Of a stretch of DNA of 64,000 bases, positions 1 to 64,000 are shown piece by piece. A program made the position numbers and the translations under genes. Under the pieces are notes generated by a model. The model saw nothing but the letters and a program-made list of their open reading frames with translations. It was not told the origin of the DNA and did not search any database. Position 1 is the first letter of the stretch. Every line of letters begins with the position of its first letter. This stretch comes from a virus, in the IMG/VR virus record IMGVR_UViG_3300050166_000025, positions 87,112 to 151,111 of that record. One strand, 5' to 3'.

Positions 1-28
1 TTAATGTATAGATTTATAATTTTAAAAA

Positions 29-568
29 TTAGGCAATAGTTGCACCATGGCTACCAACGATAAACCATTTAGTTCCAGCAAATTTAAGTGAAACTCCACC
101 ATTTGCACCGATCGTTAATGAAGTTACTCCAGCAATGTTGGTAACACTGACAGCAACAGATACATTATCTGATAATAAAAAGATCTCTTGTCCTTCATCT
201 CCAATATTTAAGTTAACTGAAGAAACTGCAATTTTATAAATGGCATGAACAAAAGCATTTGCGTTTGGTAAGTCACCTGATGCAATGTTTTTAACTGAAA
301 GATTAGAACCAGCGCCTAACGTAAATTTAGCGTTGATCGCGGTTGGAACAGCCGAAGTTAAAGCAGTATTGCTAATTACAACTTTCCCAGCTGCAACGTT
401 AACAGAGCCAAATGCGGCACTGCCAGACAATGCGATAGACTGATTTGTTACGTTTAATAATCCAGCGATGTCTGCTAAATCACTATTAATAGCTGTAAAG
501 TTGTCGTTGATAACAACTCTAGATGATGATACGCTATCAGTACCTAAAATTTGTGTAATGTTTGCCAT
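29..568 (-). CDS. Putative virion structural or fibre-associated protein
   Basis: Protein of 179 residues starting MANITQILG. A TTG nine bases upstream gives a slightly longer frame, but the ATG is preferred because TTG starts are rare here. The sequence is rich in Ser, Val, Asn and Ala with alternating hydrophobic residues, as in beta-rich phage fibre or decoration proteins. No catalytic motif is seen. It lies 9 bases downstream of the large baseplate-type gene at 578 in the same direction, so it is probably the last gene of the baseplate transcript. The exact role is unknown. Confidence 0.6.
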   Translation of the reverse strand: MANITQILGTDSVSSSRVVINDNFTAINSDLADIAGLLNVTNQSIALSGSAAFGSVNVAAGKVVISNTALTSAVPTAINAKFTLGAGSNLSVKNIASGDLPNANAFVHAIYKIAVSSVNLNIGDEGQEIFLLSDNVSVAVSVTNIAGVTSLTIGANGGVSLKFAGTKWFIVGSHGATIA

Positions 569-577
569 TTTGAACAA

Positions 578-3349
578 TTATTTTATAGTTAAAATATTTC
601 TTTTAATATTATTTGTGTTTCCGTTACAATCGGTTAATTCTAATTCCAATGAGTAATCTCCCCTACTCGAAAATAGGTATGTTAGCCATTGATTATTATA
701 GTATATATCACCGTCATTTTTACTATTATTGGTTAGTTTCCAAGTCTGTTTAGCAATGCCCGGCATTTTAGTTTGATCGAATGAGAAAACAACATGTGTT
801 AATATTGAAATATCTTGATGACCTGTTATAAATCTAACGTCATTATAAGTAGGATTGTATCCTTTATAATTAATCTTTCCATAAACTAGGCCTCCATTGT
901 CCACAAAATAAACATCCGTAAAGTCGTATGATGAAGAATATTCTTTACCAGCTGCCAAAATAAATTCACAAGAATCTTTAATGCCGTCTGAATTACTATC
1001 TTTAAACGCTGGGTTGAATATAAACTTAGTTAGCAAAGGATACTGTTTCTTATCTAATCCGTTTAATTCGCTTGCAACATTCTGCCAAGCTGTCACGTCA
1101 TGCAAATCAGCGGGGTACGTAGATTGAATTAGATAGCTTTCAGTTTCTTCTAAACCACTAGCCTGATTAAACCACTTAATAGTTAGTGCTTTATTAGTGT
1201 GGCCCTGATCTTGTCTTATATCTAATAAGAATGATGAGTTTTGATCAGCGCTAACTCTAGTCATATCCCATGACAAATTATTAGCATCATTCCACGTTGC
1301 CTCCTTCAAGTACTTCCAAACATAAGGGCCTGGAGTTTCTGAATAACCGGTCGGTGAATTAGCGTCAACGTATCTTCTAGTGATTGAGAACTGATGACCA
1401 GCTGATTCGTCAATAGTATAGTTTGCTCTGTCAAGTGTTAGGTACCAAGTTGCAATAGCATCTCTGATTTCCGTTGGATTTTCTTGTGGAAAATCATATG
1501 TTCCACCGGCTCTATTGAATTGAATATTGTAATCATTCCAAGATTGAACCTCCTCTTTCTTCTCATACACTCCATATATGTCAACATTTTTACATTTGAC
1601 TTCTATTGCGTCGTGTTTAATACTCGCGCTTCTAGCATTGTATAGATCATGAAGAGTTAAGATCACATCATATTTACCGGCGTAAGGTAAAATAAATGGA
1701 AACTCATACATTTCTCCAATGGTACCTGAAACGGTTTGCATAAAATCATTAGGTCCAATCACTGTCCATTCTGCCTCGTAAACTCCTTTATACCACCAAT
1801 TATCCATTGATAATAGACTTGAGTCAATGCCAGTGTAATCATTAGATGCAAATCCAGCATCACTCCAAGTGAAGTCAGCTGCATCCCAACTTTGCGGAAA
1901 AGAATTACATTTTAAAATTATAGGACAACCGATAGGTGTCTTGTCTAAAATTGGAAATGTAGTAAGCTCATTATTATAATAAGTATCATAAAATGCAATT
2001 ATTTCATTTTTTGCTAATTCGGCTGACGTATCAATCGTAGACTGACTAAAGTCTATGTTGACAAATCTAAGATCCTCTATAAAAAGAGGTCTCTCTGGCC
2101 AAACTGTAAAATCAACTTCAACTCCAGAATTCTGAACTTGAATGCTGTGCTGGTTGTTCCAGACTGATTGTTTAAACTGAGAAAAGTAATCAGCTTCTCC
2201 AGTAATATCTACAATTTTTGCTTGTAGTGGTAAGTATTCTCTTTGTAATTTTTTCTTTAATCCATAGAGCTTAATTAAAATTTCGTCCGGAGAAAATTGT
2301 GTAATTTCTTTAGTTTGAGGAATATCCCACTCATCTAAGACACCGGTGGCCTCATTTATTCTGTACGATAATGAAAAGCGGCTAGTCTTTTTGTGATTTG
2401 AACTAGGCAATTCAACATTAGCTGACTTTTCAGCTAAAAAACCTTTACTGTTTTGGTTAGGGATAGCAACGGCTTTTAATTTTCCAAAATTAGAAGATTG
2501 CTCGTTGATGTTTAACCAGTATTCTTTAAGAGTTAGGTTATCGTAACCATAAAATTTAATTGCGTTTAAGATGGCTTTATATGTTCCAATAAATGGAGCA
2601 ATATTATGTGCCTCTAATAATAATTCTTTACGCTTGTTATTGATTAGTTGCCAGTCAATTGCCAATTCATTCACATCAGAGTCTCTGAAGATAATCGTGT
2701 CATCCTCGTTAACCGAAAGTCCCATGTTTGATAGTAACACTGCTAATCTTTCGTCTTCCGCTACAGTCTCACCATAAAACTTGATGGCTGCTATAGTGGA
2801 AGTAACTACACCATTCTCGATCTCATAGATATTAAGAGTTCTAACGTGTATAGCTTCATCGCTAGAGTTTATTGCAACGTTACAGTGAAGAGCCTCTTTA
2901 TTATATAAAGAATCAACACTCTTGTATGATATGTTTTTAGTTACATGATTTGCGCTAGAGTTTGATTCTTGATACGATACTATTCCTTGATTAACACTGG
3001 AATTTTGCATATCTAAATCTAGAGAATCCTTGACATTAATCAAGTATGTTCCATCCGCGTTTAACGTAGCGTCATATATAAAGATAGAATCACTAGAGCC
3101 AGATTCTTCTATAAATTCAAATTTTAATGTAGTTGAATTTTCATTTTCAGAAATAGGCCTAATGTATTGTATGTCACCTGATTCAGTGATAACTTCTTCG
3201 AAAATAAAAAGATTAGAGGTTTCATACAGTCCAGTTGAAACCCTAGGCATGTAAACGTGACCAGACCAATATTGTGATGTTTCATCATAATAAAAATCAA
3301 GTTCACCGGAAATACCATCAAAAAATCTTAGGTTTTGATATTTTAACAT
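578..3349 (-). CDS. Large baseplate wedge or tail structural protein
   Basis: Protein of 923 residues, beta-rich, without signal peptide or membrane segment. A middle part around residues 240-290 (HNIAPFIGTYKAILNAIKFYG) resembles a conserved segment in large baseplate wedge proteins of T4-like phages. The C-terminal third has features of Ig/PKD-like domains, including a DSNSDGIKDSC loop. It follows the 92-residue gene at 3353 and the gp6-like gene at 3631, the place where T4-like phages keep gp7/gp10-type wedge proteins. Assignment to a specific gp is inference from position and size; the structural role is more secure. Confidence 0.6.
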   Translation of the reverse strand: MLKYQNLRFFDGISGELDFYYDETSQYWSGHVYMPRVSTGLYETSNLFIFEEVITESGDIQYIRPISENENSTTLKFEFIEESGSSDSIFIYDATLNADGTYLINVKDSLDLDMQNSSVNQGIVSYQESNSSANHVTKNISYKSVDSLYNKEALHCNVAINSSDEAIHVRTLNIYEIENGVVTSTIAAIKFYGETVAEDERLAVLLSNMGLSVNEDDTIIFRDSDVNELAIDWQLINNKRKELLLEAHNIAPFIGTYKAILNAIKFYGYDNLTLKEYWLNINEQSSNFGKLKAVAIPNQNSKGFLAEKSANVELPSSNHKKTSRFSLSYRINEATGVLDEWDIPQTKEITQFSPDEILIKLYGLKKKLQREYLPLQAKIVDITGEADYFSQFKQSVWNNQHSIQVQNSGVEVDFTVWPERPLFIEDLRFVNIDFSQSTIDTSAELAKNEIIAFYDTYYNNELTTFPILDKTPIGCPIILKCNSFPQSWDAADFTWSDAGFASNDYTGIDSSLLSMDNWWYKGVYEAEWTVIGPNDFMQTVSGTIGEMYEFPFILPYAGKYDVILTLHDLYNARSASIKHDAIEVKCKNVDIYGVYEKKEEVQSWNDYNIQFNRAGGTYDFPQENPTEIRDAIATWYLTLDRANYTIDESAGHQFSITRRYVDANSPTGYSETPGPYVWKYLKEATWNDANNLSWDMTRVSADQNSSFLLDIRQDQGHTNKALTIKWFNQASGLEETESYLIQSTYPADLHDVTAWQNVASELNGLDKKQYPLLTKFIFNPAFKDSNSDGIKDSCEFILAAGKEYSSSYDFTDVYFVDNGGLVYGKINYKGYNPTYNDVRFITGHQDISILTHVVFSFDQTKMPGIAKQTWKLTNNSKNDGDIYYNNQWLTYLFSSRGDYSLELELTDCNGNTNNIKRNILTIK

Positions 3350-3352
3350 GCG

Positions 3353-3631
3353 TTATTTAACTTTTTTGTACGCCTTACCAACCGTGTATGATTTATAAAT
3401 TTTTAAATATGTAACTGCGTTTATATATTTAACTAAAATATCTTGCAGCAGTATTATAAAATCTTTAACGTACGCATTTCTAGAAATAGAAGAAGAAGTA
3501 TTTCTAAAAATAATATCTTTAGCAAAATTTCGACCTAGGTTCTTTCTATCGTCTTTGATTTGAGATTGAACGTCATATATGCTCTTTTTATTAGCACCAA
3601 ACAAACCATCATGCAAGTTACTATTTGCCAT
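3353..3631 (-). CDS. Small hypothetical protein in baseplate operon
   Basis: Protein of 92 residues, basic, starting MANSNLHDGLFG. Its ATG overlaps the stop codon of the gp6-like gene by one base, and it ends 3 bases before the next gene, which indicates translational coupling inside the baseplate operon. I do not recognise a family. A minor baseplate or assembly protein is likely from context only. Confidence 0.6.
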   Translation of the reverse strand: MANSNLHDGLFGANKKSIYDVQSQIKDDRKNLGRNFAKDIIFRNTSSSISRNAYVKDFIILLQDILVKYINAVTYLKIYKSYTVGKAYKKVK

Positions 3632-5451
3632 TAAATTGCTTTTCTATTTTGAGTTTGTATCTTTGTAAATATTGTATTAGGTACAGCTGGCTCATCAAAG
3701 TAAACTGAAAGAGCAGCTTGTTCTCCAAGTCTAGCGTCATCATTTACCATAACCGAATCTCTATCTAACCAACCACCTCTGAATATTGCAACTTCTTCCT
3801 TGCCTAAGATAATGTCTCCGAACGAATCCATCGCAACAACTGATTCAGGAAGAGCGTCACCTGGAGCAATATTGATTTTTGTTTGCTTTGTAGTCTTCTT
3901 AAAGAATACATATTTTTGTTTTCCATTACCAATGCTTTCTAATACTGGTGTTGATGGAGTAACAATTGTCGTATCTACTGTGTAGTATCCTAGTCTTCTT
4001 GCTGTTTCTTCGGCCTCTGACACAAATCTCAAGTTGACCGAATCAACTCCTTCAACCGCTTCAATCACTGCAATCAAATCAGATTTAGGCAATCTATCTC
4101 TTCTGGTAATGTTTAATAGGTATTGAGAAACTTTACTTCTAACTTCATTAAATAATTGTGCTTTAGAATAGCCTTCAAAATATCTAAGTTTAATATCAAC
4201 CCTAAATCTCTTAACAATAGGATCTACTATTTTAACTTCAGTAGTGACCATTTGTTGACCAGATTCAGATAAAACTCCTAGTATCGCATTCTTTTGATCT
4301 TGAGAAAAGAAGAATTCTTGTGTTGAAATGCTAAAGTAATCCTGATTAGAAGTCAACTTCTTTTTAATGTCAGGTAGCATGAATAGGTAAATGACATTGT
4401 CATCATCTAAATATCCATCATCTGTTGTATTGTATGCATCTAAATAAGAAAACATTCCATACTTAGATAGAAAGTATTCATAATTTTCAGGTGTTGCTAA
4501 AACAAAAGATTTAGACGCGAGTGGCGCGATTAATTTAGTTAACGCAATATCTTCTACGTCTGCTCCCATTTTTGGAGCTAACGTGCATTTTAATTCTAAT
4601 ATGTCATTTAAGTTGTATGAATTTCCAGAAGAATCATATCCAACATCCTGAAATTTAAAGGTTAAATCTCTCGAATCAACCATATTTCCAGCAGTTCCTC
4701 TAGTAGAAATGTAACTAATATCAATGCTGGCTCCTAATTGCGGCTCTTTTCCTAGTGAATTATTTCCAAAATATATGTCTAGGCCTCCAGTGACAGCAGT
4801 TTTTACTAAGTATCCTTTAGTATCAGGTTGCATGTCATACAGAGATTCATACTTTGTCCACTTCTCACCGTTAACTGAAACTCTAACTGAATCATGATCA
4901 GTTGTTCCATTTGTAATAATATTAAATGATTGCAATGCTTCTCCGGTTCCGGTAACAGTTTGATTCTCTAATTTACCCTGAATAATAGGAATAAACATAT
5001 AAGCAGAATTAGATTTTTCAATTCTAAACTGATCATTATTCGTTCTTAGTAGGTAAGATAATCCGTTTGAATTAGAAACAATTGCAGAATTAGCAGGTAT
5101 TGTGATAGCGTCTCCTGCAATTTCATTGATTGCACCCGTATTTAATCTAATAGCAATTTCACCAATAGCGCTAGCTCCTCTATACGCATCATGGCCAGTC
5201 AATCTTGCCAAACCATAGACCGATTCAGGCTGTTGCGCCGTCAAGATATTTTGCTCAACCGTTGAGTCTTCAATATAGAAAAAGATCAGCTCTCCAAGTT
5301 CATGTATTACCTCTAATACTTGCGCAAAAGGAGACGCAGAAGTAAACATTTCTCCTAAACGGCCATACAGTCTAGAGATATAGGTTCTAGTGTCTGCGAT
5401 CGTCTGAGACGCTAGAATTCTAGATGTTTGTAAAAATTTTAAATCTGCCAT
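3631..5451 (-). CDS. Baseplate wedge protein, gp6/baseplate J-like
   Basis: Protein of 606 residues with the layout of the baseplate J/gp6 family. The N-terminal helical part (residues 20-100) contains the VLEVIHELGELIFFYIEDS segment. A central beta domain holds GAINEIAGDAITIPANS, the typical 'G..v.ag' start of the J-like core. The C-terminal part has repeating strand-helix units, including RDRLPKSDLIAVIEAVEGVDSV. In T4, gp6 forms the inner iris ring of the baseplate wedge. The next gene upstream at 5465 is gp25-like, the usual neighbour of gp6 in contractile injection systems. Confidence 0.85.
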   Translation of the reverse strand: MADLKFLQTSRILASQTIADTRTYISRLYGRLGEMFTSASPFAQVLEVIHELGELIFFYIEDSTVEQNILTAQQPESVYGLARLTGHDAYRGASAIGEIAIRLNTGAINEIAGDAITIPANSAIVSNSNGLSYLLRTNNDQFRIEKSNSAYMFIPIIQGKLENQTVTGTGEALQSFNIITNGTTDHDSVRVSVNGEKWTKYESLYDMQPDTKGYLVKTAVTGGLDIYFGNNSLGKEPQLGASIDISYISTRGTAGNMVDSRDLTFKFQDVGYDSSGNSYNLNDILELKCTLAPKMGADVEDIALTKLIAPLASKSFVLATPENYEYFLSKYGMFSYLDAYNTTDDGYLDDDNVIYLFMLPDIKKKLTSNQDYFSISTQEFFFSQDQKNAILGVLSESGQQMVTTEVKIVDPIVKRFRVDIKLRYFEGYSKAQLFNEVRSKVSQYLLNITRRDRLPKSDLIAVIEAVEGVDSVNLRFVSEAEETARRLGYYTVDTTIVTPSTPVLESIGNGKQKYVFFKKTTKQTKINIAPGDALPESVVAMDSFGDIILGKEEVAIFRGGWLDRDSVMVNDDARLGEQAALSVYFDEPAVPNTIFTKIQTQNRKAI

Positions 5452-5464
5452 TTTCTTTTTTATT

Positions 5465-5818
5465 TTATATTACAACCTGAACCTGATATCTTGAATCAAT
5501 CACGACATCGATAAAAATTGCATCTCTTTGCGTTCCACTTAAAAACTCAACTGTTGTTTTTACATCATACTTTTGAGCTAATGGAACAAACAATAACATC
5601 TGTGTGTTTATTTCGGACTCTATCTGACCAGCGTTATATGTAAATTCATACACTAAATCTTCAAGACTGCATCCAAATTCTGGATTTCCCAGCACATCTC
5701 CTTTATTTGTAAATAATACAAGTTCAATCTGTGCTAGCAGCTGTGCTATTTCACTTTCAGATTGTAATTTGTAAGGATCAAAATTAGGGTCGTCTACTGA
5801 TTTAATATAAAATTCCAT
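5465..5818 (-). CDS. Baseplate wedge protein, gp25/GPW family
   Basis: Protein of 117 residues, the usual length for the gp25-like family. The core NKGDVLGNPEFGCSLEDLVYEF matches the family pattern of an R/K-G-x-x-x-x-x-P-x-x-G-x-x-L motif. gp25 joins the wedge to the sheath-binding part of the baseplate. It sits 13 bases upstream of the gp6-like gene. Its start is preceded by AATATATAAACC directly before ATG, one of the TATATA-N4-ATG starts found on many late genes here. Confidence 0.88.
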   Translation of the reverse strand: MEFYIKSVDDPNFDPYKLQSESEIAQLLAQIELVLFTNKGDVLGNPEFGCSLEDLVYEFTYNAGQIESEINTQMLLFVPLAQKYDVKTTVEFLSGTQRDAIFIDVVIDSRYQVQVVI

Positions 5819-5833
5819 GGTTTATATATTTTC

Positions 5834-6673
5834 TTACGAGTGCATCATCCAGTCAGTGCCTTCATCTGATTTAATCTCTTCAATTACTTTATCCAGCTCA
5901 TCTTGACCAAGAGATTGTATTGCATCCGCGTTAACTTTAATTCCACCCGGTAGAGTATAGTCAAAAATAGACATTTTATTTCCTAATGAAATTTTAACTT
6001 TTGCCGAAACGTATCTAAAGAATGCTTCGTCATCGAAAAGAGCACACTCTGGAATAGTTTCATATACGTTTAAGATCACATCTTTCTTTGGGTTTAAACC
6101 AGTGAATCTAATCTCATGTGTTAGCTGATTATAGTGATAGCTGATAGGGCTCTCTATGATCTGTCTCGTTAAGTCAAAATAACTTTCATTAATTACATAG
6201 TATTGTAAGTTTTCAGCACCTGCGACTGTTCCTGTGCCACCATATAAACCACCGTATAGCATTCTTTCTAGTGCAAAGTCACCGGTAGTAAATTTAACCG
6301 AGGTTCCAGCTCCATATCTTGAACCGGTTTGTCCAACACCAAATACAGAATACACTTCTCCGCCTCCGGTGGTAGGGTCCATTTTGTCAAGTGTTAAGCT
6401 TCTAGTTCTTTTAAAGTATTCAGTCTCAAAAATAGCGTACGGTAAGTAATAAAAGTTCTCTCTCATGCTATACTCGTAGTTCTTATAGAACCACTTCTTA
6501 GCACGTTGCACTATATTATAAACCTCCTTTTTGGGTAAATTCATTGGGATCATACAAGAACCCGTTACGTCATCGGCTATACTTTTTAAGAAGTCATCTA
6601 GGCACATGCTGTTCCATGATGGCGGAGTTGTCTCCGTTCCCATGTCACCACCTACATTAAAAACATCACTCAT
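5834..6673 (-). CDS. Putative virion structural protein (neck/baseplate type)
   Basis: Protein of 279 residues, starting MSDVFNVGGDMGTETTPP. It has an aromatic-rich N-terminal half (KKWFYKNYEYSMRENFYYLPYAIFETEYFKR) and an acidic C-terminus. No enzyme motif is seen. The ATG overlaps the stop of the amidoligase-like gene by 8 bases, and gp25 follows 15 bases downstream, so it belongs to the baseplate operon. Proteins of this type are annotated as structural proteins in T4-like phages, but I cannot name the T4 counterpart. Confidence 0.6.
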   Translation of the reverse strand: MSDVFNVGGDMGTETTPPSWNSMCLDDFLKSIADDVTGSCMIPMNLPKKEVYNIVQRAKKWFYKNYEYSMRENFYYLPYAIFETEYFKRTRSLTLDKMDPTTGGGEVYSVFGVGQTGSRYGAGTSVKFTTGDFALERMLYGGLYGGTGTVAGAENLQYYVINESYFDLTRQIIESPISYHYNQLTHEIRFTGLNPKKDVILNVYETIPECALFDDEAFFRYVSAKVKISLGNKMSIFDYTLPGGIKVNADAIQSLGQDELDKVIEEIKSDEGTDWMMHS

Positions 6674-7994
6674 ATCTTGCTTGGTTTTTTATTACGTTTA
6701 CTATTTTATTAGAAGTCACTATCTCAACATCATTGAATTTAGCTGTCTTAGGTTCATACATACCCTCTCTGAATATTCCACCTTGCATCTCGCCTTTAAG
6801 AACTGCATCGCTCCCATAGAAGTAGCAATTTTTAAGAACGCAACTCGTTGCAACATGAGAAGATCCAACCTTTGAATTGTTAACCTGTGTACTCTGATAA
6901 AAATTACAATTTCTAATATCAGAAGATTTTACATCACACTTAAAGAAATCACAATGTGTTAATTCACCTTGAATTGAACATGCAACAAACTCATACCCTT
7001 CTAGTTCAAAGCAGTATGGTAAATTACCTTCGTTAATTTGAATTCTTCCAGTGTTAGAGTCATAGTTGATATGTCCTTTTTCCATCTGTCCATGTGTAAA
7101 TAGTCTAGATACTGACTCCTTAATTTGAGGCCAATACAAGTCTATTACATTTGGATCATTGTTTAAATCAACTGTAAATTTACATTTTGGGAAATTTTCA
7201 CTGATTTTTTTCCAGTCAACTCTAAGTTCGATGATCTTCTTGTTTTCAGCCAAGATTCTCTTTAACTCCAGTTTATTTGAAGGGTTAAATGCGTTTTCGG
7301 TGGCTGAGTTCCAGAGCTGAATCATAAAAATGTCGAGCATATTCAAAATCTTTGCTGGCTTTTTATGCCAATCTTCACCGCCTAAGTATCTAAACTCAAG
7401 ATAGTTTTTCTGTAACTTATCAAAGTTTACACCGTAATACTTGGTCTTTGGAAAAATAAAATTATTTTGGCTAATCTGCTCTCCATTATAAGTATAGGTT
7501 TCAACTCTAGGAATAACAAATTTGATTGATTTAGCGTAAGCTGAATCTTTTCTATTCGGAAATGATTTCCAAACAAGATCTTCATTAAAATCCAAGATGA
7601 ACTTTAGTGGGCTCATCTTGGAGATTAGGTTTTTATTGCCTGACAGTTTAGAGTCAAAGCTTAAATTTAAGTGTATTGAAGAACGTTCAGTTGTGTAACC
7701 GTTCTTTTGTATCCATTCGCATACCTTGATAATCATCAGCCTTGCAGCCGAATAAGGCATTGCGCCAGTTACCAACTCTATTAGTCCGGCGCCTCCAGAC
7801 ATATCTGGCTCCATTTTAAATTCGTCAGCTGTTGGCTGAAATGGGCTGTGTGCTTTCTTTTCTACTCTTATCTTCTTATTTAGCATCTCGCCAACGGCTT
7901 TCGCAGTGTCTTCAATACTAGTATTAGAATAGAACTCGAATTCAACTCCTACGAGGCCTTTTGATAAGATTTCAGAATCTTTAAGATTAATCAT
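6666..7994 (-). CDS. Amidoligase-like protein with C-terminal pentapeptide-like repeats
   Basis: Protein of 442 residues. The N-terminal domain (about 10-250) has the amidoligase (COOH-NH2 ligase, glutamine-synthetase fold) signature: KGLVGVEFEF near residue 13 (GxExE, metal binding), SSIHLNLSF near 102 and NYLEFRYLGG near 195. The family is predicted to form amide bonds between carboxyl and amino groups using ATP. The last 120 residues are rich in Cys, Phe and Asn at five-residue spacing (CDFFKC, RNCNFY, LKNCYF), like a pentapeptide beta-helix. It lies between S1-like and baseplate genes. A role in modifying a virion or host protein is inferred; the substrate is unknown. Confidence 0.72.
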   Translation of the reverse strand: MINLKDSEILSKGLVGVEFEFYSNTSIEDTAKAVGEMLNKKIRVEKKAHSPFQPTADEFKMEPDMSGGAGLIELVTGAMPYSAARLMIIKVCEWIQKNGYTTERSSIHLNLSFDSKLSGNKNLISKMSPLKFILDFNEDLVWKSFPNRKDSAYAKSIKFVIPRVETYTYNGEQISQNNFIFPKTKYYGVNFDKLQKNYLEFRYLGGEDWHKKPAKILNMLDIFMIQLWNSATENAFNPSNKLELKRILAENKKIIELRVDWKKISENFPKCKFTVDLNNDPNVIDLYWPQIKESVSRLFTHGQMEKGHINYDSNTGRIQINEGNLPYCFELEGYEFVACSIQGELTHCDFFKCDVKSSDIRNCNFYQSTQVNNSKVGSSHVATSCVLKNCYFYGSDAVLKGEMQGGIFREGMYEPKTAKFNDVEIVTSNKIVNVIKNQARYE

Positions 7995-7996
7995 GC

Positions 7997-8036
7997 GATA
8001 TATACAGTGAATATTTTCTATTTCACTATATATATC
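7997..8036 (-). promoter_or_regulatory. Long hairpin over the amidoligase translation start
   Basis: Arms 7997-8011 and 8022-8036 pair over 15 bases with a single wobble position around a 10-base AT-rich loop. The hairpin begins 9 bases after the S1-like stop codon and ends 2 bases before the amidoligase ATG, covering its TATATA box. No run of T follows in the minus direction, so it does not look like an intrinsic terminator. A control of translation or an mRNA processing site is possible. Confidence 0.5.
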
Positions 8037-8044
8037 ACTGATAA

Positions 8045-9259
8045 TTATATTAACTTCAAGAATACTTTTCTTGTAGCCTCATCAATTCTAGTAACGGTTA
8101 CCGTAATTGGATCTCCTTTCTTAATAGAAGCAATATCAATTCCTTCTAATTCTGATACGTGTAATAAGCCAACAATACCCTCTTCGATTGTTACAAAGAT
8201 ACCATAATCTTTAGTGGCTTTAACGCTACCAACTACTTGGCTAGGAACTGTGTATCTTTCTGCGATACCAATCCATGGGTTTGCTTGTTCTACTATCTCG
8301 ACCTGTGTAAGGGTGATCTTCTTTTCAGAGATAATTTCTTTAACCTTAAAGGTAATCTCTTCTCCAGGTTGAATCTGGCCAGCTGACAGACGCTTTGATA
8401 ACTCAACGTTTAAGTCATTCACGTGGATCATACCAGTTAAACATCCGTTAAATTCAACGAAGACACCGAACTTAGCTGTTCCTGTAACAGTTCCAGTATA
8501 TTCTGTCTCTGCAGGAGCTTCATTTAATTTATCAATCGCGACAGGAATCATCGCCTGTAAATATTTTCTATGTGATACTACGATAGTTCCTTTATCAGCT
8601 GAGAAACTAACTGGCACAACATACATTTCTGTTCCGATGATAGATTCAAAGTTAGATAGTTTGTTAGCTCCTGCTAATGAACCTGGCATAAAACAGTCAA
8701 TGCCTTGTACATTAACAATGTATCCGCCACCTGGAATCATTTGAGTTACTGTTCCAGTATATGCAGTTCTACCTGATTCAATTGAATTACGTAATTCTGC
8801 AAAAATAGCTTGTCTAGTTCCTTCGGTTACTGAACCTAAAATAAATCCTTTAGTGATCTTGTCTCCTAAGACTTTAATCATAAACTCTTTACCAGGTTGA
8901 ATTAATTTTCTAAATTGAGGTGATTCTTTTTCTAAATCAATATACGCTAATTCTCTATAACCAATATCGATCATAGCCCATTTTTCAGAGATAGAGTAAA
9001 CTGTTCCAGTATGATGTTCTCCGATTAAAACTTGATTTAATAGAGAATTAGAAGAAACTCCCATAATCATGTTATAGAGCTCTTGTGCATAGTTACTGCG
9101 AGAGTAAACTTTAACGCCTTCTGAAACTTTGATTTTTTTGTTGCCTTGTCTTAAAGCAGAAGGGCAATCTGCTGAATACTGATCCCAGTCAAAATTAGGA
9201 TCGGGTTGTCTCCAAGAAATTTGTGAACTTGTTGACTGATTTTTTTTTGTTTCTAACAT
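8045..9259 (-). CDS. Ribosomal protein S1-like protein with four S1 domains
   Basis: Protein of 404 residues built from consecutive S1 (OB-fold RNA-binding) domains at about residues 80-148, 165-232, 250-325 and 335-404. The third and fourth carry the classic pattern TGTVTGTAKFGVFVEFNG...GMIHVNDL and GSVKATKDYGIFVTIEEG...GLLHVSEL. Bacterial S1 usually has four to six domains; this one has a unique 75-residue N-terminal part. In bacteria S1 helps the ribosome bind mRNA with weak or no Shine-Dalgarno sequence. A phage copy among late structural genes could favour phage mRNAs. Plain RNA-binding or replicase-like roles remain possible. Confidence 0.85.
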   Translation of the reverse strand: MLETKKNQSTSSQISWRQPDPNFDWDQYSADCPSALRQGNKKIKVSEGVKVYSRSNYAQELYNMIMGVSSNSLLNQVLIGEHHTGTVYSISEKWAMIDIGYRELAYIDLEKESPQFRKLIQPGKEFMIKVLGDKITKGFILGSVTEGTRQAIFAELRNSIESGRTAYTGTVTQMIPGGGYIVNVQGIDCFMPGSLAGANKLSNFESIIGTEMYVVPVSFSADKGTIVVSHRKYLQAMIPVAIDKLNEAPAETEYTGTVTGTAKFGVFVEFNGCLTGMIHVNDLNVELSKRLSAGQIQPGEEITFKVKEIISEKKITLTQVEIVEQANPWIGIAERYTVPSQVVGSVKATKDYGIFVTIEEGIVGLLHVSELEGIDIASIKKGDPITVTVTRIDEATRKVFLKLI

Positions 9260-9300
9260 TTTTTGTTAAGTTAAAGTGTGAATATGAATTATATAACTGT

Positions 9301-10851
9301 TTACGAGACTGGTGCTTTGAAAATCAAAAGGTTCCATTTTGTAGCCGGTTTTGAAGCATACGCAAAATAGGTTCTGTAGTTGGTAATGTGATCAGTGATC
9401 CATTTGTGACCATCGGAGCCTGCGTGTAAGCCACCAGTAAACATCTGAGTGTGGCCATATATCTTGCTAACTTCAGTAGAAGGTCCGTCTACTGCCCAGT
9501 AAGATACAACATCTCCTATGTCAAAATCCCGACTCAATAGAGTTTGAATTTCTGATTTGCTCATTTCTTTTCCGCCTGCAACTAGATCATATCCAAGATT
9601 TTTTAAGGCTTGAATATATCCAATACCATTTGCGTTTCCACCGGCATTGAAATTAGCACCTTTAGTCATCTGTTTACCGGATAAACCTTGAACGTAATTT
9701 CTGGCTGTGTTATAAGTATATCTTGCGCATTTACCGTTTGATCCACCAAAGGCATGAGTAGCTTGTACTGCTTTTATGATAGAATTTTTAGCTTTATCGC
9801 TAGCATTTCCGTTGTAGAATGAAGTAGAATTATCGTTACCGTTGAATTTTCCACCATCATCATCCAATGTAGCTTCTGCATCAGTAGTAACTCCAGTATA
9901 AGAAACCGGGGCATCATTTTCATTCAATATCAATTCGTCTGTTGTACTATAAGTAGAAGAAGATTGAGTAGAATTAGCGTCTGCAATAACTGAACCAGCG
10001 CTTTTATTACTTGATGTTGGTTTTTCAGGCTGACCTTTTTGAGGATTTGTGCTAGGTGCAACTGGAGATGATGTCTTACTTGAATTATTTGAGGCATTTT
10101 CGCTTACAGTGGTAGGCGCTCCACCACTAGATTGGCCACTAGATGAGCTGGTACTTGGCGCAGCTTTAGATTTAAACTGTTTAATAGATTCAAGTTTTGA
10201 CTTATCGGAGCTAATATTAATTACCTCGGGTGGTATTGGAGCTGACGTAGGAGATCCATTTGGGGTTAAATGCTTGTGTGTAATAACAGATTGCATGAAT
10301 CTATCTAATATCTTTCTTAGCGTTTCTCCCTTTACGGCCGGCTCACTCTCATCATTCCAGTTAGATGCGATAAAGATGTTATCTGAATTTAAGAAAATTT
10401 TACCGTCATGAAAACGTAACATTGGCGCGGAAGACTTGCCTTCTCCCGTAGTCAATACTAAGCCGTCTTCTTTACTCACATAGAATCTAAAATTTCTAAG
10501 TGCGTCATACGCTAGTGCAATGGTATTTTCGGGTTCAGTAGAACCAGCCAATACTTCATTTTTTAATTCTAAATTTTGATTAATTTGACAAGAGTATAGG
10601 GGTAGGTATATGTTACCGTTGTCGAATGTGATAGCAACTATGTCTCCTTTTCTAGGCACAAAATGCTGACCTGCTCCCATTGAATTAGCAGGACTAGCCC
10701 ATGGAATAGCCTCTATGGGTAATATATCGAATTTTCCAAAGACGTTGACCTTACATCTGCCATTATTAAGAGGGTCTTTGTTATCAACCACTTGACCAAT
10801 CCAATGAGTGTCTCTGATATTGTCAGAACCTAATTCGTATTCAGTTGCCAT
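9301..10851 (-). CDS. Baseplate spike (gp5-like) with C-terminal cysteine peptidase-like domain
   Basis: Protein of 516 residues. Residues 10-115 form the gp5/VgrG-type OB-fold (DTHWIGQVVDNKDPLNNGRCKVNVFG). KHLTPNGSP near 195 is typical of the region before the spike. A Ser/Thr/Pro-rich linker spans about 220-330. The last 150 residues look like a CHAP or NlpC/P60-type domain: NGKCARYTYN (candidate Cys nucleophile), FDIGDVVSYW and YGHTQMFTGG (candidate His). In T4 this position holds a lysozyme; here a cysteine peptidase or amidase probably opens the cell wall. A TATAAATA box lies 4 bases before ATG. Confidence 0.8.
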   Translation of the reverse strand: MATEYELGSDNIRDTHWIGQVVDNKDPLNNGRCKVNVFGKFDILPIEAIPWASPANSMGAGQHFVPRKGDIVAITFDNGNIYLPLYSCQINQNLELKNEVLAGSTEPENTIALAYDALRNFRFYVSKEDGLVLTTGEGKSSAPMLRFHDGKIFLNSDNIFIASNWNDESEPAVKGETLRKILDRFMQSVITHKHLTPNGSPTSAPIPPEVINISSDKSKLESIKQFKSKAAPSTSSSSGQSSGGAPTTVSENASNNSSKTSSPVAPSTNPQKGQPEKPTSSNKSAGSVIADANSTQSSSTYSTTDELILNENDAPVSYTGVTTDAEATLDDDGGKFNGNDNSTSFYNGNASDKAKNSIIKAVQATHAFGGSNGKCARYTYNTARNYVQGLSGKQMTKGANFNAGGNANGIGYIQALKNLGYDLVAGGKEMSKSEIQTLLSRDFDIGDVVSYWAVDGPSTEVSKIYGHTQMFTGGLHAGSDGHKWITDHITNYRTYFAYASKPATKWNLLIFKAPVS

Positions 10852-10854
10852 GTT

Positions 10855-12027
10855 TTATTTATAAACATTTCCTAGACCATTGATTCCGCCTCTCTGTAAA
10901 GCTTCTATAATTTTATCTCCGGGATTGGCTCCGTACACGTTTCCCAAAATAGCCTCTTCTATTCCTTTCTGGGTAATCTTAGTTGCTTCATCTAGTCCCC
11001 TAACTGCATTCATTATTACGTTTTCAGGGGTTGGAATTCTATCGTTGATGGCGCCGGTAACTGCTCCTAATATTTCTTGCTTTTTTGATTCAGAGAAATT
11101 TTTCAATGATGTTGAAGCCTGATCCGCTATTCCATTCAATCTTGACTGCAATCCAGATGCGGGTACTTCTACTTCAACAGTTGGAATATTTCTTTCAGTT
11201 ATTTTATCAGGTACTTGTGTAATGACACCGTTTAAATATACGCCATTTACCTCTTGCATTTTTTCATACTTTATTACGATTTCTTGCTTAGCATGTTCAG
11301 GCGAAGTTGCAGATAAATCAGATATGGCCATACTTCCAGAAGACATATCGAATTCACAAAAGTCGAGTCTAAATAGGATCTGTGGGATATTTTTAGCTGC
11401 TATGTCAACGTTTATATTTTCATCTTTTTCATAAGATTGATCATTAAAGTTGGGATTATTTACGTATGAGCCAATGTCAATATTTCTAATTTCGCTGACA
11501 TAAACATACATTGAAAACTTTCTAAGATTTGCAGGTATAATGTAAGACCATTTTTCTTCATCAAACACAGCTTTCTTATATAGAGACATTAATCCAGTGA
11601 TTGCTAGATTAATTGATTCTAAACATTCGATCGTTAATTTAGCTTCATCTCCTCCCCAATATGGTCTATTCGGATCATATTGCTGTAATCTATCTAAACC
11701 TTTTAAAGATTGCCAATACCATGGCATCTCTTTGTTAATTTTCATTAGCGCTGATTTAAAGTCTTTAAGATTCTGTAATCTAAGCGCATATTTTTCAGGA
11801 GCGCTAGCAGTATTCTTTAATTTTTCTAAAAATCTTTCTGCTGCGCCAGCTAGTAGTGGAGAAGAATCCCTGGAATCAGTCTGCATCTCGCTTTCAACGA
11901 ACATAAATCCAAACGTTAAATACGTAGGATCCTGATATGGCAATTTAATATTACCACCTAAAGAGCCTTTGGTATAAAGACCAGATTTTCTAAAATCGTT
12001 CCAACCTGCAGAATTATTTATTGCCAT
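10855..12027 (-). CDS. Putative baseplate/tail structural protein
   Basis: Protein of 390 residues starting MAINNSAGWNDFRKSGLYTKGSLGG. It has a beta-rich N-terminal and middle part (residues 160-270) and a helical C-terminus (290-380). It lies 3 bases before the spike gene and 20 bases after the hub gene, so a hub or tube-initiation role is likely from position. I do not recognise the family. The start has TATATA followed by CAGT and ATG. Confidence 0.6.
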   Translation of the reverse strand: MAINNSAGWNDFRKSGLYTKGSLGGNIKLPYQDPTYLTFGFMFVESEMQTDSRDSSPLLAGAAERFLEKLKNTASAPEKYALRLQNLKDFKSALMKINKEMPWYWQSLKGLDRLQQYDPNRPYWGGDEAKLTIECLESINLAITGLMSLYKKAVFDEEKWSYIIPANLRKFSMYVYVSEIRNIDIGSYVNNPNFNDQSYEKDENINVDIAAKNIPQILFRLDFCEFDMSSGSMAISDLSATSPEHAKQEIVIKYEKMQEVNGVYLNGVITQVPDKITERNIPTVEVEVPASGLQSRLNGIADQASTSLKNFSESKKQEILGAVTGAINDRIPTPENVIMNAVRGLDEATKITQKGIEEAILGNVYGANPGDKIIEALQRGGINGLGNVYK

Positions 12028-12047
12028 ACTGTATATATTAACTTAAA

Positions 12048-13625
12048 TTATCTGGTCTTGTTTATGACCGCCGTTGTTTTTTTAGGCGAAGTCGAAGATT
12101 CCATAGTCTCAAGCTTAACATTATTAATTCTAGTTGGCCATTCTCTTCTAAGAAGAACCAGCTTCTGATATAATATTGAATTTGTGTTATAATGATAAGA
12201 TATTTCATCTATTACATAGTAACCAGATAAAAAATCATCTATTGTTTGTATGTTTTCTGGGTCTGATACGTCTTCTCCGTATTCTTTTCCTACAGTGTCA
12301 AAACCTTTCTCCTCTTTGAATTTTTTTGCAAATTTATTCATTGTATTTGCAGTGTACTCATGGTGAAACATAATCACCGGGATTTTCATGTATCTATATA
12401 AACCAGGATTAACGGTCTCTAACGTAATTTCCAATTTCATTTTATCAACCTCCTCTCGGTTAATTCTATTATGAACAGACGAATAAAAATAGTTAGGATG
12501 TAAATTTCCATGAACAGGATGTGAATCTATTCGGCCAACGTATTTTTGTTTAACTTCGTTTTCAAAACGGGATTCATCTCTTCTACCACGTAAAGGTTCT
12601 TCTATGTCTTTCATTTTATCGGAAGTCAATGCCTTTAAATCAAATGAAACTAGATTTTCACGAGAATTATTTTCAAAATATTGCAATTTTCTAATATATC
12701 CATTAGAGATGCTGATTGCGTTTGCGTTATTAATTATTCTATGTGAGGTTACATATTGTGAACTTCCGGCTAGATTGGTGTGGTTAGTTAAAAGCAATTT
12801 AGATTTAATTTTGTTAATTTCATTTCCATTTTCAGGATTCATATTAAAATCTGTCCCAAATACATGAATCAGAGTCTCTTCCATTTCGTTTGGTGCATTA
12901 AACACCTGATTTAGATTAACAAAGTTTAAATAATAATAAGGGTCTATAGAACCTACCTGGAATGATTTATCATCAACGTATGAATGAGAAACCGTATCTT
13001 GTATAAAATTAAGATTAGACATATACGGATTAAACCTTACCATTTTGTCGTCGCACGATTCCAAGTTACTTGCAAAACCTAATTCTAATTTAGTTGCAAC
13101 CATTCTAAGATGCTCGAACGAATTATCAAGTCCATAACTGGAACACTCTTCCGCCATCAGCATTGGTATTTTCATGATGCCTGACACATTATATGTTGAT
13201 CTTGCTGCTGGATTGTAATTTGAACCAGCTGTTCCCCTAATCGAGGTAATATCGAAATCAGCTCTAATATCTTTAAATGTATCTTCTTGTCTAGCACTAA
13301 TTCTCATATTGACCGCATCTCCATCTCTAGGAAGTGAATCAATATTAAAAAAGTTTTTAGAATCTATAAAAGAAAAAGATATGCTTGGTATGAATCCTGC
13401 ACAGTTTAATGTAAACGAAACTATGTCGGTATCTGGGATATTAAAATTATTGATTCTAACATGAGGAGCCCAACTACCATTTTCTCTAGATATCTTAGGT
13501 CCCCCATTAGTCTCATCTAGATCCTGAAATTGCATAAGATCTAGTTTAATTTTAGGTTCAGTGATAGCAAATACATGTCTATCTAATGAAACCTTAGAAT
13601 TTGATTGAATGATTTCTTCAGCCAT
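12048..13625 (-). CDS. Baseplate hub protein, gp27/late control D-like
   Basis: Protein of 525 residues with the layout of gp27/GpD hub proteins: an N-terminal beta-barrel (residues 50-150, VRINNFNIPDTDIVSFTLNCAGFIPSISFSFID), a middle domain, and a second barrel with a C-terminal stretch that ends in repeated hydrophobic strands (FLSGYYVIDEISYHYNTNSILYQKLVLLRREWP). This end is typical of hub proteins. The hub trimer carries the spike and continues the tail tube. Neighbours are the LysM/gp53-like gene upstream and the spike two genes downstream. Confidence 0.72.
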   Translation of the reverse strand: MAEEIIQSNSKVSLDRHVFAITEPKIKLDLMQFQDLDETNGGPKISRENGSWAPHVRINNFNIPDTDIVSFTLNCAGFIPSISFSFIDSKNFFNIDSLPRDGDAVNMRISARQEDTFKDIRADFDITSIRGTAGSNYNPAARSTYNVSGIMKIPMLMAEECSSYGLDNSFEHLRMVATKLELGFASNLESCDDKMVRFNPYMSNLNFIQDTVSHSYVDDKSFQVGSIDPYYYLNFVNLNQVFNAPNEMEETLIHVFGTDFNMNPENGNEINKIKSKLLLTNHTNLAGSSQYVTSHRIINNANAISISNGYIRKLQYFENNSRENLVSFDLKALTSDKMKDIEEPLRGRRDESRFENEVKQKYVGRIDSHPVHGNLHPNYFYSSVHNRINREEVDKMKLEITLETVNPGLYRYMKIPVIMFHHEYTANTMNKFAKKFKEEKGFDTVGKEYGEDVSDPENIQTIDDFLSGYYVIDEISYHYNTNSILYQKLVLLRREWPTRINNVKLETMESSTSPKKTTAVINKTR

Positions 13626-13627
13626 GC

Positions 13628-14137
13628 TTATTTTTGACTAGGTCCGTTAATAGTAAGAATTCCGTTTTTGATAACCACGTTTGTTTTTCCAGTCTTTAAG
13701 ACATTAGGTGGCAGCATTTCAGAAGCTCCATTTTCATATCCAGCTGCTTTTCTTTGCAAATATTCTATTCTCTTTTGATCCTGGACCGTTAATCTTTTTG
13801 TACTTAAGAATTTATTTCTAATTATATTACCATCTTCTGTTTTAGAAGCTGGCTTATTTTTCCAGGTTTGTAAAATTGCATCATGATAAGGAATCATTAG
13901 AACATCACCCTCTTCAATCGAGAAAGGATTAGAAATTCCATTGTATTTTAATATGTAATCAGCTTTCGAGGCGGTACCGTATAACTGCAGAGCTATCAGG
14001 TCAATTCTGCCAGCATATTCAGAATCTACCGTAAAGGTTCCTATTATGCTAGTTGAATTTGCAAATAGAACAGTAGGTTCAGTCATTATAACCTTTCCGT
14101 TTTCTATTCTTTTATTATTAAGTGTAGTTAAGTCCAT
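13628..14137 (-). CDS. LysM-domain baseplate protein, gp53-like
   Basis: Protein of 169 residues. Residues 40-86 match the LysM fold: GRIDLIALQLYGT, then ILKYNGISNPFSIEEGDVLMIP, with the usual N-x-I-x-x-x-x-x-I-x-x-G-x-x-L-x-I-P pattern. LysM-containing small proteins of contractile tails (T4 gp53 group) clamp wedges to the hub. The ATG overlaps the stop of the 644-residue gene by one base, and the hub gene follows after 2 bases, so the three are translationally linked. Confidence 0.72.
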   Translation of the reverse strand: MDLTTLNNKRIENGKVIMTEPTVLFANSTSIIGTFTVDSEYAGRIDLIALQLYGTASKADYILKYNGISNPFSIEEGDVLMIPYHDAILQTWKNKPASKTEDGNIIRNKFLSTKRLTVQDQKRIEYLQRKAAGYENGASEMLPPNVLKTGKTNVVIKNGILTINGPSQK

Positions 14138-16071
14138 TATCCGTTAGTGAATTTTCTCATTTCTTCTTGCATGAAAGTTGTCATGTTTAAATGACCAGTT
14201 TCTCCAGTGCTAGAGTATCTAGCTTTTCCGTATGCATCTATGTTTTTCTCATTGTCTAGATCTTTTCCAGAATAAGGTTTAATGTAAAATCTACCCCTAC
14301 CAGCGTTAAACATGGTTTCAATTTCAGCCTTATCTCTTGGCCTAGCTGGCTTCAGAGTAATTTTTAATTCTAATTCTTCAGGAAAATCTTGAATTCCAAG
14401 CGGACCTTTTAAATTTAATTCAGTTTTGGTACACGCTAAGTTTCCTATCACTGCCATAGGATTTAATGGATTTCCAACCGTAACATGCCATTGTCCAGTA
14501 GAATCACCTGTTAAGAGTGCGTTGGCAACTTGTCCGCCTTGTGGAGTATTAAATAACTTAAGTAATGAACCTCCTAATAGATTATTAACTAAATTGCTAC
14601 CTGCAATTCCTTTAGAGCTAATGTCTCCGATCAAATTTTTAGCTAATCCTGCAATATCTCCAATAACGCTACCTAAGAAGTCTTTGTATCTGCCTTCTCT
14701 AATTAAATCCGCGTTTCCAAGAGGTCTACCAATAGTTCCCTGTCCACCGCCAATGTATCTAACAGCTCCTCCCCAAAATGGAGCGGTAGAATAAGTTAGT
14801 GCCAGCAATTGACCCATTAAATCTAGAAACATTAATTTTGGATTGGCTCCATCTAGAGAACGCATCTCATAATTAAACGTCAACGTAAATTCATGGTTAA
14901 AATCCATTCCTCCTTCACGCTGTAACATGTTTCTTATCGAATTATAAGGGCCAAATACGTGATTAGGATACGTTGATTTGATAGGATCAAATGAAGAATC
15001 TCTAGTTGCCATTGCAATATTTTGGTTAGCTCCAATTCCATTGGCAGCTGCAAAAATAGCCTGTGCTGTTGAATTTCCATCTATAAAACTACCGATCTTA
15101 CCTCTTCTTTCTGCATTTTGATTTTGTAATTCCTGGACTTCCGCCTTAACATCTTCCCATCTATATCCAAAATCAAAATTTAATATTTCTTCTATTTTAT
15201 TGTTTGTCTCATCTGACATCCATGTAATAGCTCTTGCAATATCTGGTGTGGGCTTGATGAATTTCTTTCCAGCTTTACCTATTGAAAACGGAGTGATGAT
15301 ATCGTCCTCGATAGGAAATGCAAATCTTCTAAGTGTGACCATTCTATTATTTGGAATTCTGCCTAAGTATTTGCATAACGCAAAATCAGAATATGCGTAT
15401 CTATATCCAAGACCTCCACTTTCTGCAGTTCGCTCTATGATAGTTGCTACTGTTGGATTTTTTAAAACGTCAGGGTTGAAGTCAAGATTGTTATATTCTC
15501 CATACTTAACACCCTTCGGAGTTCCTTGTAGTGGAGTTCCTCTATAATTAAATAGAGTATACATGTTAAAGGCAGAATGAACCATTTTACCCTCGTGGAT
15601 ATCTCTTTGTTTTGTTGCGATTGCGGGGCCTGTTGGTTTAATACCCCTTTCCCTAGCAACATCTGATGTAGTTTGATCCGCAATTTTGTAAACTTCGGAT
15701 TGAGCTATTCTATCGTAATATGTTTTCTTTTCGGGTGAACTTATTGCAGCTAAATTATCTTTGGTCAAATTCAGGCTTTCAGAAGTATTAGCAGAACCAA
15801 TTACACCATTATTAGTTGGCGCCATCGCAACCATTGAAGTGCTAGAAGTTAATTGATCTGCCTCTAATGCAGGTGCTGAATTTACAAGTTGTTCTGCCTC
15901 ATATACTGAAACGGGATCCTCACTTGGTAAATATTTAGAGGAATCTGTTTTGATAGAAATTGTTGAGCCTTCCGCCGCAGCGTTCTTACCAACAGTAGTC
16001 GCCTTACCAGAAGAAATAACTCCCTTTGGCTTAACTACCGGTTTAACTTTAGGTTTGTGATTTTTACCCAT
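14137..16071 (-). CDS. Large tail/baseplate structural protein
   Basis: Protein of 644 residues. The ATG at 16071 is used rather than the TTG one codon upstream. The N-terminus is basic and Pro/Lys-rich (GKNHKPKVKPVVKPK). The centre contains a Gly/Leu-rich hydrophobic segment near 440-500 (GSVIGDIAGLAKNLIGDI), possibly an amphipathic or membrane-interacting stretch. The C-terminal domain (FPEELELKITLKPARPRDKAEIETMF) resembles structural tail proteins. It precedes the LysM and hub genes. Specific role unknown; a tail-tube or baseplate part is inferred. Confidence 0.6.
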   Translation of the reverse strand: MGKNHKPKVKPVVKPKGVISSGKATTVGKNAAAEGSTISIKTDSSKYLPSEDPVSVYEAEQLVNSAPALEADQLTSSTSMVAMAPTNNGVIGSANTSESLNLTKDNLAAISSPEKKTYYDRIAQSEVYKIADQTTSDVARERGIKPTGPAIATKQRDIHEGKMVHSAFNMYTLFNYRGTPLQGTPKGVKYGEYNNLDFNPDVLKNPTVATIIERTAESGGLGYRYAYSDFALCKYLGRIPNNRMVTLRRFAFPIEDDIITPFSIGKAGKKFIKPTPDIARAITWMSDETNNKIEEILNFDFGYRWEDVKAEVQELQNQNAERRGKIGSFIDGNSTAQAIFAAANGIGANQNIAMATRDSSFDPIKSTYPNHVFGPYNSIRNMLQREGGMDFNHEFTLTFNYEMRSLDGANPKLMFLDLMGQLLALTYSTAPFWGGAVRYIGGGQGTIGRPLGNADLIREGRYKDFLGSVIGDIAGLAKNLIGDISSKGIAGSNLVNNLLGGSLLKLFNTPQGGQVANALLTGDSTGQWHVTVGNPLNPMAVIGNLACTKTELNLKGPLGIQDFPEELELKITLKPARPRDKAEIETMFNAGRGRFYIKPYSGKDLDNEKNIDAYGKARYSSTGETGHLNMTTFMQEEMRKFTNG

Positions 16072-16124
16072 CAAATATAATTATGTTTAAGCAGAATGAT
16101 TCTATCTAAACATATATATCAATG

Positions 16125-16718
16125 TTAAATACTTTCTATATTGTCTAGCTCGTTTGAATCGGGTCTAAACAATAATTTATCAAAGTATCCTTTTTCGTTA
16201 GGCACTCTATCACCTAAGAATTTTTTAAGAGAGGCTTCAAAATCTCCTTTCACGTGGTAGTAATACTGCCCTTTTGAATAGAAGTTTCGGTTTGTAATCT
16301 CATATAGTTCTTTCATTGTCTTTTCGGCAAAGAAATCCTGTAATGAGTTAAATAAGGTTTGTAATTCAACTTTAGTTTTAGTGCAATATACGGAGTCGAC
16401 TACAATCAAGTAACTTTCCCACTTCTCGGCAAAATGACGTTCAATCTCCTCGATGTTAGTATATTTTAAGCGCTTAAGATTAATCTTTACTTGCCTATCA
16501 TTAAAGTCTCCTTTAAACGTTAGACCAAAAAAGTATCTTTTTAAGAAGGCCGCGTCATCATAGAAATTTTGAATCTTTACCTGATACTGCGGCATTACAG
16601 TATCAAACTTTACATCGTAGATAATGCAACGCACTGGAAACAGGATATTAGGATGCCTAAAATTAGACAGTAAAGCGTAAACCGTTTCTCCTTTAGTAAA
16701 TAGTTGATGACGAACCAT
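16125..16718 (-). CDS. Hypothetical protein, tail-assembly neighbourhood
   Basis: Protein of 197 residues, rich in aromatic and basic residues, no recognised motif. The N-terminal 60 residues (KGETVYALLSNFRHPNILFPVRCIIYDVKF) look like a small beta-barrel; the rest is helical. Its ATG overlaps the stop of the following upstream gene by one base, forming a chain with the genes at 16718 and 17143. Position before the baseplate block suggests an assembly factor, but this is inference. Confidence 0.55.
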   Translation of the reverse strand: MVRHQLFTKGETVYALLSNFRHPNILFPVRCIIYDVKFDTVMPQYQVKIQNFYDDAAFLKRYFFGLTFKGDFNDRQVKINLKRLKYTNIEEIERHFAEKWESYLIVVDSVYCTKTKVELQTLFNSLQDFFAEKTMKELYEITNRNFYSKGQYYYHVKGDFEASLKKFLGDRVPNEKGYFDKLLFRPDSNELDNIESI

Positions 16719-17143
16719 TAAATATCGATGAATCTAACGTTGCTGAATGATGTTAATACTTTTCGTTTAGGAAGATCTTCCCTGTTTAAGACAATAAGAT
16801 TAAATCCATACTCTGCTCCATGAGAAGCCGTAATGAATTTTTGAATAGCAGTAATGGTCTCTTGATCCAGGTTCTTTAAAAGATATAAGATCTTCATCTC
16901 CGTTACATCCTCTTCATTCTCGTGAAGTTCCTTGAATTTGTTTAATGAGTTATTAAAGGATTTCATAATGTGAAGACCTATCACCGAATCGCCAGGTTCC
17001 TCACCTCTGACATCTGACTTGGATAACTTAGTCATAATGGCATAATAATCGATCACGTACGAGTATTCTCCAGTCGTAGACTTATTGAACTTAACAAAGT
17101 CCTTTCTATTTAAACACCATACGCAATCGATTATTAATTCCAT
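16718..17143 (-). CDS. Hypothetical protein (T4-like small late protein)
   Basis: Protein of 141 residues, mixed alpha/beta, no recognised domain. It starts MELIIDCVWCLNRKDFVKFNKSTTGEYSYVIDYYA and ends with a strand-rich segment. Start and stop codons overlap those of both neighbours by one base, so it is made with them as a unit. Function not recognised. Confidence 0.55.
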   Translation of the reverse strand: MELIIDCVWCLNRKDFVKFNKSTTGEYSYVIDYYAIMTKLSKSDVRGEEPGDSVIGLHIMKSFNNSLNKFKELHENEEDVTEMKILYLLKNLDQETITAIQKFITASHGAEYGFNLIVLNREDLPKRKVLTSFSNVRFIDI

Positions 17144-17466
17144 TAATTAGTTAACATTGCTTCAAGTCTAGCTGCAGCCAATTTATGTTCTGCGATCTTG
17201 ACCTGTATTTCTTCATTGGTTGGGGCATAAGCTGTGCCCCAATCCTGAATAATTTTAATCTGTATTTTATCTTTAGGATTCCCTAACTCTAAGCCTGCAT
17301 CCATTGCAAGGTCTGTTAAAAACTTAATTTTTGTCTCGATTGCTTCTTTCGATTCAAAATCATAAACAACCGTTGCCTCATAACGCTCTCCAGCCGCATT
17401 GATGTTATCGTCAATGACACTCTTAATTACTCCGTTATCAGCTAGTGCTAGGGTTATAGTTTGCAT
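17143..17466 (-). CDS. Hypothetical protein
   Basis: Protein of 107 residues starting MQTITLALADNGVIKSVIDDNINAAGERYEATVVYDF. It is acidic with a helical C-terminus rich in Ala, Lys and Glu. The arrangement of strands followed by a long helix suggests a small structural or assembly protein. It overlaps the downstream gene by one base and lies 6 bases after the gene at 17473. No family recognised. Confidence 0.55.
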   Translation of the reverse strand: MQTITLALADNGVIKSVIDDNINAAGERYEATVVYDFESKEAIETKIKFLTDLAMDAGLELGNPKDKIQIKIIQDWGTAYAPTNEEIQVKIAEHKLAAARLEAMLTN

Positions 17467-17472
17467 ATAATG

Positions 17473-17853
17473 CTATTTAGACGCTAAAGATTGATTTGCT
17501 TCTTTTAATAATTTTTTTGCTAATTTGCGATCCTCTGTTAAAGTCTCTCTGTTCTTGATAGCAGTTAAAGTAAAAGCCTCCTCTAATTTTGAGATTGCTT
17601 CAGTGTTGTAACCAACTTGAGCCCATGTTTCTTTGCATGAATTTAAGATTGTTTGCACTTGATTCTCAACAGAGTCTTGTGTATCTTGAACCTGCTTAGC
17701 GTGAGATGTTCTACCCTCTTCAGCATTCTTTGCGTACCAGTTGGTTCTAACTTCCCCAAACATTGGGTAGTTGTTCTTAATCTTTAAGAAGCCCGCTTGC
17801 TTGTACATTCCTCTTTTGTTTCTTCTGTTTCCAGATAACTTTTTTCTACTCAT
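17473..17853 (-). CDS. Basic hypothetical protein
   Basis: Protein of 126 residues with a strongly basic N-terminus (MSRKKLSGNRRNKRGMYKQ) followed by helical sequence rich in Gln, Glu and Lys. The basic tail could bind nucleic acid. The ATG overlaps the 3' end of the preceding gene by 8 bases. No family recognised. Confidence 0.55.
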   Translation of the reverse strand: MSRKKLSGNRRNKRGMYKQAGFLKIKNNYPMFGEVRTNWYAKNAEEGRTSHAKQVQDTQDSVENQVQTILNSCKETWAQVGYNTEAISKLEEAFTLTAIKNRETLTEDRKLAKKLLKEANQSLASK

Positions 17854-18439
17854 TATAGTATTTGTTTAGGTGTGAATTTACTTCTTCAGTTATAAAATCT
17901 TGTAACTTATCTATTGTTATTTGCGCGACAGCCATTTTCGTAATTGATTCTAAGATCTCATCTCTGCTCTCATCTGAATTTTCAATTAGCATCTCTACGA
18001 CTTCTCTTTTAGGAATATTAATACCTAACTTTACATTGATAGATTCCACATTCTTTTGAGAAAGCTTTAAGATTAGTTTTTCAAGTGGAGTCTCGTTGAC
18101 TGCTTTAGTCTCTTGGGGTGTGGAAGCAACATGATCAACTGGGATTCTAACAATTGTAGGAGTTTCATTTGCAACCGGAAGAGGCAGTTCTGCACCCTGA
18201 ACAGGCATTAAAAATTCTCTATGAATAGATTTGTAGATCTGGGATCCATTTGTGAAATAATAGAATTCAGTATCTTCAGTAGAAACTTCTACCACGTCAC
18301 CAAAGTTATCGCCTTTGATCCATTGGAATCTTTTTACCTCGTTAGCTTCATCTTGTGTTGCCATTGTCAATTCTTCTTGTTTCATATTCTTTTTACGCTT
18401 TAGGGGATTCATTGACCTGATTTGATTCCAAATTCCCAT
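17846..18439 (-). CDS. Hypothetical protein
   Basis: Up to 197 residues. The reading from 18439 overlaps the gene at 18393 by 47 bases; an internal ATG at 18385 (MKQEELTM) would leave a 7-base gap instead and gives 179 residues. Both starts are plausible. The middle is acidic with a short beta segment (DNFGDVVEVSTEDTEFYYF); the last 80 residues are predicted helices. No family recognised. Confidence 0.5.
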   Translation of the reverse strand: MGIWNQIRSMNPLKRKKNMKQEELTMATQDEANEVKRFQWIKGDNFGDVVEVSTEDTEFYYFTNGSQIYKSIHREFLMPVQGAELPLPVANETPTIVRIPVDHVASTPQETKAVNETPLEKLILKLSQKNVESINVKLGINIPKREVVEMLIENSDESRDEILESITKMAVAQITIDKLQDFITEEVNSHLNKYYNE

Positions 18440-18602
18440 TGTTATAATTATTTATGAAGTGTTCTATGTAATCTATTGCGTCTGCATTACCTCTGAGTGA
18501 ATCGCTCTTTTTCAGGCTTTCATAAAACCAGGGTCTACCTTTTTCTTTAATCAGCTCTTCAATCTCGTTGACTGATGTGACGTATCTTACATTAAATCCC
18601 AT
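18393..18602 (-). CDS. Small hypothetical protein
   Basis: Protein of 69 residues starting MGFNVRYVTSVNEIEELIKEKGRPWFYESL, mostly helical. It starts 11 bases after the dCMP deaminase stop and in the same direction. ATATAA lies directly before the ATG. Function not recognised. Confidence 0.5.
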   Translation of the reverse strand: MGFNVRYVTSVNEIEELIKEKGRPWFYESLKKSDSLRGNADAIDYIEHFINNYNNGNLESNQVNESPKA

Positions 18603-18613
18603 TTATATCGTAT

Positions 18614-19066
18614 TTAGTCGTTATTCCAAACAATTACTTGATTCACTTCAATGCCAGCTCTTTTTAACAGATCAACGCCAGACATATCTCTATAGTCTTC
18701 ACAGTAGAAGACTTCTTTTACGCCGGCCTGAATAATCAATTTAGCGCACTCAAAACATGGCAGCGTTGTAGTGTATAGAATAGAATCTTTACACGTCATT
18801 GTTGACTTTGCAAGTTTCATCAGCGCGTTTGATTCAGCATGTAATACTTCTCGCTTAGTGTGACAACCGCATGAGTCAGAGTGTTCATCCTTGTCCCATA
18901 CCTCACACTCATTTTCAAAACCATGTGGTGTTCCATTATAACCGAAAGAAATAATCTGTTCGTCTTTAACAATCACACAGCCTACCTTTCTGCGTTCGGC
19001 ATAACTAAGCTTTGCAACCTGGTATGCTATTTGCATGTAAATAATTTGTATAGGAATTCTGGGCAT
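18614..19066 (-). CDS. dCMP deaminase
   Basis: Protein of 150 residues with the zinc-dependent cytidine/deoxycytidylate deaminase motifs: HAE at residues 76-78 (zinc ligand and catalytic Glu) and PCFEC at 103-107 (two zinc Cys). Extra Cys and His at residues 54-69 (the CEVWDKDEHSDSCGCH segment) match the second zinc site of phage dCMP deaminases. It converts dCMP to dUMP for dTTP synthesis. With the thymidylate-synthase-family enzyme at 57104 it shapes the phage pyrimidine pool. TATAAATA occurs about 20 bases upstream of the start. Confidence 0.92.
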   Translation of the reverse strand: MPRIPIQIIYMQIAYQVAKLSYAERRKVGCVIVKDEQIISFGYNGTPHGFENECEVWDKDEHSDSCGCHTKREVLHAESNALMKLAKSTMTCKDSILYTTTLPCFECAKLIIQAGVKEVFYCEDYRDMSGVDLLKRAGIEVNQVIVWNND

Positions 19067-19116
19067 ATAACTTAATTTAGTTATTTATACAGATTATTAT
19101 GGGATAGTTTCTAAAA

Positions 19117-19142
19117 TAAAAAAGGGACCCATTGGGTCCCTT
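19117..19142 (-). terminator. Intrinsic terminator after the acidic CTS-protein gene
   Basis: AAGGGACCC-ATT-GGGTCCCTT hairpin followed in the minus direction by a run of T. It lies just downstream of the gene ending at 19166 and upstream of the dCMP deaminase start. Confidence 0.9.
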
Positions 19143-19165
19143 AGTGTATTAAGTGGTTAAATTTA

Positions 19166-19636
19166 TTAAGCCTTAGCTGAAGGTTCTAGATCTTCAGGAG
19201 CTTGTGGAGCCATGTTAGAATCCTTTGCTTCATCTATTTTCTTACAGAATGATTCTTTCATCGAGTTGCAAGCAGCTTCATACGCTTCTAACGCATACTC
19301 TTCTTTCATTTCTTTTAGAGTGTTAGCGCAATAGTTACCCATTAAAGAGGCAGCTTCGCACATATAAGATTCGATTGTATGCTCATCGTGCGCATCCTCT
19401 TCCCAAACCTTAGCCTCAGCCATCATCATCTCACAACATTCTTTTAATAGGTCAGATGCTGACTTCTTCTCTTCTTCTTTCGGCTCTTCTTTGATAGAGT
19501 CTGTTGGATTTTCAGCAGCCTCTTCTTTTTCCTCTTCGGGTTTAACTTCAGATTGTTGTTGAACCTTTGGTTCGTCTTCGTTTAATGCTGCCGCATTTTC
19601 TAAAACAAATTCGTTAAATGATTTTAATGTCTTCAT
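19166..19636 (-). CDS. Acidic protein with capsid-targeting-like N-terminus
   Basis: Protein of 156 residues. It begins MKTLKSFNEFVLENAA, which aligns with the T4 internal-protein capsid targeting peptide MKTYQEFIAEA; cleavage after Glu would match the hydrophobic-x-Glu rule of the T4 prohead protease. The following 50 residues are almost only Glu, Lys, Pro, Ala and Ser, then helices with several Cys. It may be an internal head or prohead core protein. It pairs with the gene at 19641 four bases upstream. Confidence 0.65.
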   Translation of the reverse strand: MKTLKSFNEFVLENAAALNEDEPKVQQQSEVKPEEEKEEAAENPTDSIKEEPKEEEKKSASDLLKECCEMMMAEAKVWEEDAHDEHTIESYMCEAASLMGNYCANTLKEMKEEYALEAYEAACNSMKESFCKKIDEAKDSNMAPQAPEDLEPSAKA

Positions 19637-19640
19637 CGTA

Positions 19641-20189
19641 TTAAAACTTTCCTGCTAATTTATCGTCAATTTTAAATGCTACATAATCAACAGCTTCTTC
19701 ATACTCAAAACCATCATCTGTTAGGTCAGCAATAACGCCAGAAATACCATCTAACATTTTCTTAAGATTTGACTGTGAAACAACACCTTCCATTCTTTTG
19801 ATGGTTGCTTTATCCATTCCTTCGCTTACTTCTACAGCTTCTTCTCCTTCAACAACAACCTTAGCGATAACTTCTCCGTTAGCTGTTTTAGCTAAGTCTG
19901 CTTCTAATTCTTTAGAACCATCTTCAGCTCTGTCTTCGGCTTTAGCATATTTTTTTCCATCAGCATCAACTACCGGAGGAGTAACGTCCTTTGAATCATC
20001 TTTTAATTCATCAGCTTGAATGCCTGTTACGTCAGCAGCTTCATTAGTTTCTTGACCCTGAGATTGAACTACATCTGCTTCTTCAGCATCATGTTCTTCT
20101 GGAGTTCCTTGATCTACAATGTCTTTTTCAATTTCTTCAGCTCTATCCATTTCTGTTACGAACTGCTCAAATGATTTTAAATTTGCCAT
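19641..20189 (-). CDS. Acidic protein with capsid-targeting-like N-terminus, possible core/scaffold
   Basis: Protein of 182 residues, very acidic. The start MANLKSFEQFVTEMDRAEE carries the same F-x-x-F-V-x-E element as its neighbour. Residues 20-110 are low-complexity Glu/Asp/Ala/Gln; the last 60 residues are a compact helical domain (KRMEGVVSQSNLKKMLDGIS). Acidic, helical, protease-processed proteins are typical of T4 prohead cores (gp67, gp68, gp22), so a core or internal protein is likely. Confidence 0.62.
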   Translation of the reverse strand: MANLKSFEQFVTEMDRAEEIEKDIVDQGTPEEHDAEEADVVQSQGQETNEAADVTGIQADELKDDSKDVTPPVVDADGKKYAKAEDRAEDGSKELEADLAKTANGEVIAKVVVEGEEAVEVSEGMDKATIKRMEGVVSQSNLKKMLDGISGVIADLTDDGFEYEEAVDYVAFKIDDKLAGKF

Positions 20190-20233
20190 AATTATTTATT
20201 ATTTTAATATGTTAGTAATTCTATATATCTAAT

Positions 20234-20632
20234 TTATTTGGATTTAGATTTTAAAATAAAAGATTCAAACGTCATTACAAATCTCTCGTTAGTCTCTTCT
20301 TTTTTAATCTGGTCCATAGTTTTCATAGCCCAATCAACTCCTTCATCTCCACCCCAAATTAACCAGGCCACATAGCCTCTGTCTTTCCATGGAGTGTCTT
20401 TAAATTTAGGATCGATTGTTGAATTTTTTCTGTGTCTGTTAAATTGCGCCATTCTTGACACAACATCATAGGATAAGGCTTCTCCCTTTGCAAGTTGATT
20501 TGCTCGTTGCCAGCCTACTGGTGTTCCTGCGTCTACCTCTTCTCTGCCATATTTGTCTCTCCATTCAAGAGCCTTCTTAGCATTTTCGGTTGCCGCTTTA
20601 GGATAATCTGAAAATTTATCTGATTTATTCAT
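20234..20632 (-). CDS. Conserved phage domain protein (WKDRGYxAWLIWGGDEG family)
   Basis: Protein of 132 residues. It contains the pattern KKALEWRDKYGREEV, GWQRANQLAKGE, RMAQFNRHRKNS and PWKDRGYVAWLIWGGDEG, a domain I know from many phages, often fused to or near prohead protease and head genes. Its biochemical role is not established. The C-terminus ends RFVMTFESFILKSKSK, where FESFIL resembles the F-x-x-F-V/I element seen at the N-termini of neighbouring putative capsid cargo. TATATA lies 4 bases before ATG. Confidence 0.7.
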   Translation of the reverse strand: MNKSDKFSDYPKAATENAKKALEWRDKYGREEVDAGTPVGWQRANQLAKGEALSYDVVSRMAQFNRHRKNSTIDPKFKDTPWKDRGYVAWLIWGGDEGVDWAMKTMDQIKKEETNERFVMTFESFILKSKSK

Positions 20633-20635
20633 AGC

Positions 20636-21370
20636 TTATATATTCAATAAAAAATCGATAGCGTTTGATAGCAGACCTCTCTCCTCAGTCGTCTTTTCAA
20701 TGTGAGGACTCATCGCAATGATATTACCTTTGCCGTACGATGAAAAAACACCGGCTATCTTGCCAATAGAATAATTTTCGCCTGGTAATTGCATAGGAAC
20801 ACCCTCTTTAAATTTTAATATGACGTTTATATTCTTATCTAATGATTCTCCTATTGGACCGCCATGATAATCTAATGTAACGCTATTCCTTGAAGTAGAA
20901 AAAATATCTTTTCCCGTCGGCGTTATTTCAAATTCTACTAAAACTTTGTCATCAGTCACTCTGTGCATTGGCATATATGCAGGTTCTGGCAGATTTGCGT
21001 TAGAACTTTTAACGTTAATCATTTTTAAGGACCAGTCATGTCCATAAGATATTAAGTGAAAGCCTGCGCAAACTGCTAATAGTTTGCCACCAGATTTAAC
21101 CCATTCCTTTAACTCTATCGTGCTCTGTTCTTTCATACCGAGTCTTTCCTGAAATGAATCTCCGCCCGGGATAATTAATAGGTCAAGTTTCTCAAAGTTT
21201 TTAAGTTCAAAAGAATCTGAATCTAATTTTACAGGTTCAACCCCTAAATATGTTTCAAAGAAATCATCCCACGCCGAAATAGTAGAGTCTACTACACCGT
21301 TATCATGGTATAAGCCTATTTTCAATTTTGAGTTGGCATTGAATTCCTCGAAAAGTTTAATCTTTTTCAT
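20636..21370 (-). CDS. Class I glutamine amidotransferase-like (BPL_N-type) protein
   Basis: Protein of 244 residues. The fold signature is clear: LLIIPGGDSFQERL near residue 68, the nucleophile elbow LLAVCAGFHL near 96-105 (candidate catalytic Cys) and DYHGGPIGE near 173, matching biotin-protein-ligase N-terminal-like domains of the DJ-1/GATase superfamily. The N-terminus MKKIKLFEEFNAN again has the F-x-x-F element of the putative capsid targeting peptides. It may be carried in the capsid and act early in infection. Substrate unknown. The start has TATATA then 5 bases then ATG. Confidence 0.75.
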   Translation of the reverse strand: MKKIKLFEEFNANSKLKIGLYHDNGVVDSTISAWDDFFETYLGVEPVKLDSDSFELKNFEKLDLLIIPGGDSFQERLGMKEQSTIELKEWVKSGGKLLAVCAGFHLISYGHDWSLKMINVKSSNANLPEPAYMPMHRVTDDKVLVEFEITPTGKDIFSTSRNSVTLDYHGGPIGESLDKNINVILKFKEGVPMQLPGENYSIGKIAGVFSSYGKGNIIAMSPHIEKTTEERGLLSNAIDFLLNI

Positions 21371-21384
21371 TACTTTATATATTG

Positions 21385-21413
21385 AAAAAAGAAAAGGACC
21401 TTAAAAAGGTCCT
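21385..21413 (-). terminator. Intrinsic terminator
   Basis: AGGACCTT-AAA-AAGGTCCT hairpin, followed in the minus direction by TTTTCTTTTTT. It closes the transcript that ends with the 78-residue gene at 21443. Confidence 0.9.
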
Positions 21414-21442
21414 CTCTATATCAATCAAACAAACAATTATCT

Positions 21443-21679
21443 TTATGATTTTTTAGTTTCTTCGACAACCGGCTTAACGGTTGAGAATAAGTTATCAACT
21501 AAACTGATCAATGAATTTGCTTCTTCTACTTTACGAAGCTGTTCATCTAGAATATCGATAATACCGGGATGTTCTCCGACACCAACCGCGTTATTCATAT
21601 AAACATCAATAGTAGCTAGAGCTTCTAGTTTTTGTGCTTCGTATCTGGCTCTAAGAGCATTGATTTTAAGTTGTGACAT
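21443..21679 (-). CDS. Small helical phage protein
   Basis: Protein of 78 residues, almost entirely helical, starting MSQLKINALRARYEAQKLEALATIDVYMNN and containing GVGEHPGIIDILDEQLRKVEEAN. Similar small proteins are common in T4-like phages, but I know no function. It lies between the cytochrome gene (41 bases away) and a terminator, so it ends the cytochrome transcript. Confidence 0.6.
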   Translation of the reverse strand: MSQLKINALRARYEAQKLEALATIDVYMNNAVGVGEHPGIIDILDEQLRKVEEANSLISLVDNLFSTVKPVVEETKKS

Positions 21680-21720
21680 ATCTTTTATTTTTATATAAAT
21701 TAAATTAAAAATTGTTTCAA

Positions 21721-23133
21721 TTACATTTGAGATATTAGATCATCAATCTGTTTTAACTTGTCTAATAGTTCAGCTTTAGTTGTGCCGCCGCGCTCTTCAA
21801 TGTACCACTTTGTAGTTAGTAGTGCCTCTAGAGAATATTTTTTGTCTGTGCCAACAACTGTCATTGTCGTTGGAGAATTCTTCAACTTGTTTAGGACAAA
21901 TGTTAAGGCAAAGTCTACGCTCTTCTCATACATTCCTGAGTTGGCTTTAACGAATCTTGCAATAGATCTAATATCGTCGTAGATAGCTAGGCTATTATCA
22001 GGTCGGTTAACCATTGATTTCAGGATGACAGCTGCCGCTAAATTATTGTAGCCCTTATCGGTTAAAGCGGTTCCAATATACTGGGACTCAAAGGTTACCG
22101 TCTTGCCATAATTACCAATCCATCCCATATATAACCAGGTTGCTTTAATTTCATCTCTGTTTGGCAAGACTGTTGCTAGGGTTCCATTGTCTAGGCTTCT
22201 TCTTGCCGTATTACCTGCTAACCAGATTGGATCCATTACGCTTTCATATCGAGTATCCGATGGTTTTCCGTCTACTATCATATCGAAAGGGCCATATTTT
22301 CCACCTCGGTATCTAATTACATGTTGCATATAAGCACTGGACATCCATCTCATTGTGTTATATGACTCTTCAAAGTCATTTCCTCCATGCTCACCTGGAT
22401 GTTTATCTGCTTCAGTGAGGGTATTAAAGACTATTCTCTTAAATCTTACAAAGTTAGCGTCTGTCGGGCTATCAAGATACATCTTATAAGCATTCTTGAA
22501 TGACTCATCACCTTTTTTCATTAATTGAATTGGTCTGTCTGGCATCCAGTCTGTATTGTCTTCAATAGTAAACCAACCCGGAAGCTTCATCGGCACTTTA
22601 ATTTTCTTAAAGTCCCATGAATTGATCTGCTCTACGGTGTAAGCCGGATTCGTTAAACCAAGCTCAATAGCTAAAGCACTTTCAGTTGTGGTCTCAAAAC
22701 CCGGTTGAAAGACATTTTGAGTTGAATTTCTAGGAGCGATAGCATCGGTTTTAGTTAAGCTCTTAATATAATTCATTACATCGGTAGATTCCTTGACAGG
22801 AACGTGGTTTAGAGCTCGTTGAAAAACACGATTCATTGCCGGAATAGTATCGGAGTTATTAAACAATGCAATATCGAAACCGTCTCGCGAAATGTGGCAA
22901 TTCATACATGCGTTACCGTTTGCATCCAAAGAATTAGCATACACCTGTTTTCCATCAATGATAGACTTCTCTAAATTGACAGATAAAACTCGAGAATCTA
23001 ATTGATCAGCCGGATTAGTGTTGTTAGTTTTCACTAGTTCCGGTTTAAAATCAACTACCGGTACGATTTCTTCCGGTTTTGAACACGCGGTTAAAATCGA
23101 GAGAGATGTTGCGAAGATTAATAATTTTTTCAT
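21721..23133 (-). CDS. c-type cytochrome lipoprotein
   Basis: Protein of 470 residues. The first 17 residues form a lipoprotein signal peptide with lipobox LTAC (Cys17), so the protein should be anchored to the host envelope. One haem c motif, CMNCH, is at 76-80, followed by a short cytochrome c-like domain ending near DVMNYIKSL. An axial Met could be the one in DTIPAMNRVF. The remaining 320 residues are not recognised and carry no second CxxCH, unlike di-haem peroxidases. It lies directly behind an early promoter motif. Phage cytochromes are very unusual; altering host respiration or blocking superinfection are possibilities. Confidence 0.82.
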   Translation of the reverse strand: MKKLLIFATSLSILTACSKPEEIVPVVDFKPELVKTNNTNPADQLDSRVLSVNLEKSIIDGKQVYANSLDANGNACMNCHISRDGFDIALFNNSDTIPAMNRVFQRALNHVPVKESTDVMNYIKSLTKTDAIAPRNSTQNVFQPGFETTTESALAIELGLTNPAYTVEQINSWDFKKIKVPMKLPGWFTIEDNTDWMPDRPIQLMKKGDESFKNAYKMYLDSPTDANFVRFKRIVFNTLTEADKHPGEHGGNDFEESYNTMRWMSSAYMQHVIRYRGGKYGPFDMIVDGKPSDTRYESVMDPIWLAGNTARRSLDNGTLATVLPNRDEIKATWLYMGWIGNYGKTVTFESQYIGTALTDKGYNNLAAAVILKSMVNRPDNSLAIYDDIRSIARFVKANSGMYEKSVDFALTFVLNKLKNSPTTMTVVGTDKKYSLEALLTTKWYIEERGGTTKAELLDKLKQIDDLISQM

Positions 23134-23149
23134 TGTTTGTTATTTTTAT

Positions 23150-23185
23150 TGATAGGTAAATATAACAATAATTTCCGAAATAAAA
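23150..23185 (-). promoter_or_regulatory. Early promoter motif copy 1 (cytochrome gene)
   Basis: Minus strand reads CGG-AAATTATTG-TTATATTTACC, the shared arrangement of CGG, 9 bases, then TTATATTTACC. The box lies about 22 bases before the ATG and no Shine-Dalgarno sequence follows. The TATATTTAC part resembles the Bacteroidota -7 element TAnnTTTG. Confidence 0.75.
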
Positions 23186-23205
23186 AAATATTTTAAAGAT
23201 TATTT

Positions 23206-24135
23206 TCAAACAAAACCATAATCTTTTGTATATTTAATTAGAGATCTCTCCTTAGCTTTAGCCTCCAGTTCAATGTCTAGATCTAGGCCGTAGGTGTTAA
23301 TCTCTTCATATATATAGTCTGCATGTGCTCTAATAATTGAAGTTGCATCCTCGTGTAGTTTCTTAGAAGAGGAGTAGTGTGTTAGCTGATTAACGTTTTC
23401 AGGCCATGTTTTAGCCGCAAGCTTAATGGCCTGCTCCTCACTTAAGTCTCCTGGATTGCATGAATGATGAAGATAGTCAAAGGTGATTGGTAATCTGGCA
23501 CCGCCTAAGTGCATTCCGTCATACAAGTCCTGTACTGTATACTGAGCCGGCTTGTCATCATTCTCAATCACTAGTCTATTAGCTGCATTTTCTGGAAGTC
23601 GCTTGAAGTTTTCACAGAAGCGTTGTAAGGTAGTTACCTTATCGCCGTATGTGCCACCTATGTGAATATTAATCGCCGCATAAGGAGTGCGTGGTTGCCC
23701 TAAAAGATCCATGATTTCACCATGCTGTCGCAAGTCTTTAATTGCTTTTACGACAATCAGTTCCGATGGAGAGGCTAGAACATTATATGGACCTGGATGA
23801 AAGGTTAAGCGCTGCCCATACTCCTTGGCTAATTGACCCACCTTCTTGGCCTGAGCCTTAATCAGTTCGTAACCTGGCAAGTCTACTATTTCATACTCTG
23901 ACATCCATGGAAACATATCACTTGACATTCGGTACAGCGTAATGCCTCTGCGATGGTTCCATTCCAGGATTTGCTCCATATCGGTTAGGTTTTTAAGCGC
24001 TAGTTCCGACGCGTATGCAATACCTTTCAACAAGAAAGTCTTTTTAACCATTGACCGGTTACACGTTATTTTCTGGGTTTCCTGTAGATCTAGGTTGATG
24101 CAGCAATAGCCTAGGGTTGAGCCTTTTCTTTTCAT
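23206..24135 (-). CDS. uvsE: UV damage endonuclease (UvsE/UVDE)
   Basis: Protein of 309 residues from the ATG at 24135 (MKRKGSTLGYCCINLDLQ); a longer frame from 24195 overlaps the upstream gene and is rejected. The TIM-barrel features of UvdE are present: LGYCCINL at the start, YRMSSDMFPWMS near 75, LTFHPGPYNVLASP near 110, INIHIGGTYGDK near 155, RLVIENDD near 190 and FDYLHHSCNPG near 220, supplying the metal-binding His, Glu and Asp. The enzyme nicks next to UV photoproducts. It is preceded after one base by the gene at 24137. Confidence 0.93.
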   Translation of the reverse strand: MKRKGSTLGYCCINLDLQETQKITCNRSMVKKTFLLKGIAYASELALKNLTDMEQILEWNHRRGITLYRMSSDMFPWMSEYEIVDLPGYELIKAQAKKVGQLAKEYGQRLTFHPGPYNVLASPSELIVVKAIKDLRQHGEIMDLLGQPRTPYAAINIHIGGTYGDKVTTLQRFCENFKRLPENAANRLVIENDDKPAQYTVQDLYDGMHLGGARLPITFDYLHHSCNPGDLSEEQAIKLAAKTWPENVNQLTHYSSSKKLHEDATSIIRAHADYIYEEINTYGLDLDIELEAKAKERSLIKYTKDYGFV

Positions 24136-24136
24136 A

Positions 24137-24559
24137 TTAATATTCTTTTTCAAATGTGTACCAGTGGTCAGCACTAGCGCACTCACGCATAGCATCTGAG
24201 ATTAAGCCGTTTAAATCTGTGCCAGATAGAGTGCTCATGAAATGGTCACCTAGAGCAATTGCATCTTTCGTCGCAGTATTATCTTCATTGTATGGCTCGA
24301 TGCCAGCTTCACGTAGTGCTTGATTGACCGCACCTGAGACAGCTGATAATAAACGAGCAGCTACATCTTCGTTGTTTTGAAAGCGGCGGCCTTCATAGTA
24401 ATCATCCTGTGGCCAGGTCTTCACTAATTCATTATATGAATAGCGTAATCTAAATACTGAAACTGCGTTCTCGATGAATGCTATGTGTTTACGAACTGAA
24501 CCGTAATAGGAGATACCGTTGGCTTTGATAGACTTAGGATCGATTGTTAATATTGTCAT
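24137..24559 (-). CDS. Hypothetical protein, first gene of the UV endonuclease transcript
   Basis: Protein of 140 residues starting MTILTIDPKSIKANGISYYGSVRKH, mostly helical, acidic at the C-terminus. No known motif. It is directly behind early promoter copy 2 and one base ahead of uvsE, so the two are co-expressed early. Function unknown. Confidence 0.65.
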   Translation of the reverse strand: MTILTIDPKSIKANGISYYGSVRKHIAFIENAVSVFRLRYSYNELVKTWPQDDYYEGRRFQNNEDVAARLLSAVSGAVNQALREAGIEPYNEDNTATKDAIALGDHFMSTLSGTDLNGLISDAMRECASADHWYTFEKEY

Positions 24560-24579
24560 ATTTGTTTGATTATTTAAGA

Positions 24580-24606
24580 TAGGTAAATCTAACTATTTTT
24601 TCTGAA
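24580..24606 (-). promoter_or_regulatory. Early promoter motif copy 2
   Basis: Minus strand reads CAG-AAAAAATAG-TTAGATTTACC, about 22 bases before the ATG at 24559. It keeps the 9-base spacing but has CAG for CGG and TTAGATTTACC for the second box. Confidence 0.65.
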
Positions 24607-24632
24607 TAAAAAAAATTATTTACTGATTATTT

Positions 24633-25208
24633 TTAAAATCTTTTCCAGTGCTTAAAGGCCAGCTGGATCTCTTCGTCGACTGGGCCTTTGTGTGATGTAG
24701 TTGGTTTTGGGTTGTAATTGATCCGGGTTTGCACGGGTTCTGGTTTAGGCTGCAGGATAACTTTAATCATTCTAATGATTTTATCTGCGTGTAAACGAGT
24801 GATGGTGCCGGCTTCCACTTTTGCGTTTAACCAACGTTCTGCTCTTGCCTGGCCTAAGCTTTCCCATAAATCTGTAGCACGCTTGCCTATCTCCTCGATC
24901 TGTTCTGGAGTCACATATAACGAGTGAGTTGAAACGCTAGCGGTCAGCTTTACCTTTTCAGTAGAAGACTTGCCCATTCTTAAGCCTCGTAGTGTGCCAA
25001 AACCAGCACGACTTGATAGCTTATGAAACTCAGCCGCTACTTCAGGGTCTTTCACCACCTCAATAGTGTTACCGGTCTTATGGTTGATGATAGGCACTGA
25101 GCTCCATCTTGATTCGGAGGTGCAGCTAACACAGTGCTCGGTGTTAGGAATAATCAGGAGGCGGGCTTCAGAGATAGATTGGCCACATGATTTACAAGGT
25201 TTACTCAT
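24633..25208 (-). CDS. Zinc-finger protein, DksA/TraR-like N-terminus
   Basis: Protein of 191 residues from the ATG at 25208. The N-terminus MSKPCKSCGQSISEARLLIIP with a later HCVSC pair forms a four-Cys zinc finger like that of DksA/TraR proteins. The rest is helical and basic with no known domain. A longer frame starting within the upstream terminator is rejected. It stands alone behind promoter copy 3, 24 bases after the putative transcription box, which suggests an early regulator of host or phage transcription. Confidence 0.68.
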   Translation of the reverse strand: MSKPCKSCGQSISEARLLIIPNTEHCVSCTSESRWSSVPIINHKTGNTIEVVKDPEVAAEFHKLSSRAGFGTLRGLRMGKSSTEKVKLTASVSTHSLYVTPEQIEEIGKRATDLWESLGQARAERWLNAKVEAGTITRLHADKIIRMIKVILQPKPEPVQTRINYNPKPTTSHKGPVDEEIQLAFKHWKRF

Positions 25209-25222
25209 ATTCTTTTGATATA

Positions 25223-25245
25223 GGTAAATATAAACAAAAAACCCG
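25223..25245 (-). promoter_or_regulatory. Early promoter motif copy 3 (zinc-finger gene)
   Basis: Minus strand reads CGG-GTTTTTTGT-TTATATTTACC. The CGG is part of the preceding terminator stem. It lies 14 bases before the ATG of the zinc-finger gene. Confidence 0.72.
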
Positions 25246-25264
25246 AGACTAAAAAATCTCGGGT
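25241..25264 (-). terminator. Intrinsic terminator after membrane protein gene
   Basis: ACCCGAGA-TTTTTTAG-TCTCGGGT hairpin on the minus strand followed by TTTTTTGTTT. It ends the rnhB/membrane-protein transcript. Confidence 0.85.
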
Positions 25265-25289
25265 CATTTATTTTCAAAAAAAGTTTAAT

Positions 25290-25631
25290 TTATTTCCAGA
25301 ACAGCTGAACACATAAGAGTGTTACAGACAACCCTAATGAAATCAAGGTTTTGGTGTTTATTCCCTCATCCATCATAAACCAGGTTAACAGGGCAAACAC
25401 CACCATTCCTGCAGCAAAACCAATGAACCTTCCTGGCCATAAGGCTCCATAATAAGAGGCCAATTCCTTTGTGCCCAAGATAAAGGTATAGGACACAATA
25501 CTACCTCCGATCAATGCTACCCACCCTGGATTTCTATTAAATACCGGCCAGATGAATTGACCGTTGGTTTGAAACCAGACCAGTGACTGCCCAGCTGCGA
25601 GCAATAAGATGCCGTTAATTAGATTTTTCAA
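25290..25631 (-). CDS. Small membrane protein with about four transmembrane segments
   Basis: Protein of 113 residues, strongly hydrophobic. Likely membrane segments: residues 3-22 (LINGILLLAAGQSLVWF), 36-56 (VALIGGSIVSYTFILGT), 68-88 (RFIGFAAGMVVFALLTW) and 95-112. No family recognised. Its start overlaps the stop of rnhB by 4 bases. A holin-like or host-membrane role is possible, but nothing in the sequence decides this. Confidence 0.65.
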   Translation of the reverse strand: MKNLINGILLLAAGQSLVWFQTNGQFIWPVFNRNPGWVALIGGSIVSYTFILGTKELASYYGALWPGRFIGFAAGMVVFALLTWFMMDEGINTKTLISLGLSVTLLCVQLFWK

Positions 25632-26260
25632 AATAGTTCTGCTGTTTTTGTCACAATATGAGAGATGAAACTCATTCTGTGTTGTTCACATGGTCCATGC
25701 TCTTGAATGGCCTTGATGTGTTGCGCGGTACCATAGCCCTTATTTGAAGGCCAGCCATACTTTTTACCAGCTTCATACTCTCTCATCCATTGGTCACGCT
25801 TTACCTTTGCAATAATCGAAGCCGCTGCAATCGAAGTATATTTGTTATCGCCGCCGACCACAGTCGTAAAGTTCTTGCCATTGTAGCCATGAAACTGGTC
25901 TCCATCTACCAGGATAAAATCAAAGTCCGTTTGCTCTTCAACACCGCTTAGTGACAGCATCATACCATGTAAAGTGGCCTTCAAGATGTTCTGCTCCTCA
26001 ATAATCTGGGGCTCTACGTGAACACAATACCAAGCAATAGCGTTCTCCATCACAATCTTATAGGCCTCTTCTTTCTGTTTCTCAGACAGGATTTTAGAGT
26101 CCTTAACTAACGGGTGTTGAAAGTCTGCCGGCATAATACAGGCTGCAACCGTAACCGGACCAGCCAATGCTCCTCGGCCTGCCTCATCAACGCCAACCTC
26201 AATGATTGAAGTGTCCTGATTGTAATGTGATTTTAATAATACGTGTCTCGCTTGGTCCAT
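25628..26260 (-). CDS. rnhB: Ribonuclease HII
   Basis: Protein of 210 residues, typical RNase HII length. Motifs: VGVDEAGRGALAGPV near residues 22-36 (first catalytic Asp-Glu), DSKILSEKQ near 54, ILVDGD near 116 (Asp), and GGDNKYTSIAAASIIAKVKRD near 136-156 (last catalytic Asp region). It cuts RNA in RNA-DNA hybrids, for example primers or single ribonucleotides. The start codon sits inside a 14-base perfect inverted repeat. It is encoded directly after the GIY-YIG endonuclease gene and coupled to the membrane-protein gene. Confidence 0.95.
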   Translation of the reverse strand: MDQARHVLLKSHYNQDTSIIEVGVDEAGRGALAGPVTVAACIMPADFQHPLVKDSKILSEKQKEEAYKIVMENAIAWYCVHVEPQIIEEQNILKATLHGMMLSLSGVEEQTDFDFILVDGDQFHGYNGKNFTTVVGGDNKYTSIAAASIIAKVKRDQWMREYEAGKKYGWPSNKGYGTAQHIKAIQEHGPCEQHRMSFISHIVTKTAELF

Positions 26261-26294
26261 TCTCTGTATAGTTTAGAGATTATACAGAGAATGG
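26257..26294 (-). promoter_or_regulatory. 14-bp perfect hairpin enclosing the rnhB start codon
   Basis: Arms 26257-26270 and 26281-26294 are perfectly complementary (CCATTCTCTGTATA and TATACAGAGAATGG) with a 10-base loop. The rnhB ATG (26258-26260) is in one arm. No T tract follows, so it is unlikely to be a terminator. It could hide the rnhB start on read-through transcripts or be an RNA processing site. Confidence 0.6.
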
Positions 26295-26303
26295 CTTAAA
26301 AGT

Positions 26304-27119
26304 TTACAGATTGTGCTTGTCTTTCCATTTACAATTATTGAAATGAGATTGCTTCATTGCGGAAACGCCTCCTATTTTTCCACAATGAGGGCATTCAATC
26401 TTTTCTTGTGGTTTACGTAATTTAATTTTAGTAGACTCAGGAAGAGGTCTTCCTTTTTTCCAAGCATGCATCTTGTCCTTTTGCTCTTGAGTCATATTTT
26501 TCTTAGCCTCTGACATCTTACGCTTAGATTCATCGGAATATACTTCACTTTTACCTTTATTCCATGGAGTTTGCCCCTTATGTGATTCTGAATTTTTTGC
26601 TCTAGATTCAGCCGTGTGCTTTACACCTAAACATCTCTTATTACCTAGCATTTGAAGTCTACATCTTTCTCTGAATTCAGCGTCGTGCTTTATTCCGGTA
26701 TTAGCTTTAGATATCTTCAATCTAGTTTCTTCACTGCATTTTCTACCAGTTCTTGATTCTGACATTTTTTTACGCGTTTCTTCGGATAGTGTAGTTCCTG
26801 TAATATCGAATTTGTTTGACGATGCTTTACTTCTATTGTAGAACGCTGGATTTTTACCGACATCAAATTTATGGTGCAGCTTAATTTCAAAATCAATAGC
26901 TTCCTTTTTAGAATCAAACAGTGAAACTACCTTATAAGAATAATTAGTTGGATTTTGCTTTTGATCTAATATAAAATCTTTGTCCATACTAGAAGAAAAA
27001 TAGTGAATTCCTATGTCTTCTGAAGGAATTCTATTACATGACCTGGATCCGTAATAGAATTTACGTAATAACGTGTTAGTTATGCGGTATACGTAGTGGT
27101 ATCGATATTCGTTTTTCAT
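26304..27119 (-). CDS. GIY-YIG homing endonuclease with NUMOD3 repeats
   Basis: Protein of 271 residues. The N-terminal GIY-YIG nuclease domain (1-100) shows YVYRITN and KFYYGSRSC for the GIY and YIG elements, with a conserved Glu in EAIDFEIKLH. Residues 105-225 hold at least three NUMOD3-type DNA-binding repeats (LSEETRKKMSESRTGRK, CSEETRLKISKANTG, YSDESKRKMSEAKK). The C-terminus has a zinc finger (CPHCG...HFNNC). It is a free-standing, Seg-like selfish endonuclease between rnhB and phoH, probably inserted there. No intron or split gene is visible next to it. Confidence 0.92.
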   Translation of the reverse strand: MKNEYRYHYVYRITNTLLRKFYYGSRSCNRIPSEDIGIHYFSSSMDKDFILDQKQNPTNYSYKVVSLFDSKKEAIDFEIKLHHKFDVGKNPAFYNRSKASSNKFDITGTTLSEETRKKMSESRTGRKCSEETRLKISKANTGIKHDAEFRERCRLQMLGNKRCLGVKHTAESRAKNSESHKGQTPWNKGKSEVYSDESKRKMSEAKKNMTQEQKDKMHAWKKGRPLPESTKIKLRKPQEKIECPHCGKIGGVSAMKQSHFNNCKWKDKHNL

Positions 27120-27132
27120 GAAAAAGATATAT

Positions 27133-27246
27133 GTTTGTGGTTACTCTATATATCTTTTAAAAAATAAAAAATTAAAGGGATGCCGACATTGTGCAATTGA
27201 ATAACCACAAACAATATTCACGAAAATTGTCGAAAATCCCTTTAAT
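27133..27246 (-). ncRNA. Structured intergenic RNA: phoH terminator with alternative pairing
   Basis: Outer stem 27171-27180 with 27237-27246 (ATTAAAGGGA with TCCCTTTAAT), inner CGACA/TGTCG pairing, then TTTTTTATTTTTT in the minus direction: a terminator with a long loop. Loop bases 27202-27212 are fully complementary to 27133-27143 (TAACCACAAAC and GTTTGTGGTTA) just before the endonuclease start. The second pairing could compete with or stack on the terminator and control read-through into the endonuclease gene. Confidence 0.55.
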
Positions 27247-27254
27247 TTATATCT

Positions 27255-27956
27255 TTATTTATCGTTCTTATCTTTCCAAGCTTCGTATCTCTTTACGACC
27301 TCTTGTAAGATTTTAGCTCTAACGATATCCTTGTCAGTAAAGATGTGAGTTCCAATTCCCTTGATACCCTTTAGCATTTCCATAAATGAAGGAAGAGATA
27401 CTTTATTTCTAGCGATGTCGTGTTGTGAAACGTCTCCAGCTACAATTACTTTAGTGTTCCTGCCCATCCTGGTGACAAAAAGTGCAAGTTGTCGAAAATC
27501 CGCATTTTGTGCCTCGTCAAGAATCATCAGGCAATTATCATAGGTGTCACCTCTCATATAGGCTAAAGGTTGAAACTCGATAATGCCATCTCCGAAAAGT
27601 TGTTCAGTTTTATTCCAGCCAATAATCTTTTCAATATTAGATTTATATGACTTCATGTAAGGGTCTACCTTTTCATCGATTGAACCGGGCAAGAAGCCCA
27701 GTTTTTCGCCGGCCTCTTGAATAGGCTTGCATAGGATAATTTTAGTGATTTCTTTGTCTTTTAATAATTCCAGCGCAATATAACATGCAGTGAAAGTTTT
27801 TGAGGTTCCTGCTGGACCGTAGCAGAATGTAATATCGTTTTGAAGAACTGTGTTTACGTAATCGTTTTGTGATTGTCTTAACTGAACGGTTGGTTGAATT
27901 TCCGCCTTTGGTTTAGATTGTTGTTGACTCTTTTGATTGTTTCGAGTAGATCCCAT
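27255..27956 (-). CDS. phoH: PhoH-like ATPase
   Basis: Protein of 233 residues. Features of the PhoH/NTPase core: CYGPAGTSKTFTA at 46-57 (Walker A position, with Ser where Gly normally precedes the Lys), IILCKPIQEAGEKLGFLPGS near 88-107, DNCLMILDEAQNAD near 145 (Walker B) and KVIVAGDVSQHDI near 173. PhoH is common in phages, with proposed RNA or stress roles. It precedes a terminator and follows a UVR-like small gene. The altered P-loop is visible directly in the DNA. Confidence 0.9.
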   Translation of the reverse strand: MGSTRNNQKSQQQSKPKAEIQPTVQLRQSQNDYVNTVLQNDITFCYGPAGTSKTFTACYIALELLKDKEITKIILCKPIQEAGEKLGFLPGSIDEKVDPYMKSYKSNIEKIIGWNKTEQLFGDGIIEFQPLAYMRGDTYDNCLMILDEAQNADFRQLALFVTRMGRNTKVIVAGDVSQHDIARNKVSLPSFMEMLKGIKGIGTHIFTDKDIVRAKILQEVVKRYEAWKDKNDK

Positions 27957-27975
27957 GCTTATGTTTATTTTTAAC

Positions 27976-28260
27976 TTAATCCCCAGCCATTATTACAAGC
28001 TCCTTTAGTTTCATTAAGGTATCACACTTCTCATACTCTTCCAGTTCTACAAAGTATTCGATTAATAATTGAATAAACTTTGAGCGTTGGCCTAAGCCAT
28101 GTGGAATTTCAATAGTGTTCTTACCGTCTTGAAACGCAATAAACCTGTTAACAGTTTTCGTAAAATTTCTTGTAATGATAGAATAGCTTGAACGCATCAG
28201 CTGGTCTTTTTCATCACCTGTTAAATAACCCATTCTGTTTGTTTGAATGTTTTTTATCAT
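27976..28260 (-). CDS. Small protein with C-terminal UVR-like EEYEKC motif
   Basis: Protein of 94 residues. The C-terminal 30 residues, LIEYFVELEEYEKCDTLMKL, match those of three other small proteins here (28553, 29854, 56787). The pattern resembles the UVR helix-turn-helix of UvrB, ClpC and McsA. It lies 19 bases upstream of phoH. A role as adaptor in protein-protein contacts is inferred from the motif. Confidence 0.62.
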   Translation of the reverse strand: MIKNIQTNRMGYLTGDEKDQLMRSSYSIITRNFTKTVNRFIAFQDGKNTIEIPHGLGQRSKFIQLLIEYFVELEEYEKCDTLMKLKELVIMAGD

Positions 28261-28370
28261 GTTGAATTTTCAACAGTTTATATATTTTAACCAGTAATGA
28301 ATCGGTGTGGTTTGGACAATTTTAATAATGTAATATATTTTAGGATGTGAGCCCTGTATCACCGAAGTGT

Positions 28371-28556
28371 TTATTGATTGGTATTCTTCTGTTGCTTATA
28401 TTCAGCTTTTTGTTTTTGTAATCGCTTCATCGCACTCTTTTTCTTGAACTCTTTTTTCTCTTGTAAGGCTTGCATCTGCTTGATTTTGATAGTTTTACGC
28501 TTAAACTCCTTTAGAGCCTTCTCAATGTTGCCGTCCTTTACATTAATAATAATCAT
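28371..28556 (-). CDS. Small Lys-rich coiled-coil protein
   Basis: Protein of 61 residues with very high Lys and Gln content (KRKTIKIKQMQALQEKKEFKKKS), a single long helix or coiled coil. Its ATG overlaps the stop of the preceding UVR-like gene (ATGA). Possibly nucleic-acid binding. No family recognised. Confidence 0.5.
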   Translation of the reverse strand: MIIINVKDGNIEKALKEFKRKTIKIKQMQALQEKKEFKKKSAMKRLQKQKAEYKQQKNTNQ

Positions 28557-28807
28557 AACTCTTGAATTATTTTTTTAAGATTGTGACATTTTTCATACTC
28601 TTCTAAGCCTTCGAACCACTTAACCATTAATTCTAAGGCCTCTATCTTGTTTTCTTTGGTGGCGCTGGATTCTGAGAGCGCTCCCATCTTCTTCGTCATC
28701 AAGGCCCGATATGTTAGTTCCATTATCTGACCCTTGTTCAAGGTTAGAAGTTGATTAAAGAAGGAAGTGTGGTCGTCACTCGAGAGTATGCCGTCGTAGT
28801 CAATCAA
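28553..28807 (-). CDS. Small protein with C-terminal UVR-like EEYEKC motif
   Basis: Protein of 84 residues ending MVKWFEGLEEYEKCHNLKKIIQEL, a paralogue of the C-termini at 27976, 29854 and 56787. The start appears to be TTG overlapping the DnaJ stop codon (TTGA), the tight coupling used elsewhere in this operon; the next ATG would remove 28 residues. Function unknown; adaptor role inferred. Confidence 0.55.
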   Translation of the reverse strand: MIDYDGILSSDDHTSFFNQLLTLNKGQIMELTYRALMTKKMGALSESSATKENKIEALELMVKWFEGLEEYEKCHNLKKIIQEL

Positions 28808-29619
28808 TTTTCAAGTTGCTTTATTCTATTTATCAACTCAAGTTGATCGGCATTTATACCCGCAAAACTCGTAAGTAATTTTATTAAGATGGCTCCAGCT
28901 TCATTAGTGCCCATGATAGGCAAGCCTTTACCGGCTAACCTGAGAACTTTTCCAGGATTTGAGCCCGGTGGAACGGTGAAGGCTAATTTACCCGAAGGAG
29001 TGTCAATCTCTGTTTTAGTGCCAAGTATCATGTCATACCATCTCAGGCTCACCTCCATCCAAACATCATCGCCCTGAATAATCCAGTTCACGTTGGGTAA
29101 GATAGTGACTTGCACTAATAGGTCACCTCTGGGAGCCTCTCTATTCCATGGGTTCCAGGAGCCTCTGCCTCTAACCCTTAAAGTCATGCCCTCCTTTGCT
29201 CCCTTTGGAATCTCCACTGGCACCTGATCGATTCTGGTGTTAAGAGTTGTCTTGAAGCCGTTATAGATGTGATGTATATCTAATTGAACTGTGACACGCT
29301 GGTCCTGCCCTTTTCTCGAAGAGTCTGCCCGGTTGCCAAAGTGCACGTTGAAATCGTTGGACCAGTTTGTATTGCCCTGATTCCATTGCTGAAACAGGTT
29401 TTCCCAGTCCATTTCACCACCCTTTGACCTATCATACTGTCTACGCTTCTCCTCATCGCCAAGAGTTTGATAAGCCTCCTGTACGGTTTGAAAACGCTGC
29501 TTCGTATCAGTGTCCGGGTTCTTATCAGGATGCAATTCCTTAGCCAGTTTTCTGTACGCTTGTTTAATCTCCTCTTGACTAGCTGTCTCGCTTACTTTTA
29601 ATGTTTGATAATAGCTCAT
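28804..29619 (-). CDS. DnaJ/CbpA-like co-chaperone
   Basis: Protein of 271 residues. J-domain at 1-70 with HPD at 30-32 (SYYQTLKVSETASQEEIKQ). A short Gly/Asn/Trp-rich linker follows and then two C-terminal substrate-binding beta domains (VQLDIHHIYNGFKTTLNTR, KVLRLAGKGLPIMG). The Cys-rich zinc-finger of DnaJ is missing, which makes it CbpA-like. It would stimulate the host DnaK for folding or assembly. Its start overlaps the small gene at 29579 by 41 bases. Confidence 0.92.
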   Translation of the reverse strand: MSYYQTLKVSETASQEEIKQAYRKLAKELHPDKNPDTDTKQRFQTVQEAYQTLGDEEKRRQYDRSKGGEMDWENLFQQWNQGNTNWSNDFNVHFGNRADSSRKGQDQRVTVQLDIHHIYNGFKTTLNTRIDQVPVEIPKGAKEGMTLRVRGRGSWNPWNREAPRGDLLVQVTILPNVNWIIQGDDVWMEVSLRWYDMILGTKTEIDTPSGKLAFTVPPGSNPGKVLRLAGKGLPIMGTNEAGAILIKLLTSFAGINADQLELINRIKQLEN

Positions 29620-29755
29620 CCTTGCGAGTTTTAATAGCCTCCTTAATTTTCTCTACTCCGCCTGTCAATAAGTCTGCCTTCTGTTGACGCTCCATTGAGT
29701 CAGCAATTCGTTTTAATTGTTTTGCGATTTCGGCTAGTGATTTTGAATCATCCAT
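29579..29755 (-). CDS. Small helical protein of 58 residues
   Basis: Open frame from ATG at 29755 to TAG at 29579, encoding MDDSKSLAEIAKQLKRIAD and on to KSKRDS, 58 residues, entirely helical and charged. It fills the gap between the UVR-like gene transcript and dnaJ, overlapping dnaJ by 41 bases. The even amphipathic pattern supports a real short gene, but no family is known. Confidence 0.5.
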   Translation of the reverse strand: MDDSKSLAEIAKQLKRIADSMERQQKADLLTGGVEKIKEAIKTRKDELLSNIKSKRDS

Positions 29756-29810
29756 AATAAGATATTATTTTAATCTATTCTATATATTTTTCACATTTTG
29801 TTTATAGATG

Positions 29811-29834
29811 AAAAAAGGGAGCCAGGGCTCCCTT
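29811..29834 (-). terminator. Intrinsic terminator
   Basis: AAGGGAGCC-AG-GGCTCCCTT hairpin with a T run on the minus strand. It closes the short transcript of the gene at 29854. Confidence 0.88.
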
Positions 29835-29853
29835 AATCAATCAAACAATTAAA

Positions 29854-30180
29854 CTATTTTATCTCAATGTCTTCCAACTCTGGCAGATACTTGTTTAAGA
29901 CTGCACACTTCTCATACTCTTCTCGCTCAACAAAATACTGAATCATATAACAGATAGTGCTCTTTAGTTGAGACAGGACCTTATTGTCGATTGAAATAAG
30001 TCTTAAGCCTTGAATGTCGATGCCTTTGCGCTCGATCGCTTCATAGTTGGTTCTGACATATCGGTCAATCATTCTATCGTAGATTTGTTGTGACATCTCT
30101 TCAGTTGTTTCATCGGGTTGAAAGTCATCTTCGGAGCCAAAAAAATCTTCATCTTCGTCATTAATGTCGTCAAAAAACAT
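29854..30180 (-). CDS. Acidic small protein with UVR-like EEYEKC motif
   Basis: Protein of 108 residues. The first 30 residues are very acidic (MFFDDINDEDEDFFGSEDDF), and the C-terminus YFVEREEYEKCAVLNKYLPEL is the shared UVR-like motif. It is a single-gene unit between promoter copy 4 and a terminator, so it is expressed early. An early adaptor or DNA-mimic-like role can be imagined; there is no direct evidence. Confidence 0.6.
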   Translation of the reverse strand: MFFDDINDEDEDFFGSEDDFQPDETTEEMSQQIYDRMIDRYVRTNYEAIERKGIDIQGLRLISIDNKVLSQLKSTICYMIQYFVEREEYEKCAVLNKYLPELEDIEIK

Positions 30181-30200
30181 AGTAAGTATCTTTAAGTTTA

Positions 30201-30223
30201 GGTAAATATAACTAATTTATCCG
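30201..30223 (-). promoter_or_regulatory. Early promoter motif copy 4
   Basis: Minus strand reads CGG-ATAAATTAG-TTATATTTACC, 20 bases before the ATG of the acidic UVR-like gene. It sits only 12 bases downstream of the Hsp20 stop codon. Confidence 0.75.
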
Positions 30224-30234
30224 AATTAAAAAAA

Positions 30235-30633
30235 TTATTCTTCAACTATTTTTACTTTTGTTGATTTTGATTCCTCATCACATGTCCAGGATACAGTTAA
30301 AATACCCGCCTTTAATTTTGCAGAGATTGAATCGGCATTCACCGTGCTGCCTAATGTAAATGACTTCTTAAAAGAGCTGATAAATTTATTAGTATTTCCA
30401 GCAGGCACATTGGCGCTAACGGTTAAGACTCTGCATTCAACATGCACGTCAATCTCCTTAAGAGTTAAGCCCGGTGCTAAAAAATGAATTTGTCTATTTT
30501 CATAATCAATGTCTACGAGTTCATCTTCTAAGTCGTTATATCTAACTAATGAAGTGGTTGACCATGTTGGCAAATCATTATTTAGAGAGAACATGTCTTT
30601 AATAGTTTGGTAGTGTCTTTGTGTAAAATTCAT
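30235..30633 (-). CDS. Small heat-shock protein (Hsp20/alpha-crystallin family)
   Basis: Protein of 132 residues. The alpha-crystallin domain spans about 35-130, with APGLTLKEIDVHVECRVLTVSA and the late AKLKAGILTVSW segment corresponding to the conserved A-x-x-x-n-G-v-L pattern. Such proteins occur in T4-like marine phages and hold unfolded proteins. With two J-domain proteins and ClpCP in the same window it suggests strong phage investment in protein quality control. Confidence 0.85.
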   Translation of the reverse strand: MNFTQRHYQTIKDMFSLNNDLPTWSTTSLVRYNDLEDELVDIDYENRQIHFLAPGLTLKEIDVHVECRVLTVSANVPAGNTNKFISSFKKSFTLGSTVNADSISAKLKAGILTVSWTCDEESKSTKVKIVEE

Positions 30634-30725
30634 TGTATTTAAGTTTATTTTCTCTGGATTATTCCATTAACTAATATACTATCAATTTGTGTGCCATTAT
30701 GCTAAAATTGGACACATTGTCACTG

Positions 30726-31460
30726 TTATGGTATAATTGTCATTCCACTTAACTTCAACATCACATCGGCGGTTGCCTTAATGTCTCTCTCGCAATACTC
30801 CATGATTTGTTGAATGTTGCCTTTATAGAATTCAGCGCTCACTTGTCCACCTTCCATCTGCTCTTTTGGTGAAGGAATTCCTAACATCTCACAGATAACA
30901 CCAAGTTTAGCTCCATTCCAGCCACCAAATTTCCAAACATCAGCTGTATCTAATAAGCAGCTGTCCCATGGTTTCACTTTCTGCATGTGAAGTTGCTTTG
31001 GCAGTTCAATCCCATGAATCATCGCTCGTTTACAGATATAAGGCACGTCAAAGCCTTTAATATTATGACCAACTAATTTGACACCAGGTGCCTTAAAGAA
31101 GATGGCGGTGAGCACTTGTAAAAATTCTTTAAGCAACTCTTTCTCATCATCTCCATAGAACGAGCGGGCTTTGAAATCACTCGCGGGACCTTCTTCATCA
31201 AACTTAACTTGTCCCATTGAGATACAGACTATCCGGCCCCATTCTGGGAATAGAGCAGCCTGAATGTTATAGATTTCAGCTTCATTCTTATCCTCTAATT
31301 CAGGCCTGTCTTTACGAATAAACATGCACTTTTCTGCCCACCAAGAAGCCATTTGAGAATTAGCAGATAGTGACAGCTTAAACTCCTCGTAATCTGAATG
31401 CGAAGCAGACGTTTCAATGTCTATGAATAACATCTGTTTTAATTCATCTTGTCTATACAT
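30726..31460 (-). CDS. Predicted 3'-5' exonuclease, DEDDy family
   Basis: Protein of 244 residues. ExoI motif FIDIETSAS near residue 13 (Asp and Glu), ExoII GHNIKGFDVPYICKRA near 147, ExoIII YCERDIKATADVM near 221 (Tyr-x-x-x-Asp). This is the layout of the PolB-exonuclease-like domain found as a separate protein. It likely trims DNA ends in repair or replication. The ATG overlaps the stop of the gene at 31460 by one base, so they share promoter copy 5. Confidence 0.85.
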   Translation of the reverse strand: MYRQDELKQMLFIDIETSASHSDYEEFKLSLSANSQMASWWAEKCMFIRKDRPELEDKNEAEIYNIQAALFPEWGRIVCISMGQVKFDEEGPASDFKARSFYGDDEKELLKEFLQVLTAIFFKAPGVKLVGHNIKGFDVPYICKRAMIHGIELPKQLHMQKVKPWDSCLLDTADVWKFGGWNGAKLGVICEMLGIPSPKEQMEGGQVSAEFYKGNIQQIMEYCERDIKATADVMLKLSGMTIIP

Positions 31461-31711
31461 TATTTTTCTTCTTTAGTGATATCGAAAATTGAAATTGGGT
31501 AGAACATTTCTGGCTTACCCATTCGGTCTGCCATTTGCTGATCTAGCTTAACGCTAAACTTATACCATTTATACCCATATTGTTTTGTCAAGTCCTTTAA
31601 CTCCTCTACCAGGACTCCGGTTTTGGTCATAAACCCAGCGTGTAAGAATTGATAGGTCTTACCAACCTTTGGATTTGGGACCGTGATAACTTTGGTTTGC
31701 TTCTTTGACAT
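31460..31711 (-). CDS. Small hypothetical protein
   Basis: Protein of 83 residues from the ATG at 31711 (MSKKQTKVITVPNPKVGKTYQFLHAG). A longer frame that begins inside the terminator repeat is rejected. The sequence looks like a small beta-barrel of SH3 or KOW type. First gene of the exonuclease transcript; function unknown. Confidence 0.6.
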   Translation of the reverse strand: MSKKQTKVITVPNPKVGKTYQFLHAGFMTKTGVLVEELKDLTKQYGYKWYKFSVKLDQQMADRMGKPEMFYPISIFDITKEEK

Positions 31712-31728
31712 ATTGCTGTTGTTTATAA

Positions 31729-31751
31729 GGTAAATATAACTAAAAAACCCG
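31729..31751 (-). promoter_or_regulatory. Early promoter motif copy 5 (exonuclease operon)
   Basis: Minus strand reads CGG-GTTTTTTAG-TTATATTTACC, 17 bases before the ATG at 31711. Confidence 0.72.
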
Positions 31752-31770
31752 AGACTAAAAAATCTCGGGT
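31747..31770 (-). terminator. Intrinsic terminator after ATP-grasp operon
   Basis: ACCCGAGA-TTTTTTAG-TCTCGGGT hairpin followed by TTTTTTAG on the minus strand, downstream of the gene ending at 31795. Confidence 0.85.
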
Positions 31771-31794
31771 CATTTATTTTCAAAAAAATTTAAT

Positions 31795-32031
31795 TTATTT
31801 TATGGAGTGTAAGGGATCGTTCCAGCTCCTGGCTCTTCTAACCTTTGCGTAAGACTCATAGTTAAGATGAACCGCCGCATATCCACCGGTTACCGAGTAT
31901 GGAACATCGTGTTCTGAATACCAGTACGCCGGTGCCTCGCTGATTCTGTCATTTAGAAAGTCAAACAGCTCATCAATCTGCATGTGATGCACATAAATAG
32001 TTACAGTCATATTTGAGTTAGGGTATGCCAT
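31795..32031 (-). CDS. Small hypothetical protein
   Basis: Protein of 78 residues starting MAYPNSNMTVTIYVHHMQIDELFDFLNDR, mixed strands and helices with a basic C-terminus. The ATG overlaps the ATP-grasp stop by one base, and it ends right before the terminator of module B. Function unknown; tight coupling suggests it works with the ATP-grasp protein. Confidence 0.55.
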   Translation of the reverse strand: MAYPNSNMTVTIYVHHMQIDELFDFLNDRISEAPAYWYSEHDVPYSVTGGYAAVHLNYESYAKVRRARSWNDPLHSIK

Positions 32032-32984
32032 TATTTTTTAACCTGCCAGTTAGGATTTTGTTTTTGATTCTGTTTAATATCTTGCTGTCTAAATTCTTGT
32101 AGGAGCTTAGAGGTCTCGTCGGATAGTTGTGTCTCGTACCAGTCCTCGTAAATTCTCTCATATACCAGAGCCATTACTCCGAATAGAGCACCAGGCTCTG
32201 AATTAATCTCGAACACATAGACTTTATCGTCCTCTGTCTTTGCAATATCGATCGCATAGAAGTCCAGGTCCGAGTGGTAGTCTCCAAAGTATGCAATGCA
32301 TTTTAAGAAATCATCCCCTGGGGTCTCTTCTCTTAAAATATAAGCGAAATTAGTCTCCTTGTCCTCGGCCTTCTTAGCAATATCCTTTGTCTCATCATCC
32401 ATTGGCTTTCTCTCTGCCCATTGAATTACTTCACTTCTCCACACAAAGAACCTATGCTCCTCTTTAATCTTAATCTTTTCAGAAAAGGATGAGAATTGAG
32501 ACAGGTCTACGCTATCCATGCTCTCTGGTGTTTCAAATACTTTAATACCTAAACCGCTATGATTATTATCTGGTTTTGCAACCACCGGAAAGTTAAGGTC
32601 TTTAACTGCTTTAGGATCTAAGACCGTAGGAATAATAAAACCTGATTTAGCGTGAGCCTTGTAAAACTCAGCCTTCGAGCTAACCTTCTCTCTTGCTTGC
32701 AGTTTATTATAAACCTGATTGTCTCTGATAGCGCCAGCCTTGATCATTTTCTCAAGCGTCTTTCTATCGTAGTTTAAGACAGGAAGATCTTTCGGCACCG
32801 TAATAGGCTCATCTCCGCGGGTAATAATAGTCCAGTACTCATGAGTTGAATACTCTGGGCCCGTGATAAACGAGTCATCCAGATCAGCTCTACGAGTAAT
32901 CATTACTTTCTGGAACTCTGATCTTACAAATGCTTCATTCACAAATTGGTCAAATGATAATATCTTAGTATTGAGTGCTCTCAT
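32031..32984 (-). CDS. ATP-grasp ligase-like protein with capsid-targeting-like N-terminus
   Basis: Protein of 317 residues. It starts MRALNTKILSFDQFVNEAF, with the F-x-x-F-V-x-E element also seen at 19166 and 19641. The ATP-grasp core shows FPVVAKPDNNHSGLGIKVF (nucleotide-binding Lys and Gly loop), EEHRFFVW, FYAIDIAKTEDDKVYVFEINSEPG (metal-binding Asp, Glu and Asn). This type joins a carboxylate to an amine, as in RimK or peptide ligases. Capsid packaging and a substrate on host protein are inferences. TATATA lies 4 bases before ATG. Confidence 0.75.
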   Translation of the reverse strand: MRALNTKILSFDQFVNEAFVRSEFQKVMITRRADLDDSFITGPEYSTHEYWTIITRGDEPITVPKDLPVLNYDRKTLEKMIKAGAIRDNQVYNKLQAREKVSSKAEFYKAHAKSGFIIPTVLDPKAVKDLNFPVVAKPDNNHSGLGIKVFETPESMDSVDLSQFSSFSEKIKIKEEHRFFVWRSEVIQWAERKPMDDETKDIAKKAEDKETNFAYILREETPGDDFLKCIAYFGDYHSDLDFYAIDIAKTEDDKVYVFEINSEPGALFGVMALVYERIYEDWYETQLSDETSKLLQEFRQQDIKQNQKQNPNWQVKK

Positions 32985-33019
32985 AGTCTATATATTAAAA
33001 AATAAAATACCTTATCTCT

Positions 33020-34885
33020 TTAGGAGTTTAATTGTATTTTTTTAATTGTATTTTTCAATTCTTCTATTTGCGCCTGTTGTTCTTTAATAGCCTCAACTAA
33101 AACTGCAACCATATTTTGATATTTAACAGACTTATTGCCGCTCTCATCAGTTACAACCAATTCAGGTATGTTTAATTCCAATTCTTGTGCAATAAATCCA
33201 ATGTTATTTTTAGTGCCAGTATCTATTCTATCATAGACCACACCTCTTGATTTTAATATTTTATCTAAAGAACTTTCAATTGGTTTTATGTTTTCTTTTA
33301 CTCTAGCATCTGAAAAAGCAGTAATATCGCCAGAAGCATAAACTTCACCAAATGAAACTTTACCTTGAGCAGAACTCCACACGTCATTAAAAGTAGATGT
33401 AGTAGGAGACACTGAAGCACCATATATAGAATATGTGCTTGTTCTTAGTTGTGGGCTAATTCCATAGTTACAATACATATAATAGATTCCGCCGCCTCTT
33501 ACCCACACTACTTCATCAGATGAGTTTGACATTTGCGTGATACCACCAATGGGCGACATTCCAGATACGAATCTATAGTTGTATGATTCAATAAATCTTA
33601 TATTATCATTTGTTCCCCATCCGTTACCATTTGCAAACCATATTAATTTAACTGAAAAACCGGCCGGGTGAGATGACCAAGATGGAACATTTGAATTCAA
33701 GGCAACTCTGATCGATAATTTATATAAAGTATTAGTTCCTAAACCAATTGTAACTGGATAATAAGTATTTACGTCTAATCCTGTAGTGTTAATAGTATAT
33801 GAATATTCTATATCTCCATTTACACCGGCTGCTCCATTAGCTCCACTTGAACCTGAGCTTCCCGATGTTCCGTTTAAACCGCTTGAACCCGAGCTTCCTG
33901 AACTACCAGAATTACCAGATGAACCTGAACTACCAGAATTACCAGATGAACCTGAAGTGCCAGATGTTCCTGTTAAACCCGATGAACCACTAAATCCTGA
34001 AGAACCAGAAGTTCCTGATGAACCTGATGAGCCAGAAGAACCAGATGTACCTGAAGTTCCTGATGAACCACTTGAGCCGGATGTACCAGATGTTCCTGTT
34101 GTACCAGAAGTACCAGAAGTTCCTGATGAACCACTTGAGCCTGAAGTTCCTGATGAACCAGAAGAACCATTAGTTCCTGAAGAACCTGATGTTCCTGCAG
34201 TACCATTAGTTCCTGATGAACCGCTTGAACCAGAAGTCCCAGATGTGCCTGTTGTTCCAGAAGTACCTGATGAACCGCTTGAACCAGAAGTCCCAGATGT
34301 GCCTGTTGTTCCAGAAGTACCTGATGAACCGCTTGAACCTGAAGTTCCTGCTGTACCTGATGAGCCAGATGAACCTGGTGTACCACTTGAACCTGATGTT
34401 CCAGAAGTACCTGTTGTACCCGATGTTCCAGAAGAACCATTGGTTCCGCTTGAACCAGAAGTCCCAGATATGCCTGATGTTCCAGTAGTTCCTGAAGAAC
34501 CTGAAGTCCCAGATATGCCTGATGTTCCAGTAGTTCCTGAAGAACCTGAAGTTCCGCCTGTACCACTTGATCCAGAAGTTCCTGTTATACCTGAAGTCCC
34601 ATCTGTACCTGAAAAGCCCGATGAACCGGAAGTTCCGGAAGTACCATGCGTACCATGCTCGCCTGTAGTTCCTGAAGAACCTGAAGTACCATCAGTACCG
34701 CTTGTTCCTGTTAAGCCAGAGCTACCAGATGTACCGCTTGAGCCAGAAGCACCTATTATTCCATCAATACCAGACGTTCCACTGGTACCTGAACTGCCAT
34801 TAGCTCCAGAAATAGCAGCTTTATTTTTTAAATTATCTAATTCGGCTTTAAGTCCATCTATTTGATTTATACTAACTCTTGGCAT
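33020..34885 (-). CDS. Collagen-like tail fibre with C-terminal S74 chaperone
   Basis: About 621 residues from MPRVSINQIDGLKAELDNL; a start at 34924 is possible, but the ATG at 34885 gives an N-terminus matching other fibres here (MSQIKIKQVEGLQVILDSL). Residues 25-350 are almost pure GTSGSSG-type Gly-X-Y repeats, a collagen-like triple helix. A beta domain follows, and the last 110 residues have FSDARVKENIKPIESSL, the S74 intramolecular chaperone that trimerises the fibre and cleaves itself at the Ser. It probably binds the host surface. Ser and Thr are potential glycosylation sites. Confidence 0.85.
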   Translation of the reverse strand: MPRVSINQIDGLKAELDNLKNKAAISGANGSSGTSGTSGIDGIIGASGSSGTSGSSGLTGTSGTDGTSGSSGTTGEHGTHGTSGTSGSSGFSGTDGTSGITGTSGSSGTGGTSGSSGTTGTSGISGTSGSSGTTGTSGISGTSGSSGTNGSSGTSGTTGTSGTSGSSGTPGSSGSSGTAGTSGSSGSSGTSGTTGTSGTSGSSGSSGTSGTTGTSGTSGSSGSSGTNGTAGTSGSSGTNGSSGSSGTSGSSGSSGTSGTSGTTGTSGTSGSSGSSGTSGTSGSSGSSGSSGTSGSSGFSGSSGLTGTSGTSGSSGNSGSSGSSGNSGSSGSSGSSGLNGTSGSSGSSGANGAAGVNGDIEYSYTINTTGLDVNTYYPVTIGLGTNTLYKLSIRVALNSNVPSWSSHPAGFSVKLIWFANGNGWGTNDNIRFIESYNYRFVSGMSPIGGITQMSNSSDEVVWVRGGGIYYMYCNYGISPQLRTSTYSIYGASVSPTTSTFNDVWSSAQGKVSFGEVYASGDITAFSDARVKENIKPIESSLDKILKSRGVVYDRIDTGTKNNIGFIAQELELNIPELVVTDESGNKSVKYQNMVAVLVEAIKEQQAQIEELKNTIKKIQLNS

Positions 34886-34949
34886 AACTCGGGATATATT
34901 TGTTTCTTCTATATATTTCCGCATTTGTACTCAATAAAATATATAACCT

Positions 34950-35828
34950 ATGACAAAACGAGCGATATGGGTTCTGGAAAATGTGGATAAAAATCCGGCT
35001 TTTTATAGTAGCGTGAATACATTAATGCTCATGTCGAGTGTCATTAATTGGAAGAGATGGAATAATACGGCTACTGTTTTATATGTTGACAAGTTGACGC
35101 ATAACCACTTACGCGACCTAGACCTATTATCTCACTGGGATCATGTTAATGTTACTCTTCTAGAGCAGCCGACTACAATTGATAAGGTTGCGTTCTGGAG
35201 TTCTTCAAAACTACGTGTCCTATTACAACAGGAAGAGCCAGTAATCATGGTCGACTATGACTTTATTACCTTTACTAATTTAACTGATCCTTCGCCAGCT
35301 TCAAACTTTGTCTACTCGCATGATGAGGATGGAGATTTTGCATACCCTGGAGCAGCGGATCAATTTATCAAATCATGTAAATGGTCTATACCCGATTATT
35401 TAAAGTGGTCTATTAATAATGACGCCATTAACGTATCTTACTTATGCTTTAACGATATTAATTTTCAGAAAGAGTATGCAACGCATAGCCTAAACTCTAT
35501 GGAAGAATTGTCGAGCTTAAAGGCTCCGAAAGGAAATTATGTTTGTTTCGCAGAGCAAAAGATATTGAAGCAACTTGCTCTACACAAAGAGATTGAGCAT
35601 ACACCTCTAATTAAGAACAGGTTTCATGCAGTGAAAGGTGTTTGGCATGAAGACCAGTTTATAGAAACAGGGCTCTGGAGTAAAGATGAAATGCATACTA
35701 AATTTATTCATTATGGACAAACCAAGCATGCTATACAAAAAGATGGAATTGAATTTAGATTTCTATGCAATAGCGTAAAGTCTAAAATCAATTCCACCAC
35801 ACTAGATAGAATTATTGCTATTCAGTAA
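34950..35828 (+). CDS. Glycosyltransferase-like protein (GT-A fold, DxD)
   Basis: Protein of 292 residues on the opposite strand to its neighbours. VIMVDYDFITF has a DxD motif (DYD at 102-104) preceded by hydrophobic strand, typical of GT-A sugar transferases; the C-terminal part has HxH-like HYGQTKHAIQ. No membrane segment is seen. It is convergent with the GT2 gene, overlapping its 3' end by 11 bases, and diverges from the collagen-like fibre. It probably acts in the same fibre-modification cassette. TATATA is 4 bases before ATG. Confidence 0.65.
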   Translation: MTKRAIWVLENVDKNPAFYSSVNTLMLMSSVINWKRWNNTATVLYVDKLTHNHLRDLDLLSHWDHVNVTLLEQPTTIDKVAFWSSSKLRVLLQQEEPVIMVDYDFITFTNLTDPSPASNFVYSHDEDGDFAYPGAADQFIKSCKWSIPDYLKWSINNDAINVSYLCFNDINFQKEYATHSLNSMEELSSLKAPKGNYVCFAEQKILKQLALHKEIEHTPLIKNRFHAVKGVWHEDQFIETGLWSKDEMHTKFIHYGQTKHAIQKDGIEFRFLCNSVKSKINSTTLDRIIAIQ

Positions 35829-37614
35829 AAGTTAAATTTACTCTACCTTCCTGAGCACCATATCTACAAGGAGCATCTATTGGATAAGAAGGATTAAAGT
35901 TATAAGCCCAATCCTCGATGCCGAAATCAATTTCAAATCTTTTCTTAATGTCTTCGTTATAATATTGAGCAATAGTTTTAACTCTTCTCTGAATGTCAGC
36001 TCTGGTTAAGTCCTGTGTATTCATTTCATATCCATCATTATATAAAAATTGAACATATAAAGTTCTAGGAATATGAACCATTGTCGTGTTTAAGAACGTT
36101 CTAACAATTAATTCATAATCATCGGCAATAGTTAAGCCTCTTGCGTGACCACCGATCGCAAAATAAGTGGATCTTCTCCATGCTCTAATATGATTAGGAA
36201 CTCCAACGATGTGTCTAATTGTTTTTGGATTAACTCCAACCGTAACTGAAGATTGAACCTCTTTTCCGAATACATTATCGGTTCTATATGAACCATATCC
36301 TAGGGCGAATCCTTCTCCATATATGTTAGAATTCCAGTTTAGATCTACTTCAGGCGCATCTGAGTAAAAGAAGCCTGCCTTTGGAAATTTAACAGAAGCT
36401 TTATATAAATATTCTGCGCAATCCGTTGTAACTATATCGTCATGATCAAGTTCGGCTAAAATTTCACCTCGACTCATACAACATGCTCTATACTTAGCTT
36501 CGCCTATCAGACCATTCGATTTTTCTCTGAAATCATAAACTTTAACACGTGGATCGAGAGCTGCAATTTCTTCAGCTATCTTTAGAGTTAAACCCTCGTC
36601 AGATGAGTCATTAACTAGAATCCACTCCCAATTTGTATAAGTTTGATTCTTTAATGATTCATAAGTAAACTTTAATTTATCACCTGTATTGTGCATTGGC
36701 GTAAAGAAAGAGACTAGATTTGCTCTATTAACGCTTAGCATATTCTTCATCGCTAAAGCATACGCCTTTTGTCCAAGAGATTCATCAATTGATTCAGCGT
36801 TAAGCCACTTTGATTTTATTTCGGATGTTGCATTCCATAAATTTGAAAAAGAACCAGACTGTTTAGAAATAGTTACTATTGCATCTGGATTCCAATCTAA
36901 TAAAATTTCATTAAGGTCGTTATCATTCTTTTCGTATCTGACTTCTAATTCCGAGGATTCCCAGTCCCATGGGTTATCGGTTGTTAATGTGGGTTCTTCT
37001 TTGCCGATGAATAGGATTCGTGGAAGCCTCGCTTTTTTCATAGGTCTTAATGATTCGTGATTAGAAAGAACCTCTTTGCAAAATACAATCTCATTGACTA
37101 ATTCCTTTGCGATCTGCTGAATTAAAATTCCATCGGCGTTAAATTCATTAACGAATTGATATGTGTCGAATAGATCGGTCTTTAAAATATACTGTGAACC
37201 ATCTACATGGCCTGGTCTTAAATTTTGCAAGAATGCATTTCTAAAAGATTTGCCTCCATTGTACGTCTGTGAAAATACAAAGACAGATTTGTCTTCTATT
37301 CTTTCGATAAAGGTGTTATATAATTCTGGATGAAGTTCAGCGTCACCGCTTAACAAGTATATAAAACCTCCTAAGATACCGTTTATGACCTCATTGATTG
37401 CAATGTACGTGCTACCTCCTTTAATAAAGTGCAGCTTAATATCCGGATGATTCAATTCGTCTAAAACTATTGCTGGAATATCTTTTAGAACTGATGTGTC
37501 AAAAATTACATGCCACTCGACATTCTTGTCTTCATCTGTAAAAATAGACTTTTTAATTTTAGATAGATCAGCTGTTTTTTTACAGCGGGTAATTATGTGT
37601 AGTTTGTGTTTCAT
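35818..37614 (-). CDS. Two-domain glycosyltransferase, GT2 family
   Basis: Protein of 598 residues. Residues 1-190 look like a divergent GT-A domain (LHIITRCKK, YLLSGDAELHPELYNTF). Residues 297-560 are a clear GT2 domain: LVSFFTPMHNTGDKLKFTYES, EWILVNDSSDEGL, ILAELDHDDIV (metal-binding Asp) and later IPRTLYVQFLYN. The ATG overlaps the stop of the oxygenase-like gene at 37614, so they are co-translated. Likely substrate is a phage fibre or host glycan; the first is favoured by neighbours. Confidence 0.85.
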   Translation of the reverse strand: MKHKLHIITRCKKTADLSKIKKSIFTDEDKNVEWHVIFDTSVLKDIPAIVLDELNHPDIKLHFIKGGSTYIAINEVINGILGGFIYLLSGDAELHPELYNTFIERIEDKSVFVFSQTYNGGKSFRNAFLQNLRPGHVDGSQYILKTDLFDTYQFVNEFNADGILIQQIAKELVNEIVFCKEVLSNHESLRPMKKARLPRILFIGKEEPTLTTDNPWDWESSELEVRYEKNDNDLNEILLDWNPDAIVTISKQSGSFSNLWNATSEIKSKWLNAESIDESLGQKAYALAMKNMLSVNRANLVSFFTPMHNTGDKLKFTYESLKNQTYTNWEWILVNDSSDEGLTLKIAEEIAALDPRVKVYDFREKSNGLIGEAKYRACCMSRGEILAELDHDDIVTTDCAEYLYKASVKFPKAGFFYSDAPEVDLNWNSNIYGEGFALGYGSYRTDNVFGKEVQSSVTVGVNPKTIRHIVGVPNHIRAWRRSTYFAIGGHARGLTIADDYELIVRTFLNTTMVHIPRTLYVQFLYNDGYEMNTQDLTRADIQRRVKTIAQYYNEDIKKRFEIDFGIEDWAYNFNPSYPIDAPCRYGAQEGRVNLTFTE

Positions 37615-38543
37615 TATTCTACGTCAAAGAAAAAAAGTTGAAAAAATCTGGCGTTCTCAATAGAATCACCAAAATATTTTGTCGCAGCATGGATTCTCTT
37701 TGCATTAAAAAGAACTAGTCTATTATAGACATTTGCTGCAGTATCCATTAATTCATACTGAGTTGAATCATAGAAATTAAGATCTTTGCTTAAGCCCTTA
37801 AAGGTTTTATTAAATACTTCATCTGAGTGTGTTCCATCAAACTCTGTTGATCCCGTGTACTTGCTCTTATAGAATGCAGTTCCAGTTTCTAAAGGTGCAT
37901 CAGGTGTTAAGAATACCATCGCAGCGTAAGTCTGTGTATCTACGTGGTATACGATCGGATCTAAAGGAGTGCAATATTGAAAGACTCCATTTGCGTAATT
38001 AACATGATTCCAATTAGTTACTTTTCTACCTATAATTTGTTCGAATCTTTCTTTTGTGCCTTCTACAATAAATCTATCCTGTGTTCTTTTGCCCTTGTGA
38101 TAATTCGAGTTAGCGTAATTCATGTTATTGATAGCATGAGTTCTAACTAAATCAGGATCACTGTAAAAATTATCGACAATGATTAAATCCTTGTGTGTTC
38201 GATTAAAACCAGTGTACATTACTGCCCACACTATAAAATTTTCTAGTATCTTTCTCTTTGATCTGTCAGAGAAAGTGACATACATTGGCATCGATAATTG
38301 TTCTTTAGTTATTTTAAATGAAAAGCCTACACTATCGCTCTTCAATTCAGGATATACTAATTTTACGTCAGGTCTGCTGATAACTGTATGCTCTACTCTA
38401 TCTTCTTCGTTTTCTCCAACCTGAATAGATAAAGCTGAAAGGGATTCACAATGTAACCACCCGGTCACCAGATATGTGGATCCTTCTAACTCAACATTAT
38501 CAATATACATTTTTGTATTGGGATCTAATGTAGTATGATTCAT
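37614..38543 (-). CDS. 2-oxoglutarate/Fe(II) oxygenase-like protein (DUF6445-like)
   Basis: Protein of 309 residues from MNHTTLDPN; a longer start at 38573 would overlap the next gene. Residues 10-100 form a beta-sandwich domain. The C-terminal 200 residues have YHVDTQTYAAMVFLTP (H-x-D), a distal His in FNAKRIHAATKYFG and a late Arg (NARFFQLFFF), the pattern of double-stranded beta-helix oxygenases. Such enzymes hydroxylate side chains. It sits between another oxygenase gene and the GT2 gene in one operon. Confidence 0.65.
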   Translation of the reverse strand: MNHTTLDPNTKMYIDNVELEGSTYLVTGWLHCESLSALSIQVGENEEDRVEHTVISRPDVKLVYPELKSDSVGFSFKITKEQLSMPMYVTFSDRSKRKILENFIVWAVMYTGFNRTHKDLIIVDNFYSDPDLVRTHAINNMNYANSNYHKGKRTQDRFIVEGTKERFEQIIGRKVTNWNHVNYANGVFQYCTPLDPIVYHVDTQTYAAMVFLTPDAPLETGTAFYKSKYTGSTEFDGTHSDEVFNKTFKGLSKDLNFYDSTQYELMDTAANVYNRLVLFNAKRIHAATKYFGDSIENARFFQLFFFDVE

Positions 38544-38550
38544 TATAAAT

Positions 38551-39135
38551 TTATTTGAAATGTGAACCGCCAACCCAAAGAACTAAAGATTTTCTAATTC
38601 CTTTGGTTACGGGAGAAACTCTGTGTAACATGTATGATGGAAATAATACAGCAACTCCTTTTCCTCGAGGTGCTCTAAGAGGTGAATTTCCTCCTGTCCA
38701 TAGTTCTAAATCTCCTCCTTCATATTCATCTGATTCGCTCAGTTGAACAGTGATTGAAATTTTTCGATGAGACATGTAATCTGATCCACAGTCCATGTGC
38801 CAAGTGTAATGCCCTGCTTCAGTTGAATGATATTCCGTATATTGTATTAGCTCATTAGCACTATGAAGATCAAAATTCCAAATGGCTTTGTTTGCTTCCG
38901 AAGAAGCTGTTATTATTTTAGAATATAACCAGCTCCACTTATCTTCGTTTGGAATCCAATTGACGCGGGAAGATCTAACACTGACATCACTTTCTTGTCC
39001 ATCGTTTCCAACTCTCGCCGTTTCGACTTTTAAATTTGCTAAATCTTCTTCTAGTTTAGAAATTTCTTCTGGCGTAAAAATATTCTGATACCAGTAATAA
39101 TTATCGGGTGTATTAAACGGCTGATTGTAATTCAT
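38551..39135 (-). CDS. 2-oxoglutarate/Fe(II) prolyl-hydroxylase-like oxygenase
   Basis: Protein of 194 residues from the ATG at 39135; an upstream frame into the terminator is rejected. The iron-binding triad is visible: TWHMDCG (His113, Asp115), MLHRVSPV (His171), with the 2-oxoglutarate Arg in RKSLVLWVGG (Arg181). This is the pattern of phage P4H/PKHD-type hydroxylases. It lies next to collagen-like fibre genes and upstream of a second oxygenase and a glycosyltransferase, suggesting modification of the Gly-Ser-Thr repeats, possibly hydroxylation followed by glycosylation. Confidence 0.82.
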   Translation of the reverse strand: MNYNQPFNTPDNYYWYQNIFTPEEISKLEEDLANLKVETARVGNDGQESDVSVRSSRVNWIPNEDKWSWLYSKIITASSEANKAIWNFDLHSANELIQYTEYHSTEAGHYTWHMDCGSDYMSHRKISITVQLSESDEYEGGDLELWTGGNSPLRAPRGKGVAVLFPSYMLHRVSPVTKGIRKSLVLWVGGSHFK

Positions 39136-39170
39136 ATTTATTAAATGGTGTACTATATTTATCAAACAAA

Positions 39171-39198
39171 AAAAGCTCGGCCTTTCGACCGAGCTTTT
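39171..39198 (-). terminator. Intrinsic terminator after collagen-like fibre
   Basis: AAAAGCTCGG-TCGAAAGG-CCGAGCTTTT hairpin followed by TTTTG on the minus strand. It ends the fibre transcript before the oxygenase operon. Confidence 0.9.
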
Positions 39199-39227
39199 CA
39201 AGCTTTGGCTTATTTCTTATATAGAAA

Positions 39228-41141
39228 TTAAGCGTTTAGTTTATTTTCAAGAGCTTCTACTTTAGCAGCTAAAGCCTTGATACCTTCAATTAATAAAGGA
39301 ACTATTTTCTCATATTGAACAGTGATGTAGTTTTCACCTGAAATTGAGTTACCATTTTCATCGATATCGAATGGAGCTGGTTTGATAATTTCTGGTAAAA
39401 CTGCTTCAATTTCTTGAGCAATTACACCGACTTGCTTATCAAAGTTCTCATAGCCAAACTTGGCAGCTAATTCATTCTGAGTATAGTAGATACCATTAAT
39501 TTGTGCAATTTTAGATAATGCGTCATTAATGTTTCCTAAGTTATCCTTTAATCTTGCATCTGAATAATATGCGATGATATCACCAGTTGCTACGATTTGA
39601 CCTGCTGAACCAGTAGCGCCAGTACCTACACCAAGCGAGTTAACTTGTGCGTTAGAACCTGTTGAGAAGCCACCTGTAGGACCTGTAGGACCTGTAGGAC
39701 CAACAGGACCTGTACCACCTGGAGTACCTGCTGAACCTTGAGCACCTGTAGGACCTGTAGGACCAACTGGACCTGTAGGACCTGTACCACCTGGAGTACC
39801 TACTGAACCTTGAGCACCTTGAGGGCCAGTAGGACCAGTAGCACCTTGAGCACCTTGAGCACCGTTAGCACCGTTAGCGCCTTGAGCACCTTGAGCACCT
39901 TGAGCACCTTTAGCGCCAGAAGTACCTGAAGTACCAGTTGTACCGCTTGAACCAATGAGACCTTGCGCACCTGTAGCACCTTGAGCACCATTTATACCAG
40001 ATGTTCCTGAAGTTCCAGTTGTACCTGAAGTACCTGCTGTTCCAGAAGAACCTGAAGTTCCTGATGAGCCAGATGAACCTGAAGTTCCTGATGAGCCAGA
40101 TGAACCTGAAGTTCCTGAAGTACCTGTTGTACCTGAAGTTCCAGATGAACCGCTTGAGCCTGAAGTTCCTGATGAACCAGAAGAACCTGAAGTTCCTGAT
40201 GAACCGCTTGAGCCTGAAGTTCCTGATGAACCAGAAGAACCATTAGAACCGCTTGAGCCAGAAGTTCCAGTTGTACCTGAAGTACCTGCTGTTCCAGAAG
40301 AACCTGAAGTTCCTGATGAGCCAGATGAACCGTCAGTTCCTGATGAACCTGATGAACCTGAAGTTCCTGCTGTTCCAGAAGAACCCGAAGTTCCTGATGA
40401 TCCAGAAGAACCATTAGAACCGCTTGAACCTGATGTACCAGTTGTGCCTGAAGTTCCTGAAGATCCAGATGAACCGCTTGAACCTGAACTACCGGAAGTT
40501 CCAGCTGAACCGCTTGAACCAGAAGTACCTGCTGTACCGCTTGAACCTGAAGTTCCTGATGAACCGCTTGATCCTGATGAACCAGAAGATCCGTCTGTTC
40601 CCGATGAACCGTTAGTACCAGAAGAACCGTTAGATCCGTCTGTTCCTGATGTACCAGCTGTACCTGAAGTACCCGCTGTACCGCTTGAACCAGAAGATCC
40701 AGATGAACCGCTTGAGCCTGAAGTACCTGTAGTACCTGAAGTTCCTGAAGATCCAGATGAACCACTTGAACCTGAAGTACCTGCTGTTCCTGATGAACCT
40801 GAAGTACCTGCTGTTCCTGATGAACCGCTTGAACCTGATGTACCGCTTGAACCAGATGAACCATCTGTTCCTGCTGTTCCTGAAGAACCAGATGAGCCTG
40901 AAGAACCTGATGTACCAGCTGTTCCTGATGAACCTGAAGTTCCAGATGAGCCTGAAGAACCACTTGAGCCAGAAGAACCAGAAGTTCCAGTAGTACCTGA
41001 AGTACCAGCTGTTCCTGAAGTTCCGTCTACACCTGAAGTTCCATTTAAGCCATCAATACCAGAAGTACCATTTAAACCATTTATGCCAGATGAACCAGAA
41101 GTTCCTGATGTACCTGTCGTTTTAATAATTGGAGTTGACAT
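39228..41141 (-). CDS. Collagen-like tail fibre with S74 chaperone
   Basis: Protein of 637 residues. Residues 8-395 are GTSGSSG-type repeats, then 400-490 are [13 protein letters not shown]-type repeats closer to animal collagen (with Pro in the X/Y positions), then a short beta domain, and a C-terminal S74 chaperone ([18 protein letters not shown]...[14 protein letters not shown]) ending in a coiled coil. This domain self-cleaves at the Ser. It is the best candidate substrate for prolyl/collagen-type hydroxylase activity because of the GPTGP tracts. TTATATACA lies directly before ATG. Confidence 0.85.
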
Positions 41142-41175
41142 TGTATATAACTTTTATTGTTTTTTATTTATTGGT

Positions 41176-41934
41176 TTATGCTAAAGAAGATCTTTGGTAT
41201 TCGATGTCGATTTTATCGTCAGATGTTAAGTCAAAGCCTGCAACAACACCGTTCCAGATTAACTGATCACCTGCTGTAATGTCTGCAATTGCTTTAGCAG
41301 TTGCTCCACCATCGGCTGAGAAGTAAACCTCAGATGTTTTAACACCATCGCCTTCTAATACTGAGATACCATTAACTAATACGTTAATTGCACCATCGGA
41401 GTATGGAGTGTGTTGGATTGTAATACCTGTTGCGCCATAATTACCAGAAGTTGCAGCTGGAATTAAGTTTTGCTGAACTGTTTGAATTGGTAGATCGAAA
41501 GCAACAACACCAACAGAAGGTCTCCATGGTAAAACATGGGCTGTTGTTGAAGTAATAGCTTGCATTACTGGATTGCTAAATGGATAAGCTTCATTTGTTG
41601 TGAATTCTGCAAGGTGTCCTGTTCCTAAAGTATCTACTACGTAGTATTTACCTGGGGTTAAATCCCAAGCAGAAACTGTAATAGTACCAACTTGAACACC
41701 AACGAATGTGTTAGCCGTAGGCGTGCTCTCGATAATTAGTCTACCTAATGTATCTTCCGAAGAAGCGTCAGCTGGTATCCAAGTACCGTCTGAGTAGGAA
41801 ACTGCAATACCAGGAGTAAAACCGTGATTAGCTTGCGTGTATACTGATTTCACCGAACCAGCCGTAACGCTTGCGATTAACGAGTCTAAAATGACTTGTA
41901 AACCTTCAACTTGTTTAATTTTAATCTGAGACAT
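41176..41934 (-). CDS. Fibre-associated structural protein, shared C-terminal domain
   Basis: Protein of 252 residues. It starts with a short coil common to the fibres (MSQIKIKQVEGLQVILDSL). The last 90 residues (NYGATGITIQHTPYSDGAINVLVNGISVLEGDGVKTSEVYFS) are paralogous to the C-terminus of the protein at 50133. This repeated domain probably forms a carbohydrate- or partner-binding knob. It is encoded 34 bases upstream of the collagen-like fibre gene, so it may cap or attach to it. Confidence 0.65.
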   Translation of the reverse strand: MSQIKIKQVEGLQVILDSLIASVTAGSVKSVYTQANHGFTPGIAVSYSDGTWIPADASSEDTLGRLIIESTPTANTFVGVQVGTITVSAWDLTPGKYYVVDTLGTGHLAEFTTNEAYPFSNPVMQAITSTTAHVLPWRPSVGVVAFDLPIQTVQQNLIPAATSGNYGATGITIQHTPYSDGAINVLVNGISVLEGDGVKTSEVYFSADGGATAKAIADITAGDQLIWNGVVAGFDLTSDDKIDIEYQRSSLA

Positions 41935-42030
41935 TGATTATTAGTTTTTTTTGTGTTTTAATTTTGATTAGAGACTTAATCTCTTAATTGAAATATATAT
42001 CTGTAACAAATACTGTTTAGATCCTTTTAT

Positions 42031-42624
42031 ATGGCAAAAAATCCTCAATTAAGTAAAATATTAAGAGACTATAACTACTTGTATGAATCTCTTATTGACG
42101 TAAAAGAGATTTCTGAAATCGCGGAAGTTCAATTTAGAGAAGCAATGATCAAGTCTGGGGATCAAGAAGCCCTGAACGCCCTGGTTCCAACTGAGCAGGA
42201 CAGTCAGCGAATACAGGAAGCGAAAGTCGTAGAGGAAGAGGCCGTTAATCATAATGATGCTGAGTTTAAGAAGTTATTTAGAAAAGTCGTAATTAAGTGC
42301 CATCCAGATAAGCTTAGTATGTTATCTGAACATGAAGCTGAAATAATGAAAGAGGCATATAACACGGCGGTTAAAGCCAATGATAAGTATGACTGGGGTC
42401 TATTGCTCAGGGTTGCTAGTGGTCTATCTATTGACTGTGATTTTGTTAGTGTTGAGCAAATTGAAATCATCAAGCGGAGGAACGAGGAGTTGAAGGAAGA
42501 GATAGAGAGGTATGAAGGTTCTATGGCGTATCGATGGTATGCTCAAACAGAAGAAGAGGCTAGAAATAATTTCCTAGCCTTCTGTCTTGGTGTTTTTAGA
42601 GATAGCGTTAAGAATAGACTATAA
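42031..42624 (+). CDS. J-domain-like protein
   Basis: Protein of 197 residues. The segment LFRKVVIKCHPDKLSMLSEHEAEIMKEAYNTAVKANDKYDWGLLLRVA has the HPD of a J-domain at 91-93, followed by the third helix. The N-terminal 75 residues are a long helical extension. It is one of very few plus-strand genes and sits between fibre genes. It may direct host DnaK to a fibre or virion assembly step. It is separate from the CbpA-like gene at 28804, which has a complete J-domain and C-terminal beta domains. Confidence 0.82.
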   Translation: MAKNPQLSKILRDYNYLYESLIDVKEISEIAEVQFREAMIKSGDQEALNALVPTEQDSQRIQEAKVVEEEAVNHNDAEFKKLFRKVVIKCHPDKLSMLSEHEAEIMKEAYNTAVKANDKYDWGLLLRVASGLSIDCDFVSVEQIEIIKRRNEELKEEIERYEGSMAYRWYAQTEEEARNNFLAFCLGVFRDSVKNRL

Positions 42625-44883
42625 TTAATTATTAATCTTTACTCTTAATATTGTTGTATAAGTACCCCACATATCTATTGAAATAGGATTGTTAGGAGTA
42701 AGCATTATATTAGTAGTTGTCTTTGTGTATCCGTTATTGAATGGATTAATTGATAATATTAAAGCTTCTTTACCATCTATTGAAAATTTAGCAACTACTA
42801 AAGGTCTTTTAAATACATAATTTACAAATGGATAATTTTCGGTACCGGTTGTATATTGCCCGCCACCTTTATCTTGAGAAATATAAGACCAATTGGTATT
42901 AGCTTCGATAATATCTTTATTTTGATACAGATTTGCAATTGTTGCAAAATACCAATCGGCACCTGCAAAATCATTTTTAAATATTTCTGATGGATTGCTA
43001 CCATTTGTCGCATCCCATACATAATCTGCATAATCTTCTACTCTAAATTTACCAACGTCCCATATAAAGCATCCATCTCCATATCCAAAAGACCAGGCTG
43101 CAAGAGATTGCCAAAAATCTGGAGAAATGTCTGGTTTTGCACTACCCGGCTGTCCATCTGGTCCTATCGCTTTACGTTTAGCTTGCATATTTGAGCCTGC
43201 AACTGTTTCATATACACTAAACATAAGAGAAGTAAACATTATATTATGATTAGATCCTAGTTTTTCAGTTACTAATTTATTTCCAATATCATATTGATGG
43301 ACTAATTTATAAAAATAATCAGTAGAACCATAATCATTATGATAATTACTTATTGAAAATTGGTGAAACAATTCTGCATAATTATAAAAAATAGGACGAA
43401 ATACGCTAGATAACGTACTTTTATCTGCATTGTTTACATAATAATTATGATAATCAAGATAATATGGGTTGCTAGTATAATTATTTACAGTTGGCGCAGA
43501 ACCACCAGAATCTAGAAAATGGCCATCACTTCTATATACACTACCAGAATACCAGTTTATTCTAGTATTTCTAACAGCTAAATTATTAGATGTTACATAA
43601 TCTTTTGCATATTTATAACATTTGAAAACACCATCCAGTGCTATTGAATCTTCCATTAAATACCAATACCATTCCATGTCCCAGAACCACTCTATCGGTG
43701 AATCAATAAGCGCATCTCTCATTTCACTAGTTGCTGGATTATTGAAGCCTGTTGTCGTCCATTGATATGGATTTGCTTGCGCAAAATTTATTGTAGTGCC
43801 ATTATGTGTATAACTTCCAGTAAAATCACCTAAAGCAATACTTTGCCATGTTGCAACTAATTTAATTTGATGAGATTCTATATTTGGATTAAAACCATGA
43901 CCCCATGCATTTCCAAATACAGTACCGCTTAATAACAACGGTTGGTCAAACCAATAACCTTCATTCTTTGAAGTCGCGTAATCAGCGTTCGCATAATTAC
44001 CAAGCAAATAGCCTCTTGATATATTTTGCGTTGTATTATAAAGAGCTGGGTCACTTTGATATAATTCTAAATTTAAACCTCTTTGTTTTCTAGTAGAAGT
44101 TCTTACTGTTGTTTTATTGTGTTGAACAATGTCGTGGATGTATCTATCGCTACCGGTGCTTAACTTAGTAAGTCCTCTTTTATTTTTTATAAAATTATCT
44201 AAAAAAAGATTTCTTTTAAAAAACGTTGGACAATTAATATCTTGTCTAGCGTACCAATAATCTGGTTTGAAGAAATACATTTTCGTATATACTCCTTCAC
44301 TGAAAATGGTAGGTTTATTAATGTCCTGTTTTACGTGAACAAATGCAGTATTTGCAGCAAAATCATCGAATATACCCCAGGGTCCATATCCTCCAATATA
44401 CATCATTAAGTCATAGCCTGCCATGGCCGATATATCAATATTAGATAGCGGTGTAGTTTTTCTATCACTGGCACCCACGACCCATTGTTTTGGTTTACCA
44501 CTCGGCGAATTCTGTTCCCAAGCTGTATCTGTTAAAATGCTATCGGTAAGAGTAAGTTTTGATTCTGAATAATCGCTTATTCTAGTATTAGTTTGTTTAG
44601 AAAATAATGATTCATCTACAAAAGAAGTGTCTGGTGCAGATGAAAATAAGTATTCTGCCAATTGTGTAAGTTTACCGTTGCTGCCGATAACAAGCCAAAG
44701 TGTTCTATAATTTGTTGGAAGAACATAATTTCCAGCAGGTAAAAGACTAGTTTTCGTAGAATTAACATAGTATATTGTATTCAGATTATGATTATTATCT
44801 GAATAATATATTGAAACACTATTATTATCGTCTCTTCCACTCGTTAACTTCGAGATTGCGTCGGATTTGCTAGAATATGCCAT
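42625..44883 (-). CDS. Tyr/Trp/Asn-rich candidate receptor-binding protein
   Basis: Protein of 752 residues, no signal peptide or membrane helix. Very high in Tyr, Trp, Asn, Asp and Ser (for example DMEWYWYLMEDSIALDG, NYADLF-type segments), the make-up of sugar-binding tail proteins or of a glycoside hydrolase-like barrel. No confident catalytic pair can be named. It is encoded directly after the repeat-linker protein at 44883 (stop and start overlap by one base). The sequence is probably fast evolving and contacts the host glycan. Confidence 0.55.
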   Translation of the reverse strand: MAYSSKSDAISKLTSGRDDNNSVSIYYSDNNHNLNTIYYVNSTKTSLLPAGNYVLPTNYRTLWLVIGSNGKLTQLAEYLFSSAPDTSFVDESLFSKQTNTRISDYSESKLTLTDSILTDTAWEQNSPSGKPKQWVVGASDRKTTPLSNIDISAMAGYDLMMYIGGYGPWGIFDDFAANTAFVHVKQDINKPTIFSEGVYTKMYFFKPDYWYARQDINCPTFFKRNLFLDNFIKNKRGLTKLSTGSDRYIHDIVQHNKTTVRTSTRKQRGLNLELYQSDPALYNTTQNISRGYLLGNYANADYATSKNEGYWFDQPLLLSGTVFGNAWGHGFNPNIESHQIKLVATWQSIALGDFTGSYTHNGTTINFAQANPYQWTTTGFNNPATSEMRDALIDSPIEWFWDMEWYWYLMEDSIALDGVFKCYKYAKDYVTSNNLAVRNTRINWYSGSVYRSDGHFLDSGGSAPTVNNYTSNPYYLDYHNYYVNNADKSTLSSVFRPIFYNYAELFHQFSISNYHNDYGSTDYFYKLVHQYDIGNKLVTEKLGSNHNIMFTSLMFSVYETVAGSNMQAKRKAIGPDGQPGSAKPDISPDFWQSLAAWSFGYGDGCFIWDVGKFRVEDYADYVWDATNGSNPSEIFKNDFAGADWYFATIANLYQNKDIIEANTNWSYISQDKGGGQYTTGTENYPFVNYVFKRPLVVAKFSIDGKEALILSINPFNNGYTKTTTNIMLTPNNPISIDMWGTYTTILRVKINN

Positions 44884-45608
44884 TATGAAAATATTGAATT
44901 TTTTGTAGGTATGTAATAGTTAGTAAATATTCCACTAGAAGTTCCGCTGGTTCCTGAAGTTGATGAAGTTCCGCTTGTTCCGCTGGTTCCTGACGTTGCC
45001 GAGGTTCCGCTAGTTCCACTTGAACCTGATGTTCCAGTTGTACCGGAAGTTGCTGAAGTTCCACTGGTTCCTGACGTTCCTGAAGTTGCTGACGTTCCTG
45101 AAGTTGCTGAGGTGCCAGAAGTTGCTGAAGTTCCACTGGTTCCTGACGTTGCCGAGGTTCCGCTAGTTCCACTGGTTCCTGACGTTGCCGAGGTTCCACT
45201 AGTTCCTGAAGTTCCGTTAGATTCTATAGTTTGATTGACAACTTCTATTTTAGTACAGGTCCAATCTATTCTTAGATTATATCCTAAAATATTTACGTCA
45301 ACATAAATTCTAAATCCAGTTTCTGTTTTATTGCTAGTTATCATATTGAAGGAATATAATTGAGTTATTGATGACCTAAGGTCTACTACAGTGGTATTAA
45401 CCGCGTAATTCGTGTCAGAAAATGGACTATAAAATATGACGTCATAATAATAAAGAGACCCTTCTATTTTAAAATCTATATCTGAAACTGAACCAGACCT
45501 AATAGTGCCAGGAATAGAAGATTTAATTTGGTTATTCAAATATACTATTCTTTTTTGAGCTAGTTCAATTTGAGCTTTCAGTATTTTGGTTTCTTTATCT
45601 AAAGCCAT
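44883..45608 (-). CDS. Fibre connector with [10 protein letters not shown] repeats
   Basis: Protein of 241 residues. Residues 1-130 are a coiled-coil start ([25 protein letters not shown]) followed by a beta domain. Residues 133-228 are [10 protein letters not shown] repeats, a collagen-like or flexible Ser/Thr tract. It is sandwiched between a glycosyltransferase gene and the candidate receptor-binding protein, overlapping each by one base, which suggests all three are made and used together. Confidence 0.65.
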
Positions 45609-46792
45609 TATTTATATGAATTGGTTAGCCAGTCGTATTCAAAATCTTGAACAGGTGATTCTGTCCATAGGTTATCAATTAATAAGTCATACGCTTCAAT
45701 CATGGGTTGGTGATTAGGTTGGTATCTTTCTAAGGCCGTGCGATTTTTTTCTTTTTCTGCTTCTATGTTTTTATCATATTCAGTAAGTGCGGCCTTTAAT
45801 TGCTGAGCTCCGGTTTCGTAATCAAAGAATGGAAAATAGTATCCTGCATCCTTGATAAATTGAGCGTTGTGAACTAATGGGTATCCGTAATACATTGCAT
45901 CCAGATACAAGTAGTTCAGATCATTACCCCATTGATGGCAAAGCACAACATCTGTAAAGTTTGAAAGATAGTGAACAATAGGGTATCTAGAATCGAAGAA
46001 GATCTTTTTGTCTCTTTGTAAATCAAAACCGCTCTTTACAAACTTAATGAATTCAGGATTCTCTTTTAGCTTATTTGAATTAGTAACGAGTACTTTGTCA
46101 ATTAATTCCGGATTAGAGTGATACAGTCTTTCTGCAACTAGCATCGGTGCAATCGCATTTTTGAGAACGCTTAAGTTGGGTTCAAAGACTCCAATGTTTT
46201 TAGGACCTGCTTTCGGCGCATACTCAATTACTCTACCTCTTTCTGATAAAAGTTTAGCGTGTAAGTCAACGAACATAGGATCCCATACAAATGGAACTAG
46301 TCTTGCGTTGGTTCTATATAGCGTAGAATAGAAATGCTTGTTGTTGAAGTCTTGTTGCGGAATATGCCACACCTCATCATATAATCCAGCACCAAATTCC
46401 TTTGATGTAGGTTGATCTAAGCCATAGATAACTTCCTCTACGAAATTAACGTAGTTGTTACCACCCTTGTAAGAAACGATTTTAACGTTAGGATTTAATT
46501 GTCTAAATATAGCTAAGTCATTGACTGGCGGAACAACGGCTAATATGATCCATAAATCGTACTGTTTTATATCTTCATTTGTTAGGCTAAGATAGTCTAC
46601 GGTTTTGATTACGTTAATATCCCATTCAAAAGTTTCCGGCTTATTTTTAGCATCTACAATATTGACAACGTTTACGTCATATTTTCTAGAACTATTCATT
46701 AGAACTTTTGCAAGGTTCATAACGTTTTGTCTAATTCCGTTTGTAAAAAGTGAATCGCCTTTTTTATAGCTAATCGTAATTCCTATTTTCAT
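45608..46792 (-). CDS. Glycosyltransferase, DUF2827-like (GT-B type)
   Basis: Protein of 394 residues. The N-terminal Rossmann start [24 protein letters not shown] and the C-terminal sugar-nucleotide half ([51 protein letters not shown]) follow the GT-B layout of DUF2827 proteins, which are known near surface polysaccharide genes. It is co-encoded with the GTSG repeat protein. A role in O-glycosylating fibre Ser/Thr is inferred; making host-like glycans is an alternative. Confidence 0.72.
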
Positions 46793-46830
46793 TTAAGTAT
46801 ATTTGTTTTATGGTATATTTATCTAAAAAA

Positions 46831-46857
46831 GAAAGGGATCCCATTGGGATCCCTTTC
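46831..46857 (-). terminator. Intrinsic terminator after large repeat fibre
   Basis: 12-bp perfect stem GAAAGGGATCCC-ATT-GGGATCCCTTTC followed by TTTTTTAG on the minus strand. Confidence 0.92.
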
Positions 46858-46886
46858 TAAGATAATCAATAAAGTTTAATTAAAAA

Positions 46887-49800
46887 TTAAGCTTTGTTTT
46901 TCTCGTATTGGAATACAACTGTATCAGTTGAATCTACAGAGTAGCCTGGATCAGCAATGCTAACCGCTGCGCCAGAGATTGAAGAAACTTCAACTCTTAC
47001 ACCGTTAACGAATGCATATACTAAACCAATGTTATCATCTTCGATAGCGTTAGCTAAAGTGTAAGATAAACCAGCACCTGGTACAGATTCAACTACCATT
47101 AGAGATTCTGTTGCAAATGCTTCTTCAATTGAAGAAACTTTACCAGCAACGTAAGTTGCTAATGAACCTTCAGCAGCAGTAGCTCTTGAAACTTCAGAAA
47201 CTAATGAAGAAGAGATAGAGTCAGCGTATGAAGATAATGAACCTTCAGCAGCAGTAGCTCTAGCCACTTCAGTAGAAACTGATGCAGTGAATTTAGAATC
47301 TAATGAACCGTCAGCTGCAACTCTTGAAGAAGCTTCAGAAACGATTGCGTTAGAGTAAACTGTGTTTAATGAACCTTCAGCAGCAATAGCTCTAGCAGTT
47401 TCAACAGAAACTTTAGAATCTAATGAACCTTCAGCTGTAGTAGCTCTTGAAGTCTCAGCAACAACTTTAGAATCTAAAGAAGAATCAGCAGAAACTCTTG
47501 CAGCTAATTCAGTAGATAATGCAGTTGAGTAGAATAAATCTAAAGATGCTTCAGCAGAAGTAGCTCTTGCAACTTCAGTTGAGTTAGCAGCAGAAGCAAT
47601 ACCTGATAAGTTAGTGATTGCATTGTTGATGTTACCATCAGCAGATTGGAATGCACCAACGATTTCAGTTAATGAATCTAAAGCAACTGGATCAACGTTA
47701 GTTTTGATGAAGTCGATTTGAGATTGTAATGAAGAGTCAGCGTTAGACATCTTAGTCTCTAATGAAGCGTCAGCTGTAGAGAATTTAGTGTTTAACGAAC
47801 CTTCAGCGTTCTCAGCTCTTGTAACTTCAGAAACTAAAGAAGAAGAGATTGAATCAGCGTATGAAGATAATGAACCTTCAGCAGCAGTAGCTCTTGAAGT
47901 TTCAGCAACAACTTTAGAATCTAATGAAGAATCACCAGCAATTCTGTTTGAAACCTCAGTTGAAACTGAAGCAGTAAACTTAGAATCTAATGAACCGTCA
48001 GCAGCTAATCTAATAGAAGCTTCGTTGTTCATTGCTGTATCGATAGAACCTTTAGCAGTAGCTAAATCAGCAGAAGCTAAAGTTCCGATAGAACCTTCAG
48101 CAGCGATAGCTCTAGCAGTTTCAGTAGAAACTTTAGAATCTAAAGAAGAATCAGATGCTAATCTTGAAGAAGCTTCAGCAGAAACTGATGAAGTGAACTT
48201 AGAATCTAAAGAAGAATCAGCAGAAACTCTTAAAGATGCTTCATTGTTAACAGCAGTAGTTCTGTTAGTGATCTCAGATACTAAACCAGAAGAGATAGAA
48301 TCAGCGTATGAAGATAAATTAGCTTCAGCTGCTTCAGCTCTTGATTGCTCAGACATGATTTGACCATGTAAGATAGAATCTTGTGATGTTCTGTCTGCTT
48401 GCTCTTGGGAAAGATCAGAAGATAAACCAGCTTCAGCATTCATAGCTCTAGCTTCTTCAGAAGATAAGTCTGCAGATAAGTTGTTATCACCAGCAATTCT
48501 TGAAGAAACCTCAGAAGATAATGCACCGTCGATAGATGTATTAGCAGCTAAGATATCTGCCGCCATTTTAGTAGCTAAAGAAGCATCACCTGCGATTCTT
48601 GAAGAAGTCTCAGAAGATAATTCACCAGTAAATTTAACATCTAATGATAAGTCTGCTGAAGTAGCTCTAACAACCTCAGAAGATAAGTTAGCAGAAACAA
48701 CAGTTGTTACATAAGTGTTTAATGAACCTTCAGCAGCGATAGCTCTTGAAGTCTCAGTAGAAACTTGTGAAGTAAACTTAGAATCTAAAGAAGAATCAGC
48801 GTTGTCCATCTTAGTAGCTAATGAAGCATCAGCAGAAGAGAACTTAGTGTTTAATGAACCTTCAGCAGAGCTAGCTCTAACAGTCTCAGAAGATAAATCA
48901 GCAGAGATAGAGTTTTCTTTTCCAGTAGCTCTTAAGATTTCACCAGCTAAGTCAGAAGAAATACCATCAGCGTAAGTAGCTAATGAACCTTCAGCTGCTG
49001 TAGCTCTAGCAACTTCAGTAGATAAACCAGCAGAAGCAGCGTTACCTAAGTTAGTGATAGCGTTGTTTAAGTTACCATCAGCAGAGTTGAATGCAGAAAC
49101 TACTTCAGTTAATGAATCGATAGCAGCTGGATCAACGTTAGAGATAACGAAATCAACTTTAGTGTTTAATGAACCTTCAGCAGCTAAAGCTCTTGAAGTC
49201 TCAGAAGAGATAGAAGCTGTAAACTTAGAATCTAATGAAGAATCACCAGCAATTCTGTTTGAAACCTCAGTTGAAACTGAAGCAGTAAACTTAGAATCTA
49301 ATGAACCGTCACCAGAAATTCTTGAAGAAACTTCGTTAGCAATTTCGTTAGAGAATTTAACCTCTAATGAACCATCACCAGCAACTCTTGAAGAAGCTTC
49401 AGAAACGATTGCGTTAGAGAATTTAACGTCTAATGAACCATCAGCTTGGAATCTGATAGAAGCTTCGTTAGAAACTGCAGAAACTCTGTTAGAGATTTCA
49501 GAAGTTAAGTCAGCAGCAATACCGTCAGCGTAGTTTTGTAAACCTTGCTCAGCATTCTCAGCTCTTAATTGCTCAGCATCAACATCAGCGATTCTGTTAT
49601 TGATTTCAGACTGTAAGTCTTCAGCAATAGCAGCTTCAGCGCCAGTAGCTCTACCAATTTCAGATTGTAAATCTGTGATAATGCCGTCAGCTTTAACGTT
49701 TGATGATAAATCACCTGCGATTCTTGAAGAAATCTCAGATGAGATCGCGCTATCAGTAGAAGATTTAGCAGAAGCTAAAGCTAAAGAAGCTGCAGCTGCA

Positions 49801-49970
49801 ACTGAACCTTCAGCAGAAGAAGCTCTAACTACTTCAGATGATAACGATGCTTCGTCTGCCGAGAACTTTGCATATAACGCAGCACCACCGATGATATCAG
49901 TTGTTTTTACGTTTGCCCAGTTTACCGTCGATAAGAAGTCTTGGATTTGTTTTGATCTAATTTGTGCCAT
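46887..49970 (-). CDS. 1027-residue repeat fibre
   Basis: About 1027 residues from the ATG at 49970 (MAQIRSKQIQDFLSTVNW, resembling other fibre N-termini); a longer start at 50021 is rejected. It consists of dozens of units of about 22 residues such as SLDSKFTASVSTEVSNRIAG and RATAAEGSLSSYADSISSS, with alternating helix and turn, likely a long trimeric coiled-coil or beta-helix shaft. The C-terminal 60 residues (YAFVNGVRVEVSSISG...VVFQYEKN) are a small knob domain. A tail fibre or whisker shaft is likely. Confidence 0.75.
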   Translation of the reverse strand: MAQIRSKQIQDFLSTVNWANVKTTDIIGGAALYAKFSADEASLSSEVVRASSAEGSVAAAASLALASAKSSTDSAISSEISSRIAGDLSSNVKADGIITDLQSEIGRATGAEAAIAEDLQSEINNRIADVDAEQLRAENAEQGLQNYADGIAADLTSEISNRVSAVSNEASIRFQADGSLDVKFSNAIVSEASSRVAGDGSLEVKFSNEIANEVSSRISGDGSLDSKFTASVSTEVSNRIAGDSSLDSKFTASISSETSRALAAEGSLNTKVDFVISNVDPAAIDSLTEVVSAFNSADGNLNNAITNLGNAASAGLSTEVARATAAEGSLATYADGISSDLAGEILRATGKENSISADLSSETVRASSAEGSLNTKFSSADASLATKMDNADSSLDSKFTSQVSTETSRAIAAEGSLNTYVTTVVSANLSSEVVRATSADLSLDVKFTGELSSETSSRIAGDASLATKMAADILAANTSIDGALSSEVSSRIAGDNNLSADLSSEEARAMNAEAGLSSDLSQEQADRTSQDSILHGQIMSEQSRAEAAEANLSSYADSISSGLVSEITNRTTAVNNEASLRVSADSSLDSKFTSSVSAEASSRLASDSSLDSKVSTETARAIAAEGSIGTLASADLATAKGSIDTAMNNEASIRLAADGSLDSKFTASVSTEVSNRIAGDSSLDSKVVAETSRATAAEGSLSSYADSISSSLVSEVTRAENAEGSLNTKFSTADASLETKMSNADSSLQSQIDFIKTNVDPVALDSLTEIVGAFQSADGNINNAITNLSGIASAANSTEVARATSAEASLDLFYSTALSTELAARVSADSSLDSKVVAETSRATTAEGSLDSKVSVETARAIAAEGSLNTVYSNAIVSEASSRVAADGSLDSKFTASVSTEVARATAAEGSLSSYADSISSSLVSEVSRATAAEGSLATYVAGKVSSIEEAFATESLMVVESVPGAGLSYTLANAIEDDNIGLVYAFVNGVRVEVSSISGAAVSIADPGYSVDSTDTVVFQYEKNKA

Positions 49971-50132
49971 TAATTTTATATTTGTTTTTTTATGGCAGAC
50001 AAACGTTATGCTTGTCTTCAATACTATATATTAAAATTATATCGTAAATCTTACACAATTTGCATAAAGTTTACGATATTATAGTAGTAAAGAAATAAAT
50101 GATTATGTGCCCGAAAGGGTTATTTAATGGTA

Positions 50133-51359
50133 TTATGCACTAGGAATATCTAGGTTCGCCGCATCATATTCAAAATCTATGTCGTCGGATGGATCTAGCT
50201 CATATCCAGCGATTCCACCGTTCCAGAATAGCTCATCTCCAGCCGCGATATTCTTGATGCCTTTAGCGGTTAAGCCACCATCATTAGAGAAATAACAGTC
50301 CTTTGTTCTAGCACCGTTACCCAGGTTTACCTCAATTCCGTTGATCTTCACGTGAACCATTGAATCTAAGAATGGAGTGTATTCTATTGTTACTCCCGTA
50401 GGCGAGTAATTACCATTAGTATCGCCAACTGTAGTTTGATCTAAATCAGCTAGCGTATCTACTGGAAGAACTTCAATCTGGATATTTGAGCTCGGGTGAT
50501 TGCTTAACAATAAGGCAGTATCTTCTGTCATTTTAATATACACTGGAAAAGCGTTTGTTGTAGGCTTATCAGTTGATAAGCTGCTTGTTCCGTTAGGATC
50601 AAAATATAACAGGTCTCCAGTTACGCCTGGCATCGTTGGCAGGTTGCTTGTAATCTTACCGAAAGGTCTCAATGAAATTTTAGATGGATCTACTGAATCA
50701 ATATGAGTAATGATACCGAAAGCTTTGAAAATGTCCTGATCTTTATTGTCGTTGTCTATCTTAATAAACTTTCCGTTTGAGCCCATGAAAACAAAATCAC
50801 CAACTACACAGCTTGACCACGATAATATCTCTTGATCGAGATCTAAATAGCTGCCTAAGAAGTTTTTGTATCTGAATCTACCTTCGACATCTTGAACCCA
50901 GTACGAACTGATAGAGAATGAGCCCGAGGTTACCGTTAAACCAGTAATGATCGGCATGCCGTCAAAACCCAATTCAAAGATGCCACCATACTGATCTTCA
51001 TCTGGATAGTTATTTCCCTGTTGAGTATTATCGAAACTTAAGTTGTATAGATCCTCGTCCTCGAGCACAACTGATAAATGGTTCTGATCATGAACCTGAA
51101 CAATTTCTCTAATCTTATATGTTTTACCAGAAGGCTGGGCGATCCAGTCATTTGATTTAACGTCGTATGCGTCATACATCATCGGCGTCTTTGTAGCCGG
51201 ATTCGAGTGGTATTGTATATCTAATTCAAGTTCAACTGTAAAGGATAATGGATACCCATCATATTGACTATTCACGCCGGCATAATTATCGAGAACTGTT
51301 GTCGAGCCCGAGATAACTTTAGTTACTAAAAATTTTGCAGGATTAGATATATTTGGCAT
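50133..51359 (-). CDS. Fibre-associated structural protein with shared C-terminal domain
   Basis: Protein of 408 residues. The C-terminal 100 residues (NYSPTGVTIEYTPFLDSMVHVKINGIEVNLGNGARTKDCYFS) align with the end of the protein at 41176. The rest is beta-rich with no known motif. Encoded directly after the giant collagen-like fibre at 51391 in the same direction; probably part of that fibre's tip or attachment. Confidence 0.62.
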   Translation of the reverse strand: MPNISNPAKFLVTKVISGSTTVLDNYAGVNSQYDGYPLSFTVELELDIQYHSNPATKTPMMYDAYDVKSNDWIAQPSGKTYKIREIVQVHDQNHLSVVLEDEDLYNLSFDNTQQGNNYPDEDQYGGIFELGFDGMPIITGLTVTSGSFSISSYWVQDVEGRFRYKNFLGSYLDLDQEILSWSSCVVGDFVFMGSNGKFIKIDNDNKDQDIFKAFGIITHIDSVDPSKISLRPFGKITSNLPTMPGVTGDLLYFDPNGTSSLSTDKPTTNAFPVYIKMTEDTALLLSNHPSSNIQIEVLPVDTLADLDQTTVGDTNGNYSPTGVTIEYTPFLDSMVHVKINGIEVNLGNGARTKDCYFSNDGGLTAKGIKNIAAGDELFWNGGIAGYELDPSDDIDFEYDAANLDIPSA

Positions 51360-51390
51360 ATTAGTATTCTTATATTATATTATTATGGTA

Positions 51391-54300
51391 TTACGATTCA
51401 ACTTGGAATGTAATTACAACTTCGGCTGTTCCAGATGTTGGAGCACCTGTATTAGCACCAGTGATAGCGTTAAAAGTTACTTGTGTAAATCCAGCGGAAG
51501 GTTGTAAGCATGAGAATGTTGAAGCTGTTTTACCAATGAATGCAGTTGTAAAAATGTTAGCCGCATTGATTGCGTGACAAGCAGGATTTAAGACTCTTTT
51601 TCCAAGCGGATGCTGTATTGACAAGTTATTAACTGAAAGTGAATTGCTCCAGCCTGAGATCCATGAAGTTCCATCGTGTAAGATTTGACCTCCTGGACCA
51701 GTTGCACCTAAGATAGGAGCAGCTCCATTTACACCACCACCTGTCATCGCAACTCTAATTGAGTAATTAACTAAGGCTCCAGATCCAGTGATACTCGCGC
51801 TACCAGCAGGGCCGGCAGGACCTTGAGGACCCATAGGACCAGTATTACCCTGTGGACCAGTGATTGAAACACCATTGATACCGCTTGAACCAGAGCTACC
51901 TGAAGTTCCGCTTACACCAGAACTACCTGAAGTTCCTGATGAACCACTTACGCCTGAGGTTCCGCTTGTTCCACTGATACCTGAAGTTCCATTTTGTCCA
52001 TTAGCTCCTGAAGTTCCAGAAGTTCCATTTTGACCATTAGCTCCTGAAGTTCCAGAAGTTCCATTAATACCCGAGGTTCCGTTTACACCTGAAGTTCCAT
52101 TAACTCCCGAGGTTCCGTTTACACCTGAAGTTCCATTCTGACCGTTGACACCTGATGTTCCATTTATGCCAGAAGTTCCGCTTAAGCCAGAGCTACCAGA
52201 GGTTCCATTGATACCCGAAGTTCCACTTGCGCCAGAACTACCTGAAGTTCCATTAACGCCAGAGGTTCCGTTTACACCAGAAGTTCCATTTACACCAGAA
52301 GTTCCGCTTTGTCCGTTAGCTCCAGAGGTTCCGCTTGAACCGCTTGTACCCGTAGTACCTGAAGAACCATTAGTTCCACTTACACCAGAGCTACCAGAAG
52401 TTCCATTTTGTCCGTTAAGACCAGAGCTACCAGAAGTTCCGTTTTGTCCGTTAAGACCAGAGCTACCAGAAGTTCCGTTTTGCCCGTTAACACCGGATGT
52501 TCCGTTTTGACCATTTACACCAGATGTTCCATCTTGTCCGCTAAGACCAGAAGTTCCAGAAGAACCATTAGTTCCGCTTACACCTGAAGTTCCATTTTGT
52601 CCGTTGACACCAGAAGTTCCGCTTACGCCTGAAGTTCCATTTATGCCAGAGGTTCCGTTTTGTCCATCAAGACCTGAAGTTCCAGATTGACCATCTAACC
52701 CCGACGTTCCGTTTTGTCCATTTACACCAGAAGTTCCGTTTTGTCCATTTACACCAGAAGTTCCGTTTTGTCCGTTAGCTCCAGAAGTACCAGTTAAACC
52801 GCTTGTGCCTGAAACACCAGAAGTACCGTCTGTTCCGCTTACACCAGAGCTACCAGAAGTTCCGTTTATTCCACTTGAACCCGAAGTTCCATTTTGACCG
52901 TTAATGCCAGATGTTCCGTTCTGACCATCAAGACCAGAAGTTCCATTTTGTCCATTGACACCAGAAGTTCCAGATTGACCATCTAAACCAGATGTTCCAT
53001 TTTGTCCATCGATACCTGAAGTACCACTTACACCAGAAGAACCGTTAGTTCCACTTATTCCACTTGAACCAGAAGTTCCATCTTGACCATTAAGACCAGA
53101 TGTTCCGTTCTGTCCATCAATGCCTGAAGTTCCAGATTGACCATCAATACCGGAAGTTCCGTTAACACCAGATGTTCCATCTTGTCCATTAACTCCAGAA
53201 GTTCCATCGACACCAGAAGTACCAGTTAAACCGCTTGTTCCGCTTACGCCAGAAGAACCGTTAGTTCCACTTACGCCAGAAGAACCAGAAGTTCCATTTT
53301 GTCCATCAATGCCTGAAGTTCCATTTTGTCCATCAAGACCAGAAGTTCCGTTAACACCTGAGGTTCCATCAACGCCAGAAGTTCCAGATTGGCCGTCTAT
53401 ACCAGAAGTACCAGTTAAACCGCTTGTGCCTGAAACACCAGAAGTACCGTCTGTTCCGCTTACACCAGAAGTTCCAGAGGTTCCATCTTGTCCATCAAGA
53501 CCACTGGTTCCATTAATGCCCGAAGTACCATCGATACCAGAAGTTCCAGATTGACCGTCGATACCAGAAGTTCCGCTAACTCCGTCAATACCAGAGGTTC
53601 CATGCTGTCCATTAAGACCAGAGGTTCCATTGATACCGGAAGTTCCGTTAACACCTGAGGTTCCATTGACACCCGAAGTTCCATTAACTCCAGAGGTTCC
53701 AGCCGTACCTGAAGTACCGCTTACGCCGGAAGAGCTGTTGTTTCCATTTCCAGCGCCGTAAGCATCTAAGTTATATGCAATAACTTGTCCTACTTTCCAG
53801 TTGGGGAATGTAATTACCGGAGACTCGGAATGATCTTCGTGTAAAACATCAACTATTAAACCATCGGTGTCATTATCGTTTCCGTTACCGAATGCGATGT
53901 CCTGTCTTGACCAACCAATGATCTTGTATATTGCATAATGATTAGGCTGATTTACGTTAACAACAGTAATGATACCGCTAGCCTGATCATTTGTAATTCT
54001 ATTGATTAAGAAGTTTTCTAACTGAGTGTTTCTCGCGTTATTAACGTCTATATTTCTAAATCTAATTTGAGTAACGTTCGTTGCTAACTCAGAGTTAAAC
54101 GTTGCTGCTCCTGCCTTTGAAGGTGTAGCTCCAGCAATATCTTCAACCTGAAATCTATTAATTGGAAAAGATCCAGTTCCAAGCGGATACTGTGCAGTGC
54201 TACCAGAACCAGAAGTTCCAGAAGTTCCACCTGATGCAGCTAAGATACTTCCAATTTTTAATTTAGGAAGAATGTATGTTCTTGGAGTTGGATAGTAATC

Positions 54301-54642
54301 GTTGAAAGTAAGAGTTACTTCAGCAAATAGATCTCCAGTAAAAATATTAGAGCTCTGCTCAGAAGTTAAAGTAAAGAATACGTATCCTGGTTGTGAATTT
54401 GCAGCGGTTCCTAATTGTAAAGCTGAAGTTGAACCAAAGATTTGTGGATATGCATATTGATAGACTTTTCTACCTAATGAATCGTATAAAGCAACTGTAA
54501 CCGAATCAGCTGTTGTTAAGTCCCATTGATTATTTAAGTAATCTTTGAAAATTATTAAAGTAATATCTTGAGTCGTTCCCTGTGTGACAGTGTTCAATGA
54601 ATCAATATAAGCTATTACGTTGTCCTGTGATACGTATGGCAT
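51391..54642 (-). CDS. Giant collagen-like fibre of 1083 residues
   Basis: Residues 1-130 form a beta domain resembling N-terminal baseplate-attachment domains ([16 protein letters not shown]...). Residues 310-940 are long runs of [13 protein letters not shown] and [10 protein letters not shown] units, with Asn, Gln and Asp in the X/Y positions, unlike the Ser/Thr-only tracts of the other two fibres. A short [19 protein letters not shown] stretch follows, then a C-terminal 130-residue beta domain. No S74 signature is seen. This is the longest collagen-like tract in the window. It probably acts as a long host-contacting fibre. Confidence 0.82.
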
Positions 54643-54693
54643 TTTATAATTTCTTTTTTTGTTTAGGTATATATCGAACTTTCTGGCTTGGGG

Positions 54694-55380
54694 TTATCCG
54701 TGCTTAAGTTTATGAAATAGAGAAAATTTAGCGATTGGAAATGCACACTCATCAAGCGGCATTGCACTTTCAAAATCGCATCTAATAACAGCCTTATCCG
54801 GTTCTGCGATTCCTATCTGAGTTACATAGTCAGTTAGATTCTTCATATTGAAATCCAAAGTTTCTACGTAAGTTAATTGAAACTTCTTCCAGTTATCGTT
54901 CATTGAAGAAGGCTTATTGAAGCTGTAAATTATTAAGTTGTTATTGTAATCTATTATTATGAAATAGCCTGAGTCAAACACTAATTTCTTTTCAGGAATA
55001 TATGTTAAGTGAATCTTTTTCTCGTGATCTCTCCATCTTTCTCTTAATGTCTTATATAACTTTTCAAATAGATACACTGCGTCACTTGCAATTTTAACCA
55101 TGTCCTCCATTTCTCCAGAGTTCTCTGGATACTCATACTCTAACTGCATGTTATCTATATCAATTCCAACAAGAACTTTCATCTTGTCATCCAATAAGTC
55201 TTTTTGATGTTGAAATCTGTAAAGATTTTCTAAGTGAATCTCTATCTCTTCCAGAACTGGAGCTAAGATATTTTGCTTTATTAGAGATTCATACTTGTTT
55301 ATGGCTGCTAAAAGCTTATAACGCTTGAACTCATAATCGTGAGGTTCAGAATCAAGCCAATTTTTGTTTAGAATATCCAT
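54694..55380 (-). CDS. Hypothetical helical protein
   Basis: Protein of 228 residues. The first 130 are mostly helical with many Leu and Glu (YKLLAAINKYESLIKQNILAPVLEEIEIHLENLY), the rest is beta-rich. No known motif. It is a single gene after the ClpP-operon terminator. TAAATA lies 4 bases before ATG, the late-type start, so a virion or late protein is more likely than a Clp partner. Confidence 0.55.
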   Translation of the reverse strand: MDILNKNWLDSEPHDYEFKRYKLLAAINKYESLIKQNILAPVLEEIEIHLENLYRFQHQKDLLDDKMKVLVGIDIDNMQLEYEYPENSGEMEDMVKIASDAVYLFEKLYKTLRERWRDHEKKIHLTYIPEKKLVFDSGYFIIIDYNNNLIIYSFNKPSSMNDNWKKFQLTYVETLDFNMKNLTDYVTQIGIAEPDKAVIRCDFESAMPLDECAFPIAKFSLFHKLKHG

Positions 55381-55514
55381 GGTGTATTTATCTACACCCG
55401 CGATAAATTATGTTAAATTTAGCCTTTTAATAAATCTTTCGGGATAATACGATACTCTTTTAATAAGAAAACATCTTACTACTTTGATACTTGAATACAA
55501 TAATATTAAAATAC

Positions 55515-55540
55515 AAAAGCCCAGATTAATCTGGGCTTTC
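55515..55540 (-). terminator. Intrinsic terminator after ClpP operon
   Basis: AAAGCCCAGAT-TA-ATCTGGGCTTT hairpin followed by TTTTGTATTTT on the minus strand. It ends the transcript of the small gene at 55543. Confidence 0.9.
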
Positions 55541-55542
55541 AT

Positions 55543-55857
55543 TTACTTCTTTGCTAATTTCTTTCCTGTCTTAAATAAGTTCAGGTCTTTTCCTCTATAT
55601 TCTGCATCATCACATGATAATCCCCATTGTAGAATAAACCAGCTCACCTCGTTCTCTGCCATCTTTGAGTTTAGACCTAACACCTTCATAACTCTTTTCT
55701 TTGCGTACTCTGCAAATTCTCTCTCCTTTTCGTAAGTTGTCTTATATTGCATATACCAGTTAGGTACATCTATGACATCTTCGAAGGTTTTGCCGAACGG
55801 TTCTAACTGTTTATTGATAAGTTCAACGAACAATTCTTTCTGCTTTTCTCTTCTCAT
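55543..55857 (-). CDS. Small hypothetical protein, end of Clp transcript
   Basis: Protein of 104 residues starting MRREKQKELFVELINKQLEPFGKTF, mostly helical with two Cys/Trp-containing segments. It is 1 base from the gene at 55859. No family recognised. Confidence 0.55.
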   Translation of the reverse strand: MRREKQKELFVELINKQLEPFGKTFEDVIDVPNWYMQYKTTYEKEREFAEYAKKRVMKVLGLNSKMAENEVSWFILQWGLSCDDAEYRGKDLNLFKTGKKLAKK

Positions 55858-55858
55858 T

Positions 55859-56089
55859 TTAATTCTGAATTAATTGAATTTTCTTAAGTACATCACTATC
55901 AGTAAGCTTTATAAAATCTTCAGACGATAAGCTAACTTCGATTATATTATCTTGTAATTTATATGCTTTTGGTGATGTGTAATATTGAACTACAGTATCT
56001 TCACTCGGGTAAAGATTTGCATGCAATTCATTTATTAATTTATTTAATTGCATTAAATCTTCAGTATCAATATAAATGTGAACTCTCAT
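55859..56089 (-). CDS. Small hypothetical protein downstream of clpP
   Basis: Protein of 76 residues starting MRVHIYIDTEDLMQLNKLINELHANLYP. It overlaps the clpP stop codon by one base, so it is translated with ClpP. No family recognised; a Clp adaptor or unrelated small protein are both possible. Confidence 0.55.
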   Translation of the reverse strand: MRVHIYIDTEDLMQLNKLINELHANLYPSEDTVVQYYTSPKAYKLQDNIIEVSLSSEDFIKLTDSDVLKKIQLIQN

Positions 56090-56790
56090 TATTTTTTAGA
56101 TTTAGTAGGTTTAGACTTAGCTCCAACGATTGAGTCAATGATACCATATTTCTTTGCTGCTTCAGCATCTAACCAAAAATCACGAGTTGCATCTTGCATT
56201 ACTTGATCGGCTGATTTGCCGCAGTATTCTCCTAACAACTTAAATAATATCTTATTAACTTTTTGCCATTCTGCCCAGTCAATTTGAGCGTCTTGGATGT
56301 TTCCACTAAATCCACCAGATGATTGATGTAACATGGTAGTGCTGAAACGGAGTGAGTGTCTTTTCCCTTTAGTTCCTGCGCCAAGAAGCACAGAACCCAT
56401 TGAAGCGGCCATACCGGTGTTGACTGTGATGATGTCAGAATTGATGTAATCCATAACATCGACCATTGAAAGTCCTGACTTTACACTTCCACCCGGAGAG
56501 TCAATATGCATTTTAATGTCGTCTTGATTAATAGAGTCAAGATACATTAACTGAGCCTGTACTACAGTTGACATGTTATCGTTTACTGGACCTGCAACCC
56601 ATAGTAATCTGTCTGCCATTAATCTTGAGAAAATGTCCATCTGAACAGCTCTCATTTCACGCTCTTCTAAAATATATGGTGTTAAAGAAGAATGAACCTG
56701 CTTATTATAATAATCTAAACCCGTAGAAGGCAACCCAAATTCTGATTGAGCAAAGCGCTGAAACTCGGTTTCTTTTGGAAAGTAATTCAT
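56089..56790 (-). CDS. clpP: ATP-dependent Clp protease proteolytic subunit (ClpP)
   Basis: Protein of 233 residues. The catalytic triad is present: GMAASMGSVLL with Ser130, TMLHQSSGG with His155, and ATRDFWLDAEAA with Asp204, in the order and spacing of ClpP. The substrate-lid segment HIDSPGGSVKSGLSM is typical. Its C-terminus ends in Lys/Ser. Together with the ClpC-like ATPase 1.2 kb upstream on the same strand it can form a phage ClpCP protease. The stop overlaps the start of the next small gene. Confidence 0.95.
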   Translation of the reverse strand: MNYFPKETEFQRFAQSEFGLPSTGLDYYNKQVHSSLTPYILEEREMRAVQMDIFSRLMADRLLWVAGPVNDNMSTVVQAQLMYLDSINQDDIKMHIDSPGGSVKSGLSMVDVMDYINSDIITVNTGMAASMGSVLLGAGTKGKRHSLRFSTTMLHQSSGGFSGNIQDAQIDWAEWQKVNKILFKLLGEYCGKSADQVMQDATRDFWLDAEAAKKYGIIDSIVGAKSKPTKSKK

Positions 56791-57107
56791 ATTGTTTCTT
56801 TTAGTTGTTTAATTAATTCGCACGTTTCATATTCTTCAATTTTTGCAAAATATTCAAGTGCTTTGTCTAGTGATTTGAGCCAACCTTCTTTTTCAAGAAC
56901 GAATGTGCTACGATGTAATTTATTGTTAGTGTCTTGGATAATATAACAAAGTATTGATTCTGTTTCAACACCTTCTATTCTATTCATTACATATTGCACG
57001 ATTCTTCTAAAAAATAAATCGGGCTCGTCCATGTATTTGGTGATGTCGTTTCCATCTACATCGGGTTTAATAGTGAACGTTGGAATTAGGCTCATTCTTG
57101 GTATCAT
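56787..57107 (-). CDS. Small UVR-like EEYETC-motif protein between clpP and thyA-like gene
   Basis: Protein of 106 residues. The C-terminus LEYFAKIEEYETCELIKQL is the fourth member of the UVR-like small family (others at 27976, 28553, 29854). It overlaps clpP downstream by 4 bases and the thymidylate-synthase-family gene upstream by 4 bases. In other bacteria UVR-domain proteins (McsA) help ClpC; its placement next to clpP makes an adaptor role plausible. Confidence 0.62.
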   Translation of the reverse strand: MIPRMSLIPTFTIKPDVDGNDITKYMDEPDLFFRRIVQYVMNRIEGVETESILCYIIQDTNNKLHRSTFVLEKEGWLKSLDKALEYFAKIEEYETCELIKQLKETI

Positions 57108-57982
57108 ACTAATTCAGCAAAGGTTCTGATATTAAGATAATCCGATAATAACTTTTCGTATTCTGTCTGCTTTGCTCCAGCTTCTACTAATTCATTTACT
57201 CTATCAATATATTGTGAACCTGCTAAACTTAACGTAGGTAATAACTTATTATCTTTTTCGATATAGAAGAAGAATGGTTTTAATAGATGCATCTTGTACT
57301 GTGTCGAGTCTTGACCATTTTGCTTGATGCTATCTGCTAAAACAAAGTGATGCTCGTAGAAGTGAATATTGTCTGCGAAGTGAGTGTATGTTCCTAACTT
57401 AAGTGCAGGATACGTATCTTTTAGCCACAAGTACATGTGTTGATGAACGAATGCAAAGAAAGGAGCGTCGAAGGTTAAACCGTAAAAGATGTCGTTTGAC
57501 CGCATCTGAACCTTCATGTTCAATTTGTTATCTCTAACAAAAAAGTTAAGATACATTGTGCACACAAAATCTTTATTGCCTTCAAACTGAAACTTTGGTT
57601 GATTAAGAAAAGCAATAGCTTGTCGAGTATTAATGTCTTGCTTTAGAGAAGTTAAGCACCATGCTAACTGATCGCCGAATAAGAGACTACCATAGTTTGA
57701 ATTGATTTCGTTAGTTCCTGGATTTGTAATGTTTTTCCAGAATCCAGAAAACTTATTAATATAATCTATGTCGTTGTCTCTATTAAGATACCACGCTAAC
57801 TCGCCTGCAAAATATTTATGGTTGAACTTACGATCTTTGAAATTTGCGAATGGTCGAGTTGGATCAACTTGAATTTGACCATAGATTAATTCCTTAACCC
57901 TTAAGTCTCTTGGTTGAGAGATAGAACCTTTCGATTCTATCTCTTTAATTATATTTATGAACGATTCAGAAAAGTTATTCAT
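57104..57982 (-). CDS. Thymidylate synthase-family enzyme, probable dCMP hydroxymethylase
   Basis: Protein of 292 residues with the fold of thymidylate synthase. Residues: FSGFWKNI near 78-85, NSNYGSLLF near 95, INTRQAIAFL (Arg120), FVCTMYLNFF with Cys141 (catalytic), MRSND with Arg161 and Asp164, then YGLTFD where Asp172 takes the position of the Asn that selects dUMP in thymidylate synthase, and IHFYEHH with His207 and Tyr209. An Asp at that place is the mark of dCMP hydroxymethylase (T4 gp42). The enzyme may thus make 5-hydroxymethyl-dCMP. Thymidylate synthase activity is the alternative. Confidence 0.82.
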   Translation of the reverse strand: MNNFSESFINIIKEIESKGSISQPRDLRVKELIYGQIQVDPTRPFANFKDRKFNHKYFAGELAWYLNRDNDIDYINKFSGFWKNITNPGTNEINSNYGSLLFGDQLAWCLTSLKQDINTRQAIAFLNQPKFQFEGNKDFVCTMYLNFFVRDNKLNMKVQMRSNDIFYGLTFDAPFFAFVHQHMYLWLKDTYPALKLGTYTHFADNIHFYEHHFVLADSIKQNGQDSTQYKMHLLKPFFFYIEKDNKLLPTLSLAGSQYIDRVNELVEAGAKQTEYEKLLSDYLNIRTFAELV

Positions 57983-58036
57983 GTATTATGTTATTACGAG
58001 AATATTAAATTATTTTACTACTTTAATATTATACTC

Positions 58037-60049
58037 CTATTTTAAGGAAAGTTTATCTTCTCCTTTAATGTGATTAATAGTGTAAACCTTATCTCCTTGA
58101 GTCATGACTCCATCGATGATTGCGTCAGCTAATAAGTCTTCAACGAAATTTTGAACAGCTCTCTTTAAGGGTCTTGCTCCGTAAGCTGGATCATAACCTT
58201 CTTTAACTAAGAGTAACTTTGCTTGCTTAGTAAATTTCAAATTGTATCCTTGTTCATACATTCTTACCAAGACCTCGCCTAATTCGATGTCTACGATTTT
58301 TAAGATGTCCTCTTCGCTTAACTGATCAAAGATAATGATGTCATCTAAACGATTTAAGAATTCTGGAGCAAACTTGTTCTTTAATTCTTTTCTAACTATC
58401 GCTTCTACTTTAGCCTTTTGCATTACGCTACCTTCAGTCGAGTCGAATCCAATTCCAGTGCCAAAGTCTGCGACTTTACGAGCACCGATATTCGAAGTCA
58501 TGATGATAATTGTATTTGTGAAATCGACAGTTCTTCCTAAAGAATCCGTTAATCTGCCATCATCTAAAACTTGTAATAATGTGTTGAAAATATCAGGGTG
58601 CGCTTTTTCAATCTCGTCAAATAGGATAATTGAGTAGGGCTTGCGGCGAACTGCTTCGGTTAATTGACCACCACCCTCATAACCAACATATCCTGGAGGT
58701 GGGCCGATTAAACGAGATACGTTGAATTTTTCTTGATATTCGGACATATCAATTCTTACCATCGACTCTTCAGAACCAAAGTAGTGCTTCGCGAGTGCTT
58801 TAACAGTTTCAGTTTTACCTACGCCGGTAGGGCCTAAGAATACAAATGAACCGATTGGCTTGTCTGCTGATGAGACACCTGCTCTTGAGCGTCTAATTAC
58901 TCTACATAACGCGTCAACTGCCGAGTCCTGTCCAATGATAAGCTTTTTCAACTCACCTGCCATTCCTGCGATCATTCTATTCTCATCGCCCGTTAATCGC
59001 GTAACTGGAATACCTGTAATGTCTGCGATTGTTGCGGCTACATCCTCTTCCGTGACATGCGTTCTATTATTCTTAATGTTCGATTCCCACTCTGCTAATT
59101 TAGTTTCAATCTCCTCTTTCTTCTTCATCTCTAAATCACGGAAATTTGCAGCTTGTTCGTAATCCTGTTTGTTTACTGCATCTAACTTCGCCTCCTTTAA
59201 TTCTTCGGCCTCGGTTTCCATCTTCTTCATGAAAGTTGGAACTTTAACCTCTTGCATGTGAATTTTAGAACCAGCTTCATCCATTACGTCAATAGCTTTA
59301 TCAGGCAACTCACGCTGGGTGATATATCTCTCGCTTAATTTAACACATGCTTCTAAAGCCTCATCAGTATATTGAACAGAGTGATGATCTTCATACTGTC
59401 CTTTAATTCTCTTTAAGATCTCAATCGTATCTTCGATTGAAGGCGGATCAATAAAGACCTCTTGAAATCTACGTGTTAATGCTCCATCATCTTCAATATG
59501 TTCTCTATACTCATCTAAAGTTGTAGCTCCAATACATTGAACTTGACCACGGGCTAATGCAGGCTTTAAGATATTAGAAGCATCTAAACTACCGCTGACG
59601 CCGCCGGCTCCAACTAGAGTGTGAATCTCATCGATGAAGATGATAATCTGCTTATTCTCTTTGAGTTCTTCTACGATATTCTTCATTCGCTCTTCAAACT
59701 CTCCTCGGTATTTAGTGCCCGCTACAATGTTATTAATATTTAGTGAGACAATTCTTTTGTTGAAAAGAGTTCTAGCAACTTTCTTATCGTTAATTCTTTG
59801 TGCAATCGCTTCGATGATAGCCGTCTTACCAACACCTGGATCTCCAAGTATGATTGGGTTATTCTTCTTTCTACGTGAAAGAATTTGACAAATGCGGTAT
59901 ACTTCCTTTTCTCTACCGATGATTGGATCAAGTTTACCTTCAGCTGCCATCTGTGTAAGATCTTCTCCGAACTGATCAATCATTGGTGTTGACTTGGGTT
60001 TTTTATTGCCCTTATCTCTTTTATCCTCGTTATCTGGATATGTAGCCAT
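58037..60049 (-). CDS. clpC: ClpC-like AAA+ unfoldase without N-domain
   Basis: Protein of 670 residues with two AAA+ modules. First: GDPGVGKT at 69-76 (Walker A) and IIFIDEIHTL near 137-144 (Walker B). A middle coiled region near 285-310 holds a UVR motif (KQDYEQAANFRDLEM). Second: GPTGVGKT at 406-413, ILFDEIEKAH near 475-484, and the ClpP-docking loop IGF at 533-535. The usual 140-residue N-domain for adaptors is absent, so substrate choice must come from other parts. It pairs with ClpP at 56089. Confidence 0.95.
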   Translation of the reverse strand: MATYPDNEDKRDKGNKKPKSTPMIDQFGEDLTQMAAEGKLDPIIGREKEVYRICQILSRRKKNNPIILGDPGVGKTAIIEAIAQRINDKKVARTLFNKRIVSLNINNIVAGTKYRGEFEERMKNIVEELKENKQIIIFIDEIHTLVGAGGVSGSLDASNILKPALARGQVQCIGATTLDEYREHIEDDGALTRRFQEVFIDPPSIEDTIEILKRIKGQYEDHHSVQYTDEALEACVKLSERYITQRELPDKAIDVMDEAGSKIHMQEVKVPTFMKKMETEAEELKEAKLDAVNKQDYEQAANFRDLEMKKKEEIETKLAEWESNIKNNRTHVTEEDVAATIADITGIPVTRLTGDENRMIAGMAGELKKLIIGQDSAVDALCRVIRRSRAGVSSADKPIGSFVFLGPTGVGKTETVKALAKHYFGSEESMVRIDMSEYQEKFNVSRLIGPPPGYVGYEGGGQLTEAVRRKPYSIILFDEIEKAHPDIFNTLLQVLDDGRLTDSLGRTVDFTNTIIIMTSNIGARKVADFGTGIGFDSTEGSVMQKAKVEAIVRKELKNKFAPEFLNRLDDIIIFDQLSEEDILKIVDIELGEVLVRMYEQGYNLKFTKQAKLLLVKEGYDPAYGARPLKRAVQNFVEDLLADAIIDGVMTQGDKVYTINHIKGEDKLSLK

Positions 60050-60066
60050 TTCTTGTTGTGTTTAAT

Positions 60067-60525
60067 TTATATTTTAGAAAGGTTATCTGCAGCGTGAACT
60101 GCCGGTAATAAATCTGGTTTAATTCTCGGTTTAATACCCAGTGACTGAACATATCCTTTAGCGGCTGCAACTAGTTTATTAGATGCATAGGCCTCGTCAT
60201 CATTTAAGTCTAGGTCTATATTATGTATATTTATTCCGTTTTCTCGTAGATACATTGCCAGTTCCACTGAAAACTCAACCTCTTTCCACAATCTGGTCCA
60301 TAGATCGTTAATTCTTTTAACCTTTTCCTTATTAAAAAGAACGTGGCAACCAGTATCGCCAATATGAATGACCAATGTTGTAACGTAGGTTGTGAATTCT
60401 CCTTTGTTATGTGAATCACAGCCAACATAGATACGCAAGTTGTTAAATTTGTGATCTAAGATATATTGCTTAACATACTCAGCAATTTCTATGGTATTGT
60501 TATCCATTAATTTTTTAAATTTCAT
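60067..60525 (-). CDS. RNase H-like protein, DUF458/YkuK family
   Basis: Protein of 152 residues. RIYVGCDSHNKGEFTTYVTTLVI provides the first RNase H-fold Asp, and LDLNDDEAYASNKLVAAAKGYVQSLG the later acidic residues, typical of the DUF458 family. Families of this fold are predicted nucleases or nucleic-acid binding proteins. It ends 17 bases before the clpC start and follows the LOG gene by 3 bases, so it is within the Clp transcript. Function in phages not known. Confidence 0.75.
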   Translation of the reverse strand: MKFKKLMDNNTIEIAEYVKQYILDHKFNNLRIYVGCDSHNKGEFTTYVTTLVIHIGDTGCHVLFNKEKVKRINDLWTRLWKEVEFSVELAMYLRENGINIHNIDLDLNDDEAYASNKLVAAAKGYVQSLGIKPRIKPDLLPAVHAADNLSKI

Positions 60526-60528
60526 ACC

Positions 60529-61200
60529 TTAGAAGTTTGTAATGTTATGTTGTCTATATTTTTCGTGATATTCACATATTTTTGAAACGGCCTCAGCTCC
60601 AGTATCGACTATTCTAAACAAGTCCAGATCTTTTTCACTCATTTTACCTTCGGCCAATACTGTTTTCTTAATCCATTCAATTAAGCCGCTCCAATATTCA
60701 ACTCCAACCAGTACGATTGGAAATTTAGGAGCATGACCAGTCTGTGCAAGTGTTAGGGCTTCAAATAATTCATCTAAAGTACCTAAACCTCCTGGAAAAA
60801 CAATAAATCCTTGTGAATATTTTAAGAATGCAACTTTTCTAGTGAAAAAATAGCGGCATGTGATACCTAATTGAACTCCAGGGTTCATTCCGGCTTCAAA
60901 GGGCAGTTCAATGCCTACCCCGATTGACTTTTTTCCTAAATCTACTGCCTTTGCTCCTTTATTAGCCGCTTCCATAATACCCGGACCACCTCCTGTAATG
61001 ACATTGAACCCTGATTGTGCCAATAAGCCTCCGGCAATGTATGCATGCGTATACATTGGATCATCTACGCTGGTTCTTGCAGAGCCAAAGACCGAAATAC
61101 TGGCATCTAAATCAGATAACTCATCGAAGGCTCTTGTAAATTCACTTTGAATGCGTAAAATTTGCCAAGCGTCCGTTGATTTTTGTATATGTTTGTCCAT
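60529..61200 (-). CDS. LOG-family nucleotide phosphoribohydrolase
   Basis: Protein of 223 residues from the ATG at 61200 (MDKHIQKSTDAW); the longer frame runs into the terminator and is rejected. Signatures: SVFGSARTSVDDPMY, VITGGGPGIMEAANKGA and FIVFPGGLGTLDELFEALTLAQTG, the PGGxGTxxE motif of LOG (cytokinin-activating) enzymes that remove ribose 5-phosphate from nucleoside monophosphates. In a phage it may alter nucleotide pools or destroy nucleotide-based signals of host defence. The second role is speculative. Confidence 0.88.
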   Translation of the reverse strand: MDKHIQKSTDAWQILRIQSEFTRAFDELSDLDASISVFGSARTSVDDPMYTHAYIAGGLLAQSGFNVITGGGPGIMEAANKGAKAVDLGKKSIGVGIELPFEAGMNPGVQLGITCRYFFTRKVAFLKYSQGFIVFPGGLGTLDELFEALTLAQTGHAPKFPIVLVGVEYWSGLIEWIKKTVLAEGKMSEKDLDLFRIVDTGAEAVSKICEYHEKYRQHNITNF

Positions 61201-61256
61201 TAAGGATTTATTAAAAGGTTTTAGATATTCTATACGTAAAGCTAAACTTGTTTCAA

Positions 61257-61285
61257 TAAAAAATGGGACCCATGTGAGTCCCATC
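61257..61285 (-). terminator. Intrinsic terminator
   Basis: ATGGGAC-TCACATGG-GTCCCAT hairpin followed by TTTTTTATTG on the minus strand, downstream of the gene at 61321 and upstream of the LOG gene. Confidence 0.85.
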
Positions 61286-61320
61286 TTAATCTTATATTAA
61301 AATATTACGATACTCTATAT

Positions 61321-61554
61321 TTATTCATCTTCTATTTTAACAATCGGGCTCTTAGACATGGCACGTTGAACACACTTATCACAGAGCGTCATTACCACAT
61401 CTTCATTAACTGCAACCCACTCATCACAAACTCCTTCTTCCGGAGCATACTGTGGATACTTGCCCATAGAGGGTAGAGAATTCATGCATTGCATCATCAA
61501 CCTCTTGTTCTCAACTCGGGTTCTATACTTAAAGTTCTTTAATTCCTTTGCCAT
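61321..61554 (-). CDS. Small Cys-rich protein, possible zinc binder
   Basis: Protein of 77 residues with four Cys (MQCMNS, GVCDEW, LCDKC) and a basic N-terminus (KNFKYRTRVENKRLMMQ). The spacing suggests a zinc-stabilised fold. It follows the membrane protein gene by 2 bases. Function unknown. Confidence 0.55.
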   Translation of the reverse strand: MAKELKNFKYRTRVENKRLMMQCMNSLPSMGKYPQYAPEEGVCDEWVAVNEDVVMTLCDKCVQRAMSKSPIVKIEDE

Positions 61555-61556
61555 CT

Positions 61557-61805
61557 TTATACGTCTAAATCTTCATCATCCCAGTCCATGTCTAGACTCT
61601 CAATTTTAATAGCGTCATACGCCAACTTAGTGGTGCAAACCAACAATAACATTTCGCCTCCTAAGGTAATAGTGAATGGAATATTCGTGGCCAATGTGAT
61701 AAACCAGGCGATTAATACTACTGAAACCAGAATTCCAATCGCAGCAAATGCACAAAGCGTTGCGCATGCAGCCAAGCCGGCCGCTTTAGAGGTCATGAAC
61801 ATCAT
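61557..61805 (-). CDS. Small membrane protein with two transmembrane segments
   Basis: Protein of 82 residues. Hydrophobic segments lie at 7-40 (AAGLAACATLCAFAAIGILVSVVLIAWFI) and 46-62 (ITLGGEMLLLVCTTKLA); the last 15 residues are acidic (ESLDMDWDDEDLDV). It overlaps the KTSC-domain gene by one base. A holin-like or membrane-modifying role is possible. Confidence 0.6.
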   Translation of the reverse strand: MMFMTSKAAGLAACATLCAFAAIGILVSVVLIAWFITLATNIPFTITLGGEMLLLVCTTKLAYDAIKIESLDMDWDDEDLDV

Positions 61806-62083
61806 TATTCAGGTGACTGTGTAATTGAGTCATCCTCGTCATTTTCTGGAAACACTTCCTCCTCATCTAATTTAATAGTCTCAAATTGACCACCTTTAAT
61901 GAATTGGTTCAGTGCTGCTCCTTGTGAATCGGCTGCAGCAAATTGTGCGTAGACCTCAACCGGAACATTCAGATAGCGATAGGCACCATTCTCAAATAGA
62001 ATGTCTAGAGTTTCACTTGCAAATTCATATTTACTTGCAAGAACTGTCGAAGAGTTGTATTCGTTTACTTGTAATGTAATCAT
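61805..62083 (-). CDS. KTSC-domain protein
   Basis: Protein of 92 residues. Residues 8-75 (SSTVLASKYEFASETLDILFENGAYRYLNVPVEVYAQFAAADSQGAALNQFIKG) match the KTSC pattern of small proteins found in phages and in bacterial operons. Its function is unknown. It is the first gene of the minus-strand transcript next to the GC-rich gene-free region. Confidence 0.75.
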   Translation of the reverse strand: MITLQVNEYNSSTVLASKYEFASETLDILFENGAYRYLNVPVEVYAQFAAADSQGAALNQFIKGGQFETIKLDEEEVFPENDEDDSITQSPE

Positions 62084-63080
62084 TGTGCTTTGATTTTTAT
62101 GTTATGATTATTATACTCTGTTATTACTATTAGTTTCTTTTTGTTGGGGAAAAATTGGGGAAATTTTTAGAAAGCCAACACCACCCTATATCCACATTAG
62201 TTTTATAACCTTTTCACTAATATCAAGGGCCCTGCTCAACCCTGGGCCCCTGGAGCACTTTAAGCACTCTAATACTCCAAGGTCCCCTTAAAATCCATAC
62301 CGTGGTCAAAAGGTTATTATACTCTGTTAATCCCTGGGCGTGTGCACAAATTAGCCTCTGGTCTCCAAGCGGTTTGAAGGCTCACTGCCTCTTTACTAGT
62401 ACTGTGATACTCAAATCTAGTGTGAGTGCTCAAATCTCTGTTAGCTCTCTAATACTAAGATAGAAGCTCCATAACCTTTATTAGTTTTATAAATTACTAT
62501 AAGAACTCTAAGTGCTTAGACAGCGCTCCCGCTCTGTGCTCGCCGCCGATAAGATGATGGCGTAGCCATCCATCCTTCGAGGACTAGCGGCCTTCAGGTA
62601 CTCCGGGTTTCTTGGGTAGTGAGGGCTTCAATGGCCCGGAGCGCTTTAAGGCTAAGAGTGTGGGTACCCCCTCCCTAGTCTCCTTCGAGCCACGGAACCA
62701 AATCTTATACTCTGGGGTCGGGAAAAGGTTTCACTCTGGGTGAAGTATTTCATACTCTTTTTCTCAGAGGGCCCAGAGGGCTCCGAGGTGATCAGTGACC
62801 TTGAGGGCTACTGGTTTCCCGGGTCCCGGTTTTTGCGTACCGGGCTACTCCGGCTTTTGTAACGTGTCAATAGGTCTCAGAGTGCTACTCGGCTATTATT
62901 ATATTATGCGGGGGTAGGAGTGGCTGCCCGCCCCGGGCCCGGGTTTTTGAGTCTCGGGTACTTAAGCGGTGGTTGGAGCGCTTAGAGAGCTTAGAGGGCT
63001 CGGTGACCTGGAGGAGTAGCCATTTTCACGGGCCTGGTTGTGCATGCCTTTCGGGCAATTGCGTTTGCTATACTGCTAAT

Positions 63081-63193
63081 TATTGGCGCATGCCCTCAAG
63101 CCTCTCACCATCAGAGCCCCCGTGTATTGGCGCCTCTGGCCTCTAAGCCATGCCCCCGGCCACCAGGCCCAGAGGCCTCCGTGTATTAGGCGC
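63081..63193. repeat. Three TATT(A)GGCGC elements with GC-rich spacers
   Basis: TATTGGCGC at 63081-63089 and 63125-63133, TATTAGGCGC at 63184-63193. The last two are each preceded by CCGTG and followed by GC-rich sequence with GAGGCC or CTCTGGCC words. The spacing (44 and 59 bases) is not constant. Iteron-like, but unproven. Confidence 0.4.
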
Positions 63194-63264
63194 ACTCAGA
63201 GGCCAGATGACCCAGAGGCCCAGAGGCCTATAGCGAAAATAAATGGCTAAATGTTTCCTTTTGT

Positions 63265-63287
63265 CGGGAATTATAGTTATATTTGCC
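63265..63287 (+). promoter_or_regulatory. Early promoter motif copy 6
   Basis: CGG-GAATTATAG-TTATATTTGCC on the plus strand, 34 bases before the ATG at 63322. Here the box ends TTTGCC, closest to the Bacteroidota TAnnTTTG. It shares TAAATGGCTAAAT about 15-25 bases upstream with copy 8. Confidence 0.78.
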
Positions 63288-63321
63288 TATCTTCTATTAT
63301 AACTCTTTAACTGATACTACT

Positions 63322-63606
63322 ATGGCTAAAAAGAAACCTTTCTACTTTAACTGGCTAGATGAGAAAGGCCTCCCTACCGGTTGGAATTATGTCTGGGCTA
63401 AGGATAAGATAAAGGCTATTAAGGCGGCCAGGGCTAAGGAGCAGCTAGCTAAGGATTTTGAGTATCAGGTTAGATTAGAGGATGGCTCTATAGCTACCAG
63501 GGTGGGCCGGTTCTCTGGCCTACGGGTTAATATCGGCTCTATCCGGCAAATCACTCTGGATGAATTGATGGAGCTGGAGCGGTTGGCTAATCAGATGTGT
63601 AACTAG
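63322..63606 (+). CDS. Small plus-strand protein
   Basis: Protein of 94 residues from the ATG at 63322 (MAKKKPFYFNWLDEKGLPTGWNYVW); a TTG 39 bases upstream lies in the promoter and is rejected. The sequence is basic at the start with a mixed alpha/beta fold, and codons are richer in G and C than in the other genes. It is the first of the plus-strand early genes. No family recognised. Confidence 0.65.
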   Translation: MAKKKPFYFNWLDEKGLPTGWNYVWAKDKIKAIKAARAKEQLAKDFEYQVRLEDGSIATRVGRFSGLRVNIGSIRQITLDELMELERLANQMCN

Positions 63607-63649
63607 TTGACGGCACAGGTAGCCCCGGTAGGGGGCCCTGGAGCCTTCC

Positions 63650-63715
63650 CTGGAGGGCACCTGGGCAAAGCCCCTCAGGTGCCCTGGAGACCTAATAGAA
63701 AATAAAGCCCTCCAG
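63650..63715 (+). terminator. GC-rich terminator joined to the next promoter
   Basis: Outer arms CTGGAGGGC (63650-63658) and GCCCTCCAG (63707-63715), inner arms AGGGCACCTG (63654-63663) and CAGGTGCCCT (63676-63685), followed by ATTTTTATTT. The two stems overlap and could be alternative. The T run flows directly into promoter copy 7, as in the duplicated modules on the minus strand. Confidence 0.65.
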
Positions 63716-63727
63716 ATTTTTATTTGT

Positions 63728-63750
63728 CGCGTATTATGCTTATATTTACC
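63728..63750 (+). promoter_or_regulatory. Early promoter motif copy 7
   Basis: CGC-GTATTATGC-TTATATTTACC on the plus strand. Downstream, the first ATG (63772) is followed by a stop after three codons, so the transcript may be a short RNA or a very small gene. Confidence 0.68.
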
Positions 63751-63756
63751 TATAAC

Positions 63757-63880
63757 AATAAAAAATAGCCCATGACCAATTAGCGCCACGTGCAATCTAG
63801 ACCTTAAATGCGTCACCAAGGGCCGGCCTGTTCTTTTACGGGGTGGGAGAGTGGACTCCAGAGCGCTTTTTATTTTTTTA
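63757..63880 (+). ncRNA. Possible short transcript without clear coding
   Basis: From the expected start after promoter copy 7 to a T-rich tract at 63867-63879 after GAGCGC there are about 120 bases. The only frame is a 28-codon one from 63808 with no recognisable features. A short noncoding RNA or tiny peptide gene is possible; low confidence. Confidence 0.3.
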
Positions 63881-63947
63881 AAATGCCAAAGTAGGTAATA
63901 AAATAGTGCCAATATAGGAAATTAAATGGCTAAATATTTTTTTTATT

Positions 63948-63970
63948 CGGGAATTATTGTTAGATTTACC
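63948..63970 (+). promoter_or_regulatory. Early promoter motif copy 8
   Basis: CGG-GAATTATTG-TTAGATTTACC on the plus strand, 23 bases before the ATG at 63994. Upstream it repeats TAAATGGCTAAAT of copy 6. Confidence 0.75.
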
Positions 63971-63993
63971 TATACCAATTAAACAAGCACAAT

Positions 63994-64000
63994 ATGTCTT
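63994..64000 (+). CDS. Start of a plus-strand gene cut by the window end
   Basis: Only ATGTCTT is present. It is called because it stands 23 bases after promoter copy 8, the same arrangement as the other early genes. Nothing else can be said. Confidence 0.5.

Follow-up and report, generated by a model that had tools for sequence, protein, structure and literature searches.

The window analysed here, 64,000 nucleotides long, is the right end (87112–151111) of a 151,111-bp viral record (IMGVR_UViG_3300050166_000025). The virus is a T4-like myovirus encoding a T4-type major capsid protein, portal, tail sheath, terminase and a gp21-type S77 head-maturation protease, and the record also holds a gene for ribosomal protein bS21. 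Within the window lies a minus-strand run of eight genes (SLOG, RNase H-like, clpC, thymidylate-synthase-family (thy), S106, clpP, S76 and S104) spaced by gaps of at most 54 nt or by 4-nt overlaps, such that thy, S106 and clpP, on the same strand, overlap successively by 4 nt. The genes and the features within them are as follows (- denotes the minus strand).

60529..61284 (-), SLOG/LOG-family protein, upstream in the clpC gene run (PF03641, E = 3e-32; gap 3 nt)
60067..60525 (-), RNase H-like protein, upstream in the clpC gene run (PF04308, E = 3e-23; gap 17 nt)
58037..60049 (-), clpC, 670-aa two-module AAA+ unfoldase without N-domain (Pfam AAA, AAA_lid_9, AAA_2 and ClpB_D2-small)
59981..60049 (-), hydrophilic N-terminal stretch of ClpC, about 23 residues, aligned to the N-domain/D1 linker of bacterial ClpC (from S. 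aureus residue 149)
59822..59845 (-), D1 Walker A motif GDPGVGKT, ClpC residues 69–76 (K75 in 64/64 N-less phage ClpCs)
59135..59167 (-), M-domain tip QDYEQAANFRD, ClpC residues 295–305 (the sole Pfam UVR match in the record)
58811..58834 (-), D2 Walker A motif GPTGVGKT, ClpC residues 406–413
58445..58453 (-), ClpP-docking tripeptide IGF, ClpC residues 533–535 (GF in 64/64 and I or V first in 59/64 N-less viral ClpCs)
57104..57982 (-), thymidylate-synthase-family protein, 292 aa (PF00303, E = 1e-17)
56787..57107 (-), S106, 106-aa phage-specific protein (43 distinct cassettes)
56793..56891 (-), C-terminal helical hairpin of S106, residues 73–105, YFxxxEEYEKC-type, a phage-wide module (fold prediction and matches)
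56089..56790 (-), clpP, 233 aa, with a Bacteroidota-type N-terminal propeptide (PF00574, E = 2.2e-54; tree)
56500..56601 (-), phage-specific docking-pocket and gate residues within ClpP 64–97: W64, A66, T75, H95 and D97 (E. coli 30, 32, 41, 62 and 64)
56401..56403 (-), ClpP catalytic Ser130
56326..56328 (-), ClpP catalytic His155
56179..56181 (-), ClpP catalytic Asp204
55859..56089 (-), S76, small open reading frame overlapping the clpP stop (kept in near relatives only, 8 loci)
55543..55857 (-), S104, conserved downstream gene (61 loci)
54694..55380 (-), S228, conserved downstream gene (61 loci)

The original prediction, made from the letters alone, placed a ClpCP protease at 56089–60049. The open reading frames there are real and conserved, with an intact ClpP and a ClpC that has no N-domain; the thy-family gene between clpC and clpP was absent from that account, and an Asp at the ThyA N177 position suggests that its product is a dCMP-type enzyme. 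ClpC groups with ClpC, not with ClpA or ClpB, in its best solved-structure match and in its tree position among Bacteroidota ClpC. Its nearest solved relative is S. aureus ClpC, to which it aligns with 759 bits over S. aureus residues 149–799, leaving residues 1–148, the N-domain, without a counterpart; as the alignment starts in the linker, the deletion ends at a domain border. Clp_N was not among the 25 best Pfam families of ClpC, nor was it found in trans across the whole 151-kb record or in 12 related N-less records, in searches that placed it above the cut-off in the N-bearing control phages G031 and G035 and weakly in G024, and that found it in Bacteroidota genomes used as host controls. 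The predicted lack of an adaptor-binding N-domain is thus borne out, and so are the two Walker motifs and the IGF loop: both AAA+ modules are complete, with Walker A and B motifs, pore loops and arginine fingers, and the docking loop has the context FGxG[IV]GF, which is the Bacteroidota form. With this host-like loop, the phage ClpC might also dock host ClpP.

In ClpP, the expected Ser-His-Asp triad is in place (S130, H155 and D204), as is the oxyanion glycine (G101), each in 37 of 37 phage ClpPs. The canonical docking-pocket and gate residues are replaced: Tyr62, Asn41 and Asn64 (E. coli numbering) are His, Thr and Asp in all 37 and, together with G32A and F30W, give five changes (Y62H, N41T, G32A, N64D and F30W) at the docking and gate switch described for S. 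aureus ClpP as M31, G33, N42, Y63 and N65 (PMC9035409). A comparison with 24 cellular ClpPs shows 28 of 97 conserved positions altered and fixed in the 37 phage proteins, and all five switch residues are among them (hypergeometric chance 0.0015, a value made less impressive by Tyr62 having been noticed first). The phage proteins also have L48M in the docking pocket and an altered handle region (131–142), with the salt-bridge network R22/E26/E51 largely kept. The ClpP of huge phage LR745206 has the same switch pattern; unlike the window's phage clade, the isolate ClpPs checked (Lak, RaK2 and JNE01) keep Tyr62, Lak retaining the cellular switch residues, as do LR756502 and LR756504. An AlphaFold2 monomer model of the window's ClpP, built from a shallow and too uniform alignment, reached a pLDDT of 48. 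This five-residue change in the docking pocket and gate of phage ClpPs had not been noticed before. In S. aureus, the Y63A and Y63A/N42A mutants have an open gate and are hyperactive (PMC9035409); phage ClpP is changed at the same two positions (E. coli 62 and 41), but to His and Thr instead of Ala, and at three more switch positions. The changes may ease gate opening, and the rebuilt pocket and gate probably tune or restrict pairing to the phage ClpC.

Some 43 distinct viral contigs share the order ClpC–Thy–S106–ClpP. Among records picked through the loci that led to them, and hence not a random sample, ClpC was present in every searched ClpP-bearing viral record of at least 140 kb and ClpP in 10 of 12 ClpC-bearing viral records of at least 100 kb; other phage lineages (L056 and L132) have ClpC beside ClpP without S106. 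Complete viral ClpC open reading frames lack the length of an N-domain in 78 cases and have it in 14, as do all 66 of the cellular relatives counted. In the ClpC tree, viral sequences of the window's kind form a single clade (support 94) within Bacteroidota (99), and the window's own clade of 22 sequences (support 100) is entirely N-less. An N-bearing viral clade adjoins a second N-less clade, which implies either repeated loss of the N-domain or one loss followed by regain. In the ClpP tree, the phage sequences form a 100/100 clade on a long stem inside the Bacteroidota group (100/100).

Two rival readings of the pair were weighed. The phage ClpC could feed host ClpP, or the phage ClpP could serve host ClpX or ClpC, as the Bacteroidota context of the IGF loop and the occurrence of ClpP without ClpC in many phages (RaK2 and Lak) would allow. 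The two genes are nevertheless held in one cassette, and the docking pocket has been rewritten in 37 of 37 phage ClpPs (Y62H, L48M and others) along with the handle region; such a mixed machine seems to us doubtful, if somewhat less so than the other rival accounts of the protease considered here. The ClpC might alternatively serve chiefly as a disaggregase or chaperone that works without ClpP, resembling ClpL, in which head-to-head ring dimers likewise use an M-domain aromatic. The phage protein retains an M-domain with such an aromatic, and its N-less form is akin to the ring dimers of ΔN-ClpC; the conservation of the [IV]GF loop among N-less viral ClpCs and the genetic linkage of clpC to clpP speak against this account, which we consider improbable.

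The original prediction also listed head maturation as a possible use. Head maturation by proteases of the ClpP fold is known from other phages, and PHROG matches bear that label. Such a role is unlikely here: the phage already encodes a prohead protease of the T4 gp21 type, an S77 enzyme whose gene adjoins that of the capsid. The clpP gene is some 114 kb distant, with tail-fibre and nucleotide genes as its neighbours, and encodes a descendant of the housekeeping ClpP of Bacteroidota rather than of a head protease. We give a part in head maturation or virion assembly very little credence, the least of all the accounts weighed.

Known host regulators of ClpC, of the MecA, McsB or phosphoarginine type, act through the N-domain. 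Its loss would remove the docking site of these adaptors. The phage ClpC has a short M-domain with an aromatic/Arg/Asp tip, in which Y297, R304 and D305 are equivalent to F436, R443 and D444 of S. aureus; the three positions are invariant across the window's ClpC clade, and the Arg and Asp are found in all N-less phage sequences. Positions that anchor the N-domain vary more: the one equivalent to D356 is acidic in 28 of 63 N-less sequences versus 54 of 82 with the domain (P = 0.012, not corrected for kinship). By these residues, the phage ClpC is a natural ΔN-ClpC with its brake intact. In S. aureus, the N-domain stabilizes the resting state of ClpC (PMC12583610); ΔN-ClpC that keeps its M-domain intact shows increased ATPase activity, binds to ClpP, forms head-to-head rods and degrades neither FITC-casein nor GFP-SsrA (PMC12583610 and PMC5699869), and ΔN-ClpC carrying F436A is active and highly toxic (PMC12583610). 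The engineered and phage forms share the end point in the linker and an intact M-domain; the phage form is natural, ancient within its clade and accompanied by a modified ClpP.

Loss of the N-domain could be read as creating a constitutively active ClpCP that shreds host proteins: that domain stabilizes the resting state, its removal combined with a brake mutation is highly toxic, and phage ClpP is altered at the positions of S. aureus Y63 and N42, at which Ala mutants open the gate. Yet the brake residues are invariant, ΔN-ClpC alone degrades neither substrate, and with His and Thr in place of Ala the effect on the gate is a guess. Together, the invariant brake and the inactivity of S. aureus ΔN-ClpC make a free-running protease improbable and point to a phage-controlled one that would need its own activator. 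The straightforward reading is that the M-domain brake is still in use and is released by something other than an N-domain adaptor; M. tuberculosis ClpS/ClpC1 provides a precedent for adaptor control through the M-domain only (PMC6274998). The proposed freedom from host control accordingly survives in that the adaptor site is gone, but not in the sense of unregulated activity. The expectation of a working protease needs the same qualification: with motor and triad residues complete, the phage ClpCP is real, conserved and probably functional, but not as an enzyme without a brake.

A candidate for the releasing factor is S106, the small protein between clpC and clpP that had been described as UVR-like. 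The open reading frame (56787–57107) is where it was placed; its likeness to UVR is a motif-level resemblance. Pfam UVR (PF02151) did not match S106, matching the M-domain of ClpC instead, and hhalign comparison with UVR gave P = 0.02–0.04 for S106 and 0.0012 for the wider hairpin set, judged against shuffled controls (60 of the whole protein and 100 of the hairpin) and against 6 decoy families. No comparison scored better than that with UVR, yet for S106 alone it fell short of significance, and homology to UVR was set aside as unproven. The AlphaFold2 model of S106 is alpha–beta–beta–alpha–alpha (pLDDT 82); a fold search returned no match in the PDB and only uncharacterized phage proteins in BFVD, and tblastn among annotated phages yielded no convincing homologue. 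The C-terminal hairpin recurs at the C terminus of small phage proteins in 85 of 85 matches and on at least four small proteins within the window, and ClpC was found in 1 of 15 hairpin-bearing phage records, some or many of which are fragments. The idea that the hairpin is a ClpC-specific tag was therefore rejected.

S106 adjoins thy in 43 of 43 cassettes and clpP in 40 of 43, so that its link to ClpP is no tighter than that to Thy. We judge the chances about even that S106 is no Clp adaptor but works with the thymidylate-synthase-family enzyme, or has no tie to either; its unbroken contiguity with thy and the presence of the hairpin on many unrelated small phage proteins, and in records without detected ClpC, argue for this. 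UVR-type hairpins are, on the other hand, known in Clp adaptors such as McsA, and S106 overlaps the start codon of clpP in most cassettes. That S106 releases the M-domain brake is accordingly a weak suggestion.

We propose, with a probability of roughly 0.6, that the phage encodes its own ATP-dependent ClpCP, in which an N-less ClpC is held repressed by its brake and released by the phage, the pocket and gate of ClpP have been rebuilt, and the role lies in takeover or proteostasis, not in head maturation. The pair would have been captured from a Bacteroidota host. ClpC would dock ClpP through its IGF loop and pull substrates through two pore-loop rings into ClpP, the motor and triad residues all being present. 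Without the N-domain, host MecA-, McsB- or phosphoarginine-type regulators would, from known biology, be unable to recruit substrates or activate the enzyme. By default it would probably sit in a repressed head-to-head assembly of the kind that S. aureus ΔN-ClpC forms, and the repression might be lifted by a phage factor, S106 being one candidate, or by a substrate acting on the M-domain. With pairing probably tuned or restricted to the phage ClpC, the likely role would be host takeover or proteostasis during infection. A stronger version, a fully orthogonal ClpCP comprising an N-free ClpC, an activator that acts on the M-domain and comes from the phage only (S106 or a different product of the cassette) and a ClpP that host unfoldases cannot use, is conceivable but unlikely.

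Phage Clp proteases are already known; what is new is the regulatory configuration. Bacterial ClpCP (S. aureus and B. subtilis, and Bacteroidota) shares with the phage pair two AAA+ modules, a short aromatic/R/D M-domain, an IGF-type loop and a Ser-His-Asp ClpP with an N-terminal loop, whereas the phage lacks the N-domain, has replaced pocket and gate residues in ClpP and carries a thy-family gene and S106 in its cassette. Chen et al. 2022 (PMC9723584) described Bacteroidetes phages that, like this one, are T4-like with a Bacteroidota host and encode bS21, and a phage Clp protease is named there in passing, in a passage that does not mention a missing N-domain, S106, the M-domain or the switch residues of ClpP. 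Jumbo-phage ClpP, ClpA/ClpX and ClpS, for which host targeting was proposed, were reported as separate parts (Iyer et al. 2021, PMC7824862), and SPO1 Gp53 (PMC6873191) exerts phage control over ClpCP by redirecting the host machine, whereas the window's phage carries its own.

Current work with engineered mutants asks how the N- and M-domains divide control of ClpC between them. In this phage lineage, a natural and widespread N-less ClpC with a conserved brake occurs together with ClpPs changed at pore-gating positions. The pair could reveal whether the M-domain alone can regulate ClpC, could yield an orthogonal ClpCP, and bears on whether phages use a machine of their own to degrade chosen host proteins.

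Four different small window proteins share a helical-hairpin motif, EEYEKC/EEYETC, at their C-termini.

Features discussed, all on the minus strand
27976-28260 (-), hairpin-tailed small protein, EEYEKC/EEYETC motif
28392-28547 (-), gene for ribosomal protein bS21 (PF01165, E=1.9e-9)
28553-28807 (-), hairpin-tailed small protein, same motif
29854-30180 (-), hairpin-tailed small protein, same motif
51391-54642 (-), collagen-like repeat protein, 1083 aa, SGTSG/NGTSG repeats
56787-57107 (-), hairpin-tailed small protein S106, same motif
57104-57982 (-), thymidylate-synthase-family protein, catalytic Cys present
28324-30186 (-) of the full phage record (G000), not in the window, 620-aa ORF carrying a gp21-type S77 head-maturation protease domain

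An IMG/VR search placed YFxxxEEYEKC at the C terminus in all 85 small ORFs found to have the motif (85/85), and the hairpin is a phage-wide module. Two hairpin-protein genes flank the bS21 gene. The collagen-like protein is one among several large, repeat-rich, tail-fibre-like window genes.

T4 gp21 is much shorter than the 620-aa ORF, in which the S77 domain occupies the N-terminal part; this ORF is perhaps a protease fused to scaffold. At the contig end (62400-64000), long ORFs are absent and GC, which lies at about 0.36-0.41 before it, climbs to 0.53-0.55; this DNA is possibly of different origin or a chimeric end.

In contig G017 (locus L129), clpC reads as two overlapping ORFs, as does thy, reflecting a frameshift or sequencing error. 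In the phage thymidylate-synthase-family protein and all relatives checked, Asp occupies the position of ThyA N177, as in dCMP-type enzymes, which suggests that the phage DNA contains modified cytosine.
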